NCBI GenBank assembly: GCA_948567375.1
Contig: OX419760.1
Span: 15,810,001-15,874,000 of the forward strand
DNA length: 64,000 bases
Reading direction: 5' to 3'
Source: Lunularia cruciata
Taxonomy: Eukaryota; Streptophyta; Marchantiopsida; Lunulariales; Lunulariaceae
Made by a program: the position numbers and the translations under genes. Of this stretch, positions 1 through 64,000 are shown one piece after another. Position 1 is the stretch's first letter, and the number at the start of each line of letters is the position of its first letter. Below the pieces are notes generated by a model, which saw only the letters and a list, made by a program, of their open reading frames with translations, made no database searches and was not told the origin of the DNA.

Positions 1-138
1 TCTGGACTTTATCTTTGTGAATACCATCTGCAGGTACTCTGCTTCTGTTACTTCAAGAGTCTTTATAGAAACCTACAGCTTGTAACGATTGCACCAATTG
101 TCGGGGTTATATACTGATGTTTACTCGTTATTATGCAG
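1..138 (+). other. Probable intron of the S1/P1 nuclease-like gene
   Basis: This stretch precedes the acceptor ...TTATGCAG at 131-138. I could not recognise the preceding exon in it, which in plant homologues encodes the region just before the YNLTEA block, so I read it as intron. Confidence 0.45.
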
Positions 139-2397
139 ACAACAAGACAGAAGCAATGCTTTTCTTGGCCAATATCATTGGTGATATTCACCAGGTCGGT
201 TGTTATCCACGAGCATTCGCTGGCACGAGACAGAAACTGGCTTGATCTGGCTGCTAGATTTCATTGCCAAGTTGTTCATATTACTCATCAGTGAATTACT
301 GAATTTAACTGAAATATTAAAATTTCGATTTTCATGTTTTACTTCGAGCTAGTTCGAATTTGCATATGGGGCAATGACTCATAGCTACCACTACGAGTCA
401 GATTCAGAGCAAGTCCGGTCGGTCATACGTGGGTATGGGACTGGGTTGTTTACAAGCGGGTTCTGTATTCTATTATAGAAATATGTAATAGGCTATCGAG
501 TCGGGTCATGTGGATGTGAGACCGAGTTCTCGTAATGGATGCTGCATACGATTACTCAATATGGAAGAGGCTTTTTTACAAGTGAAAGACTAACGGTGTG
601 CTACTCATACAGCCCCTACGAGTAGGATTTGCAGGAGATGAAGGCGGTGACACCATTCGCGTCTATTGGTTGGACACAAAGAATGGGAGCAGCACCAGTC
701 TGTTTGAGGTGGGAAGTTTGTCCTCAAATACTACATCTTGTTCAAATTAAGTTTGTCTCTCGCTGGTTCGAAGAATTAAATTATGTTTACGGGCTTTCTT
801 GCATGGACGTATTGATCCTACGCACTATATTCCCCAAATTCGTCTCCTTCAACGCCGTCGGTAGAAATTATGTGTAAAAATGAAGCCCATATTCGTGAAG
901 ATCCAATTTCCGTACGAGATGCTTTATGCTTTTGTTGCAAGGATGGACTTCTTTTCACTCTGCAGATGTCATTTTTACTTCAACCGAGTTGTCTTATTCT
1001 CTCTTCGGAATATAGGAACGAAATTTTCTGTAAATATTTTTTGCGCTATTTTCGTTGACTCCCCAAGTCGGGGTTCACTACAGGCGACTCCTTCTCATCT
1101 CTTCTATACTGAGCGTAGCCACTATTTACGCTCTACGATACTTAAGATGAATATAGTCTCATCTAAGTAGGTTCCTTTCACTTATCACTTAACATGACAA
1201 AGTTGGGAACAAGGGCGGAAGCACTGAAATTATTTCATTTACGGTTAAGCCAGGTATGGGATTCAGTTATAATTCACGAAACAGAGGAGCGATATTTCAA
1301 TAAGAGTACCCCGACGTTCAACGAGACTTTGGTGGATATACTCGGCAACATGTCGCTAGCTATATATGCCAATCTCACTGTAAGCTCACCTGAACTTATC
1401 TTACGTATTAACTTTAAGTCAGAACTTTCAAGTTCTTCAGCTTTTGAATGATAGGAACTGCTTATACATTATCTCTACTGGTTTACGAACCTGCATCCAA
1501 AGAAACTTGGTAGTGTTGAAGCATTTCGTCTATGCTCATTCAAGTTTATATCTTAATTTACAGACTGCAGATATTACTGCGTGGGGTCCATGCCCTGGAG
1601 GCGTAGTCTCGTGCCCAGACGTGTGAGTATGCTCAAACATTGGTTCGATTAAGGATAACATCATTTGGTCCAAATTTCTCCTACAGTTTGTTCTGGTTGC
1701 AGTACATGTTTCAAAACTTGTAATCATGTGAGATGATAAACTTGCTAAGCAGATATGCAAAGGAGAGCATCGAACTGGCCTGTTCCTCGGCGTATGCAAA
1801 TGTAGCTCCCAATCAAATACTGATGGGTATGTATTCTCTCTTTCTTGCACGCTATTTTCTCTTGACAGACTGTTAGTACCGTTGTTGGAGTATATTTGTA
1901 AACTGCGGCTTGTATAGGAGGAAAGCAGTACTTAATATCAGTTTTATTTCGAGACTCTGGTTCCTTACCGTATGAATGATATTTGTTTCATGACAGATGA
2001 CTACTACCTCTCAAGACTGCCCGTTGTAGAGACAAGACTGAAACAAGCTGCTGTGAGGATTGCTTCAACATTCAACCGGATATTTGATCCAACTTACAAA
2101 GAAGCACCTTTACCTGCTCCTCCACCACCTGCCACGCCTACTGCTCCACCAACGTCCCCACCTGCACCTCCTGTAGCTCCAGTACCGCCAGTTCCCCCGG
2201 TGAATCCAGTCCCCATTCCTCCAGTAGTTCCAGTTCCCCCGGTAACACCAGCTCCTCCAGTTACGCCTGCCCCTCCTTTGGTTTCAGTTCCCCCAGTTGC
2301 CCCAGTACCTGTGGCACCTGCTCCAGTTAATGTTACTCCTCCAGCACCAGTTGTCATTCCAGTACCTCCTGTGGTTGGAACTCCGGTAGGCCCTTGA
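139..2397 (+). CDS. S1/P1-family nuclease-like protein, last six exons (5' part outside window), with proline-rich C-terminal tail
   Basis: The proposed exons are 139-194, 613-708, 1254-1379, 1564-1622, 1753-1826 and 1997-2397. All junctions are AG/GT and the phases join without a stop, giving 269 residues. The product follows plant ENDO/BFN nucleases block by block: NIIGDIHQ, then PLRVGFAGDEGGDTI, VWDSVII, CPGGVVSC-PDVYAKESIELAC, and DDYYLSRLPVVETRLKQA. These enzymes are secreted, three-zinc, single-strand DNA/RNA nucleases of senescence and cell death. Here the zinc-ligand histidines numbered 116, 126 and 149 in P1 nuclease are Asn, Arg and Phe, while the Asp ligands at 120 and 153 remain. 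The conserved cysteines are present, and there are several N-glycosylation sequons. After IASTFNRIFDPTYKEA come about 97 residues made almost only of Pro, Ala, Val and Thr, which ordinary family members lack. The N-terminal half, with the signal peptide and the first ligands, lies off the left edge. Family membership is secure; activity is doubtful. Splice sites are inferred by eye. Confidence 0.87.
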
Positions 2398-4257
2398 GGC
2401 TCTTGTGCCACACTCTGAAATCCAGAAGGTAATTTCGTTCTGCTTTCCATACCTTCCCAACAGTTGCCGACGATGGTATTTGAATTGACAAACGGTTCTG
2501 GTTCTGAGCGGATGAAGTTGTAACTTACATCCAACTCTGTATTGCAACAACGAATGAGATGTTTCCTGAGCACTGTCTTGTGTTTGATACTAACCAGCTT
2601 CTCAGTGTTTAGAAGATGCTATCTCATTTGGTCTTCCTCTGGCTTGTCAGTGTCCAAGATATTATCGAATAAATGGACAAATTATTTTGAGAAAACCAAT
2701 TACATGCCATTTTCCCTTGTTCTGTCTAATGAGATAGTTTTTCCACGTTTGTTGTCTTTGCAGAACCTTCTCGCTGGATCGAAGAGACAGTCGAGACGAA
2801 TCAAGTCAATGAAGTCTTGAACTCTGAGTTGTTATGATATTCAAGGTTTAGTCTCGGCAATTGTAGTTTTTCCTCCCTTCGGTTTCTCATTAGTAAAAGA
2901 TGACTCATTCTTGACATGTAAAAGAGGGAAGATGTGCGGTAGAGTTACAGACGAGGCTTAGGACTAGTCGTCGCCATTCCAAATTCTTTATTCATAGAGC
3001 AAACTAAAAGTAAACTTGCATGGGAGTTATCTCCTGCAGATGAAATGGTTTTTTGTATTTGAATCTTCAAGACTGAAAACTCAAGCCTTGACTTATCCTT
3101 TGATCCTATATTTGATTAATCAAGTTCAATGTTACTCTCAGAACAATGAATGGCTCATCGCAGCATTCTAGCATGATAATCAATGTGATCAATCCTATTT
3201 TTACATTTCATACCCATCATAAGCTGGATTTTCTGGACTCAGTGTTTAGTATTTGCATAATTCGCAATCTTCGATTGTCCCTTTGGAAAACATATGTTGT
3301 GATTAAACACTATACTTCCATCAAGAGGTCTCTTCCTGAATTTGATCTTTGCTTAGACTTCGTAGTTAGCATAACTATCATAAACTGGTTCTTTCTGAAT
3401 TTGATAATTGCGAATATGTCGCAGAGCTGAGCGTTCGCAAAGCACTAGAAAACAAATGTGGCACTGGTTCACCCACGTTTTCTTAAATCACTGCGGATAA
3501 AAAGCAATGACGAGAAACTCCCTACTCGTCCACTTAGTCATAAATCCCTGCGATCTGGTGTTTACAGAATGCCTTTCCTTGTCACTAACGTATTGCTGGA
3601 ATTGTTTATTCTAAGTTCGGATCTCCGCTCCATGCAATGTATGCATGCCTCAGCTTACCTGCAAATTCTCTTCTGCTAAATTTGCCCGCACATCTTCTCC
3701 ATCTGTATTCGCTACACATGCTCGGTGGTGGCTTACTTTCCACTTCCGTTCTGACCTTGACCCTACAAAACATGTATAACAGAAGAAATCACCACCAAGT
3801 ATATATGGTAATAACAGGGATGTTCTCACATTTCGACTCCAGGTGATATCCAGGTCAGTTGCGTACTTTGAACCTTGTGATTATTGCTGTCTGCTCCGCT
3901 TTGCTGCCATTCCGATACACTCTAAACCTGGTATGGATCGTGATTCTTGTATGCTTTGTACTATACAGGTTGGAACTAACAGTGCTCTACCTCCTTGTCG
4001 TCTTAGTGTGCAACGCTCTCAAGGAGAACTTACTCTATTGCTCGTGAGTGCCCAGGCAGAGCAATACGGAAACTCGAGGAGAAAGGTCCTTGCATTTGCA
4101 TGCATCTATCTCGGCACTGATGAAATCTGTACGATCTGGGCGATCCACGATTTCGTCCAGACTTAGCATGGAACCTTCTACTTCCTTTCCGTGTGCTTTT
4201 AATGTTAATGGGCTCATGTTGACATAGAGCATGCAGAGGTTAATCCCCATTTTAGTA
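2398..4257. other. 3' flank of the nuclease-like gene; no gene seen
   Basis: The first few hundred bases are probably the 3' UTR; an AATAAA lies near 2668. The open frames in the rest are short, show no family motif and have no consistent splice structure. Confidence 0.5.
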
Positions 4258-4400
4258 GGGAAAGGCGACCGCGTAGGATAACAAGAAGGATAGGAAGACC
4301 CCATCATGCTATGCAAGGATTAAACGGAAGAGGTAGCATGGGGCTAAGCCCCACTAGTATCGGTATAAGAAATCTGTCCTACTGCAGCTGCACATTCTAA
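4258..4400 (-). repeat. LINE-like element, 3'-end fragment
   Basis: On the minus strand this matches the 3' end of the long LINE-like copies at 18.7 and 44.05 kb. Shared blocks include GAAGACCCCATCA, GGGGCTAAGCCCC and AGAAATCTG on the plus strand, plus the terminal GGCGACCGCGTAGGA. No reverse-transcriptase part is present. Confidence 0.7.
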
Positions 4401-4535
4401 CACCAGTACTCGTTCCTGGGGCATGTAGAGCTTTTTGACCAGGAGAGTGATTTAGTTGAAGTCCTCTCCACTAACACTGTGATGATGCAAGCGGCCGTTC
4501 TCAAAGCTACACTTTCTCGCAATAACCCTTGCCTG

Positions 4536-4583
4536 CAGGTACATATACATTACGCCATGCTACGCGTAATGTATATGTACCTG
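4536..4583. repeat. Perfect 20-bp inverted repeat with 8-base loop
   Basis: The arm 4536-4555 (CAGGTACATATACATTACGC) is the exact reverse complement of 4564-4583, separated by CATGCTAC. A third, partial copy of the TATAATGTATATGTA motif follows at once. It would form a stable hairpin in RNA or cruciform DNA. Confidence 0.9.
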
Positions 4584-4726
4584 TATAATGTATATGTATA
4601 CGTAGATAATCATCCGAATCACCATCGTTCTAACTTTTATCTGCGGGCAAGTTCAGGTAGAGGTTTACATATCTATGCAACTGACAGTTCCGAAGATTTT
4701 CCAAGTTTGCTGTCAAATGTCGGATT

Positions 4727-4749
4727 CAGGTCAGGTCAGGTCAGGTCAG
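4727..4749. repeat. CAGGT pentanucleotide microsatellite
   Basis: Four full copies and one partial copy of CAGGT run in tandem in non-coding sequence. Confidence 0.9.
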
Positions 4750-7700
4750 ATATTGGCAAGGAACCACGTAGTTTACTACGGGTTCTGTACTCCATTATTC
4801 GGTGCCTTGCAGTCTTCGATATCTGTCCTTTTAGAGTAAGAACGTTATGTCTAAATTCCAGGTATCCATTAGGAAGTGCTCTACATTGCACTCGTCCATG
4901 TAACAACCAATATAATTCCGTCGGCGACTTATCTTCTCGTTTCTATTCATGTTAGCCTCTTTCTTCGAGCTTTGTGTTACTTTTCCCTTCATGTTTTGGA
5001 TTCTCCATTTCATTTTTTCTTTCGGGGTAGTACTATTCGTCTCGGTTTTCTCTCTTTGTTTGTATCGTGCGTTCTTTTGTACCGGTTCGAGTAGGCTTCC
5101 CCTCATTTGTCCATTGCAACGTTTGCACTTGTCTTCTGCAGAGGAGGACACATTTGATAACAATCACCTCTTTCTCACCTACATCATAAGTATGACGTTG
5201 CGGGAACAATCCGAATTCGATCTTTGCCCACGTAGATCGCATTAACCACAAGGCACATGATATGTGTCTATAAAGTTTATGTGACGAAGTTTATTTCTGG
5301 AAGCGTTTCTACAATATCGTTGCGATTGACTTCAACATGTTTTGACAACAGATATAGAAGAAAATCTATGCAATTTTCGCGTAATGCAAAGGCAATAAGA
5401 CAAGCCAAATAAGCTATATGAGACAAACCATACAAGCTATGGGTTATTTTAGCTTATTCATTTCATTAGTGTCAATAACACGATAATAACACCGGATGTC
5501 GATTTTCATTAAGGTACAAAATGGGATTTGGACATTGTATAGCCCAGAATTAGTGAATAGGTTGGTGAATGATTTGTATGATACAGACTTATAAATTTGG
5601 AAGGATGACTCTAGATAGTTAAAATTGAATACAAGAAGATAGTATAGTTTTCACCTTCATTGTACTTAACATAGTTTAATAATCTAAGAGAATCACTGAT
5701 TTAAAATCCTCTATCTGGCTGCTTATATTAACCGATTGCTTTGGGAATGCCCCTTATCTTAAAGTACACCCGTTTCAAGAATGAACGGATTTGTATCTTC
5801 TATCACCTTTGTAAAGCTTTAGAGTAAATTTAATACTAGATTTCTCCATCTTACAACCCACTTAGTGCCAGATTTCTTCATCTTACAATCCATCCAGTAA
5901 AGCGTGCAATAAATTTCTTCATCGTCTTTTTTAGTCATAGTTTCCATACATGTAAAAAAAAGTCCTAAAAAATATCATTTTGGTATAGTATTTCAGATCG
6001 TCCACAATTGCACAATTCTCCATTGACCATCACAGGAATTATACTTTGAGAAGTAAGAAGTCAAAGTGGTTGTCTATTGTATTTCATAGAAAAAGTAAGT
6101 ACTTTGTCCATGGCTTGTCCTGTATGGACCTGTGGTTGCTCCATCTTGACTTCCTCCTCCATCTCCCACTTTTGTGCTTATTCTTAAATTCAAAATTGCA
6201 ATTTTGAATGCTTGTTATGAGCAAACAAGAAATATGATAAATGCCTATTTGCCTATTACAAACGTTTTGACAATCAAACATAAAACACCCTTTACAAGGC
6301 AAGTATGGAAAACTTCTAAGTATGAATTTCGAACGCTATAGAGGCAGCATGGGAGCTTTCCTTGACCTCTTTTTGCTTAAATTAAAATTTTGGCAGAAGT
6401 CAATGGAGTAGATAGATGTTAATGAGGGCTAATTAGGGAGAACCGAATCTCTCGAGCTTTTGCGCACATGCTACAAGGAAACAGTAGATTTCTGTCAATC
6501 GCATGTCATCATGAGGACCAACACGGGGAATACACATCTATAAAGTTGGCTAGAAACCGTCTTATCCATTCAAACTCCCATGCTCGTGATCTCAGATCTA
6601 ACGTGACGAGATGAAACATGGAAAAAGTCTAACAAATTTACTATCTGAATCAACTGTCAAGTGTTGACAACGACAATTTTCACCATTGAGGTCAATGAGA
6701 AAAAAGGAAGAAAAAGAGGATTAAAGTATGTACAGCGGTGTACGCGCTGGTCAATAGGAGAGAATACTACTAGCAGTCAACACCAAGGCTAAATAAAGGA
6801 AAGTAGAGGATAGGAAGCAATAGACAAACTTCACAACATCCGAAATTCTTTGTCTTTTCGGTTTTAAACTTATGGGATAAGCCGAAGGTCATTCACTCAC
6901 ATGGTCTCGTCCCACATACTACCTTTGAATGCTATGGTCCTGGTATCCTTGGTGTCACAAGCTTCTTGGTGAAGTAAACCAAGCACTAAAATAACAATTA
7001 TGGTTTTTGACTTTTTGTCTGGTTTTGAACATGTTTTGTGTTTGGTTATTTTGTGGCTTGGACTTCTTGAATCAACGCCTATGTCTGGATCTTAAAATGT
7101 GAGGAACAATAGTTATACTTTTGAAGAACTTGTGAAATAAGTTAAGATGAATGGGAGAGTGAACTTGTTAAAGGTTTGATTCTACGGGAAGTGAGCTTAG
7201 GACCCAAGTTCTCATTTAAGAAATATATGAATTCATTTATAAAAAACGTATAGTAGCAACTCTACGTTTCTACCTTGAGGATACAATAGATAGCAATTCA
7301 TACATTACTTTGAATTTTATGCAAACATTAGTTTGGGATGCTACCTCGTTGATGAATACAAGGGAAAATACAAAAAACTACTCATAAAAGCTAAGAACTA
7401 AACAAATGTTGTTTTTTGTTGCAAAATACAATATTTGTTTTGCAAAGGTAATATGTGAATCATCTTATCAGAAATTACACTTCAAAGGAAAATCATATTT
7501 TGTGTCTATATAAAGAATACCATTATCTTTAATGAAACCTTCTTTCAACATAGTCATTCATCAGAACTGTTGTTTACTAATTAAATTTTTTTATTACATT
7601 TGCATAGACATGAACTGAACGTTGCACATGAACATTTACTCGCATCAAAACCTTGAATGTTAAACTCAAGTAAATTCCTTATTCCCAAAACTCTAGTTTA

Positions 7701-9894
7701 CTAGAGTTTGGTTTTAAAATTTTTGAGAAAGATGTTTTGTTATATCAAGGACATACATTGCTCTCCCTCGTCAACCAAAGCTTTCAAGAGTACCAAAAAA
7801 TAATCAAAAGTGCCTAAAAACCTAAAATTGAGTTATTTAATTTTTAAAAATGTTATCAAGGATGTTAATTTATCTCAAGGCATGATGATGAGTATAGCTG
7901 TCCCTCCTTGAACCTAGGAACCAAAAATATAAATTTAGAAAAATACTAGTAAATCACAAAAAGCTCAATTCACCTTTGACTTTTTAGTATTTTTCACGTT
8001 TTTGACTTTTCAAAATTTTAACATGTAGTCAAAGTCTATATCGCTCCCTACTCGGGCTGAAGACCAAAGGAATATCACCTTTTTAGATATATTGTAATGC
8101 AGCAAAAACTTTTTTACAAATTTGTACTGTAACTCAGCAAAAACGGGGTTTCAATTACATATTTCAAATTTTCCAAGAGTGCAGTCATTTCCATAAAATT
8201 TTATGCTATGAATAGTAGACACTTACCCCACTAAAATTAAAGGATGCCGGAAAGAAGATTCCGGAAATTTCCGAGAAACTAGGAAAACATTTTACAGAAA
8301 TGTACTTAAATTCCGTAAAGTCTTTCTTGGTCACTTTCGACCTCACCCCATTATATTTTATGGGATGACCCGTAAATTGTTATACAGGATCGCTACGGAA
8401 TCCGTAAGTTCCCCATTGAAACTCCCTATGCTATACTTCTTTCAAAAGCTAGTTAGCACCATGCCTGCTTTCTCTACCATTTTCTTATCTTTTACTTGAG
8501 TATATATGTGAGTCTTACTCTTTTTAGTTTCAAAATGTTTTAATTCTAGAAGGATAGTGATTAAATAAAATACTTTATTTCACAAGTGTTAGAAATAAAA
8601 TATTTTATTTATATACTTATATATAAGCTATTTCTGATAAAATGTATAAATATGTTTGAATTGGATATAAGAGTTGTCAAAATGGATATTTTTTATCACC
8701 AAAATGCTTTTGGAAACCGGGTTTTGGCATGATAGAAGCTCTATTTGCAGTGAATAGATAGAATAGAATTAACATTGACCTTAATATTGACATTCTAATA
8801 ACATATATAAATACACCTATAACCTTGGAGAATCCAAAACTCATAAGATTCTTGATAACCTACACATGAGAAAGCCTAGACTCCAAGAATCCCAAAATCA
8901 CTAAGAAAAACAATATTTCAAATGTTATTTCACATCTTGATCTAATTTGAAGAATGACTAAATCTTTATGGTTATTATTTTCATACTAGTCTGTTACCTG
9001 TCCTCCGGCCACAATGAAAGAAAACAAGTCTGTACTCCTGACCCATCTGCACTGTAAGTCTAAAGACCATATTCCGGAGTCGCCAAGTATCACGCCAGAA
9101 CCCAATTGTAATATATATATATATATATATAGAGTCTTTAGATAGTTATTTATGACAGAAATCTAATGAATATTAAGGATTTCCAATTCTGTGTTTACAG
9201 ATTTTTATAGTCATTCCATAAAACATTTCGTGAGTTGTCTAAAGAGGTATATTGTAATATCTCATGGGCTCTTTGTTTATAATTGCAAAGCCAATGATCT
9301 TTATCTTAATCACTAAAATCTAGCATTCTCGGAATCTCCTTTCAAGGATCGTTCAAATGGCAAATCAACTCTATACAATATACAATAAATTTGTATTGAT
9401 GGTCGAGCTAGTATTGTAATCATTCCATCACTTTAGTAATAGAAACCTCTCTCCAATCTTAATTGTGGATTTGAGAGAATTTTTATGTTTGGTTAAAGTT
9501 TAAACTTCAAGACAAGATTTGAGATTAACACAATAAGATATCGAATTTTTACAGTTTAAAACAGAGGTCCACTCTTTTAAGTAGACGTACGTAAACATAT
9601 GCGATAAATGAAAGGATGTATACCATCCTTAGAATACATATACTTATTTAATGAGGGGCTATATTCTTGATGGAAAATTCATCTTCATGTTTTTTTAATA
9701 GACATGTGTGTATTTCAACTATTCTATTTTTATACATATCATATTCTAATATGTTCCTTAACTCTTGTATTATGCCTTGGATAAGAAATATTGGAGTTAT
9801 TTACATTCCTCTTTGTACTCTACTCTATTTCTAAAAGCTCAACTCAATTACATGAGCGCAACGAAAGAGAAACCACATACCGGCTGAGCGTGTG
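4750..9894. other. AT-rich intergenic DNA; no gene seen
   Basis: Apart from a TA microsatellite near 9.1 kb I find no open frame with a family motif and no convincing terminal repeats. The stretch 5.3-9 kb is strongly AT-rich and may hold old, unrecognisable transposon remains. Confidence 0.5.
9109..9131. repeat. TA dinucleotide microsatellite
   Basis: About eleven uninterrupted TA units. Confidence 0.9.
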
Positions 9895-9934
9895 GGGTTA
9901 TTATAATAACCCTTAAGTTATTATAATAACTTAA
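9895..9934. repeat. Two adjacent perfect palindromes
   Basis: GGGTTATTATAATAACCC (9895-9912) and the 22-bp palindrome at 9913-9934 lie directly side by side. Both are built around the same 14-base core GTTATTATAATAAC, flanked by GGG/CCC in the first and TTAA/TTAA in the second. Confidence 0.9.
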
Positions 9935-9985
9935 ACGCATGTTCGTCTCAATCCACTGGAAAATCAGTTTCACTTGCGATAATTC

Positions 9986-10050
9986 GACATGGATGCCTCA
10001 TAAACTAGATTTGTTCATTTGACATGGATGCCTCATAAATTAGATTTGTT
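9986..10050. repeat. 35-bp-period tandem duplication
   Basis: The motif starting GACATGGATGCCTCATAAA occurs at 9986 and again at 10021, with one internal C/T difference across about 31 bases. Confidence 0.85.
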
Positions 10051-10351
10051 CGGAGTATATATAGGTATAAGAGAACAGATGCTGTTTTGGGAACAGGTTA
10101 TCCAGAACTCATGAGTTGCAAACGATCGTTAAGCAAGATATACATGGTACGCAACGCTAGAGTAGTATGAAATCCCTAAGTTGGAATGCATGGAAGGTAT
10201 CCGATAGCAATGGCATAATCGAAGCAAACATATTGGAACAACTGCATATATAGAGAAGAAACATCAGCAAATGAAAGGCGAAGTAAATGTCATTGAGAAA
10301 CCAGTAGATAACAACACGCATATTTGAGAGGCAGCCATCAAAGAAGCGGAT

Positions 10352-10566
10352 GCCGCCGACCTCCCACATCAGTAGAGAAAAAATACATCAGGAATAAACG
10401 GCCGACCTCCCACGTCAGCAGAGAGAAAATACATCAGGAATAAACGGCCAACTTAAACAGAGGGAGAAAAACTGGTATCAAGAGTACCTCCCACATCAGC
10501 AGAGAAAAAATACATCAGAAATAAACGGCCAACTTAAACGGATGGAGAAAAACTGGTATCAAGAGT
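10352..10566. repeat. Composite tandem repeat, about 48-bp and longer units
   Basis: Units with CTCCCACATCAGCAGAG, AAAATACATCAG and AATAAACGGCC repeat three times, alternating with a block carrying GGAGAAAAACTGGTATCAAG that occurs twice. The order is two short units, then two long units. I see no coding potential. Confidence 0.85.
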
Positions 10567-10706
10567 ACGTAGTATATATGTATGTGTATATATATTAAAT
10601 TAAACTTTGTTCCTTTAAGGCTGTAAGATGATGAATGCAAAATGGATATGATAAAAAATTCTGTAATATTAATTTAAAATATAAATATGAAAATACCCCA
10701 AGGAAA

Positions 10707-10733
10707 GGGGGGGGGGGGGGGGGGGGGGGGGGG
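10707..10733. repeat. Homopolymer run of 27 G
   Basis: An uninterrupted run of G. It creates artificial poly-Gly and poly-Pro open frames on the two strands, and its true length is uncertain because long homopolymers are error-prone in sequencing. Confidence 0.85.
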
Positions 10734-11032
10734 AAGAGTAGAAGGGGAAAGAAAGTGCAAAAGGGAAAAAGGGAGTTTGAGACCCAAAGGTCCCAAACAT
10801 TCATAAATAAACAAAGACATACACTAGGAGGGCCCAAAGGGACCCGAGGGGAAAGCATGTCCTGGGTTAAATATGATCGAACCACTACCTTATGAATGAG
10901 TATATGCTATTACAAAGGTTGTGATCTTCATCATTGTGTAAAGATAAAAGAGAACAACTTTTAATAGATATTTCTCTGGACTGTCGTTTGGACCTTGCAT
11001 TTGGTCCTCCGTAGTAGGACACTACTATAGAA

Positions 11033-11105
11033 AAGAAAAGGGCGAGCGCGTAGAAAACACGAAGGATGTACAAGGGTACAAGGACACAAAATAGGTAAAA
11101 TGGCA
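11033..11105 (-). repeat. LINE-like element, 3'-end fragment
   Basis: It shares GCGCGTAGAAAACACGAAGG and a later AGGTAAAATGG block with the 3' ends of the long LINE-like copies, in the same order and spacing type. Confidence 0.6.
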
Positions 11106-13513
11106 TGTCATAAATGGCTGATATAGGGATCGCAAATTTGGAAGCAATGCAGTTACACGGGCGGATTATAGTTGACTTTAACTGCGGATGCATTGTTCCA
11201 ACTTAATCTTAGATAATTCTTGGTTGAGGTCTTTTCGTTTGTAGTCGTTCTTTTATATGATAAGATAAAGATGTCTTGAATGATAAATAGTGGTGACATA
11301 AGATGACTTTTTACAAGAAAAGAATATGCGCATGACGCAAGAAAGTCTTCTTATCGTATAATAAACATTCTATCAACCCGAGTTCGTGTATACACTTATT
11401 CTCTTCATACTTTTACACTTTTGATATTCACTGCAACTTGTTAGTTTCAACTTTACCAACAATCAAGTGACTTATCTTGACGGACTTGAATCCCGTATTA
11501 TTTGCACAATAAGATATTCTGTCTTTTTAGAGGGGATATTCAACCTCAAGGTCAAATAATTTACGAATTTAGATTGAAGTCACGTTTAAAAATAAATTCT
11601 ATAAGATTATAAAGTCAGATGAGATGGCAGTGCAGTCAAGAAAGCTTTGTTCTCAACTTTTCAAGAGAAGACTTGATTTTTGGTTTTAATGGGCGTTCAA
11701 AAATCCTGTAACTGTCTCCGTTTTTTTTACTCTATTTTATCTACAAAAGATTTGTAGATAATCTACATATTTGCATTTTCTTATGAATTGATCAAAACCA
11801 ATAATCCGACTATAATCATAATGGGACTCTTCAATCAACCGACTTTAATTTACAAGAAACATACTCTACGCCAACATGGCCTCCATTGTGAAAATTCCAA
11901 TGATTGTTTTCGTCCTTTGATAGCGCTCTACGTGCTTATAATATCACATATGAGTCCCGTCATAAACAATTTCCTTACTTTGTTTGAGTTCTCCACAAGA
12001 TAAGCGATCTATCTTGCTTTTCAGGAACGCTTATTTTCTGAAATCTTGTCACGTATGAGGATGATTTCGTCGTCGGGGATCCTCTGAAAACTTCCAACAA
12101 AGATTAATTGATAACGATAAAATTAATTGAAGGCACAAATGTACGTGTAGTGAGCTCAAAAACTCAGACAGAACCGCTAGACTCTAAATGTGAAGCTCTG
12201 CCATAGTCCTACATGAAGAAAATGTAAAAGAAGAAAAATAAACAGAATTTATAGGTAGTATCTGGATAACTCTATGATATTATTTTGTATTTATATATGG
12301 TAAAGATAAATTACATAGCCTAAAATGGTTCTTTAATGAAAATCTTAAAAGATCCAAAATTTAAATGTGCATTTATGTCAATGATTTCATTTACTGACAT
12401 AATAAAACTCAAATAACATACTAAAAACGTAATTTTTTTTGAAAATTTAGTATAAAACCTGAAATTTGTATAGTCAATTGTAAAAGAAATGGAATAATTT
12501 TGCTGGACTCGCCTCGCACTCATACAGGGTGCTACTGTATCTTGTATAAGAATAAAAACTCTTCACTCTAATTAATACCTTAAGACAAGGCAAGAAAATA
12601 AGGTAAAAGTTCCTTCAACTTCCGAGTTTCGGAGAGAAATGGAGATGAACTCCACTATCATAAATCGCAGCATTAGTGCAGGTTAACGTGGTAAAGTGCT
12701 GCCGTCTACATTGACCTCCGGTGTTCCTTCCAAGGATCAGCCGGGGATGTAGAGATCGGTTGTCGTTGAATCGTCAATTACTAGTATTTTACCCGTAGGA
12801 CCTGTTGAGTGCAGGAGTTTGTCGATCAAGTCCATCCCCTTCAGACTCGGAGGAAGAGGGCTTGGGTATGAGATATAGCGATGAGATTGTGTTCAAGCTC
12901 GTGTTTGGTCTCGATCGCTTGTCAAGATCAAGGCCAAGACTGTTGCAGCAGTGAAAGCCGAACTTCTCTATGGGTATTCAGCCTCTGAGCTGCAATACTG
13001 TTGATGATCACACTGTCCTGTTTTGCTGGGTTGATTATCGTCAGAAAGGGGTGGTTACATGGCAATCTTGGCAATCAGCGCGAATCTTCGGAACCCGTAA
13101 CGAACGGTGTGACTTTGCTCGTCTCATCCATAGTAGTATCAGGCGGTAAAGGTAGAAAAATAGCATCAACGGTGTGTAAGAGTACACTCTGCTAGTTCCA
13201 TCAGCTTGTCTTTGTGCCTTTCGGTCAAAGCTACAAGATCATGATAGTGCACATGTCGCCGTGTGAAAGGAGGTTCGTGAGGCAGTAGGTTGAATTTCAC
13301 CACGAGGAGAAATTTTGGTCCTGTGGAACTGCAACTGGCCCCGTTGAGTGCAGTTGATTCTTTCAGGGAGCACAAACTTCTTGGTGCATGCTCTAACACT
13401 GCAGGATTGTTCCGTACTGTTTAGGAACGGATATATCAGCGAATATATCGAACGAATATAATTACGTAACCGTACTACCGCAGCTACATTGATTCTCTTG
13501 ACATAGGCAACCC
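11106..13513. other. Intergenic DNA; no gene seen
   Basis: There are short open frames only, including one at 13166-13399 (-), with no recognisable motif or upstream continuation. GC rises from about 12.6 kb. Confidence 0.45.
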
Positions 13514-13688
13514 CTTAATGCATCACTGGTTTGGACCTTATGTATGAACCATTTGGCTAGCAGCAATATTGAACTCCCATGGTCTTCCCATCCTTCATTT
13601 TTTCTACGCGGTCGTCCTTTTCTCGCTTAATGCATCACTGGTTGAGACCTTATGTGTGAACCATTTGGCTAGCAGCAATATTGAGCTC
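13514..13688 (+). repeat. 49-bp LINE 3'-end fragment flanked by 63-bp direct repeats
   Basis: Bases 13577-13625 match the LINE 3' terminus in sense orientation: GGTCTTCCCATCCTTC followed by TCTACGCGGTCG. They lie exactly between two 63-base direct copies, 13514-13576 and 13626-13688, starting CTTAATGCATCACTGGTT and differing at about four positions. This looks like a very short insertion with an unusually long target duplication. A tandem duplication around an older fragment is the alternative. Confidence 0.7.
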
Positions 13689-15020
13689 TTTTGATTGAGG
13701 GGATGCGACCTAAGTCAGCACTCCCTGTTTTGGTTAGGTGCTATCTGTACTTAAGGAGGGGAAGGGTTGCGGGGGACATCTGGAGTCTTCAGTGATGGTC
13801 AAGTACCCATACGATTTGTGGTTGTTCGTCGTTTGAGGATGTGGTGTGGTGTACCCTCACGAACTTAACTTAGCTTGGGGAGAGATAAAAGTTGCTTCGT
13901 GTTGAAGCCCGCCAGGGAGCTTTAATGAATTCAGGTGCAATTTTGTGAATACTGTAGTTAGACTTTAGTGGGGTGAAGAGTAAGGAGGAAGGCGATGGAA
14001 CACTTCTTCCAAAGAAACCTAAATAGGTTTAAGAATTCGGAGACTAATAATCGATTAATATTGCAGTAACGTACAGGAATATGAAGTCGTGGAGTAAACT
14101 CTGAGTATAGCCTACTTCTGCACGGAAAGTGATGAGTCAGGATGATCACATACTGGCAAATCGAGTTCCAGACAACACTTCACTGATATAATACGCGTTC
14201 ACACGGTTTTCGTCAGAACTTAGCAATAAGTTCAAAATTGCAAAATCTGCAGGGATGTAGAAACCGTTGCAAAGAAGCGACCTCTTGGACTCTCCGTGAA
14301 TCTAAACAATGTGTCTGCAGCAAAAAACCTCAAACAAGGCCACGGTTTAACTTGAGGCAACTGAAGAGGGAAGGCGCCTGTCTGCACGCTCTCAATGAAT
14401 TGTTCGAGGTATAACCATTGTCTAAAATATCTTCCCATGGATCAACAGATGCCGATAGAAATCCAGCCACCCCTAGCATCCATAACCCAAAAGACGAAGG
14501 AAAAGAGATTGAGCTGCTGTATCCGAGACCCTTACTAACAGCTTCACCCTCGATAGGTAGGGAGGCAGCAACAAGGGAACTGCAATTGCCAGACTTCCAG
14601 ACTCGAATGACTTCCAATCACACACAAAAGGACGAGAGAACGTCATCATGATTACCAAGTATATGACTAAACCAATTGTTAATGTACAGAGTAACACACG
14701 GAAACACATCCTTAGCTTACAAGATCACGATCAGTCAAAATGGTTGAATCTGAGACTAAATACATCGACTTGTGCCCTACAGCATCTGCTCCTTGAACTT
14801 TCTTTACGCAAACTACCAACAACTGCTTCCGTGGACTGTTGCCCGATTGCTTACTGTTTGGCCTCTCCTTGAAAGACAAGAGGTGCTTAAATCGCCATTT
14901 GGATGCAGGGGAGGTAGAGACAGGAGGCTGTCCGCTTGTATATATTAAATATGAGAGGAAATTTTTTCTCTGGTAGGAATCCTTAAATAATCAAAAATTG
15001 ACTAATCATCTAATTTACAC
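13689..15020. other. Downstream region of the receptor kinase gene; no gene seen
   Basis: The part nearest 15020 should contain the 3' UTR of the minus-strand receptor kinase. The short overlapping open frames at 14.2-14.9 kb show no family features. Confidence 0.45.
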
Positions 15021-17507
15021 TTATGAATGACTTCCACTATTTGTGATGTCTGGAGGAGTTTCTGTCATGCTTCCAGAAACAGGCGTGACAGTTGCTGCAT
15101 GGGGTGTAGCAGCAGGAAGAGCCTCATCAATATTGCTAGAAGGAGGACGGTCTGTTGAAGGGGAGTCTTCATCCGCAATACGAATTTGGTTAAGCATGAT
15201 ACGGACATCCTTGCTCGTCGGCCGTTCGTTGGCATTGTCAGCCGTACAGAAAACTGCAATTTTCATGGCCAGTAGAATTTCTTCTTCGAATTCCCCGGAT
15301 CCATCCGCTATGAGCTTGGGGTCGATCGCATCCTTACCATGGCCGCTTTGTAGCAGATTATGCAACCAGCTTCCGATATTTCCTCCGGGTACTGAATGGA
15401 AGAACTGGTCCGTAGGATCCTTACCAGTCAGAAGCACTGCCAGAACAACTCCGAACGAATACACATCACTCTTATCCGTAAATCTGCATGTCTGAGAATA
15501 CTCCGGTGCAATGTAGCCCACTGTGCCCGCCACTCCAGTGGTAACGTGAGTATCACCCCCGGGGAGAACCTTTGCTAGTCCAAAGTCGGCCAAGTGAGCC
15601 ACGAAATTTTGGTCCAGCAAAATGTTGGATGGTTTAAGATCCCTGTGCACAATTCTGGGCACACAATGGAAGTGGAGGTATGACAGACCGTGAGCAGTAC
15701 CGACTGCAATTCTATGGCGGATGGGCCATGACATGCTCAGCTCGCCGGAATCGATTTTGCGAAGGGCGTCGTAGAGAGAACCGTTGTGCATGTATTGATA
15801 TAGAAGGAGGTGGCAATCGGGTCGATGGACATATGCTAAGAGTGTGACAAGATTACGATGGCGAATGCAGCCTAGGGTTTCGAGCTCGGCTTGAATCTGT
15901 CGCTTTCCAAAAACCCCCTTCTGATCCTCTTTCACCATCACGCTCTTGACAGCCACATCCATTCCTGCACCTTCCGTCTCTAGTTTTGTTTTATACACTT
16001 TACCGGCACCTCCTTCGCCAATCAATTCCGCTGCACTGAATGTATCGTCCTTCTCGAGGAAAACCAGCATCTTGGGATCAATCTTCGGGTGGAAGATGAT
16101 GGGCCCCTGAAGGTAAGGTGGCTTGTGCATGTAGAATACACAGAGACGCAGGACTGTTGCAAGAAGAGCGGCAGCTAGGGCTCCGGCTACGATCCCCAAA
16201 GCCAAACCCAGTGCCCATTTTCTCACCTTGTGATCTTTCTTAGCGGGAGGTGGCACTGCTGGGGAAGGGGCGGGTGTTTCTGCTTCTGAATTGTTTGTAG
16301 GGGACTGAGCTGATGATAACGGCGACGGAGCGGGTGCATCTCCTTCCGCCATGGATCTTCTACTTCGTGCCATTAGTCCTCTCCACTTCCCGGCTGGTTG
16401 TGAATCTGTCGCCACCTTCAGTTGAGGGCCAGGCTGCTTTACAGATGAAATTTTGCAAAGTCTTGTCAACGGCCAGCCACATAGACCCGGGTTATTGGAG
16501 AAGGTGCCCGATAGAACCATCTGCTGCACCTTCCATTTCCCATTCGGAATTGGCCCTGATAACGCGTTGTTCGAGAAATTGAATTGTCTGTCTCCCAATA
16601 GCTCAGTAAATTCCACCGGTATTGCGCCACTTAATAGGTTCTCTGAAACATCAAAGCGTTCCAACATCTTGCAGCTGGCAACTGAGGCAGGGATAGGTCC
16701 ATCGAGGAAGTTCGTGTTCAGAATGAATGCTCTGAGGTGGCGTAGCGAGCCCACGCCCCCTGGAATCCTTCCCACCAGACTGTTGTCATTCAGACTCACC
16801 TCGAGTAGTTGATTGCACCTGCTAATTGCATTGGGGATCTTCCCCTTCAGCCAGTTCTTGGCCAAATCCAGTACCTCCAGGCGTGGGCAAAGTCCCATGT
16901 ACAGACGATCGCTTCTACCAACGAAGCGATCTATTGGGTCGAAGATGCTTTCTTCGACAAACAGCGCATCTAAAGTACCTGAAAGCTGATTTTCTGACAG
17001 TTTCAAGACCTCGAGCAATGGCAAATTCGCAAGGCTGAACTTCAGAGGACCGGAAAACTTATTTGCACGTAGGTCCAAAACCGTCAGCTTGTGACAATTG
17101 CCAATCTCGGGGGGAATGTGCCCAGTAAATTTGTTGCCTACAACTACAAGCCGCCGTAGTTCCGTCAGCTGTCCGAGCTCATTGGGCAAAGAACCTTCAA
17201 GCTCGAGACCCCAAAATTCCAAACCCACAACTCTAGTTTCTACCTTCTCAGTATCTCCAGCCAATGCGACTTCATGGCATGCCACACAGTTCCATCGGCA
17301 GGGATCGGGCTGAATGTCCCAGTCTCCCAAAGCATGCATTGGATCCTTTCTTATCTGATCCTTAAAAGCCCTCAAAACCTCCGCATCAAGCCTCAATCCT
17401 ACTGAAAGCTCAGCTCTTCCGTCATCCCGTATTGAAACTGCCCATGTCGACAGCGACAGCAGCCCAACTACAACACTCAAAATCGCAATCAGTCGTAATC
17501 CGGCCAT
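15021..17507 (-). CDS. SOBIR1-like: SOBIR1-like leucine-rich-repeat receptor kinase, complete, intronless
   Basis: I chose the ATG at 17507 (context AACAATGGC), giving 828 residues; the in-frame codon further upstream is TTG. Residues 1-25 look like a signal peptide, followed by a Cys-containing LRR cap (DPCRWNCVAC, about 68-77). Roughly nine LRRs lie at 95-330, with an irregular island near 178-206, and a C-cap NNPGLCGWPLTRLC follows. A Pro/Ser-rich APAPSP stretch (390-422) leads to the membrane segment 434-457 with GLALGIVAGALAAA, a GxxxG array like that of SOBIR1. The kinase is complete: IGEGGAGKV (496-504), VAVK Lys521, HRD Asp623, DFG Asp641, APE. SOBIR1-type signatures include RPDCHLLLYQYM, SDVYSFGVVLAVLLTGK, AIDPKL and RPTSKDVRIMLNQI. 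Angiosperm SOBIR1 (about 640 residues, about five LRRs) is the immune adaptor kinase for receptor-like proteins. This one has more LRRs and a Ser/Thr/Pro tail of about 50 residues. Whether it acts as an adaptor or as a receptor is unknown. Confidence 0.93.
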   Translation of the reverse strand: MAGLRLIAILSVVVGLLSLSTWAVSIRDDGRAELSVGLRLDAEVLRAFKDQIRKDPMHALGDWDIQPDPCRWNCVACHEVALAGDTEKVETRVVGLEFWGLELEGSLPNELGQLTELRRLVVVGNKFTGHIPPEIGNCHKLTVLDLRANKFSGPLKFSLANLPLLEVLKLSENQLSGTLDALFVEESIFDPIDRFVGRSDRLYMGLCPRLEVLDLAKNWLKGKIPNAISRCNQLLEVSLNDNSLVGRIPGGVGSLRHLRAFILNTNFLDGPIPASVASCKMLERFDVSENLLSGAIPVEFTELLGDRQFNFSNNALSGPIPNGKWKVQQMVLSGTFSNNPGLCGWPLTRLCKISSVKQPGPQLKVATDSQPAGKWRGLMARSRRSMAEGDAPAPSPLSSAQSPTNNSEAETPAPSPAVPPPAKKDHKVRKWALGLALGIVAGALAAALLATVLRLCVFYMHKPPYLQGPIIFHPKIDPKMLVFLEKDDTFSAAELIGEGGAGKVYKTKLETEGAGMDVAVKSVMVKEDQKGVFGKRQIQAELETLGCIRHRNLVTLLAYVHRPDCHLLLYQYMHNGSLYDALRKIDSGELSMSWPIRHRIAVGTAHGLSYLHFHCVPRIVHRDLKPSNILLDQNFVAHLADFGLAKVLPGGDTHVTTGVAGTVGYIAPEYSQTCRFTDKSDVYSFGVVLAVLLTGKDPTDQFFHSVPGGNIGSWLHNLLQSGHGKDAIDPKLIADGSGEFEEEILLAMKIAVFCTADNANERPTSKDVRIMLNQIRIADEDSPSTDRPPSSNIDEALPAATPHAATVTPVSGSMTETPPDITNSGSHS

Positions 17508-17563
17508 TGTTCTCAAAACTCGACCTAAACATACAGTTTAATCATGTGTATATACGTATCTTT

Positions 17564-17592
17564 GTATATATATAGATATCTCTCTCTCTCTT
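17564..17592 (-). promoter_or_regulatory. TATA box and GA-repeat in the receptor kinase promoter
   Basis: Read on the minus strand, a GA dinucleotide run is followed by CTATATATATAC about 60 bases before the ATG at 17507. This predicts a short 5' UTR of about 30 bases. GA repeats near the start are common in plant core promoters. Confidence 0.55.
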
Positions 17593-17956
17593 CCTCTCAG
17601 ACTGTCTAACAACTCTCGAACACCTCTTGAACAACTCTTGGAACACACATTCATTCGGTGATCGCCTATGTGGCTGTTCGTTGGATTCAACACTTTCTTC
17701 TTCCTTTCCTCTCGACTCCTCTCCTTTCCCCTCCTCCCTCGAGGTCTGTGTCTCTCATGCTGAGCAGGGATGGACTGCTCCACAGCTGCACGAGTCCACA
17801 CCTCAAATACTCAACCGGATCGCGTATTGTAGGAATACCATGGCAAGTTTTAAGAGTAGGAAACAACAATCACCATAGCGCGTTCCAGGCAACATCAAAT
17901 GAATATTTCAAAGCCTGCAAATCCACATATGTGCACGTAATCTCTCAGCTGGTGAT

Positions 17957-18057
17957 TTGCCGTCGATGGGAAAGGCGAAGGTGTTCGACGGCAAGCAACT
18001 GCGACCCACATCGACGTCCTTATTAGAAACTACCGGCCAACACCTTCGCCTTTTCCC
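17957..18057. repeat. Interlocked inverted repeats (pseudoknot-like layout)
   Basis: TTGCCGTCGA (17957-17966) pairs with TCGACGGCAA (17985-17994). The 18-base loop between them, GGGAAAGGCGAAGGTGTT, is itself complementary to 18039-18057, with one extra T. The two stems interlock and could form a pseudoknot or alternate. It lies upstream of the receptor kinase. Confidence 0.85.
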
Positions 18058-18691
18058 GGCTGAGTCAAGCATATCTTATCGATAATATCAGAGTCGCTGC
18101 GAGCAAGGCCTCCGGCGGTTGTCCACGAAAACAGCGATGGAATAAACCGGTGGAACTCACTTTCACTGGTCCGCGAGGTCGTTAAACTTTCCAAATGGTG
18201 GGTCCCAAGCCGGTAAATCAGCAAGAAGAATCGACGGCTAAAGTATAGCCTTGGGGATGATTATTCAACGCAAGTGTTCGGGAGGCCCTACGCGGTGTGC
18301 TGACTTTGGCAATCGCCGCCCTGGCCTGGTCTTCGTGTTGGCTTTACAGATACACAGTCAACCCTTTCTACGGGAACTGTAGAACACAAGACTGGGCCCG
18401 ATTCCGAGATTTCTCGTCGGCTTGCTGGGATCGGGTTGGCCCGGCCGGGCCCATACGAATGAAGTGTCGTCCTCATATTCGCGATTCCATTCTCTCATAC
18501 CCTTACTCTCGCTCTCGGACTTGACTTCCTGTGACAGCCATAATGCTGCAACCTTTCCTGTAACCTGACCTGAAGGTTTGCTTTGAACTCATGCGTCCTT
18601 GGACCGTTCATGTTTACGGAGTGTGTACATTTGTTTCTTGTCTAGACTTATCCTTTGTATCACAGTTTGATGCAGTACTTGCGGATGAGGA
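18058..18691. other. Intergenic DNA; no gene seen
   Basis: GC-richer than its surroundings at 18.3-18.5 kb, but without a supported gene or repeat. Confidence 0.4.
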
Positions 18692-20062
18692 GAGAAAGGC
18701 TACCAGGTAGAACACATGGGAAGACCCCATCAAGCCATGCAAGGGAGAGACAAAAGAGGTAAAATGGAGCTGGCCCCAATAGTTTCGAAACGAGCAATCT
18801 GCCCATCGCACCGAAGATATCTGAGCTATGCAAGTCACAAGATCTATAAACTACAGGAACATCCAAAGAAGTGTGATTGCTCTCCTATGGATTGCACTGG
18901 CCAATGCTCTTGATAGAGCAATAGACACAAATTGTCTAAAGTATTCCACAAAAGTATGAGAGTGAGAGTGGTACCCAATGATATCTAATATGATAAATTC
19001 CCATGCACTCCTTGACAAATGTGTCAAACATTGTGTCCATCGCTCCATATAACTCCGAGGCTAGAAGAACAAAGAGGTGACCTTGCTGCATACCCTTAAT
19101 ACTTGGAGACCTTGCAAGCTATTGCTAAGCTTGCTGCCCATATAAGAGGATAAGTAATCACTCCCTCCAAAACTATATCACATGTAGGATCTGTAACCAC
19201 AACAACCACCACTATCACTTGATCATCTTGGACCAAGTATAAGTCTACTCTGACACGTGTCATTTGCAAAGCATATGAATGCTCCCTCCAAGCAACATAT
19301 CTACTCTCTTATATCATAACAAACACTATATCCCTAATGGCATCATGGGTAGCAATCCTTTGTTCTCCAAAATGACACTGTGTCATATGGATAGATGTTA
19401 CATCTAGTGTAGAACCACACTCATAAGTGAGTAACAAAGATGCAAACGAGTGGACCAAACCTAGGCAAAACCTCATTGCTATAGAGAAGGTGGTTGGTGC
19501 AAGTCAAAATGCCCTAATGCTCAATTGAGCTAGGATCTAAGAGCATACATCCTTGCTAGAGCAAGAGCAAAGCATGCTCTAGTGGCCCAAGGAATGGACG
19601 AGTAAACTAAGAGGGAATGTAGCGTATGTTGACATTGTCACTCTTCATCAAGGAAGATTGCAAGCCTTTGGTCCAATCTGACGGTAGTGAAGCAAAGGAT
19701 GGAAGGTCCTCTTGTGCCCATAAGGATAGACCATCTCTCATCTGCTGCAATAAAACTTGGAGAGAAAAGGATCCCTCCTCCAACTGGGCCATATATGTCT
19801 CCAAAACTGGCCTATTAGTAACCACAAAATGGAAGGAAAGTAGGGGTGCTGAGAGAGCCCAACTACCTAAAAATGCCATAGGTGCCATCTCCTCCATTGA
19901 TAATAAACCTATCCTTTGCACAAGATTGGTAGAGATGTTTTTCTACATGCCAAATCCCCCGTCACACACTCAAATATCTTTGGTTTGATTGTAAAAGACA
20001 AAGGAGAGAAATACAAGAATGGAAGATCAAAGTGAAAGATTAAAGTTAAAGATGACATTGGG

Positions 20063-20488
20063 TGTAAAAGATCAAGACCACGGAGAGAAATAGGAAAATG
20101 GAAGATCACATTGGAACACTTGAGTGTGAGAAACTCCAAATGCCTAGCATGAGCTTCGGCTTTGGTATTTATAGAGAGCATACAAGGCTCTTCAGAAGCT
20201 TCTCACAAAGCTTCCTTGAGCCAATTTCTTGGAGTGTAAGCCAAGTTAACCAGGAAGCTTCTCAAGAAGCTTTCTTTTAGAAGCCACCTACTTTGCATGC
20301 AAGCTAAGCTAGTTAGAATCTTCTAGAAGTTTCCTTCTAGAAGTTATCTATTGGGGAGTGCAAGCTAAGCTAGTGGGAAGCTTCCCAAGAAACTTCTTAG
20401 ATCCTTCTAGAATATTCTAGGCTAATTTGGCCTATTCGTTACTTCATTATCCCTAACTAATTTCATTGCTAAACTCCATATTGTTACA
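20063..20488 (-). repeat. Gypsy B, 3' LTR with heat-shock-element array
   Basis: About 426 bp with TG...CA ends, and a purine-rich stretch just outside on the internal side. It holds GAATCTTCTAGAAGTTTC (20316-20333), a perfect alternating GAA/TTC array, roughly 140 bp upstream of a TATA box in minus-strand reading. Confidence 0.85.
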
Positions 20489-20715
20489 TATTTCTCCCAT
20501 TGTTAGTTGGTGACGTCTTGGTTGCCATTGAAGCTTCAAACTCTTGGATGGCCGTTTAGGCATTCTGGAGATGAGAAAAAGGTTCCCATGTGGCATCATG
20601 AAGGAGATGCCCTTTCCAAAGGACCTTGTACTCCATATGTTGTCAATGGCTTTGTTGAATGTGGCGATGTGCAAGGATATGATCAACTTCATACTCCTCA
20701 TAATCATTGATAGGG

Positions 20716-20752
20716 ATGGGAGGAGGAGGAGGAGGAGGAGGAGGAGGAGGTT
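20716..20752. repeat. GGA trinucleotide microsatellite
   Basis: About ten GGA units inside the 3' part of Gypsy B. The expansion is absent from the corresponding part of C at about 24.9 kb. Confidence 0.85.
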
Positions 20753-22802
20753 GGACACGAGAGGAAAAAGAAGATTGGTTAGGAACAAAAAAAGGTTGGA
20801 AATATGAAAAATAGGGTGGATATGCATATAATAAGGCAAGGCAAGGCAAGTCGATAAGCAACATGAGAGATGATTTGGGTGACCTCCAAGGGTCCTATCC
20901 AATTAGGGGCAAGTTTACAAACTTGGGTATCAAGTGGGAGAAGTAGGTTACTAGAGGAGAGCATGACCTTATTACCAACTTGAAAGGTGAGATCACGACG
21001 TGCAAGGTGAGATTATGGCGATAGTGATCCGCATATTATTTCTACCAATTTGAGTAACAAGGAGATGAGATTTGGCTTGTTGGAAGGATTAGGATATGGA
21101 AATATGAGGGACATGAGATGGAGGAGCAAGAAGAGAATCTGGAACAAGTGGATCTTGGCCAAAATTGAGGAAGAAAGGAGAGAATTTGATGCTTGCTTGT
21201 TTGGAATTATTATATGCACACTCTGTAGTTATAAGACATTCATCCCAATTAGTATGGTGGATGTTGATGAAGGTACAAAGCCTATTCTCCAAGGTGCAAT
21301 TTGCATGTTTAGTTTGTCCATCAATTTGAGGATGATAGGTCATGGACAAAGCAAGCTTGATGTCGAGTATCTAAATGAGTGCTTGCAAAAATTTCCCAAT
21401 AAATTGAGGACCATGGTCAAAGATGAGTACATGAGGCATCCCATGATGCTTGGAGACAATGTCAAAGTAGATTTGCATCAATGTTGGAGCATCTATGGTA
21501 TCAAAGGTTGGCACCAAATGGATTTGCTCACTAAGCTTATCCACAAACACCACAATTGCTATGTGATCTTGCTTCATCTTGGGCAAAGACGTGATGAGAT
21601 CCAAGCTCATGTGTTCCCATCAAGTAGATGGAATGGGAAGTGGTTAAAGGAGTCCACTCGGTTTTTGGTTGCTAACCTTGTTGTGTTGGTACCTCTCACA
21701 CAATCGGACAAACTTTTGAACATCTTGTGTCATATTGGGCCACCATCATTGGTGTGGAAGGGTGACCAAAGGTCTTGTTCACACCCATGTGACCAGCAAG
21801 TGGTAAGTCATGGGCTTCTTGGAGGGGCACAAGTCAAAGATCACTCTTGGCTGCAACATAAATCCGGTTCTCATAAAATAGAAGGCCTTCCTTGAAGGAG
21901 AAGATGTTGTATTCCTTGTCACATGTTGCAAGACAACCTTGTACTATTTGAAAGAAAAGATTATGCTGTAAAGCAATGTTAAACTCAAGTTGGACTTTGG
22001 AGTCAATTAATATTGTTGTCATTGCTATCATGATAAGAGGAAGAGACTTCAAATTAGGTGATCATGATAGTGCATTGGGAATGATGTAGAACCGACCTAG
22101 TTTCTACTCAATTTGATAACAAACAATTGTAGTTGTTCCTCCCATTGATGAGGTCGACTCTTCATGTGTTCAAAGTGTAATATTTACAACAAAGGTTTGT
22201 GATCAGTTTGCATGATCACTTGTTTCTCCAAGAGATAATACCTCCATACCTTGGTTGCATATACTATTGCTAGTTGTTCACAATATCGAGCAAAGTAATT
22301 CCTTTTTGTTGTTTTTAGTCTGTGAAACACAAAGGCAATAGGATGTAACCCATTTGGGAATTCTTATCGCAACATGGCTCTAATAGCAAAGTTAGAAGCA
22401 TCAAAATCAACCACACAAGGTAGTTGAGGATCATATGGTTCAAGAATGGGTCTTGAAGATACCATATGTTTCAGCTTCTGGAATGCTTCTTTGTGCTTGT
22501 TGGTCCATTGAAAGCTTGAGTTCTTCCCCAAGATTGGTCAATGGTGCTGCTACATAAGTATAACAATATGGAGTTTAGCAACGAAGTTAGTAGGGCTAAC
22601 AAAGTAGTAAATAAGACAAATTAGCCTAGAATATTCTAGAAGTATCTAGGAAGCTTCTTGGGAAGTTTCCTGGCTAGCTTAGCTTGCACCCAAGTAGGTA
22701 ACTTCTAGAAGGAAGCTTTGAACTAGCTTAGCTCGCATACCAAGTAAATGGCTTCTAGAAGGAAGCTTCTTGAGAAACTTCCTAATTAACTTGGCTTGCA
22801 CT

Positions 22803-23541
22803 TGTAATACCAAGAGCTAGCCATATGATCTAGATGTGAAATTTGGTTTGGTAACATCTAGAATGATGTTATACATGATGGTCAAAATAGATCAGATAGA
22901 AGTATCACCAAAAGAGTACTTCTATGAATAGAGTAGAAACCAAAATAGATTTGAAAACCTTAGAACCAATAGCTAGACATATGATTTAAAGAAGAGAATT
23001 AGTTTGGTAACATCTCGAAGGATGTTACACATGATGGACTAAACAGATCAAAAAGAGGTATCACCAAAAGGGGACTTCTACTAATAGAGTAGGAACCAAA
23101 ATATGCTTGAAATCTTTGAAGGCAATTTTGGAGGCCTAAACGGATGAATTAGGCCTCAAAAATGTGCAAATTCCCCTCCCCCAACAAAGAGATGGTTTGC
23201 CTTCCCTCTCCCCTGCTTTGTCTTGTCAAGAGCTTTCCAATCATACCTCACTCACATGATTATGAGATTCCCATAGGAAGATTCTCTAAAAGATTCCCTC
23301 TATCAAAGCTTGTTTGACCAACCAGATAGGACGTGGACCGACATGTCACCCATCCAAGTAAGTAATCCAAGGGTGGAGCTTGCTGACATGTCATCTATCT
23401 ATGTGCCTAATCCTATGGTAGAGCTTCCTTGGATGAGATACTCCTTATCTATATAATAAAGAGAATGTGCTCCTTTGGGGCATCGGATGATTGAGTGTGA
23501 AATCTATATTTTCTCTCTTCTCTTGTCCTCAGAGTATTACA
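22803..23541 (+). mobile_element. Solo LTR D1, inside Gypsy C
   Basis: 739 bp with matching inverted ends TGTAATAC...GTATTACA and a TATA-like CTATATAATAAAGAG near the 3' third. Homologous throughout to 33860-34620. I see no clear target duplication (GCACT / ATTCC), which fits the rearranged state of its host element. Confidence 0.75.
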
Positions 23542-25133
23542 ATTCCATGTCATCCCTAATACTTTATCACGACAACCTTATTTGAAGTCTCTTCCTCTCA
23601 TCACGGCAGAAATTACAACGGTGTCAATTGACTCTAAGGTCCATAATGAGTTTTGGTCAGCTCTACAACAAGATCCCTTCTTCCAAATGGTGCATGGCCA
23701 TTTAACATCATGCGACGAGGAGTACAACACCTTCTCCTTCAAGGAAGGCATTCTATTCCATGAGGACCAGATCTATGTTCTGGCCAAAGGTGATCTCAGA
23801 CTTGTGCATCTTCAAGAAGCCCATGATTTACCAATAGCTAGTCCCATGGGTGTGGACAAGACCTTGGTTACACTCCAACGCCAATGGTGGTGGCCCAACA
23901 TGCCACAAGATGTTCAGGAGTTTGTACGATCATGTGAGAGTTGTCAATGCAACAAGGCCAAAAACTAGAAGCTGAGTGGACTCCTTCAGCCACTCCTCAT
24001 TCCAGCTACTCGTTGGGAACATGTGAGCTTAGAATTCATCACCTCCTTGCCCAAGACAAAGCAGGATCACACAACAATTGTGGTGTTTGTGGATAAGCTT
24101 AGTAAGCAAATCTATTTGGCACCAACAGTTGATACTGTGGATGCTCCAACCTTGGTGCAACTCTACTTTGACAATGTATTGAAACATCAAGGGGTGTCAT
24201 GTGTACTCATCTCCGACCGTGATCCTTGCTTCATTGGAAAGTTTTGGCAAACACTCTTCCAGATACTTGGCACCAAGCTTGCTTTGTCCACAACCTATCA
24301 TCCTCAAACTGATGGACAAATTGAATGTTGAACAAATTGAATGCAAAGTGCACCTTGGAAGATATACTTCATGCCTTTATCAACATTCACCATACCAATT
24401 AGGATGAATGTCTTACAGTAGCAGAGTTTGCATACAACAATTCTAAACAAGCAAGAGCTAGATTCTCTCTTCTTTCTCAATTTTGGCCAAGATCCACTTG
24501 TTCAAATTCCCTTCTTGCTCCTCCCCGTCTCATGTCCTTCATACTTCCACCTTCTTGACCACCATTTCCCAATATTTCCAACAAGCCAAATCTCATCTCC
24601 TTGTTGCTCAAAATTGGTAGAAACAATATGCAGATCACCATCACCGCAATCTCAACTTTCAAGTTGGTGATAAGGTCATGCCCTCATCCAATAACCTCTC
24701 TCTCCCACTTGATACCCAAGTTTGTAAACTCGCCTTTAATTAGATAGGACCCTTTGATATCACCCAAATTGTCTCTCATGTTGCTTATCGACTTGCCTTG
24801 CCTTGTCATATGCACATCCATCCTATCTTTCATGTTTCCAAGTTGAAACCTTTTTTTCCTAACCCCTCTTCTTTTACCTCTTGAGTCCGACCTCCCCCTC
24901 TTCTTGTCCCTATCAATGATCATGAGGAGTACAAAGTTGATCGTATCCTTGCACTTTGCCATATTCAACAAGGCCATCAACAACATACGGAGTACAAGGT
25001 CCTTTGGAAAGGGAATCTCCTTCACGATGCCACATGGGAATCTCTTTCTCATCTCCAGAATGCACAACTGGCCATCCAAGAGTTTGAAGCTTCATTGGCA
25101 ATGAGGATATCACCAACTAGTGATGGGGGAATA

Positions 25134-25559
25134 TGTAACAATATGGAATTTAGCGACAAAGTTAGTACGGCTAAAAAAGTAGCAAATAAGACAGATTAGC
25201 CTAGAATATTCTAGAAGTATCTAGGAGGCTTCTTGGGAAGCTTCTTGACTAGCTTAGCTTGCACCCCAAGTAGGTAACTTCTAGAAGGAAGCTTCTAGAA
25301 GCTTCTTACTAGCTTAGCTTGCATGCCAAGTAAACAACTTCTAGAAGGAAGCTTCTTGAGAAGCTTCCCAGTTAACTTGGCTTGCACTCCAAGAAAGAGA
25401 CTCAAGAAAGCAACTTGAGAAGCTTCTCAAGGGCCTTGTATGCTCCCTATAAATACAAGAGCCAAAGCTCATGCTAGGCATTTGGAGTTTTTCCTCAATC
25501 AATTGTCCCAATGTGAGCTTCCATTCTTCTATTTCTCGCCTTGATCTTGGTCTTTTACA
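25134..25559 (+). repeat. Gypsy C, 3' LTR with heat-shock-element array
   Basis: 426 bp, TGTAACA...TTTTACA, preceded by the purine tract GATGGGGGAATA. It contains GAAGCTTCTAGAAGCTTC (25288-25305), four perfect alternating GAA/TTC units, about 160 bp before the TATA box CTATAAATAC (about 25.45 kb). Confidence 0.88.
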
Positions 25560-28229
25560 ATGAGCATAGTAATAGATGAACCGTAGGTAAAAAATGTCCA
25601 ATCCATTAAATGCTTGTACTTTTGTAGCATCCTTAGGAGTAGGCAAATCAATGATGGCCTTGATTTTCTCCTCTTCCATCTTGATCCCCTTTGATGAGAT
25701 CTTGTGAAGGTAACTTCCTTCTGCCAAAAGGTATACTTTGACTTCTTGCAGTAAAACTTCCATTGTTGTAGTCATCTTAGGACTTCTCACATGTGATTTG
25801 CATATTTTACCTCTATCTTGCTATAGATTAAATATCATCTAAGAACACCATCATGTACCGATCTAATAGTCCATCCAACACCCTATGTATCTAATCCATG
25901 AAGATTGTTGGAGCATTAATGAGCCCAAAAGGTAGAACTCTCCATTCAAAATGCCCATACCTTGTGTGAAAGGTAGTCTTTTGCACATCCTCTCATTAAG
26001 ATGGATTTGCCAATAGCCATTGCAAAGATCCAACTTGGATAACTATTGTGCTTTACTCAATTGATCAAGCAAGTTATCAATTTGAGGCAAGGGATATGCA
26101 TTCTTCATTGTTTGTTTACTGAGTCCACAATGATCAATATAGAAATGAAGTCCTCTATCCTTCTTTGGAAAAAATAGTACCAATGCTCTTCAAGGAGATA
26201 TACTAGGTCGTATGAAATCCTTCTCCAACAACTTTGTAAGTGTTGTTTGCAACTCCTCCAACTCCTTTGGTGAGAGCCAATAGATTGGTCTACTCACTGG
26301 AGTACTCCTTGGCAATAACTAAATCTTGAAGTGCATACTACAATCAGATTACATTGGCAAATAATTTAAAAACACATCTGAAAACTATTGAACTATTTGA
26401 TCTACCCTTGCTTGATGAGGTTTTTGATCCTCCTTAGATCCTTTGTGTGCAATTAGCTTGATCCACACCGCAAAATAGACTTATCTTCCTCCAAAGCTTG
26501 CTTCATGGCTACTTCACTAACAAATTTCTAAATTGGGACTTATCTTCCTCCAAAGCTTGCTCTATGGTTGCCTTCTTGATAAAATTCCCATCTTGGGACT
26601 GATTATTCTTAGGTGTCTTGCTAAGAGGTGCCAAACAACCTGATTGGAAATTTCTACCTTGGTGTTGTACTTGAATTTGTTGTCGGTTCCAATCAAATTC
26701 AACCTTATGACGTTCAAGCCAAGGTAGACCTAGAGTGACATCAAAGTGTAGAGGTGCTACTAAAAACCTCATACACTCCAAATAATTTTTCCCAATTTTG
26801 GAGGTAACAAGATGTAAGGTACAAAATGTAGAACCTTTTCTACCATCTACCATCATCAATCTACTTATAATTATTGGCTTGATAGGAATATGTAATTCTT
26901 TTGCTAATTGCATGGAAAAATAAATTTTTGAACTTCCAAAATCAACTTAAATTCTATAGTCACAATCAGATATCATACCTTGCAAGTGAAGCAAACTTGC
27001 ATAGGTCAAGCTTTCAATCCCGTTGGAACTAATCAAGTTTCAAGTGGGTGGCTCAAAATCTTCTATTGGGATTCCTCATTTCCTTGATCATTCTACTCCA
27101 CAAACTCCATCTGGGTGACTTGTCAAGGTCGCTCATTCTTGAGCAAACATTCAACAATGCAATGTCCAATTTGGCAACAATAGAAATAATCACCATTTTT
27201 TCTTAGTTTTTCTCTATCTGTAGTGCCAAGTGGTCTCTATTAAATGGCATCAATCTCCATTGGTGCCGGCTCATCCACCCATGTGTAGTGTATTGGTAGT
27301 TTTGTGGAAGTCAAGGTCAAGACCAAGTTGTTACAACCAAGGAATCAAAGCGTTTGGCCAACTGCATGGCTTCCTCCAAGTGTTGTGGCTCTTGCATAGT
27401 TATCTCTAATTTAGTTTCATGACTTCAAGCTCCTCACAAATTGATCCAGAGCTTCACCTTCCAATATATTGGAATTTTCATGATGGTGTTTTGGAATTGC
27501 GTTATGTAACTTCTTATAGAGCCAATCTACTTTAACTTTACCAACCTATCTTGTGTAGCCCGTATAACATTTATAACTTGGAATCAACTAATTATTGCAC
27601 TCTTAAATTTTGCCCATGTCAAGATTGGTGCAAAAATTTTCCGTTCAGCTTGCTCCACTTGGAATTGCCACCACAGCTTTGCTACTCTATCCAAATGGCT
27701 AGAAGCCAAGAGAATTTATTTCCATTCATCTTGAAAATTTGCAGCTTTGAAATAACATTTGCAATCAAACAAAAAATTATCCACTGCACTTGGGTTTTCA
27801 AAAACCTTGGGTTTTGGAGATTGGATTTGATCTTCTCCTTCTCAAACTAGTACTCTCTCTATGTGCTCTTGTCATTGCTAATCTTGTTCATCCAACAATC
27901 AAGTAAGGTGCTCAATTTGTTGTTGCATAGCAATGGTAACCTTGAGCATTGCTTCCATGGTTATTAATTTAACACACCACCCACAATCTATCTAATTTAT
28001 TAACACATAAATGCAACACATCCATCATTTTCCATAAGTTACAATTGGAAGTACCGAGGGTTCCTTGGACAAGGTGATTGTATTTAAAAAATCCTACCCA
28101 AACCGTGAGGTGATGAACTATATGAAATGATGCTTAGGTAGTACTTGGATGCAAAAATCCCAATGGTTTGGTGGAAATGGATTTGGTTGTCCATAAATTC
28201 CATCCATCCCATTCATGTTGTGATACCAA

Positions 28230-28582
28230 TATAAAAGACCAAGATCAAGGAAATAAATAAGAGAATGGAAGATCACCTTAGGACACTTGATTATGGGAAA
28301 CTACAAATGCCTAGCATGAGTTTTGGCTTTGGTATTTACAGGGAGCATACAAGGCTCTTGAGAAGCTTCTCAAGAAGCTTTCTTCTAGAAGTTGTCTACT
28401 TGACGTGCAAGCTAAGCTAGTTGGAAGCTTTTAGAAGCTACCTACTTTGCATGCAAGCTAAGCTAGCCGGGAAGTTTCCCAAGAAGCTTTCTAGATACTT
28501 TTAGAATATTTTAGGCTAATTTAGCCTATTTATTACTTTGTTAGCCCTAACTAACTTTATCTTTAAACTCCATATTGTTACA
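28230..28582 (-). repeat. Gypsy B, 5' LTR
   Basis: About 353 bp, homologous to 20063-20488, adjoining a good match to the initiator-tRNA primer site at 28214-28228. Confidence 0.85.
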
Positions 28583-29020
28583 TTGAGATTCTATAATGAG
28601 AGAACTCTGAATGCCTAGCATGAGCTTGGGCTTTGGTATTTATAAAGAAACATACAAAGCTCTTGAGAAGCTTCTTAAGAAGCTTCCTAAAAGTTTCTTT
28701 CTTAGAGTGCAAGCCACAACTAACTTGGAATTTTCTCTAGAAGCTGCCTACTTGGCATGCAAGCTAAGCTAATTGGGAAGTTTCCCAAGAAGCTCATTTC
28801 TAGAAGTCACCTACTTGGCGTACAAGCGAAGCTAGACAAAAACTTCCCAAGAAGCTTGCTCCTAGAAATCACCACTTGGGATCCACATTCCCCTATACTT
28901 GGAAGGTACCAAGTAGCTTCCTAGATGTGTCTAGAATATTTCTATAATTCTTGGTTAATTTGGCCCATTTTCCAGTTCATTAGTCTTGACTAACTCATCA
29001 ATAAAATCCATATTGTTACA
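28583..29020 (-). repeat. Gypsy A, 3' LTR (major part; remainder at 19990-20062)
   Basis: Homologous to the LTR at 33290-33766. Its terminal 73 bases lie on the far side of element B, which inserted here. Confidence 0.8.
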
Positions 29021-32000
29021 TATTCTTCCACCACTAGTTGGTGATGGTGATGTCCTCATCACCATAGAAGCTTCAACCTCTTGGATGATCATTTGTGCAT
29101 TCTAGAGATGAGAAAGAGGCCCCCAAGTGGCATCATGAAGGGGATACCCTTTCCAAAGGACTTTGTGCTCCATATGTTGTTGGTGGCCACATTGAATGTG
29201 GTGATGTACAAGAATATGATCAACTTCATACTCCTCACAATTGTGTTTAGGGCAAGAGGAGGAGGTTGGACACAAGAGGAAAAGGAAGATGGATTAGAAA
29301 CAAAGGGTTTTAACTTGGAAATATGAAATACAAGGTGGATTTGCATATGACAAGGCAAGGTAAGTTGATTAACAACCAAAGAAATGACTTAAGTGACATA
29401 AAATGGACATATCTAATTAGGTTTATGGACTTGGGTATCAAGTAGGAGTGGTAGGTTACTAGAAGAAAGCATGACCTTATCTTCAAGTTGAAAGGTGGGA
29501 TCATGATGATGTTTATCCACATTATAATTTTGATGATTTTGATCATGGGAGATGAGATTTTGCTTGTTGTAGGGATTGGGATATTGTGGTCAAGAAGGTG
29601 GAAGTATGAGGACATGAGATGGAGGAGGAGCAAGAAGGGAATCTGGAATAAGTGGGTCTTGGCCAAAATTGGTGCTAACTAGATTTGCTTACTAAGCTTA
29701 TCCACAAACACCATGATTGTTGTATGATCTTGCTTTGTCTAGGGCAACAATGTGATGAGATCTACACACGTGTTCCCATCAAGTAGATGGAATGGGAAGT
29801 GGTTGAAGGAGTCCACTCAATTTTTGGCTGCTTGCCTTGTTGCATTGGCAACTCTCACAAGATTGGACAAACTCTTGAACATCTCGTGCCATGTTTGGTC
29901 ACCACCATGAGCATTGTAGGGTACCCAAGGTCTTGTCCACACCATGTGACTGGTGATTGGTAAGTCATGGGCTTCTTGAAGGCACGCAAGTTGTAGATCA
30001 CCCTTGGCTAGAACATAGATTCAGTTCTCTCAAAATAGAAGACCTTCCTCAAAGGAGAAGGTGTTGTATTCCTTGTCATGTGTGGCAAGATGACCTTGTA
30101 CCATCTAAAAGAAGGATTCTTGTTATAAAGTGGTCCTAAACTTGATTTGGACCTTGGAGTAGATTGATATTATCATAATTGTTGTTGTTGTTGTGATGAA
30201 AGGAAGAGACTTCAAATCAGGTCAAAATGATTGTGCATTGGGGATGACATAGAATCTACCAAGTTTATACTCAAGTTTTAAGGTCAAAAAATTGTAGTTT
30301 TTCCTCTCATTAATGATGTCTACTCTTCATGTGTTCCAAATGTAATATCTACAAGAAGGGTTTGTGATTGATTCACATGATCACTTGTTTCCCCAAGTGA
30401 TAATGCCTCCATAACTTGGTGGCATATACCATTTCTAGTTGTTCTTGATCTTGAGCAGAGTAATTCCTTTCTATGGTTTTTAGCTGGTGAGACACAAAGG
30501 CAATGGGATGTAGCCTATCTAGAAATTTCTATTGCAAAATAGCTCCAATGGCAAAGTTAGAAGTATCAAAATAAACACACAAGATAGTTGAGAATCATAT
30601 GGTTAAATGATCAAGGATCAAGGGTCTTGAAGACACCATATGTTTCAACTTCAAGAATAATTTTTCTTGCTTAGTGGTCCACTAAAATCTTGAGGTCTTC
30701 TCCAAGAGGTTGGTCAATAGTACAGCCACATGAGCATAGTAATGGATGAACCATCGGTAAAAACTTTCCAATCAATTAAATCCCTACACTTTTATGGTAT
30801 CCTCTAGAAGAGGCTAATCAGTAATGGCCTTGATTTTCTCCTCTTCCATCTTGATCTAAACATCTAATGAGATCTTATGACCCAAGAAGGTAACTTCCTT
30901 CTACCAAAAGGTCTACTTTGACTTCTTGCAATAAAAATTCCATTGACATAAGTCTTCTTAAGACTTCTTGCACGTGATATGTGTATTTTACCTCTATCTT
31001 GCTATAGATTAAAATATCATCCAAAAAAACCATCACATACTAATCCAATAGCCCATCCAACACTTGATGCAGCTAATCTATGTAGACTATTGGAACACTA
31101 GTGAGCCCAAAAGGTAGAATCTCTATTCAAAATGCCCATATTTTGTGCAAAAGGTAATCTTTTGCACATTCTATCTATTAATGGGAATTTTCCAAAAGCC
31201 ACTTCAAAGATCCAACTTGGAGAAGTATTGTGCTCCACTCAATTGATCTAGCAAGTTATTAATTTGAGGCATGAGGTATGCATTATTCATTGTTTATTTG
31301 TTGATGCCATTGTAATCAATACAAAAGCAAAGTCCATCATCCTTCTTTGGAACAAATTGTATTGGTGCTCCCCAAGAAGATGTACTATGTCATATGAAAT
31401 CCTTCTCTAACAACTTTGTTAGTGTTGTTCAAAGCTCATCCAACTCCTTTGGTGAGAATTGATAGATTGGTCTACTCATTGGAGTACTTCTTGGCAATAA
31501 CTCAATCTTGAAGAGCATACCACAATTAAAGAGTAATCCTTTTGGCAAATAATCTAAAACACATCTATAAACTTCTAAACTATTTGATCAACCATTGCTT
31601 GATGAGGCTTTTAGCCCTCCTCAAATTCTCCATTTGCAATCTATTTGATCCACACTACAAAAATATACTTATCTTCCTCCAGAGCTTGCTCTATTGATAA
31701 ACTTCTCATCTTGGGACGAACTATTCTTAAATGTCTTCCTCAAAGGTGCCAAACAACCTAATCAGTAATTCCTACCTTGGTGTTGCACTTGAATTTATTG
31801 TCAGGTTTAATCAAATTAAACCTTATGATGTTCAAGCCAAAGTAAACCTAAAATGACATCAAAGTATAGAGATGCCACTACAAACCTCATACACTCCAAA
31901 TACTCTTTCATAACCTTGAATGTAGCAAGATATGGAGTACACAATTTAGGACCTTTTCTACCACCCACCATCATCAATCTACTTCTAATTACTAGTTTGA

Positions 32001-33289
32001 TAGGAATACTTTATTCCCTTGTTAATTTCATGGACATGCAATTCTTGAACTTCCAAAATCAACCAAAATTCTACAACCACGATCATATATCATACCTTAC
32101 AAGTGAAACAAACTTGCATAGGTTGAGCCTTCAATCCCACTGAAACTAATCAAGTTACCAATAAATGATGCAAATTCTCATATTGGGATTCTTCATTTCC
32201 TTGATCAACATGTTCCACAAACTCCGTTGGGCAATTTGTCTAGGTCGTCCATTCTTGAATTAACATTCAATAATGCGATCTCTAATTTGGCAAATATAAA
32301 GGTAACCATGATTTTATCATAATCTTTCCCTATTTTTGGACCAAGTGGTTTCCAATAGATGGCATTGATCTCTATTGGTGCTAGCTCTTCCACTTGTGTG
32401 TAGTGTGTGGGTAGGTTTTGTGAAGGTCAAGGTCAAGACCAAGTTGTTACAACCAAGGAATCAAAGCACTCAACCAATTGCATGGCTTCCTCCAAGTGTT
32501 TGGGCTCCCATATTGTCACTTCCAATTTGGTGTGTGACTTCAAGCCCCTCAAAAATTGATTTATAGCTTCACTTCCTAATATATCTAGAATTTTCATTCT
32601 AGTGTTTTGGAATTGAGTGATATAACTTCTTATAGAACCATCTACTTTAGTTTTACCAATCTACCTTGTGTAGCTTGTGTGGTATTTATAGCTTGGAATT
32701 GCATAATTATTGCACTCTTAAATTCTTCCCATATAAAGATTGGCGCAATAAATTGCCATTCAACTTACTCCACTCAAAATTGCCACCATATTTTCTCCAC
32801 TCCATCCAATTGGCTTGAAGCCAAGAGAATCTATCTCCATTCATCTTGAAGATTTGTAACTTCAAAATAGTATTCACAATCAAACACAAAATTCTCCGCT
32901 ACATCCAAGATGTTCTTGCTTTCAAATACCTTGGGTTTTGGAAATTGGATTTGCTTGTCTCCTTCTTGCTTGTCTCAAGTAAGGTGATGAATTTGTTGTT
33001 GCATGGCAATGATAACTTCAGGCAATTGCTCTATCAATCTATCTACAATTTATCTAAGTTAACATGTAGATGCAATACGTCCACCACTCTCCATAAGTTA
33101 CAATCAAAAATACCAAGTGCTCATTGGACAAGGTGATTGTATTCAAAAAATTCTATCCAAAACGTGAGATGATAAACTACATGAATTGATGCTTAGGTAG
33201 TACATGGACACAAAAAATTCCAATGGTTTGGTAGAAATAAATTTGGTGGTCCATAAATTCCATCTATCCCATTCTTACTCTAATATCAA

Positions 33290-33766
33290 TGTAAAAGAAC
33301 AAAGGATAGAAATAAAAAAAAATGGAATATCAAAGTGAAATATCACATTGGGACTCTAGAATGAATGAAACTCCAATAGCAAGCATGAACTTAGGCTTTG
33401 GTATTTATAGAGAAATATACAAGGCTCTTGATAAACTTCTCAAGAGGCTTCCTAAAAGTTACTTTCTTAGAATGCAAGCTAACCAAGAAGCTCCTCCAGA
33501 AGCCACCTACTTGGCATGCAAGCTAAGGTAGTTGGAAAGCTTTCCAAGAAGCCCCCTTCTAAAAACCATCTACTTGGTGTGCAAGCTAAGCTAGCTAGGA
33601 AGCTTCTTCCTAGAAGTCACCACTTGGTATACACATTACCCAATACTTAGAAGGTACCAAGTAGCTTCATAGATGGTTCTAATATTTTTATAATTCTTGG
33701 TTAATTTGGCTTATTTGTTACTTCATTAGTCTTGACTATCTCATTTGTAAATTCCATATTGTTACA
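33290..33766 (-). repeat. Gypsy A, 5' LTR
   Basis: About 477 bp with TG...CA ends. It contains a TATA box (TATTTATAGAG, seen on the plus strand near 33.4 kb) and AAGCTT-rich units. A primer-site-like TGATATTAGAGT follows directly on the minus strand. Confidence 0.8.
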
Positions 33767-33859
33767 CTTATGATATCACCAAAGACTCCCCTAATTATCA
33801 TATCAAAATCTCTCAAACATGATAGGGAAGTCAAGGAAGGGAGAACCATGTGGATAAGG

Positions 33860-34620
33860 TGTAATACAAAGAGCTAGCCATATGATCTAGATGTGAAATT
33901 TGGTTTGGTCACATCTGGAATGATGTTATACATGATAGTCAAAATAGATCAGATAGAAGTATCAACAAAAGGGTACTTCTACTAATAGTGCAAAAAACCG
34001 GAATAGATTTGAAAACCTTAGAACCAATAGCTATGCATATGATTTGAAGGTGAGAATTGGGTTGGTAACATCTGGAAGGATGTTACACAGGATGGACTGA
34101 ATAGATCAGAAAGAGGTATCACCGAAAGGGGACTTCTACTATAGAGTTGGAACCGAAATATGCCTGAAATCTTTGAAGGCAATTTTGGAGGCCTAAACGG
34201 ATGAATTAGGCCTCGAATATGTGCGGATCCCCCCCCCTCCCTCCAACAGAAGTAAGACTAGCCTTCCCTTCACCCCTATTTTGTCTCGTAGAGAGCTTTC
34301 CAATGGTACCTCACTCATGGGATTCAGAGATTCCTACAGGAAGATTCCCTAAAAGATTCCCTCTGGTCAAAGCTTGTTTGACCAACCAGATAGGACCAAG
34401 ACCGACATGTCACCCATCCAAGTAAGTAATCCAAGGGTGGAGCTTGCTGAATGTCACCTATCTATGTACCTAATCCTATGGTGGAGCTTCATTGGAGTAG
34501 ATCCGCTTTGCCTATATAATAAAGAGAAGGTGCTCCTTTGGGGCATCAGAGTTTGAGTGTGAAAGTGTGTGTTTCTCATGGTGTGTTTCTCTTCAGGTCT
34601 CCTATCTTTGGAGTATTACA
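33860..34620 (+). mobile_element. Solo LTR D2, inside the LINE copy
   Basis: 761 bp, TGTAATAC...GTATTACA, flanked by TAAGG (33855-33859) and GAAGG (34621-34625). The corresponding unfilled site in LINE copy 2 reads AAAGG at 45431-45435. No internal coding part is attached, so it is a solo LTR left by recombination. Confidence 0.82.
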
Positions 34621-35388
34621 GAAGGTAAATTAGTCGATGAGGAATACTAGAGGAGAGTATGCCAAATGTCACCTATGGATCTCTAGTAGAGGACGATCAT
34701 CCATATGGAGAATATCCTCTACAAGGGCAATATATAAGAAGCATGTGACAAAATCATTGGATCTTATTGGCACTCCAAGAACACATAATCCATTTGTAGA
34801 TGTGATACACACCCCTCTAGAAGCTCAAGGTGGGGAAGGATACCTAAAAGGGACCATGCTTTGCACTTTGACACCTTGACTCTCAAGCCTACAAGATGTA
34901 GCTTGGTAGTGATCAAAGGCGTGCCTAATCTAATCTATGGGGCCCACAATGTGTGTATCATTTGCCAAGGAGTGAATACACAACCTAGCATAGCTAAAGT
35001 AATAGATAAGAGAGCTCTAAAGTGAGCAATGGTAAACAAATGATCTCCCTATTATGTACCAACAATTGATTCTAAGACGGTGACTCCTTCTTGTGATTAA
35101 CCATGTTGGTAGTAAAGCAAAGTAGGAGAGCTATAAAATGACTGCACAAAAGGAATAAGACTCGCCAGTGATCCATTGGCCTCCCTAAGCTCTCTAAAGA
35201 TAGATATGTGAGAGATGCTATTTAAAGCAATTCTCAACATCCACTTGTAGGATAACCCACTTTGATGGATATCTAGAGTGCCTTGATGCCTAAAGATATA
35301 GCCTTACAACCTCCAAGTGTGGCTACTCCAAATTGATGTGGATTGAGGTGCTCTCAAAACGGAGATTGATATTGAAAGACAATGGTAT

Positions 35389-36073
35389 TGTAACACTCAT
35401 TTGTGCATGTGTGTGGTATTGTGATATTTAGCTTAGTATAACAAGTACTTGAGAGATATTATTTGTATAGATAAAGGATGGTTCTACATCAGTCATGATT
35501 AGCTAAAGTTAGTCATAGCTAAGATAAAGGGGACCTTACTTTAGAGGAAATGGAAAAGATGAGCACCACTATTTTGTGTTGACTTGGTAATATTCCTAGG
35601 TGTTTGGCTTTGAAGAAAGAGTTGAGAACTCTTGCACCCACAAGCCTTTTTGTTTTGGATTCTTCTATAGTCCAAAGATAGCCCATGTGAGGGAATCCTT
35701 GACTTAGTTGTTGGGTCAAGACAAGATCACATGCTTAGTGGAATATGCCCATGTGGATGGATACTCCTTTATACTTTTTGACTTTACTTGACTTTTAGCC
35801 TATTTACTTGAGTTACCATGGTAAATAATAACTTTGGTGCATAACTATTTCACAAGTATATAAACTATGGGTAAGGAGGTACTTATTATCCTTTCATTTG
35901 CAACTATCTCTCTCTCATTGAGTTCTCTAGTGAATAATGTCTTGGGTCTTGGAGTGTTAGCCTTGGAAGAGTATGATGGAGTTGGAATTCCTTGCCTTCT
36001 TAGTCCATGGTGCACTATTATAATAGCCATCAAAGGTTCATCCTGAGTGATAGACAGGCCGGCTCATAGTACA
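35389..36073 (+). mobile_element. Solo LTR D3, family of the Gypsy element at 58.5 kb
   Basis: 685 bp, TGTAACAC...TAGTACA, with a TATA-like AAGTATATAAACTATG near 35.85 kb. Its ends match the LTR remnant at 60924-61079, which follows a Gypsy pol region. It interrupts the LINE copy relative to the unfilled site near 46.2 kb; the target duplication is not clean. Confidence 0.68.
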
Positions 36074-37150
36074 TCTAACCAAGCAAAAAAAGATCTCTTC
36101 AATAGCAATAGGTCTATGTCTTTTTCCATCACAAGAAGTCAACTAGCACCTAATAGCCGACTAACTAACATAAGAATATTTCCCCTTGCTATTATTGTAG
36201 CCACTTGAAACAGCTTGGTAAATCCAGTAGAAGGACCATTTGCATGAAAGCAATCTCTTAGATGCTCATTTACCATCCTTGACAAGCCTCTTAAGGAGAG
36301 GCGATGGCAATGCACAACTCTTGTGCAAAAAGTGACCTATCAAGATATAAAAAGTTACTCAAGTTGATAATCTAAGACCTCTAATGGTACTCCCTCTCTT
36401 CCTATAGGATGTAGTGAGTGTAAGGAGGATATAGTCTCATCAATGGGACTAGCCATAGCAGAGAGTGTACTGCCTATGCTGCTCTACTAAAACTATCCCG
36501 CCTGACCCGATGTCCTACACCATCGTATTCAAGTAGAATTTGTGGTATCCTATGGCAAAACCTATCTCCTAAAATGTGCAGCTCTATCCAACTCCTCCTA
36601 TAGAGTATCCTAGTCCTCCGCTTGAAATCAACTAAATCCAGCAGCCACCTCTCTATGTTTTGCACATCCCCCTCGAGCATAAAAAAGGTATCATAAAGGG
36701 AGTAAGAAGAATAAGAACCATGCTAACTTGTCCCAGGGATCATGTGTTAAACAATCAAGTGGTAGGCAAAAAGCTTTTCTAAACTCATCATCGAGTGTAC
36801 AAGGTAACTTGTGGAAAACTAGACTCAAATAACCTCCAAGACACAACCACTCCCATGACTCGATTAGGATCCTTGGAATAATCAACAAAGGGATAGAGAA
36901 AACATGCATAATCCAATGTGTCATTGCAATCAATGTGATTTCTCATCTCATGTGAGCATCCCAAGTGGTCCAATCATAGTCCTTGTGCATCTTTCCCACA
37001 TGGTTCTTTATCCCTTGCAAGGTAAAGCATTGGTGACACACCGGGCATTGTGTATCTTAAGCTGCTCTAGGCAACCACACATGGGAAAGTGTAGCCATGA
37101 CAAGCACAAGAATAATGATCATAATACACAATGCTCCTCTCCATATCTTC

Positions 37151-40086
37151 CCATACCTACAAAACCACGACCCCTCACATCCCACCTCACATGAGTAAAT
37201 GTTATCTCTCTAATCCCTAAAAACTATATACTCTAATAACTTTCAATTCCCATTTCAAAAAATTTCAAACTAAGTTCCCATGGAACACAAGCATGGATAC
37301 TTAGAGATTAGGAATAAAAATTCTTGATCTATCATTCTCAATGTAAAGTAATAAATGTAAACTCTATTAAACCTAAAAGTCATCATACCTTTCTACTAGA
37401 TTCTCCATAGCCTTCAATCTAGGTACTAATGAAATCGACATTGAAAAACTAACAAAATCTACTATTCACTCATATGATGTATGTAAGTGAGCTCTCCAAA
37501 ATCTGATAATGTATCATCTCCATTTCTTCCTTTCTCTCCCACTTGTTGCCCCTCTCTCTCTCTTCCGATCGCATACCTTGCATATGAGGACTTGCAGGAG
37601 AGGACTGAAACAACTGGGCATTTCGAGTTGACAACCCCATAACTTTTCTTTCACTCAAGTGGGCTGGAAATCTTAAAACCCCTCCTTGTAAACCGGTGGG
37701 TGATCCAACGTTTAGACTATCCGAAGGCAATGCATATGGTACTCCATTTTACCTACATGATTTATCAAAATATAAATAAATATAAAATCCAACACAGTTC
37801 AAGAATGATGAGACAAAAGAGAATATTCGTTGGTTATGTATATGGTGTGTACCGTGGGTCATACTTGAGTTTTCATCACGGCTTATAGACGGTAAGAGAC
37901 CTTGACGTTTGAGATAAATGATGACTCGGGATATGGAAACCCTTGTCGATCATACGCGTTGGCAGTGAACTTCTAATAACCATGAAAATATCATATTTGA
38001 AGACAATGATAACAAAGTTATATGTTTCGAGGGAAGTAAGAGGATTGCGGGTTCTTTTTGCTCTCAAAGGGCATGACTTATTTAAAATTCATTTATGTTA
38101 GCATTAAGAAGATAATTATTAATGATCCGCCAAGTTACCATTGGATTCCAGATCGGGATGTCATTTAAGGTAAAATGAAATGATTTTAAGAAGTTGAGCT
38201 CATGCAATAAGCAAGTTTTCATCAAGAATAGAAAGATGCGTATAGCAAGTTTTAATCAAGAACGGTGTAATCACTTGTGGGCGATAGTTCAAAATCAAAA
38301 GAAGGCGCTAAGTTGTAGGATCCACACGTGACAAGTTCCTATATCTTCTTCTTTTGTCCTCCAAGACCATACAGTGAATGACCATGGAAGATAACGCTTG
38401 GTTGCAAATGGATGTATAAAACTCAAAGATTTCCTAGAAGTGCATCTCAATAGCTTCTTCTAGATTCCTTCCTAAATGAGCAATTTGTAATTTGTGTGAA
38501 TTTTTGGATGGTTTTCTCTAACATTTTTCAAGAAGTGTCATTTGTGTTAGAAGTGCATGGTATGCGATATGTGTATATTGAGAAATCATTTTAAAACGAA
38601 ACGAAAATGGAAACGAAAATTTAGAAGGGAATTCTGAGCTGAAAAAAGGGTTTGGGGTATCCTTTATTTTTTTAACCAAATGTGAGAAATGGAACTATAT
38701 CAAGGAGTTAGCTGAAAGTAGTCTGAATACTTGAGGTATCACACAAATCCATGGTAAGTTGAAAAGATTTTTATTACTTTTTGGTTGGTAAGAACTTCTT
38801 TGATATAAACCATATTACAGTTTCCTTTGAGTGTTTATATTCATCATTTTTTAAATTATTATAAATATCTTAATATCTATTATTTGTTAAAATTACGGTT
38901 TACTGTATCTTATAATACAAACCTTATATTGATCCATTTAAGCAAACTTAAGAAGTTTTGGTCAAATTTGTGGAAGTTGCTTAAATTAATTCTTTCCATA
39001 GTTCAATGATTTCAAATTTGAACGGAGTATCATGATCAATTAAACGATTTTAGAAAGACATTTTTATCCAATAGAGCTTGATTTGGAATTCAGAGAAATT
39101 CAGTATATTATTAGAACTATATCAGTACTTCGAGAGATAAACTTGAATCTGATCCAATCAATTGAGCAAAAGTTGATTTTATATCTAAAAAATCAGGCAA
39201 AGGTGTAAGATTCATAGTGAAAATCAAGTTTAATGAATTGGAAGATATCATTTGTATAGAATAAATAGCTTCTATGGAGCTAAATAAGTGAACATTAGTG
39301 TTTGATTATTAAATTTAATATAGATGAGCTTGAGAGAGTGTACGGAGAACTTTGAAGATATGATCTAACATATATGAAGAAGGAACAAGAAAATGGAGTT
39401 TTTATCTAGGGAAATTTAAAATATTTTGACAAAAAGAAAAAGATTCAATATGAAAAAATGAAGTAAGAGTAAGTGTTTGATTATTCAGATCAGCTTGAGA
39501 AAACATTTGAGAAACTTTTTTTAGATATGATAAAAATGAATAGGATAAGAGTGATTGAGAATGGAATTTCTATGTAGAGGAAATTAAAAAGGAGATTGTG
39601 AAAGAGTATATTTTAGGTGACCTACCAAAACAAAGAGTCGGATGATTCTTACTAAAATTTTCGATCAAGATGAGCTTTAGAAACAGGTTTAAATGAGCTA
39701 CGGATCTATTGTAATTTAATTAGATATTTGGATAAGAAGATATTATATAGATCCAACTAAAAAAAGTTAAAAATTCATGACTTTGAAGTTTTAAATTTAG
39801 ATGGAATTGATGAGAGTCTTCTTAATGATCTGCAATTGGTATGAATCTTAAATTGGGATTGATGCATGAACAATCTGTTATCTATGGACTATCTATTTGA
39901 ATTTGAGTAGAAATTGAGAATGAGCTAAAACTCTAATATATTGTGATTGATCCAAGAAGTATAATTGGAGTTTGAAAGCAAGCTTCAATAGTAGAATTCA
40001 GAAGAAAATGGAGAAGCAAGCAAGATGATTGCAAGAGCGTGGAAAATTACTTTTTCTTTCTTGTAATAATAAAAATTTTACGATTG
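37151..40086. other. AT-rich intergenic DNA; no gene seen
   Basis: No frame with family motifs. A loosely repeated block (GTTTGATTATT ... GAGCTTGAGA) recurs near 39.3 and 39.5 kb, too degenerate to classify. Confidence 0.45.
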
Positions 40087-40157
40087 TCCATTTGACTTTA
40101 AACTAGCAAAGTAACAGAAGATAAATCTGTTACTTTGCTAGTTTAAAGTAAAATGGA
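40087..40157. repeat. Near-perfect 32-bp inverted repeat with 7-base loop
   Basis: Arms 40087-40118 and 40126-40157 pair at 31 of 32 positions around the loop AGATAAA; each contains the core CTTTAAACTAGCAAAGTAAC or its complement. It lies in AT-rich DNA without a gene. Possible origins are a fold-back element or a small-RNA hairpin. Confidence 0.9.
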
Positions 40158-41480
40158 AAATTTAGAAAAGTTTTATAACTCAGAGTTTCTTTGCTTAAAA
40201 CTATATAACTCTATAGGTAATCTCACTAAATATACATATTATTATCAATAAATTTTAAATAATATTATTATAAAAATAAATAAGTATGATCTAGATAAAA
40301 CTATTTATCCGATTTGATAAAAATAAATTTCATATTTACTTGATATTTAAAACCTTATATCTCATGCATAATTATTTCAGTAATCTAATCTAATTTCTCC
40401 AAACGAGAACTCTCTATTAATTTTAAATTTTTTTCTGTGCTTTTCTATTGAAAATCAAAGAATTGAAAGGTAAAAATATTTGCTCTAACAATCTAATGAA
40501 TAGTTTTGATCAAAGCGTATTTTATCCCCCAATCGATGAAGCTATCCATAGACTATATGATGACCAAATTATCTAGATAGGTCACATCCCTACATCATGT
40601 GAACACCATGAATCGGTCTTAAAAGTTTTCTTGATGTCATTGGTCGGATGTGACTATCAGAAGTGCCAAAGGCTTAGACGACTTTTAAAAGTGCATTTAC
40701 TTTATTGCACTAACCATACGCTGGTCTGCTGACTCAAATTGACTTTCATTAATAAAATAAGAGGCCAAACAATATACCCCAAAGGAAAAAACAATAGGAA
40801 ATAGAGCACCCCGAGTTGCAAAAGTGGAAATCGAACACTAAGCCCCATCCTAAGAGAGAGTCCAAGTTACTTTATGAAACTTTCAGTTTTGGGCTTGTCA
40901 AGGCATTAAATTACTTCTCCCGAGTCATGTGTGGTGAAGGAGAACGGTGGAACAAACAAGTACTTGCTTGTATCCGTATAGGCGCCCATAATTTATTAGA
41001 TTTCCAGAATGTCACACATTTAAAATCGTCACATGTCTTGCTCTATGCAATGTGCGCTTTTTGTCTCCCGAATTGGTCTGATACATTGTTCATGAAACAC
41101 CAAGTTTTATGAAGATGGGCCTTTATGTAGGATTCGCAAGGATTTCTAAGAAAGTAAACCGTATAGCCTGTCTACGTCGAAGAACACTTTCTATGAGAGT
41201 TTATTGCAGTTCTAAAATCCAAGGGAAGAAAAGACAGTTGGAATTTTCAGTTCCATTGTTATGGGGATCATAGCAAGCATGCTTTGTGTATCCTCATGGA
41301 CTCGCCATACTTGTGTAATATATCGTAAAAGTATTATAAGACTGTGTGAACCTCAAAATGGTTATTTCATATTTTTCTATATCATTCTTCTACACGATTA
41401 ACAAACGTACAATTTATTTTACGTGAATTTTACATCATGAATTCAATGAAATCTAAACGCACCTGTTACAACGCAAATAT
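40158..41480. other. Intergenic DNA; no gene seen
   Basis: The open frame at 40816-41112 shows no recognisable motif. I see no terminal repeats. Confidence 0.4.
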
Positions 41481-41871
41481 ATGACGATTCCACTTAACAT
41501 TCCAAACTTTCAACGCAATCGTTGTCATAACATACAAAAAGGACCCGCACAAGCTAACAAGAAGGAAGGGAAAGAGGACCCTACCATGGGTTGCATTCCC
41601 AGTCCACCAAACCCCAATAAAATGGTTCAGCTGGTGTCCATTTTGGACATCGATAAGCACTCTGCTGTGGACCCGGGTAGAATTGCATCTAGACATCAAT
41701 ATTTCAACCCTGCTGAGTGGCAGGCTAGAGCTGTGCTCAGTCATAGAGTGGGGTTCAGGAGATGGACTGGATTTTTTATTATTTTAATATTATCAAGAAA
41801 AGGGATCGTGAATATAAAGAACAACAACGGGATGCCAAGACATTTATAGATGAAATGGAAGATGATACAAA

Positions 41872-42637
41872 ATGTCAAAGGATTTATTTGAATATCTGTC
41901 CTCCGTGCTTGCAAGCCAACTCACACCAAAAAACAATTGTGTACTTCTAGTTGATCCAAGAATTAAACTACTCATCACACTTTGGTTATTGAGCAGCAGA
42001 TTTTTTTCAATCAATATCAGGAGAGTTGTACAAAGTATCCCAGCCAGCAGTACCAAAACTAATTTCTCCAACTGTTCGCAAAATAGCACTATTCAGACCT
42101 CAGTTCATCAATCTTTATGGATCCATCTGATGCTCAAAATCAACAAAAGAAATTCTCACAACCGGCAAGAAAATATACAAAAGTTTCCCAATGTGATAGG
42201 AGCAATCAATGGAACGGTGACTAATGAACTCATTCCTAAAATTGAAAATCATGAGCAATTTTGTGGAAGGAAGAATAAATTTTTTTCTAAATGTGATGGT
42301 AGTATGTGATGCCAAGATGCAACTTTTTAACATCATTGCTTCTTGGCCTTGCTTGTTGGCTTGTTGGCATGATGCATGTGTATTTGAAAAAAGTAAGCCC
42401 TGTGCACAATTGGAAAATGCTGCAATCATTAGCTGGCTTCTTGACGACACTGCCTGGGGACTGAAAAAGTACATGCTCACATCAATAGACAATCCAAGCT
42501 CGCAAGCCAAACACAAATACAACATATCCCATTTTTCTACAAGAGGAATCATTGAGAGTGCCTTTGGATTTTGGATGCTTGAATTGAAAGTTTCATTGTC
42601 TCAAATCAAATATGCAAGTCAAGTTGTCTACTCATGA
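41872..42637 (+). pseudogene. PIF/Harbinger DDE transposase, broken
   Basis: Family blocks run in order: a helix-turn-helix-like part with YKVSQPAVPKLI, then FPNVIGAINGT, VVCDAKMQLFNIIASWP, WHDACVFEKS, and a distal IIESAFGF. These match FPNVVGAIDGT, VCDAKMRF...WPGS.HDSRVF and ..ERAFG of plant transposases. At least two frame changes separate the blocks (one between about 41.98 and 42.1 kb, one near 42.3 kb). The first catalytic Asp (AIDGT) is Asn, so it could not be active even where the frame is open. The second Asp and the Glu are still visible. Confidence 0.72.
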
Positions 42638-43334
42638 ACTTGATTGTTGCTTGTGCATATTATGGAACTTGCTTATTGATAGGAATGAAGTTTCCAATGA
42701 TGTGATGCTTGAAGAGAATCAGTTACAAGTCAATCCATCTTGAGAAGGAGTAAAAAACACATTTGTTGGACAAGCAATGCAAACTAGCTTAATTCAAAGT
42801 TTTTTTTTCAAATAAAAAGATGATTGAATAACATCCTTGTTGTGATGAAACATTCACGATGTTGTCACTTGAGTCTCTAGCTTGCCAAATTTTTTCTTTT
42901 CTTTTAAGTCGGAGATACTTGATTTCCAAGCAAATCTTTTGTGATTCCAAGTTTCATTGCTTGTCCATTAACTCCATTTCCTTTTCCATCCATGTTTGGA
43001 ACATGTAACAATCAATATTGCAAGCCAACAGTCCTACTTCATGCTTGATTTCTCTCATGATGATGCTTACCACCAACTGTGCCAAGTGATCATGGTTTAG
43101 AGCAATTAGTGATTTACACAACCTCATCATCCATGTGATGATCAAAGTTGTCGTCAATATCATTTGCAAAGGAATTGATATTATCCCAAAGATATTGAGG
43201 ACTTCTTGCTTAAGAGCCAATGGTTCTATTGGTGGTCCACTACTAGTTTCTTGACACTAATGTGTGAACTTTCCATGAGCTTTCTTTGCAAACTTCTCCA
43301 AATTCTTACACTTGTCTTTCACTTGTATGATTTA

Positions 43335-43592
43335 CTAGACCATCATATTTGGATCAATCATCACATTAGTGATGATTTTTACATCTTTGTTTGATTGGCT
43401 CATACAACTTTTGGGCATCCTTTTCCAAAAAAATTTCCTTTTTTCCTTAACAAGTCCACAAAGGCAATCCTCTTCATAATTTGTCCAAGTAGTATTTTCT
43501 ACAATAGAAGATTGAGTATTGTCCATAGTTGGTCCACTGAAAAAATTCCAAAATGAAATTCCAAAAACATGTTGTTTGTCATATGTGACCAA
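43335..43592 (-). pseudogene. Possible Myb/SANT-like ORF of the Harbinger element
   Basis: An 85-residue frame contains ENTTWTNYEEDCLCGLVKE, resembling the start of the plant Myb/SANT-like domain (W-T-x-x-E-x-x-x-L-x-x-L). It lies downstream of the transposase remnant and on the opposite strand. The match is short, so this is tentative. Confidence 0.4.
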
Positions 43593-44049
43593 TTTTGGAT
43601 GAGACTCCCCCTTCTTTTATTTATTTCTATGCATGAATCTCCTCCCATTGCCATAGCAATAGCTTGCAAGCCAAATGGAGCCCGACGGAGTAGGGTTAGG
43701 TATTTATGTCCATCTATTAGTATCCAATTTTTTACTATGAATACATGCACCACATTGCTTGGGTGAAAGTATTTGGAGGTTGGTGAACCTCTCATGTACT
43801 TGGGTTGACTAGGAATACGGCTCCATAACTCATAACTACCTTTCTTTTCATCTCTCTACTACCAAAATTAAATTTCCATACATGATTATTCTAAAGCGTT
43901 GTTGACAAGCAAACTAAATCAAGGGAAAGTGAGACAATTGTATCTATCTTGTAGATTAACACATAGTCTTCTATGTGTGTTTCAAGTTTTTTATTTACTC
44001 ATTTGTGCTATCTCATTACTTTAAGGACCTCATACAAAATTGAACTTTG

Positions 44050-46570
44050 AAAAAGGAAACCCTATAGAAAACACAAAGGATTGGAGGACCATATCAAGCT
44101 ATACAAGGATGAGATAAAACAAGTAAAATAGAACTAAGTCCCAATAGTATCTATATGAGAAATCTGCTATACCTATTGCACCTAAGATATCCACACTATG
44201 CAAGTCATAAGGTCTAAAAGCTACTAGAGCACCCAAAGAAGCATCGCTTTGATTGCTCTCCTATAGATTGCACTTGCAAGTGCTCTTTGTAGAGAAATGG
44301 ACACACACTATTTGAAATATGCTACAAAGTATGAGAGTGACAGTGGTACCCTATGATGTTGAATATGATATTCTTTCATTCACTTTGTGATAAATATTAT
44401 ATCCATCACTCCAGATAACTCCAAGTCTAGAAGAACAAAGAGGTGACCTCGATGCATACTCCTATACTTGGAGACCTTGCGTGTTGCCGCTCCACTTGCT
44501 ACCCATCTAGGAGATGAGGATTCACTTCCTTTAAAACTGCATCATGCTTAGAGTCCATAACCACAAGATCCGCTACTATCACATGATCATCTTGAACCAA
44601 GTATCTACCCTGATACATGTTGTTGCAAAGCATACAAATGCTCCCTTCAAGCAATGGGTCCACTCTCTTGTGCCAGCAAGCACTATATCCTTAGTGGTAT
44701 CATGGGTAGTGATCCTTTATCCTCCAAAAGGGCGTTGTGTCATATGGAGAAATGTTGCATCTAGTGTAGAACCACATTTACAAGTGAGTAATGAAGATGC
44801 AAATGGGTGGACCAAACATAAGCAAAACCTCATCATTGTAGAGAAGCTACTTGGTACAAATTGGAATGCCCTAATGCATGATTGAGCTAGGATCCAAGAG
44901 CTTGCACCGTTGTTAGAGCAAGAGTAAAGATGTGCTCTAGTGGCCCAAGGAATGGACAAGTCAAAAAAAAGAGAATGTAGCATATGCTTAAATTGTTGCT
45001 CCATCAAGGAAGATTGTAAGTCTCTAGATCAATCAAAAGGTAAGGAAACAAAGGATGGAAGGTCATCTTGTGCATGTGGAGATACACCATCTCTTATATG
45101 CCATAATAACATATGGAGAGTATAGGATATCTCCTCCACCTTGGTCACATATGTTTTCCAAGATTGGCCTATTAGTAACCACAAAACCAGAGGAAACTAG
45201 AGGTGCCAAGAAAGCTCAACTACCCAAAAATATTACAGGTGCCATCTCATCCATAAATAGTAGACATACTCCTCCACACAATATTAGTAGAAATGTTTGC
45301 CTATATGCCAAATCCTCTATCAAACACTCAAAAGTCCTTAGTCCAATGATATCACCAAAGATTCCCATAATCCTCCTATCAAAAGCTCTTAGACATGATA
45401 GGAAGATCAAGGAAGGAGGAACCATGAGACAAAGGTAAGTTAATTGAGCAATACTAGAGGAGAGTATACCAAATGCCACTTGTGGACCTCTGAGTAGAAG
45501 AAGGTCATCCACATAGAGAATAGCTTTTACAAAGGTTACGTCTAAGGAGAGAGTGACAAAATCCTCAAATCTTACTAGCACTCTAAGGATACATAGTCCA
45601 TCTACAGATGTGATAAACCCCTCTAAAAGGTCAAGGTGGGAAGGGATACCTAAAGGGAATCATGCTCTACAGTTTGACACGTTGACTCTCAAGCCTACAA
45701 GATGAAGCTTAGTAGTCAAGTGGTCAAAGGCCTCCTTAATCTTATCTACGTGTGTATTGTCTACCAAGGAGAGAAATAAAAAACCTAACATGGCCAAAGT
45801 AATAGATAAGAAAGCTTTTAAGTGAGCCATGGCAAATAAAGGTCCTCCTAAAGAATCTTTTTATGTGTACCAATAACTGACTCGAAGGCAATGATTACTT
45901 CTTGGGAAATATTGTGTTTGTAGTAAAGGGAAGCAAGAGAGCCAAAGAAAAACCTCACAAAAGGATTAAGAATTGCCAAGGATCCACTAGCCTCCCTAAG
46001 TTCTCTAAATATGGATGCATGTGAGATGCTATTACAAGCATCCTCAACATCCACATGTAAGACAACCCACTCTAGATGGTTATCTAAGAGTGCCCTAATG
46101 CTTAGAGATATAGTCTCACAATCTCTAGGTGTAGCTACTCTAAACTAATGTGGATTGAGGTGTTGTTGGAAGTGAGAATGATGCTGAACGACAATGGTAT
46201 GGCTAACCAAATGCAAAAAGACCCAATGACAATCAGTTGAATGCCCCTATGTTCTCTATCATGAGAAGTAGACAAGCACCTAACACTGGACTCAATGACA
46301 TAGGAATGTCTCCACTTGCTACTATTGCAGCAACTTAATAAAACTTAATAAAACCACTAAAAAGATCATTTGCATGAAAACAATCTCTAAGATGCTCACA
46401 TACCATATGTGATAAATGCACAATGCTTGTACAAATAGTAATCTATCAAGACATAAAAACTACTTAGGCTAATAATCTAAGATCTATATTGCACTTCCTC
46501 TCCTTCCTTAGGATATAATAAACATAGGGAAGAGACAATCTTGTCAACAAGACTAACTATAGAAAAAGAG
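44050..46570 (-). mobile_element. LINE-like element, copy 2, not interrupted
   Basis: Homologous along its length to the two halves of copy 1. Minus-strand reverse-transcriptase blocks are MDVEDACNSISHASIFREL (about 46.05 kb, resembling the D-F-x-N-A-F-N-S motif), SLVDNTHV (about 45.77 kb, the position of the ADD box) and a downstream FGILSSSIAQLTYL block (about 45.5 kb). The catalytic acidic pair is altered and stops interrupt the frame, so it is dead. Its 5' end reaches less far than copy 1, without the zinc-finger part. It serves as the unfilled reference for insertions in copy 1. Confidence 0.7.
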
Positions 46571-46885
46571 TATAATGATTTATCATTTTCAATGTAAAAT
46601 AATCAGTCCAAACTCTAAAAACTCTTATATTTTCCTCCTCAATTCTCCATAGTTTTCAATCCAAATATCAATAAAACTGAAATTGAAAAAAAATTGACTA
46701 TTCGCTCATAAGCTATATTATAGGTTAGTGAGCACTCCATAAACCCTTAATTTCTCTTCTCCCCTTTTCCGGTCGCCGCTCTCTCTCTCTCTCCCCTAAT
46801 CATAACATGGGTTAAAGAAATCAATACAAATCCGGACGGTCTATAACATACAGAAGAGACCAACTTCAGTCGGTTGCTATACCGG

Positions 46886-47158
46886 TTAACTCTCGGGCAC
46901 AAATCGGAGCACCTCGTTTCCCCTAGAATCCCACATACACCCTCCTACAAAATTCTGAACATATGGTTCAGTGTGGAGTGCAACAGTTCCATAGCCATGT
47001 GTCGGTTCCTTGTATGAGGCATCATCTATTTGTGCTCCAAACGTATAAATTACGATGGGTACGACATGTTGTTTGATACCTGCATCTTCTGCTTTTAATT
47101 TATCATTGCCCATGTATATATCCCATCCGTTCTCAGCACTGTTGTTATGCGGCGTCAT
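46886..47158 (-). CDS. Unidentified ORF or exon, possibly a gene remnant
   Basis: I do not recognise this 90-residue frame. It starts MTPHNNSAENGWDIYMG and ends NEVLRFVPES, with a balanced composition unlike the AT-rich background (regularly spaced Gly, Trp, Tyr, Pro). The upstream sequence continues in protein-like fashion but has an in-frame stop before the ATG, so it may be a last exon or a pseudogene piece. No signal peptide or membrane segment is evident. Neighbours are LINE fragments. Confidence 0.3.
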   Translation of the reverse strand: MTPHNNSAENGWDIYMGNDKLKAEDAGIKQHVVPIVIYTFGAQIDDASYKEPTHGYGTVALHTEPYVQNFVGGCMWDSRGNEVLRFVPES

Positions 47159-47617
47159 ATTGGTTACAATAGCTCTACTTCATGCATCCAATGTGGTGTT
47201 ATTCCAGGCCATGCTAGTATAAATTGTTCCTTTATGAGGCTTTCGGAGCTTCGCACCTCGAATTTTCAAATTGTTCGACTGTATGTCTTACTCCATGTTT
47301 TACTCTTGACTTACATTACCATAGTCTTAAATTGCATTACGCTCGTGGTCCCCATTAGCGCTTCTTGGTGCTCTTGTATTCCTTTGTCCTTGTCGTTTTC
47401 TATTAGGCCTTTTGGCCATTGCAGAAGACTTACATTGGAAGCACAACAGATCTTCAAGAGTCCACCGTGTATTGTTTTTGGTCTACTTTATTGCATCTTA
47501 AACAAGGAAAAGCAAGACCATTTACAGTGTACATTATCCCAAATCTGAAATCAGAATTAATAGTCAGGTTCTTCACGACTTCTATATTGGTATGTCTGTG
47601 TTCTTTAATATAAATAA

Positions 47618-47900
47618 GAAGAAAAAGACTACCACGTAAAACACATAGAAAGACCCCATCAAGGGAGAGACAAAAGAGGTAAAATGGTGCTAGACCCCAA
47701 TAAGAAAGGGAATGGCTATTGCCACCGAGGTTTTTGCTAATGCCACCCATGTCAGGTCGCGGATGGAGAAATGCTAAAAAGGCAGTACAATACTAGAGTC
47801 GCGCAGGTGTGGGGGAAGGGGCCATGTCATGGGTGGCATTAGCAAAAACCTGTGTGAGAATAGCAATCCCATAAGAAAGTGCTAAGCGAGCTACTGTGCA
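47618..47900 (-). repeat. LINE-like element, 3'-end fragment, interrupted by a MITE
   Basis: It shares CATAGAAAGACCCCATCAAG and AAAGAGGTAAAATGG with the LINE 3' end. The homology is interrupted by the MITE at 47708-47870 and faintly resumes after it. Confidence 0.65.
47708..47870. mobile_element. MITE, 163 bp, 8-bp target duplication (hAT- or Mutator-like)
   Basis: The long terminal inverted repeats of about 43 bp begin GGGAATGGCTATTGCC and end (reverse complement) GGGATTGCTATTCTC. The inner arm GTTTTTGCTAATGCCACCC is exact on both sides. Flanks ATAAGAAA at 47700-47707 and 47871-47878 are identical. An 8-bp duplication favours the hAT superfamily; with one overlapping G it would be 9 bp and fit Mutator. 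It has no coding capacity. Confidence 0.88.
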
Positions 47901-48647
47901 TGATCATTATAGGAGAGAGTTTGACGGAATCAAGGTGATGTCCGCATGGTACAGTTATTCTATTTACGAAGGCAGATCATTCCAACTACATCACACTGCA
48001 TTCATTAAAGTCGGCAAAACTGCAGCACGATTCATCTTGATTAAGGCTAATGTCGCTCAGTTTGACATCTTTCACAGAGAAAATGATACCTTTATTCAAG
48101 CATAATGTTCTGTTTACACCAAGATCAAGGAAGTGAAACCGTTATATAGTTTACTCCGCAGCAAAAAGAAAAAACACGAAACAAATCACCACGAAGTCCA
48201 ATGGGAAAAGCAAGCACAAGGCTGAAAGAAGAAGGGCAAAATGAGGAATTCAAAGAATACATCCGTATCGTTACATTTTGGCTTTGCCGCAATCCCAAAT
48301 GCTGACTACTTGCATCGAGTGAAAATTTAACTCAACTAGTAGGTTGCCGGTTACCACAAAACTTTAAGTGGAATTTTTAAAACGTGTGTGGAAAATATAT
48401 GTTATTATCTTATCTGACGGAGAGTACTAGCGTGGACAATTCATAGAAGAATAATCCCATTAGATTATTATTTTAATAATTTATAAATATGATAATTTAA
48501 ATTATTTTACATTTAATAAAAAAGTTATTTATTTATTTATTTATTTAGTTTTCATATAAATTATTTTCAAATTACAACAAAGAACATTTTTTATCTATTC
48601 TAATAATTTTAACTGAAATACCTTATATACAATAGGGCAAATACAAG

Positions 48648-48770
48648 TGGGGATTAACTCCATTTTACCTTTGTTGTTCTCATCCTTCATCCTTCTACCA
48701 CTTGATGGCGTCTTTCCATCCTTCCTGTTGTTCTATGCGGTCGCCTTCCTCCTCCATGTCGAAAACGTGT
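48648..48770 (+). repeat. LINE-like element, 3'-end fragment, sense orientation
   Basis: GGGGATTAACTCCATTTTACC, GATGGCGTCTTTCCATCC and CTATGCGGTCGCC appear in the order expected for the LINE 3' end, here on the plus strand. Confidence 0.68.
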
Positions 48771-49104
48771 CGGTACGATTAGATATTCTAGACGCAACCG
48801 GGAATTAATAGTGCAGTATTGATCCGGAGTTCCCCTTCCCAACCCGGTGTCCTCTTTGTCCCGATCCCCGGCCGTTTACAACTCTTTTCCCCCGTTGCTC
48901 CGAAGGTTGGCTTGCATCACTTACCGTCCATGGAGAACCGGTTACATTCCCGACGAATTACGGCTTCACGGAATCACAATGCACTCGGGCATAACGCTCA
49001 CATCACATTTGTGACACCTATAGGAAAATATAGTTAACGTCAGCTCTGCGCGTCCAGCGTGCCGGGACTTGCACTTGATTCATTATTTCGTCGTTAGTGC
49101 GCGG

Positions 49105-49340
49105 GACCGCGTGGAAAACACGATGGACGGGAAAATTCCATCAAACCGTACTTTGGGGGAGACCAAAAATAAAATGGAATTAAGTTTCAATAGTCGGTGG
49201 TGAGAACGCAAAGGAAAAATGGAGTCCGGGAAGACCCCCATCAAGCTGAACAAGAGAGAGAAAAATAAATAACATGAGGCTATTCACCAATAGAGTCTAT
49301 ATAAGAAATTTATCTCATCGCCCTAAGGTATCAAAGTTAA
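49105..49340 (-). repeat. Two adjoining LINE 3'-end fragments
   Basis: One fragment (about 49105-49195) has GGACCGCGTGGAAAACACGA. A second (about 49195-49340) has GAAGACCCCCATCAAGC and CAATAGAGTCTATATAAGAA. Both have the same orientation and neither has a reverse-transcriptase part. Confidence 0.62.
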
Positions 49341-49369
49341 GAAAGAAAATAATACACTGTGTGTAAACC

Positions 49370-50110
49370 ATATTACATAACATTATCTAATTTGATTGTT
49401 TTGTTCTAATCATATTAATTATAATATTAAAAAATAATGAATATATGTTATTTAAAATATATTATAAATTAAAAAATGATAACAATTTCTTGATACTTAA
49501 TATAATAAATTTTCGTATATATTTTGACAAATATATCAAATATCACGAAACAATAATAAATTTCAATAGTAATGATATGAGATAACTATTTATTGTATAT
49601 AAGATATTTGAATAATATAATTTATATATTATTATTATTTTAAAAATTATAATAATAAAGTATTTTTAATATTTTTATTTTTATTTTAAATTATTAATTA
49701 TGTATAATAAATATTATAATATATTTTGACATTATTATTAGTATTAAAAACTTTTAATCAAAATAATTAAATTTATTATATAATATTTTTGTATTATAAA
49801 ATCAAATTTAATAGATATAATATGTTATAATACATATAAATTTTATTAAAATAATTATTTTACTTAATTTAATTTTACCGAATTAAAATTAATAAATAAA
49901 ATTTTATTTTTTAACAAAAAAATTTATCATTAAACTAAAATTAAATAATATTTTCTGATTACACAAAAGAAAATTTATTATAATTATTTTGAAAAAAAAA
50001 TTTATTCTTTTCACAATAAAAATAATTATATTATTTTTATAATTTTATTATAATTTAAATAATTTCTACTCAATTAAATAAACCAAAAAATATATATTTA
50101 CGATACTCTC
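49370..50110. other. Extremely AT-rich block
   Basis: About 740 bp consist almost wholly of A and T, mixing ATTA, TAATA and TTTTA without a fixed period. No gene is possible. Candidates are a matrix-attachment-like region or decayed AT-rich repeat. Confidence 0.8.
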
Positions 50111-50218
50111 TTTACCCCTCGATGAATTATTGGACGTTTTTAATTCTATTGGTTGATATTATTTTAATTATGTTTATAATATTATTCGTACATAATTTTT
50201 AAGTGGTAAAGACTACGA

Positions 50219-50282
50219 GATAATACCATTAAAAATGGGAAAAAGGAGACCGCGTAGGAAAAAAAGATAATACCATTAAAAA
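50219..50282 (-). repeat. 30-bp LINE 3'-end fragment flanked by 17-bp direct repeats
   Basis: GATAATACCATTAAAAA occurs at 50219-50235 and 50266-50282. Between them 30 bases include GGAGACCGCGTAGGAAAA, the LINE 3' terminus. This is what a severely 5'-truncated retrotransposition event leaves. Confidence 0.75.
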
Positions 50283-50710
50283 AGGTATGAGAGAAATACT
50301 CTAGTGTTTATCGATAGTTAATTTGGAAATTTATATTTCCAAAATTTTATGTGTAAATTTTAGATGGAAAATTGAACTGTGGTAAACCATTTCAGTAAAG
50401 TTATTGTTTCCTAATGGTTTCACTTTCTCCTCCGACACACGAGAGTACCCCAGTTTGCAAGATCAGTATAAGAAATAACGATTAGAAAACCAACTTTTAG
50501 AGAGAGTCAGTTGTACTGCATACTGTAGAGCCTAAGCAGGCACCCTCCCCAGGAGATATTGGTCGCGCTTCACATTCCTGCGCCGCACATCATTCACATC
50601 CTTCAGGGGAGCTCGCACTCCGATGCGGGAGGAAAGACCTATGAAAGTCAAGGAGGACAAGTGTGGACGACGTCAGTTCATCGCCATTCCATATTCGTTC
50701 TCTCGGCGTG

Positions 50711-50775
50711 CAGAAGACCACCGCGTTTGATAACAAGAAGGATGGGAAGGGGGTCTTCTTCCCACCATGTGAAGA
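50711..50775 (-). repeat. LINE-like element, 3'-end fragment
   Basis: ACCGCGTTTGATAACAAGAAGGATGGGAAG resembles the 4.26 kb fragment in both content and order, cited here as blocks ACCGCGT, ATAACAAGAAGGAT and GGGAAG. Confidence 0.6.
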
Positions 50776-53200
50776 AAGAGAGAATATGGATATTTAATTC
50801 CCTGATATTGCTATAGCCGTTTACCAAGAAACGAGAAAAGGAAATTACAAAGCTATACAACCTCTGGAAAGGGAAGGGCTAAAGGGCCTATGAAAAAGGC
50901 CAAACTCCATAACCTTAGTAAAATGGCAAGTGTTGAACTGCGTTCAAGGTGTGAGGAGTGATATCGCTGCTGCTGCGGTGAGTCTCTAAAACTCTCTATC
51001 ACTAGAGGTATAGTAAAGTGACACGGCTCTATCTGCTACAAATATAAAGCAAAAGTGGTTACCGTGCCTATGTTCATTGGAGTGAATTTTGAGTTTCCAC
51101 TTAGAGAAAAGTATTCAAATGATTGTGAATATGTTCAAAAATCTCCAAGGATACAAGGACATTTAAAGTTTATCATAGTGAGCAGTGGTCTACCTTGTCC
51201 CTAGGAGCAATGGTCATCATTATCAATGTAATCCCAAGTATTAAGGACTCCACTCATAAAATGTTAGCAATCACAACATCAAATAATATGCACCGTTGAT
51301 AAAATTTTGATAAAATTTGTAATGTTAACTTTCCCCTTTAAGGTGAACCTAGTAGATCTAACCAACATTTAACTTGTATTTGACAACTTATATATTGTAA
51401 CATTTTATCTCTGATTGGACTGTGCATTCTAAAGTACTCTCCGGCCAAAGCACAACACAAAATATTATACTATGATTGTCTATGAAGAGAAATGGTCTAG
51501 GAGATCAAGAAGCAACGCATATGGTAGTCTTGGCGGTGTAAATGTTTTTCATGTAATGAATTCTTTGTATAAGAGAAAAAAATCCTTGATCAAATAAAAT
51601 ATCAATTCTTTGAGTATAGTGGAAAATTTGCATTCATTTTCCAAGCCACTTCATTGCAAGTTTCACCCCATTAACAATCGCTCTTTATTTGAATTCAACA
51701 GTTTCTTGATTTATAGCTTGATTCTTGAATCAATTTACTCTTTAGAACTTTTCATGGTCTTGTCTTTTCTTCTAAATATAGCCTATCAATTGTTGATACG
51801 ATGGTATACGATTAGACATGATACCAAGTCAATGCTTATAGACACTACTTCCGGTCTTATAGGTATCTTATGGATACCTCATTATAGAGGACATACTCAC
51901 TTCTCAGTCTATACAAGACATTGAGTCCATAAATATTTCATCACCTACCATAATAAAGTCAAAGTTTGATTTTTTATTCCATCCTTGAATATGTGAGTGA
52001 AGATAATATTTGGTCTATTAGAAGCTTCTAATTTTCAATAACTGTTTTGATTCAAAATTATATTGTTCTTTATAAAGACCAAGTAAATTCTACACTTCTT
52101 GTGGCCTTGGCCCTGCCATCATATAGCTATCGGGAAAATAAAACTAACCCACTAATCAATATCAACAGATACATGTGATAATTAAGAGAGTTTTTTTTAA
52201 TATTCTAGCAAAATCAAAATCCTGTATACAACTTCTTTCTATTATTTTCTACATACAAATCTACGAATTGAACCTCCTTTTGTGTAACGCTTGTTCAAAT
52301 ATATTCTCTTTTCCAATCAATAAGGTTTATCTTTACAAAGATTTAGTTTCAACTTATAGCCTTGTCATAATTCATATACAAACTTCATGTATTCTTAATA
52401 GTTTAGTATCTCTGCAATTTAAAATTGGTTATATTAAATCTTTTACTAATCAAATTATTTTATTGGATGCTATGACAACAAAATTATCAAGTTTCATTTG
52501 TATTTTATCTCTAGAAACTTCTACCCATTAGGTACTTCTAGTAGTTTATTACTTATCGAATCTTATAAGTATTCAATGGCCACATCAAGATACACTCAAG
52601 GAATGCTACAGATTTCTATTTTTTCTAACATGTTATTATTTAATAATTCTAAAGATTTTTGTGTAGCTGATATCAACAAACAAAAAACCTTTGTAATTTC
52701 TAATCTAGTTTTTGCAAATTGACATAAAAATAAGAGAACCAGCAATCAGATTAGTAACAAGTTCAACTTGAGCTAGGATAGGGAGAAATGAGAAGAGTTC
52801 AAAAGTACAGTTAACTCAAGTTAGTAGCATGGGAAATGTGAAAAAATTTAGGGAGGTCCATCTCACATAATAGAAATCTGGATTAAACTATTAATTTGGA
52901 GAAAATTTCAATAGTTTCAAGAAGATGATACTCCCTTAAAATTTTATTTCTCCATCCTTTAGGTATTGCAGTTGTTGGAGGCAATAGGTCTCCTCAAAGA
53001 GAGGACATAGTTAACAACAATAAAAAATAATTATAGCTAGAAATAGTCAAATTCCATGAAGAACTTTTCATGATGAAAATAACTTTTAACAATAATAGAA
53101 AAGATTTTTTTGAGTTGCAAATTAGGTTGGTCAAGAAATAACTTAACATAAATAAATTATGAATACCTCGCAGACCACCTTTGTGGACTTAATAATTTTC
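50776..53200. other. Intergenic DNA; no gene seen
   Basis: The open frames at 51610-51924, 52175-52531 and 52498-52722 are rich in Ile, Leu and Ser, as expected from AT-rich DNA, and show no motif. Old retroelement sequence is possible but not demonstrable by eye. Confidence 0.4.
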
Positions 53201-56200
53201 GAGAAGTGGGATGGCAATGTGCCCCATTGTCAAAAGTAAATCTGCTCATTCCTTTGCTAGGCTGTATGCTCTTCATGGAGTTCCTCCTTCACCTGGTCAC
53301 AAATCTTGGTTGTCAACTAATCTTCTTTCTCTCTTTGGAGCTTAAGGCTTGCAGTAAGTTCCTATACACAAAGATTAGTTAGCCCCTTGTAATTTTTGTG
53401 GAATACTTCAGATGTAGTAGTGTTGGTTCTGGCCTCCTCATATTGTGCTTGTAGAGCTATCACTTCTTTGTCATGTACTTGTATTTGGTCTTCAGGTTGG
53501 GCTTGTTGTTCATAGACCTTGTCATCAAGGGCATTGAAATTTGCTTGCATGTGTTGTAGGACCACTTTGTGTTGCTTCCATTGTGAAAATTCTAAAATTT
53601 CTCTACCATATGATCCTTCTCTTTGCAATGCTTTTCTTTTGTTGCAAGCTCTTGTTTGACTCGTTGACCTTACGACAAAGCATAGCCTTATCTTTTTCCA
53701 TTGTTTGAGCAAGCTTATGCATGTGTCATATGAGTGTTGTCGGGTTGTCAATAGTAGGATTGAGTTCCTAATAGAATGCCAAGAATTTCTCCAAGGCCTC
53801 CTTTGTGGACATAATAATAATATTGATAGTGTATATTGCTATCAACCATGAGAGCAAGTTGCTTTTTCATTTCATACCGCATAAGATGTCCTCAATCATA
53901 TTTGTTCCTTCATATGTTCTTTGCTATCCAGCCGTGCAACCATATACTGATCTCTATTGCCTACACTTCTTTCTTCATGTGCTGTGGCTATATCATATGC
54001 TTCCTATATAGTTTGTTCATTGTACTATCATCCTTCCATTGACTCTCACTCTTCCATTTTGAGGATATTTTCCTTGGTGAGTGGCTCAATACTTGGATGA
54101 CTTCCTATTCCAACCAGTTCTTGATTCTTATGCAAAGTTTTGTTGTCTTGCTTTGTTATCAATGACCCAACTTCATTGTTGGGAGTTCTTAAGATGAGGT
54201 TGATGAAGGTTAATACCTCCATTGATGTCTTCTTTAGCTTAGAGATATGGATTTCCTTGTCTTCTTCCTCAACCTCCTTTCTTTTTGCCAAATATATCTC
54301 CCTGTCTACATCCTTGTTTACATCCTTGTTTGGTGTTGGGAACAATTGGACTTTGTTGTTATGATCTCTAATATCCATGTTATCATTTTTTTTGGGTGAA
54401 GGAATCATCACTTCCTAGTCTTACATTATCTAAAAAATTTGCCTTCCATTGGTCATTGCATACTCATGAGGAAAATTGACCAAATTTTCCCATCATGTGT
54501 TTCCCTTTTTTTCTAAGAGCTTCTTTGCTTCCACTCTTGCTAGAAAACTCATCAATTGTTTGGAAATTTTGTTTTAGTTTCTTGGAGGCCTGAATTTTGT
54601 GTCTTGTTGTGAGCACCTTCTTGCAAGATTCATTGTATTGTAGGTCTCCTTGACATGTTCATTGTTCTAGCATATTCTTAAATTGCTAAGTGGTATTTTG
54701 TTATTTCCTTGGGTAGGTCTAGCTGCACATTGAAATATGGTGGATGGTGGAAGTGGCCAGCGTATTAGGCCTTCTTTTTGTCTATGAGAATGCCTATTTC
54801 TTATGTTAAAATGAAACATGAAGAACACTTTGATTATAGCTCCTCCTTCTACAATATCTTCCAAAAGCTCATTCATGTGTCCTTGAAACATTTGTGTACA
54901 ACTTACAAGTATTCCTTTATGTAGAAGCTAGAAGAAGCTTGCTTGGTTCAAGTTTATGAAGGTTTTTTGTTTTGACATGAAGATTTTCATGATGGATTTG
55001 GTGAGGAATTGTTTGGTAGTATCTTTTAAGTCATCTATTTGGTATCTATTTGTTGATTTCCCATCAACAAATCAGTCTTCTATTTATGAACAATTTAAGG
55101 ATATTCTGAAGTGCTTTTGCATGAGATTGCTGCAACACTTGATGTCCTTCAGGAGTTCTTTCATTGGCTTTGAGACTCTTACTCGGATAACCATGCAGAG
55201 TGTTTATGTACATTTGGCTAAAGTGCAAGCACTCCTATCACAACACTTGTTGCCAATGGTCTTTGGTCCACAACACAAGGTTTCCTCTCAAAGTTGTCAC
55301 TCATGTGAGTATTTTACAAATCTCCTCTAGAGATATGTTTGATAGACTTCAAGCCCATAGCAAGAAATCTAGATTCTTATTTTTTATGTAATCAAATCTG
55401 CCATATGAGCCCCACTTGGAATTTTTGGGACGTTTGCTAACAATCTTTACAAGTCTTCCTTATCTTGCCTTGTCTCTCACCTCCAAGGTCCATTCTACCA
55501 TTTTTGAATATTCTGAATCAAGAATCTATCCTGCCACCAACACCCTCTTGCACAAACTCTCAAGTCTTGGTTTTCTACCAACAAAAGTGAATCCCATCAA
55601 GAGCAGGGACAAATTCCTACATGAAAAAACTTTGAGACTATGAATGGAAAAAAGTAGAAAGTTCTTCCTCAAGGAGTGTGGACATCATCTTATCATTCTG
55701 TCAAAACCAGTCTGTCCTTTAGCCACCACCATGATTTATGAAGTGTTAGTTGCAGTCACATCCAAATGCATGTCACTTGGCACTAAAGAATCAGAAGTTT
55801 GTTCTTTGGCAGCACTTTCATGAAAAGTGCTTGAGTTTTGGTGGAACGTTGTTTGATGATGGAACTTTGTAATAGAACAAATTTTGTTGTATCATATTTG
55901 ACATCTTTGTATTCCCAAACCTCATTTGCATTTCTGCTGTTTGCAAGGGCTGCCTGGTAATCTACGTCACAATACAAACTCTTGATCTTGGTAATAGTTG
56001 AACTAGGTCATAGTCATTGGATGAGGATTTTATGGCTCCATTGCAAGAGCTTATTTTGACTTTGTCTTCTCTTCCTTACTTCATGAGGAACTTGTTTAAT
56101 GACTAATGACATTTTTTTTGTCTTGGTCCCAAACCTTTTGCATTACTTGATATTGAAACTACTAACCTAAAGAAACAAAATTTTGCTCAAGTGAAGCAAA

Positions 56201-56890
56201 CATGTGTCATCACAACTATAAAAATCATTTATACTAGAAATACAATGATTGCATCATGTGTTTATTTTGTAGGTAGAGAGTGGTATGCACGTCTTAGCCA
56301 CCTAAGATAGAGAATGGCTACATGGAGGAAAATTGATTTTTGTTGCTAAAACTTGCATGCATCAAAATAATTGTGTGCTATATATTCTTCTCTTCCTCTT
56401 GGTAACTTATAAATTTCTAACATATAATCATAAGTTATAAGATACAAACATTATAAGTTATCAAATAGGAATGGCATTGGTAGATTTAAAAGCCATAATT
56501 TAGTAGAGGTTTAGGGTACAAGTTAACAAGGGGAAGATTTCATCCAAAGGGAGATTTAAGATTACATAATACTAGAAAGGAACCTCTTTAATGCAATTTA
56601 TATTACATTTATTGGAGGAGACTTTTGTATTAGACTTTGAATGTTCAAGATGACTTGGTTTTAAAGGAAATAAGAAAGTCCTATTGGCTTGACCAAGTTA
56701 GGTAAATTACAATCAAAGAAGTTCAAGTTAAATAAATTTGACTTGACTTTAAAAGATTTTAGTATATTTTTTAATTCTTTATTGATAGATGTTAGAACTA
56801 GATTGATCAACAAAAATTAAAATATGTGCAAGAGAGATGATCAAATCTATCAAAAGGATGCTATGTAATCACAATAGCAAATCCTTGGTA
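53200..56890 (-). other. Decayed ORF remnants, unassigned
   Basis: Minus-strand frames at 53362-53751 (Gln/Glu-rich, coiled-coil-like) and 54046-54411 (Lys/Glu-rich) have a composition like retroelement gag regions, but no diagnostic motif such as a zinc knuckle was seen. The rest (54.4-56.9 kb) holds no supported gene. Confidence 0.3.
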
Positions 56891-58400
56891 TATGATATAT
56901 AATATACCTGTTTGTTATTATCTGATTGTTTCTATGAAACATTAGTTGAGAGAACCCTTTGTTGCAAAATAAACATACATATTGAATAAAATAGCTAAAA
57001 AGGTCCAATATGCATTCATGTTCTAATGCTCCCCACTTATTTTCTATTATCTTATGTTGGAATATTATACCTTATTGTTAAATTATGATATATTTCTCCT
57101 AAAGATTTAAATTATATCTATCCATCACAATATCATTTGATTGTATCTGAAATAAATATGCTCTTGATCTCTCATGAGTTCTTTGATTCTCAACATATAC
57201 GCTTGTGCTTTATTGCAATAAAGCTTAGTGATTTCTAGTATAAAATCAAGATCAAGAATTAAATTTATTATCCAAATAGCTTCATTTGAAGCTTTAGATA
57301 AAGCCATGAACCATAAAGCAACTAATTTTGCTTCTTAGATATCCAATGGATGAGTCCACTGAATAGTTAAAATGTCTACTTGAAGTAGATCTTTGCAATA
57401 AAGCTTAGTGATTTCTAGTATAAAATCAAGATCAAGAATTAAATTTATTATCCAAATAGCTTCATTTGAAGCTTTTGATAAAGCCATGAACCATAAAGCA
57501 ACTAATTTTGCTTCTTAGATATCCAATGGATGAGTCCATTGAATAGTTAAAATATCTACTTGAAGTAGATCTTTGTGTATCTAGATCTCTAGCTCAATCA
57601 AAATTAACACTTGGCTTGGTAACAAGTCATGTGTTTAGGAATATCCTTCAAGTATCAAAAGATTGCTTCACAATTGCCTAGTGAACTTGTCTTGGATAGG
57701 AGTTATGTAGTCTATGCCCAATTCAACTATGCAGGGATCCTTATAACATAACATATGTTGGGTCTTGAATATAATAATGCATGCATTAGGCTTCTTGGTA
57801 ATAAGATTGATAACTTATGTTTCATAGATTGATCTTTTTTTCTTCAGTTTGAAGAGAATAATTTTTTAGTAGTTTCAAACATGTTTTGATTGGCATATTT
57901 TTTGGCTTACAATCTGAGATTTTGAAAATCATAAGCTCTATTCTGAATGTATCTAGCTTGATTCAACTTTATTTACCTCATTTTACAAACTTTGTAGACT
58001 TGTAATCTTGTGCATTGGTGAATTTTTTTTAAGATACCGTTGCATGTAGTATAAATATAAATATAAATATAAATATATAATAAATACACTTAACTCATGG
58101 ATGTACTAAAAAATATGTAATCATCAACATAAAGCCCCTATAACATGCTTGTTGGTTCCATGAAAGATGCAAGCATTTTGATTTGTTGAAGTTAAAATCA
58201 ACAAATCAAGTATTTAAATGTATATAAAGTACATATCAAACCGCTCCTACCATTCTCAAGAGGAATTTTTTTACACCATACACTTTATTCCACTTATATA
58301 CTAATATATTGTTGATAAATGTACTTAACCTCTGAGTGGTTTCATATATACCTCTTCATCAAGATACTTTCTTGGAATGCAATTTTCACTTCTACTAGTT
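56890..58400 (-). mobile_element. Copia-type retroelement, pol remnant, fossil
   Basis: Minus-strand sequence near 58.4-58.3 kb resembles the Copia reverse-transcriptase block ending EEVYMKPL. The RNase H end at 57.3-57.1 kb reads ALSKASNEAIWI, then TKLYCNKAQAYML and an HIYFRY-like end. Both are in the order expected for Copia. The LTRs were not found. Broken, with many breaks. Confidence 0.6.
57213..57572. repeat. 180-bp tandem duplication
   Basis: 57213-57392 and 57393-57572 are head-to-tail copies differing at about three positions, so the duplication is much younger than the Copia remnant that carries it. Confidence 0.92.
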
Positions 58401-58499
58401 TCAATTCCAAGTTGTATTGACTGCAAATGCTAACTAAACAAGATAAGTGGAATTTTTACAACAAGAGAACATGTATGTGATCAACTCCATATTTTTGAG

Positions 58500-61079
58500 A
58501 ATGTGAGTTGATTTCAATTGGTAGGTTTCTGCTACAAATTGAGACTTATACAAGTTGATATTGGTAATGAGAGCCATAATTTTGGAGATGGTTATAATGG
58601 GTATAACCAAATCAAGATTGCACCAAAGCATCAACAACTCATCACATTCATCACACCTTGGGGAACTTATGCTTTCAAGGTCATGCCTTTTGGGCTTTGC
58701 AATGCTCCAACTACATTTCAATGGTTCATGAAATAAGTGTTTGAACCTTTCATTGGTAATAGGTGAGAGACTTCATTGATGACTTTTGTGTCTATGGGAG
58801 CAAAGAGGAGCACTTTGAGCATCTGATCAAGCTCTTGCAATGCTTGGATGAAACAAATGCATCACTCAACCCAAAGAAATGCATTTTTGGTTGTGAAGAA
58901 GGTCTACTTTTGGGGCACATCATTCCCAAGTATAGAATAGCAATTGATTTTGAGAAGGTGAGGAAAATCTCAGACGTTCCATTTCCTTCAAGCTTGACAA
59001 ATTTACACTAATTCTTGGGGATGGTTAGGTACTATAGGAGGTTCACCTTCTCATTTTCCAACAAGACTTATGCATTGAACATCTACATAAAGAAGAGTGC
59101 AGAATACATGGAGATTTGGAGGACAAGGAGCTCTCAAAGCTTTTGAGGAGCTCAAGCAATCCCTTGTTGTGGCTCTAATTCTTGCTAAACTTGATTGGAG
59201 TAAACCTTGCATCCTCTACACTGATGCTTCCAATGTAGCTATAGGATACACTCTTAGTCAATTAGACCAAGATAAGTATGATCATCCAATAGCTTACGCT
59301 AGTAGGCAGATGGTTTCAGCAAAAAAAACTACTCAATCATAGAGAGAGAAGGGTTGGCAATGATCTTTGGTCTCAAGAAGTTTAGACACTATTTGATTGG
59401 AGGGAAAGCCACCACTATCTTGGATCACAAGGCTTTGAAGTACATCTTCAACAAGCCTAATGTGGAAGGGAGACAAGCAAGGTGGATGACACTTTTGTCT
59501 GAGTATGACTAAACCATTGAGGATAGGCCAAGAAAGAAACATGCAAATGGTGATTTGTTATCTATGGCCTATGATCATGATGGAGTTAAACCAATGGATG
59601 ATTCCTTCCCTAATGAGGAGCTCATGACAATCTCAAGCACTCAAGAGGTTCCAATGGAGTACAAGGAGATTTTGGACTTTATTACAAGAGGTAACTATCC
59701 AAAAAGGATGCATGATAGGGAGAGGAAGGCCCTTGCCGCAAGATCTAGACCTTACACAATGGTGGAGGATATTCTTTTTCACCAAGGAGCAAATGGTCTA
59801 CTTTGAAGAGTAGTGGGTAAGGGGAAGTCTATCCTACTCATAAAAGGAGTTTCATGAAGGTTTAGTGTGTGGGGGATATTTTGTAAGAAAGGTGACTACT
59901 TTCAAGATTCTAGATGCAAGTTACCATTAGAGAGGATTTTCTAGGATTGTCTTGTCATGTTTGTCAAGCTTTTGCTAGAAAGTCTACTTGCACTCCCCCT
60001 CTTATATCAATTCCATTGCTAGGACCTTTCGAAGTGGAGAATTGACTTTGTAGATCCTCTCAATAGAACCCCAAGGAACAATCTATACATTGTGGTAGTT
60101 ACTGATTACCTTACCAAGTGGGAGGCTAGACCATTGAGTGACAAGAATGAAGATGAAATTGGTATATTTCTTTATGAATGCATTATCACTAGGTTTGGAT
60201 GCCCTTTGGAGTTGGTTGCTAATAGAGGAAGAGAGTTTACAAAGGAACATCACTACAACCATGCTAAAACATTTCTCTATCACACATAGAGTAACTACAT
60301 CATATAAGCCAAATTCCAATGGCTTGGTAGAGAACCAATCAGACCTTGTCAATGATGTTGGCCAAAGATGCAAAAATGGAAGGGTCTAAACATCATTGAG
60401 ACAAGAGGATTCATGCAGTTTTGTGGGAATATAAGATAACCACAAAGACTTCCATCGGATATTCTCCATTTAATTTGGTATATGGTATTAAGTCTACCTT
60501 ACCTGTTCACTTTGATCTTCCTACCTTCCAAAGTATTCATAATAGATTGAAGAAAGCACAAGGAGGTGATGGAGAGAAGTCAAGGAAGGATTAACTCATG
60601 GAATTGAAAGAAGCAAGATCAATTGTTATGGTTTGAGTGGAGCAAGCCCAAAGGAAACAAAAGGAGAGCTAAAAAAAGAGGCAAGGCAAGAAGAAGGTGA
60701 TTGGGTAATATTGTTTGATTCCATTTGATTCAAGAGAATGCAAAAGAAGTTTTTGACTAAGTACTTTGGACCTTTCATAGTGGAGAAGGTGTGGGGAAAT
60801 TACACCTATGATCTCAAGGAGTTTGGAGGAAGACTCTTTGATAGGATTAACCATGATAAGTTGAAGATGTATCATAGAAGGTAGAGAGACCTTCACACCT
60901 AGAAATCTTAGTCCAGGGGTAATTGTAGCATCCATATGTGCATGTATGTGCTATTGAGTCTTACAGTGTTAGCCTTGGAGGAGTATGATGGATTTGGGGT
61001 TCCTTGCCTTCTTAGTCTATGGTGTGCTACCATAAAAGCCATCAAAGGTTCATCCCAAGTGAGAGACAGACCGGCTTAC
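58500..61079 (+). mobile_element. Gypsy-type retroelement E (Athila/Tat-like), pol and 3' LTR remnant, fossil
   Basis: Plus-strand parts in order are reverse transcriptase (TPWGTYAFKVMPFGLCNAP; FIDDFCVYGS) at 58.5-59.0 kb, RNase H (LYTDASNVAIG) at about 59.2 kb, integrase (VVTDYLTKWEARPL; FGCPLELVANRGREF) at 60.1-60.3 kb, a purine tract GTCCAGGGGTAAT, and a short LTR remnant starting TGTAGCATCC at 60924. No chromodomain is seen. The integrase style suggests Athila/Tat. The 5' part is absent. Broken, with many breaks. Confidence 0.75.
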
Positions 61080-62600
61080 AAGGTTTCCATCTCCATGCAA
61101 AATTAGTAGGCAAATTAAAAGGATTAGTGGTAGTGGGATGGTCCCTTTAGATGTCCCTCAATCCAATTTTGTCATGCTCTTGATTCCATTCAAGTAGTGC
61201 TGTCCATTTAGTTAAAGGTATGTCAACACCAAGTAACAAGGATAAGCCAACCAGATTGACAGGTCAACATCCAATCAAGTAGTTGCCAAGATCCAAGTAA
61301 GGCATCAAGGAAAGTATAAAGTGGGAGTTTAGCTTCTACATATTTTTTATATGGATGTTCAAGCCTAAGAACTTGCTTACCCACCAAGTTAGTTTGAGGA
61401 ACTATATTGGTAGACCATCAAAGAAGTAGTGGTAGCTTAAGAGGTAGGTAAGTAAGTGCCAATTTGGTCAAAACCAAATTGCTCACACATTTGTCACTTT
61501 TATTTAGGTCTCCTTAGGACCCTCATATGATTGAGATACATATTCATTCATCTTTGGTCAAGGTATGACTTTGGGTATCTAAATGAGGAATGATGGGAAT
61601 GCATATTATGTTTGATTGGCTGCTAATTTGTCAAGTTTTGCTCTATAGATTGGAGTTGATCTCAAGCAAGCTAGTCCATTTTGGTGAGGTCAATTGTAAG
61701 AAGGAACATTACAGCAAAGGATCCATTGCCTATATGGTGTGCCCCAATTCTAGTGACATTCTACATGGGAGTACCTCCAAAGGTGGTTTTGATTTGAGAC
61801 CAAAACTCAAACCCAAACCGCATCCTACGGTCTCCAACTTTAGAGCATGCAACCCAATTGTTCCACCCCACAAAGTAACTCTTGTTAGTCAAACCCTTAA
61901 AGGTGTCCATGCTGTAAGGGATGTGTTTTCCTTTTAGGAACTAGTAAGGAAGTGGATGCAGATTGCAACCAAACCCCAACTTGACCAGACTGCACAGTGT
62001 GTCAAGGAGGTTGTTTGCTTCAACAAGGCATAGGTCCCTTGTGTCTTTATGACACCAATTTGATCAGACTTCAGAATTAAAATCATCAAGGGAACAACCT
62101 TGGGATGCATGCTTATCTTACTTTGAGCCATTTTTGGAGTAGTTGAGAACACTTCAAAACACACCTAACCTCAAAATCACTTATAGTAGAAATGGTAAGA
62201 ATAGATTATTCCCTCAATGATATACGTAAAAAATGACTAGAAATGAAGAGAAGTTTCACAATGTCACAATTCATTTATTTTTTCCTATTTAACCTCTTGG
62301 GCAAGAACTACTCCCATAAGAGGGTTGTCATGTCCTATAGCACACTACAAAAAAGAGAAAATTAACAATCATTTTCAAGACAAATAGATTCCAAATTGTT
62401 CCTAAAGGGATGGCTCACTTCACACCAAAGGTATCTTTACCGCAAAGACCTTTACCCAAAAGGTATGTACTACTATTCCCCAAAGGCATGACCCCAAAGG
62501 CATCTCCATCTCCATCATCTCTATGTGTTGCTCCTATCAAGTGTATGCCAAAACGCACTCCTTCTTTGATTGGCACTCAGATTGTATAGATGAAGGTTTC
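61080..62600. other. Intergenic DNA or decayed repeat; no gene seen
   Basis: The frame 61590-61937 has no recognisable motif and is probably chance or old retroelement sequence. Confidence 0.4.
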
Positions 62601-62612
62601 TATTACCTCAAT

Positions 62613-63560
62613 CTACACTTTATTAGATGGTCTTTTTCTTCCTCCTCTACTTCCACCTTTGCTTTGGCTCCAACTTCTTCTTTTAGCCAAATGTCTTCTT
62701 GAGCTTTGGGCTAAAGTTCTTTCTTGCAGTTCTTTGGGGTTTTTTTGTTCCTCTTCTTGAACACCCACTTGGTGATTGGGGCTAGGAGATTCTTTGGCTT
62801 GGTGTGAGGTCTCTTCCTGCTCCTCCACTTCTTCTCCTTGGTCCACATGTTGGTTTCAATTTGGAGCAAACTGCTCCAAATTTCATAACTTTCCTTGTAT
62901 TGTAACTAACTTTCATAACTTTTGTAAATTTCCAACTTTCCTTGTATTTCTCCTCTTCTTCTACTTTTGCTACAAACTCTTGCAAAGTAAAAAACCATTC
63001 TTCTTCCTCTTCCTCCAAGTACTTGTCTTTAAAATCTTCTTCTATTAATGTTGCTTCTTCCTCCTCATCCAAGTCACATCAATAACTTGAGGGTTTCATG
63101 TTTGTCTCTTGGATGGCTTTGAAGACTTTGATGAAGGTATTCCTTTTTTTCTTTGCCTTTGTCTTTGGGGGAGTCACATCTTTGTCTACTTAAAAATTTC
63201 TCTAGTTGATGCAAACTTTGCACCTGCCTCTCTATTTCTCCTCCAACTATGAAGCAAAGTTCCATGTTGGTTGGAAGTGACTCAGTAATTTCTTCCACTC
63301 CTCCTTGGTGAGTAAGTTGAGACCCATATAGAAATGGATTGCAAAAGGAGCCAAGTTTGCCACTCCACCATCTTCCCCAAAGTCTTGGTGGAGGCTCCTT
63401 GCTTGAAAATAAAAGATATTCTTCTAATCCACAAGTTCTCCCTAGTACATGTAGTGGAAGGAAATGACTTGGTTGTTTCTAAGATAAGTTGCTTGCTTGT
63501 GTCAAACAACTTCATAACCACTTCAAAAATGGTTCTTTGGACCAGATCCTTATAACTCCT
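62613..63560 (-). other. Chain of minus-strand ORF remnants, unassigned
   Basis: Consecutive minus-strand frames are protein-like: a start MVMKLFDTSKQLILETT, a middle VEEITESLPTNMELCFIVGG, and a Glu/Lys-rich, then basic Arg/Ser-rich end. The layout suggests one decayed protein, perhaps of a retroelement. I cannot name the family. Confidence 0.3.
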
Positions 63561-64000
63561 TCCCCATCAACCATTTTTTCTACTTCTTCTCTACACATGT
63601 CACATTGATTTTGTTTCTAAGCGCCTTGTCTACAAACTTTGTCCCAAGGATCATTATTGTTAGTGGTCCCAACATGTTTCTCTAATTTTCCTCACTCCAA
63701 TTGTATGGGTTTCATCTCAAGTCCATGATTTTTTTCTCCCTCTTCCACTTCATCTCATAAATAATCCCAACATCACTCAGTTTTGAGCCCCAAAGCAAGA
63801 AACCCAAATGCTTGATTCTTCAATGCATGGTCCACTTATGCACTATAGGGTTTTGAAGGATGGCTTTGGGGATTTTTCTCATGGATTTTTGGATGAACAC
63901 CATATTTTGTATCAAAGGAATGAAAGCTACAAATGTTGAAATGGATGGGAATTCTTAAGTTCACCTAAACATGAAAATGAAATTGCTCTATGGAAAGACA

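What the first reader, a model, noticed from the sequence alone, without database searches (positions are those of the whole stretch)
139..1379. S1/P1 nuclease-like gene with three zinc-ligand histidines replaced in an otherwise open, splice-consistent frame
Seen: NIIGDIHQPLR has Asn and Arg where family members have His in HFIGDIHQPLH, and SLFEVWD has Phe where plants have NLHHVWD. The changes fall in three separate exons, while splice sites, phase, cysteines and Asp ligands are kept. Known: these His correspond to P1 ligands 116, 126 and 149 of the trinuclear zinc site. Inference: a pseudoenzyme kept for binding or scaffolding rather than a decaying copy, because random decay should also have hit frame or splicing.
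Basis: partly seen in the sequence, partly recalled or inferred. Interest (0 to 1): 0.75.

Follow-up and report, generated by a model that had tools for sequence, protein, structure and literature searches.

The report
Plant nuclease-like protein lacking zinc-binding histidines
A probable land-plant gene keeps the shape of a well-known DNA- and RNA-cutting enzyme but has swapped out three residues that hold its catalytic zinc and carries a long proline-rich tail, so it probably no longer cuts and may have been kept for another job, such as binding.

Summary
Window 139-2397 carries the last six exons of an S1/P1 nuclease-like gene. All five introns are GT-AG and the frame is open to a stop. Pfam PF02265 matches at 5.3e-31, profile 107-258. 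Arabidopsis ENDO2 zinc ligands H120, H130 and H154 are Asn, Arg and Phe here; ligands D124 and D158 remain. The sugar-contacting N140 is Asp. All three His are kept in 146 of 146 aligned prokaryotic and viral relatives and in 20 of 20 weaker ones fetched. Correction: the changes lie in two exons, not three, and the gene runs past 1379. The last exon adds a 98-residue tail with 26 [STAGV]P dipeptides. Canonical catalysis is very unlikely. Neutral decay fits poorly but is not excluded: losing all three His with an open frame has probability about 0.003 at most, yet once the His are lost an open frame is not rare at low divergence (0.19 at 0.1 changes per site). The 5' half, transcripts and plant orthologues are not available. 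Active-site-lacking members of this family are already reported in Leishmania. Verdict: a probable pseudoenzyme, a new variant of a known kind, of moderate interest.

The parts
139..194 (+). exon a (first one seen in the window): NKTEAMLFLANIIGDIHQ; first His ligand (ENDO2 H120) is Asn, Asp ligand D124 kept
   Evidence: AG before and GT after; PDB alignment to ENDO2/TBN1
613..708 (+). exon b: PLR...GGD...SLFE; His ligands H130 to Arg and H154 to Phe, N140 to Asp
1254..1379 (+). exon c: begins VWD, Asp ligand D158 kept
1564..1622 (+). exon d: two of the three conserved Cys of this part
1753..1826 (+). exon e: third conserved Cys, YAKESIELAC
1997..2397 (+). exon f: end of nuclease domain (DDYYLSRLP...FNRIFDP), Pro-rich tail, stop
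   Evidence: Pfam match ends at profile position 258 of 258, residue 167
2101..2394 (+). Pro-rich tail, 98 aa, 46% Pro, 26 [STAGV]P dipeptides (arabinogalactan-protein type motif)
   Evidence: dipeptide criterion from PMC12209756 (passage)

Best explanation
It is the 3' part of a land-plant S1/P1 (ENDO/BFN-type) nuclease paralogue that has lost its trinuclear zinc catalysis and is probably still made as a protein: a pseudonuclease. Shown: the domain, the open spliced frame, the three lost His ligands, the lost sugar-contacting Asn, the kept Asp ligands and Cys, and a long in-frame [STAGV]P-rich tail. Inferred: the zinc that needs H130 and H154 cannot be held, so phosphodiester cleavage stops while the fold stays. 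The protein is secreted (ENDO2 is a glycoprotein, and six N-glycosylation sequons lie before the tail here). The tail is O-glycosylated and holds the protein in or near the cell wall. There it binds nucleic acid or nucleotides, or an active paralogue, without cutting. The binding role is the least certain step.
For: Pfam PF02265 E 5.3e-31. Closest solved relatives are ENDO2, 66 of 150 identical, and TBN1, 61 of 153. All 3 His are kept in 146 of 146 aligned relatives (141 distinct) and in 20 of 20 weaker matches fetched. 15 of the 21 columns that are at least 90% conserved and shared by ENDO2 and TBN1 are kept. Losses lean to the active site. Joint probability under neutral substitution is about 0.003 at most. 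Five GT-AG introns, no stop before the end. Asn140 contacts the sugar in ENDO2 (PMC4144908, passages); mutants of S1 nuclease Asn154 lose activity (PMC5201275, passages). The spacing of the binding-site residues (S1 151-152 and 154, ENDO2 137-138 and 140) suggests these are counterparts. Tail: 26 [STAGV]P dipeptides, largest gap 4 residues.
Against: Only the 3' part of the gene is in the window; the start, signal peptide and four other ligands are unseen. No transcript, no plant orthologue, no dN/dS. Apart from ENDO2 and TBN1 the aligned set is prokaryotic and viral, so inactive plant paralogues may be common and simply unsampled. The ligand-only enrichment is not significant (p 0.11). Once the three His are lost, an open frame is expected fairly often at low divergence (0.43 at 0.05 and 0.19 at 0.1 changes per site), so recent decay remains possible. 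The tail's codon-position pattern can come from composition alone.
Confidence: 0.57

Rival explanations
1. A duplicated nuclease gene that is dying or recently dead: the ligands were lost under relaxed selection, and stops, frameshifts or a lost start may lie in the unseen 5' half.
For: The 5' half is outside the window and no genome is held. Transposon remains lie elsewhere in the window. Two other conserved positions are also changed, N152 to Ser and G251 to Ala. Given loss of the His, an open frame has probability 0.19 at 0.1 changes per site.
Against: No stop in 269 codons and five GT-AG introns. Joint probability of open frame and loss of all three His is about 0.003 at most under neutral substitution, and 0.001 or less if at least five base changes in those codons are required. 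15 of 21 conserved columns and 3 of 3 Cys are kept.
Confidence: 0.3
2. An enzyme with changed chemistry: the kept Asp ligands and upstream residues still hold some metal, with Asn and Arg now binding phosphate, giving a weak or different phosphoesterase.
For: Both Asp ligands, the GD, HQP and GG motifs and WD are kept. Asn can be a weak metal ligand and Arg can contact phosphate (general knowledge).
Against: Two His that share one zinc (H126 and H149 with D153 in P1, recalled) are replaced by Arg and Phe, and the sugar-contacting Asn is lost. None of the 166 aligned relatives lacks any of the three His.
Confidence: 0.1
3. A wrong gene model or sequence error: the real transcript uses other exons that carry the His residues, or the bases are misread.
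For: No transcript was available to confirm the exons.
Against: The changed codons lie in stretches that align to ENDO2 and TBN1 without gaps around Asn and Arg, and five base changes in three codons are needed. A family-profile search of six-frame stretches of at least 12 codons found no alternative exon or second copy.
Confidence: 0.03

Closest known systems
Plant S1/P1 nucleases (ENDO2/AtBFN2 3W52, tomato TBN1 3SNG)
   Same: Pfam family, GDIHQP and WD motifs, two Asp ligands, the 3 Cys of this part, the sequon at ENDO2 Asn110, C-terminal SRLP...N.(I/V)F block
   Different: Three zinc-ligand His and the sugar-contacting Asn replaced; a four-residue insertion before the third His site; six N-glycosylation sequons before the tail against two in the ENDO2 fragment; 98-residue Pro-rich tail
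Active-site-lacking S1/P1 paralogues of Leishmania major (Q4Q7F8-F5, PMC13232948, passages seen)
   Same: Eukaryotic S1/P1 family members stated to lack the active site that the secreted paralogues have
   Different: Those are putative membrane-bound proteins in a gene cluster; here a plant gene with a Pro-rich tail and no second copy in the window. Their sequences were not compared here
Chimeric arabinogalactan proteins of land plants (PMC12209756, passages seen)
   Same: Known domain plus a stretch rich in [STAGV]P dipeptides
   Different: Domains used in that paper are FAS1, copper-binding-like and lipid-transfer; the word nuclease did not occur in it (count 0 listing); signal peptide not visible here

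Membership tests
S1/P1 nuclease family (PF02265), by descent | Match to the family profile above the curated cut-off | tested here: met
   108.8 bits against a cut-off of 29.5, profile 107-258 of 258
S1/P1 nuclease family (PF02265), by descent | N-terminal part of the domain (profile 1-106) | not testable with these tools
   outside the window; no genome held
Active S1/P1 zinc nuclease | C-terminal metal ligands H, D, H, H, D (SmNuc1 H141, D145, H151, H175, D179; PMC11705217) | tested here: not met
   N, D, R, F, D here
Active S1/P1 zinc nuclease | N-terminal metal ligands (SmNuc1 W27, H32, D71, H88) | not testable with these tools
   outside the window
Active S1/P1 zinc nuclease | Asn of nucleoside binding site 1 (ENDO2 Asn140, SmNuc1 Asn161) | tested here: not met
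   Asp here; Asn in 136 of 146 relatives; column absent (gap) in the 20 weaker matches
Chimeric arabinogalactan protein | At least three [STAGV]P dipeptides separated by at most six residues beside a known domain (PMC12209756) | tested here: met
   26 dipeptides in 98 residues, largest gap 4
Chimeric arabinogalactan protein | Signal peptide and Hyp-linked glycans | not testable with these tools
   N-terminus outside the window; glycans need experiment
Pseudogene | Stops, frameshifts or broken splice sites | tested here: inconclusive
   none in the six exons seen; 5' half unseen

The most novel reading that the evidence does not exclude
A plant lineage has turned a secreted zinc nuclease into a metal-poor, wall-tethered receptor for extracellular nucleic acids or nucleotides: Arg and Asn take over phosphate binding where zinc used to sit, and an arabinogalactan-type tail anchors it in the wall, so it senses or shields DNA and RNA instead of cutting them.
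Probability: 0.12. Interest if true: 0.75.

Novelty: new variant of a known kind. Interest (0 to 1): 0.42.

Why it matters
S1/P1 nucleases have a very conserved zinc site and are studied in plants for cell death and nutrient recycling. A plant member kept without that site would be a natural binding-only version and would bear on how plants handle extracellular nucleic acids. The fusion to an arabinogalactan-type tail would be a further kind of chimeric wall protein.

Tried and rejected
Tried without result: viral contigs with the window protein alone (one stretch matched a pattern, no relative confirmed); phage records by tblastn (no match); NCBIfam (no family); Rfam and tRNA scans of the window (nothing). 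Literature on plant S1/P1 members lacking ligands: only listings were seen (21 of 21 papers; 8 of 9; 20 of 1,222; 10 of 120; 20 of 23; 10 of 11). No listed title or abstract start describes such a plant member, and most subscription papers are not in that library. Codon-position test on the tail: mismatches are highest at third positions at 6 of the 8 best offsets, but composition alone can do that, so it is not used. The species was not identified.

Rows dropped and limits of the counts: one search reported 516 relatives and kept 80; one search gave 12. These 92 rows (L001-L092) were found by motif patterns, which biases them towards kept motifs, although those patterns allowed Arg at the H130 site or Asn at the H120 site. 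Of 56 loci from the profile searches (best-scoring matches), 2 (L099, L101) gave no open frame matching the ENDO2/TBN1 profile and were left out, leaving 54. Four stronger matches were not fetched. Of 41 weaker matches (under 50 bits), 20 were fetched and aligned; one of these, L165, covers the place of L101.

Because of it I lowered the best explanation from 0.60 to 0.57 and raised the decaying-gene rival from 0.27 to 0.30.

Full report
What is there. The + strand from 139 to 2397 holds six exons (139-194, 613-708, 1254-1379, 1564-1622, 1753-1826, 1997-2397) separated by five GT-AG introns of 130 to 545 bases. The joined frame runs 269 residues to a stop, and each of the five introns read through in frame contains a stop. 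Residues 2-167 match Pfam S1-P1_nuclease (PF02265, E 5.3e-31, 108.8 bits, profile 107-258 of 258). The closest solved structures are Arabidopsis ENDO2 and tomato TBN1 (E 7.2e-33 and 2.6e-30). The start of the gene lies before the window and no genome is held for it.

The three histidines. In the ENDO2 numbering used by PMC4144908 (Asn110, His130, Gly138 and Asn140 named in passages), ligands H120, H130 and H154 are Asn (AAT), Arg (CGA) and Phe (TTT) here; ligands D124 and D158 are kept. The ligand set is taken from SmNuc1: Trp27, His32, Asp71, His88, His141, Asp145, His151, His175, Asp179 (PMC11705217, passages). Arg and Phe share exon 613-708, so two exons carry the changes, not three. ENDO2 Asn140, which contacts the sugar, is Asp here. 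In S1 nuclease, mutants of Asn154 have significantly reduced activity (PMC5201275, passages); the same spacing from the neighbouring binding-site residues (S1 151-152 and 154, ENDO2 137-138 and 140) suggests the two Asn correspond.

Is it more than chance? All three His are kept in 146 of 146 aligned relatives (92 found by motif patterns, 54 by profile search), 141 of them distinct over the domain. They are also kept in 20 of 20 weaker family matches that were fetched, out of 41 listed; there the second Asp column is Glu in 14 of 20. Of 22 columns conserved at 90% or more, one (ENDO2 position 209) is not shared by the plant enzymes. Of the other 21, the window protein keeps 15 and loses 6: the three His, N140, N152 and G251. 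Active-site columns are hit more often (4 of 6) than the rest (2 of 15), one-sided p 0.031; metal ligands alone against the rest give p 0.11, which is not significant.

Decay or pseudoenzyme? Starting from the window's own domain with His at the three sites, neutral substitution was simulated (no indels, no splice sites). The joint chance of no stop in 172 codons and loss of all three His peaked at about 0.003 (000 runs per value from 0.05 to 0.8 changes per site,000 runs per value from 0.03 to 0.5), and stayed at 0.001 or below when at least five base changes in those codons were required. Against my reading: given that the three His are lost, an open frame has probability 0.43 at 0.05, 0.19 at 0.1, 0.06 at 0.2 and 0.02 at 0.3 changes per site. 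So decay of moderate age is disfavoured, while recent or mild decay is not. Nor is a gene excluded that became a pseudoenzyme long ago and died recently, since the 5' half is unseen.

The tail. The last exon continues past the domain into 98 residues, 46% Pro and 23% Val, with 26 [STAGV]P dipeptides and never more than four residues between them. This meets the dipeptide criterion used for chimeric arabinogalactan proteins in bryophytes (PMC12209756, methods passage). The domains used there are FAS1, copper-binding-like and lipid-transfer. There are six N-glycosylation sequons before the tail, against two in the matching ENDO2 fragment. The last 20 residues have a mean hydropathy of 0.82, so a GPI signal does not stand out, but no predictor was run. 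A secreted, heavily glycosylated, wall-held protein is a reasonable inference, not a result.

Setting. The window is most likely from a land plant. An open frame at 15021-17537 (-) encodes an LRR receptor kinase with SOBIR1 as its best PDB match (E 8.4e-93). Of 37 open frames of 110 residues or more, 9 were scanned against Pfam; besides the kinase, three matched transposon proteins and five matched nothing. The species was not identified. No second S1/P1 copy was found in the window.

Known or new. The S1/P1 active site is described as very well conserved (PMC4144908; PMC5201275). A precedent for loss exists: four putative membrane-bound paralogues in Leishmania major are stated to lack the active site that the secreted ones have (PMC13232948, passages). 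The listings showed no paper describing a plant member without the zinc ligands; they were partly capped and the library lacks most subscription journals. I therefore file this as a probable pseudoenzyme of the S1/P1 family by descent, not as an active S1/P1 nuclease, with an unusual tail.

Noticed in passing
window 15021-17537 (-): Long uninterrupted open frame of an LRR receptor kinase, best PDB match SOBIR1; useful for placing the genome in land plants.
   Followed up: partly
window 23501-24331 (+): Remains of a retrotransposon integrase (Integrase_H2C2 and, below its cut-off, rve).
   Followed up: no
window 41866-42637 (+): Two overlapping open frames, the second with a DDE_Tnp_4 transposase match: probable remains of a DNA transposon.
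   Followed up: no
window 19607-19988 and 45028-45659: Open frames at the two places share similar words (e.g. GLLVTTK, AQLPKN; seen by eye), so probably a dispersed repeat.
   Followed up: no
window 10707-10733: A run of 27 G, near a two-copy 81-base tandem repeat at 10405-10568.
   Followed up: no
window about 4536-4583: An inverted repeat with arms of about 19 bases (CAGGTACATATACATTACG and its complement), seen by eye.
   Followed up: no
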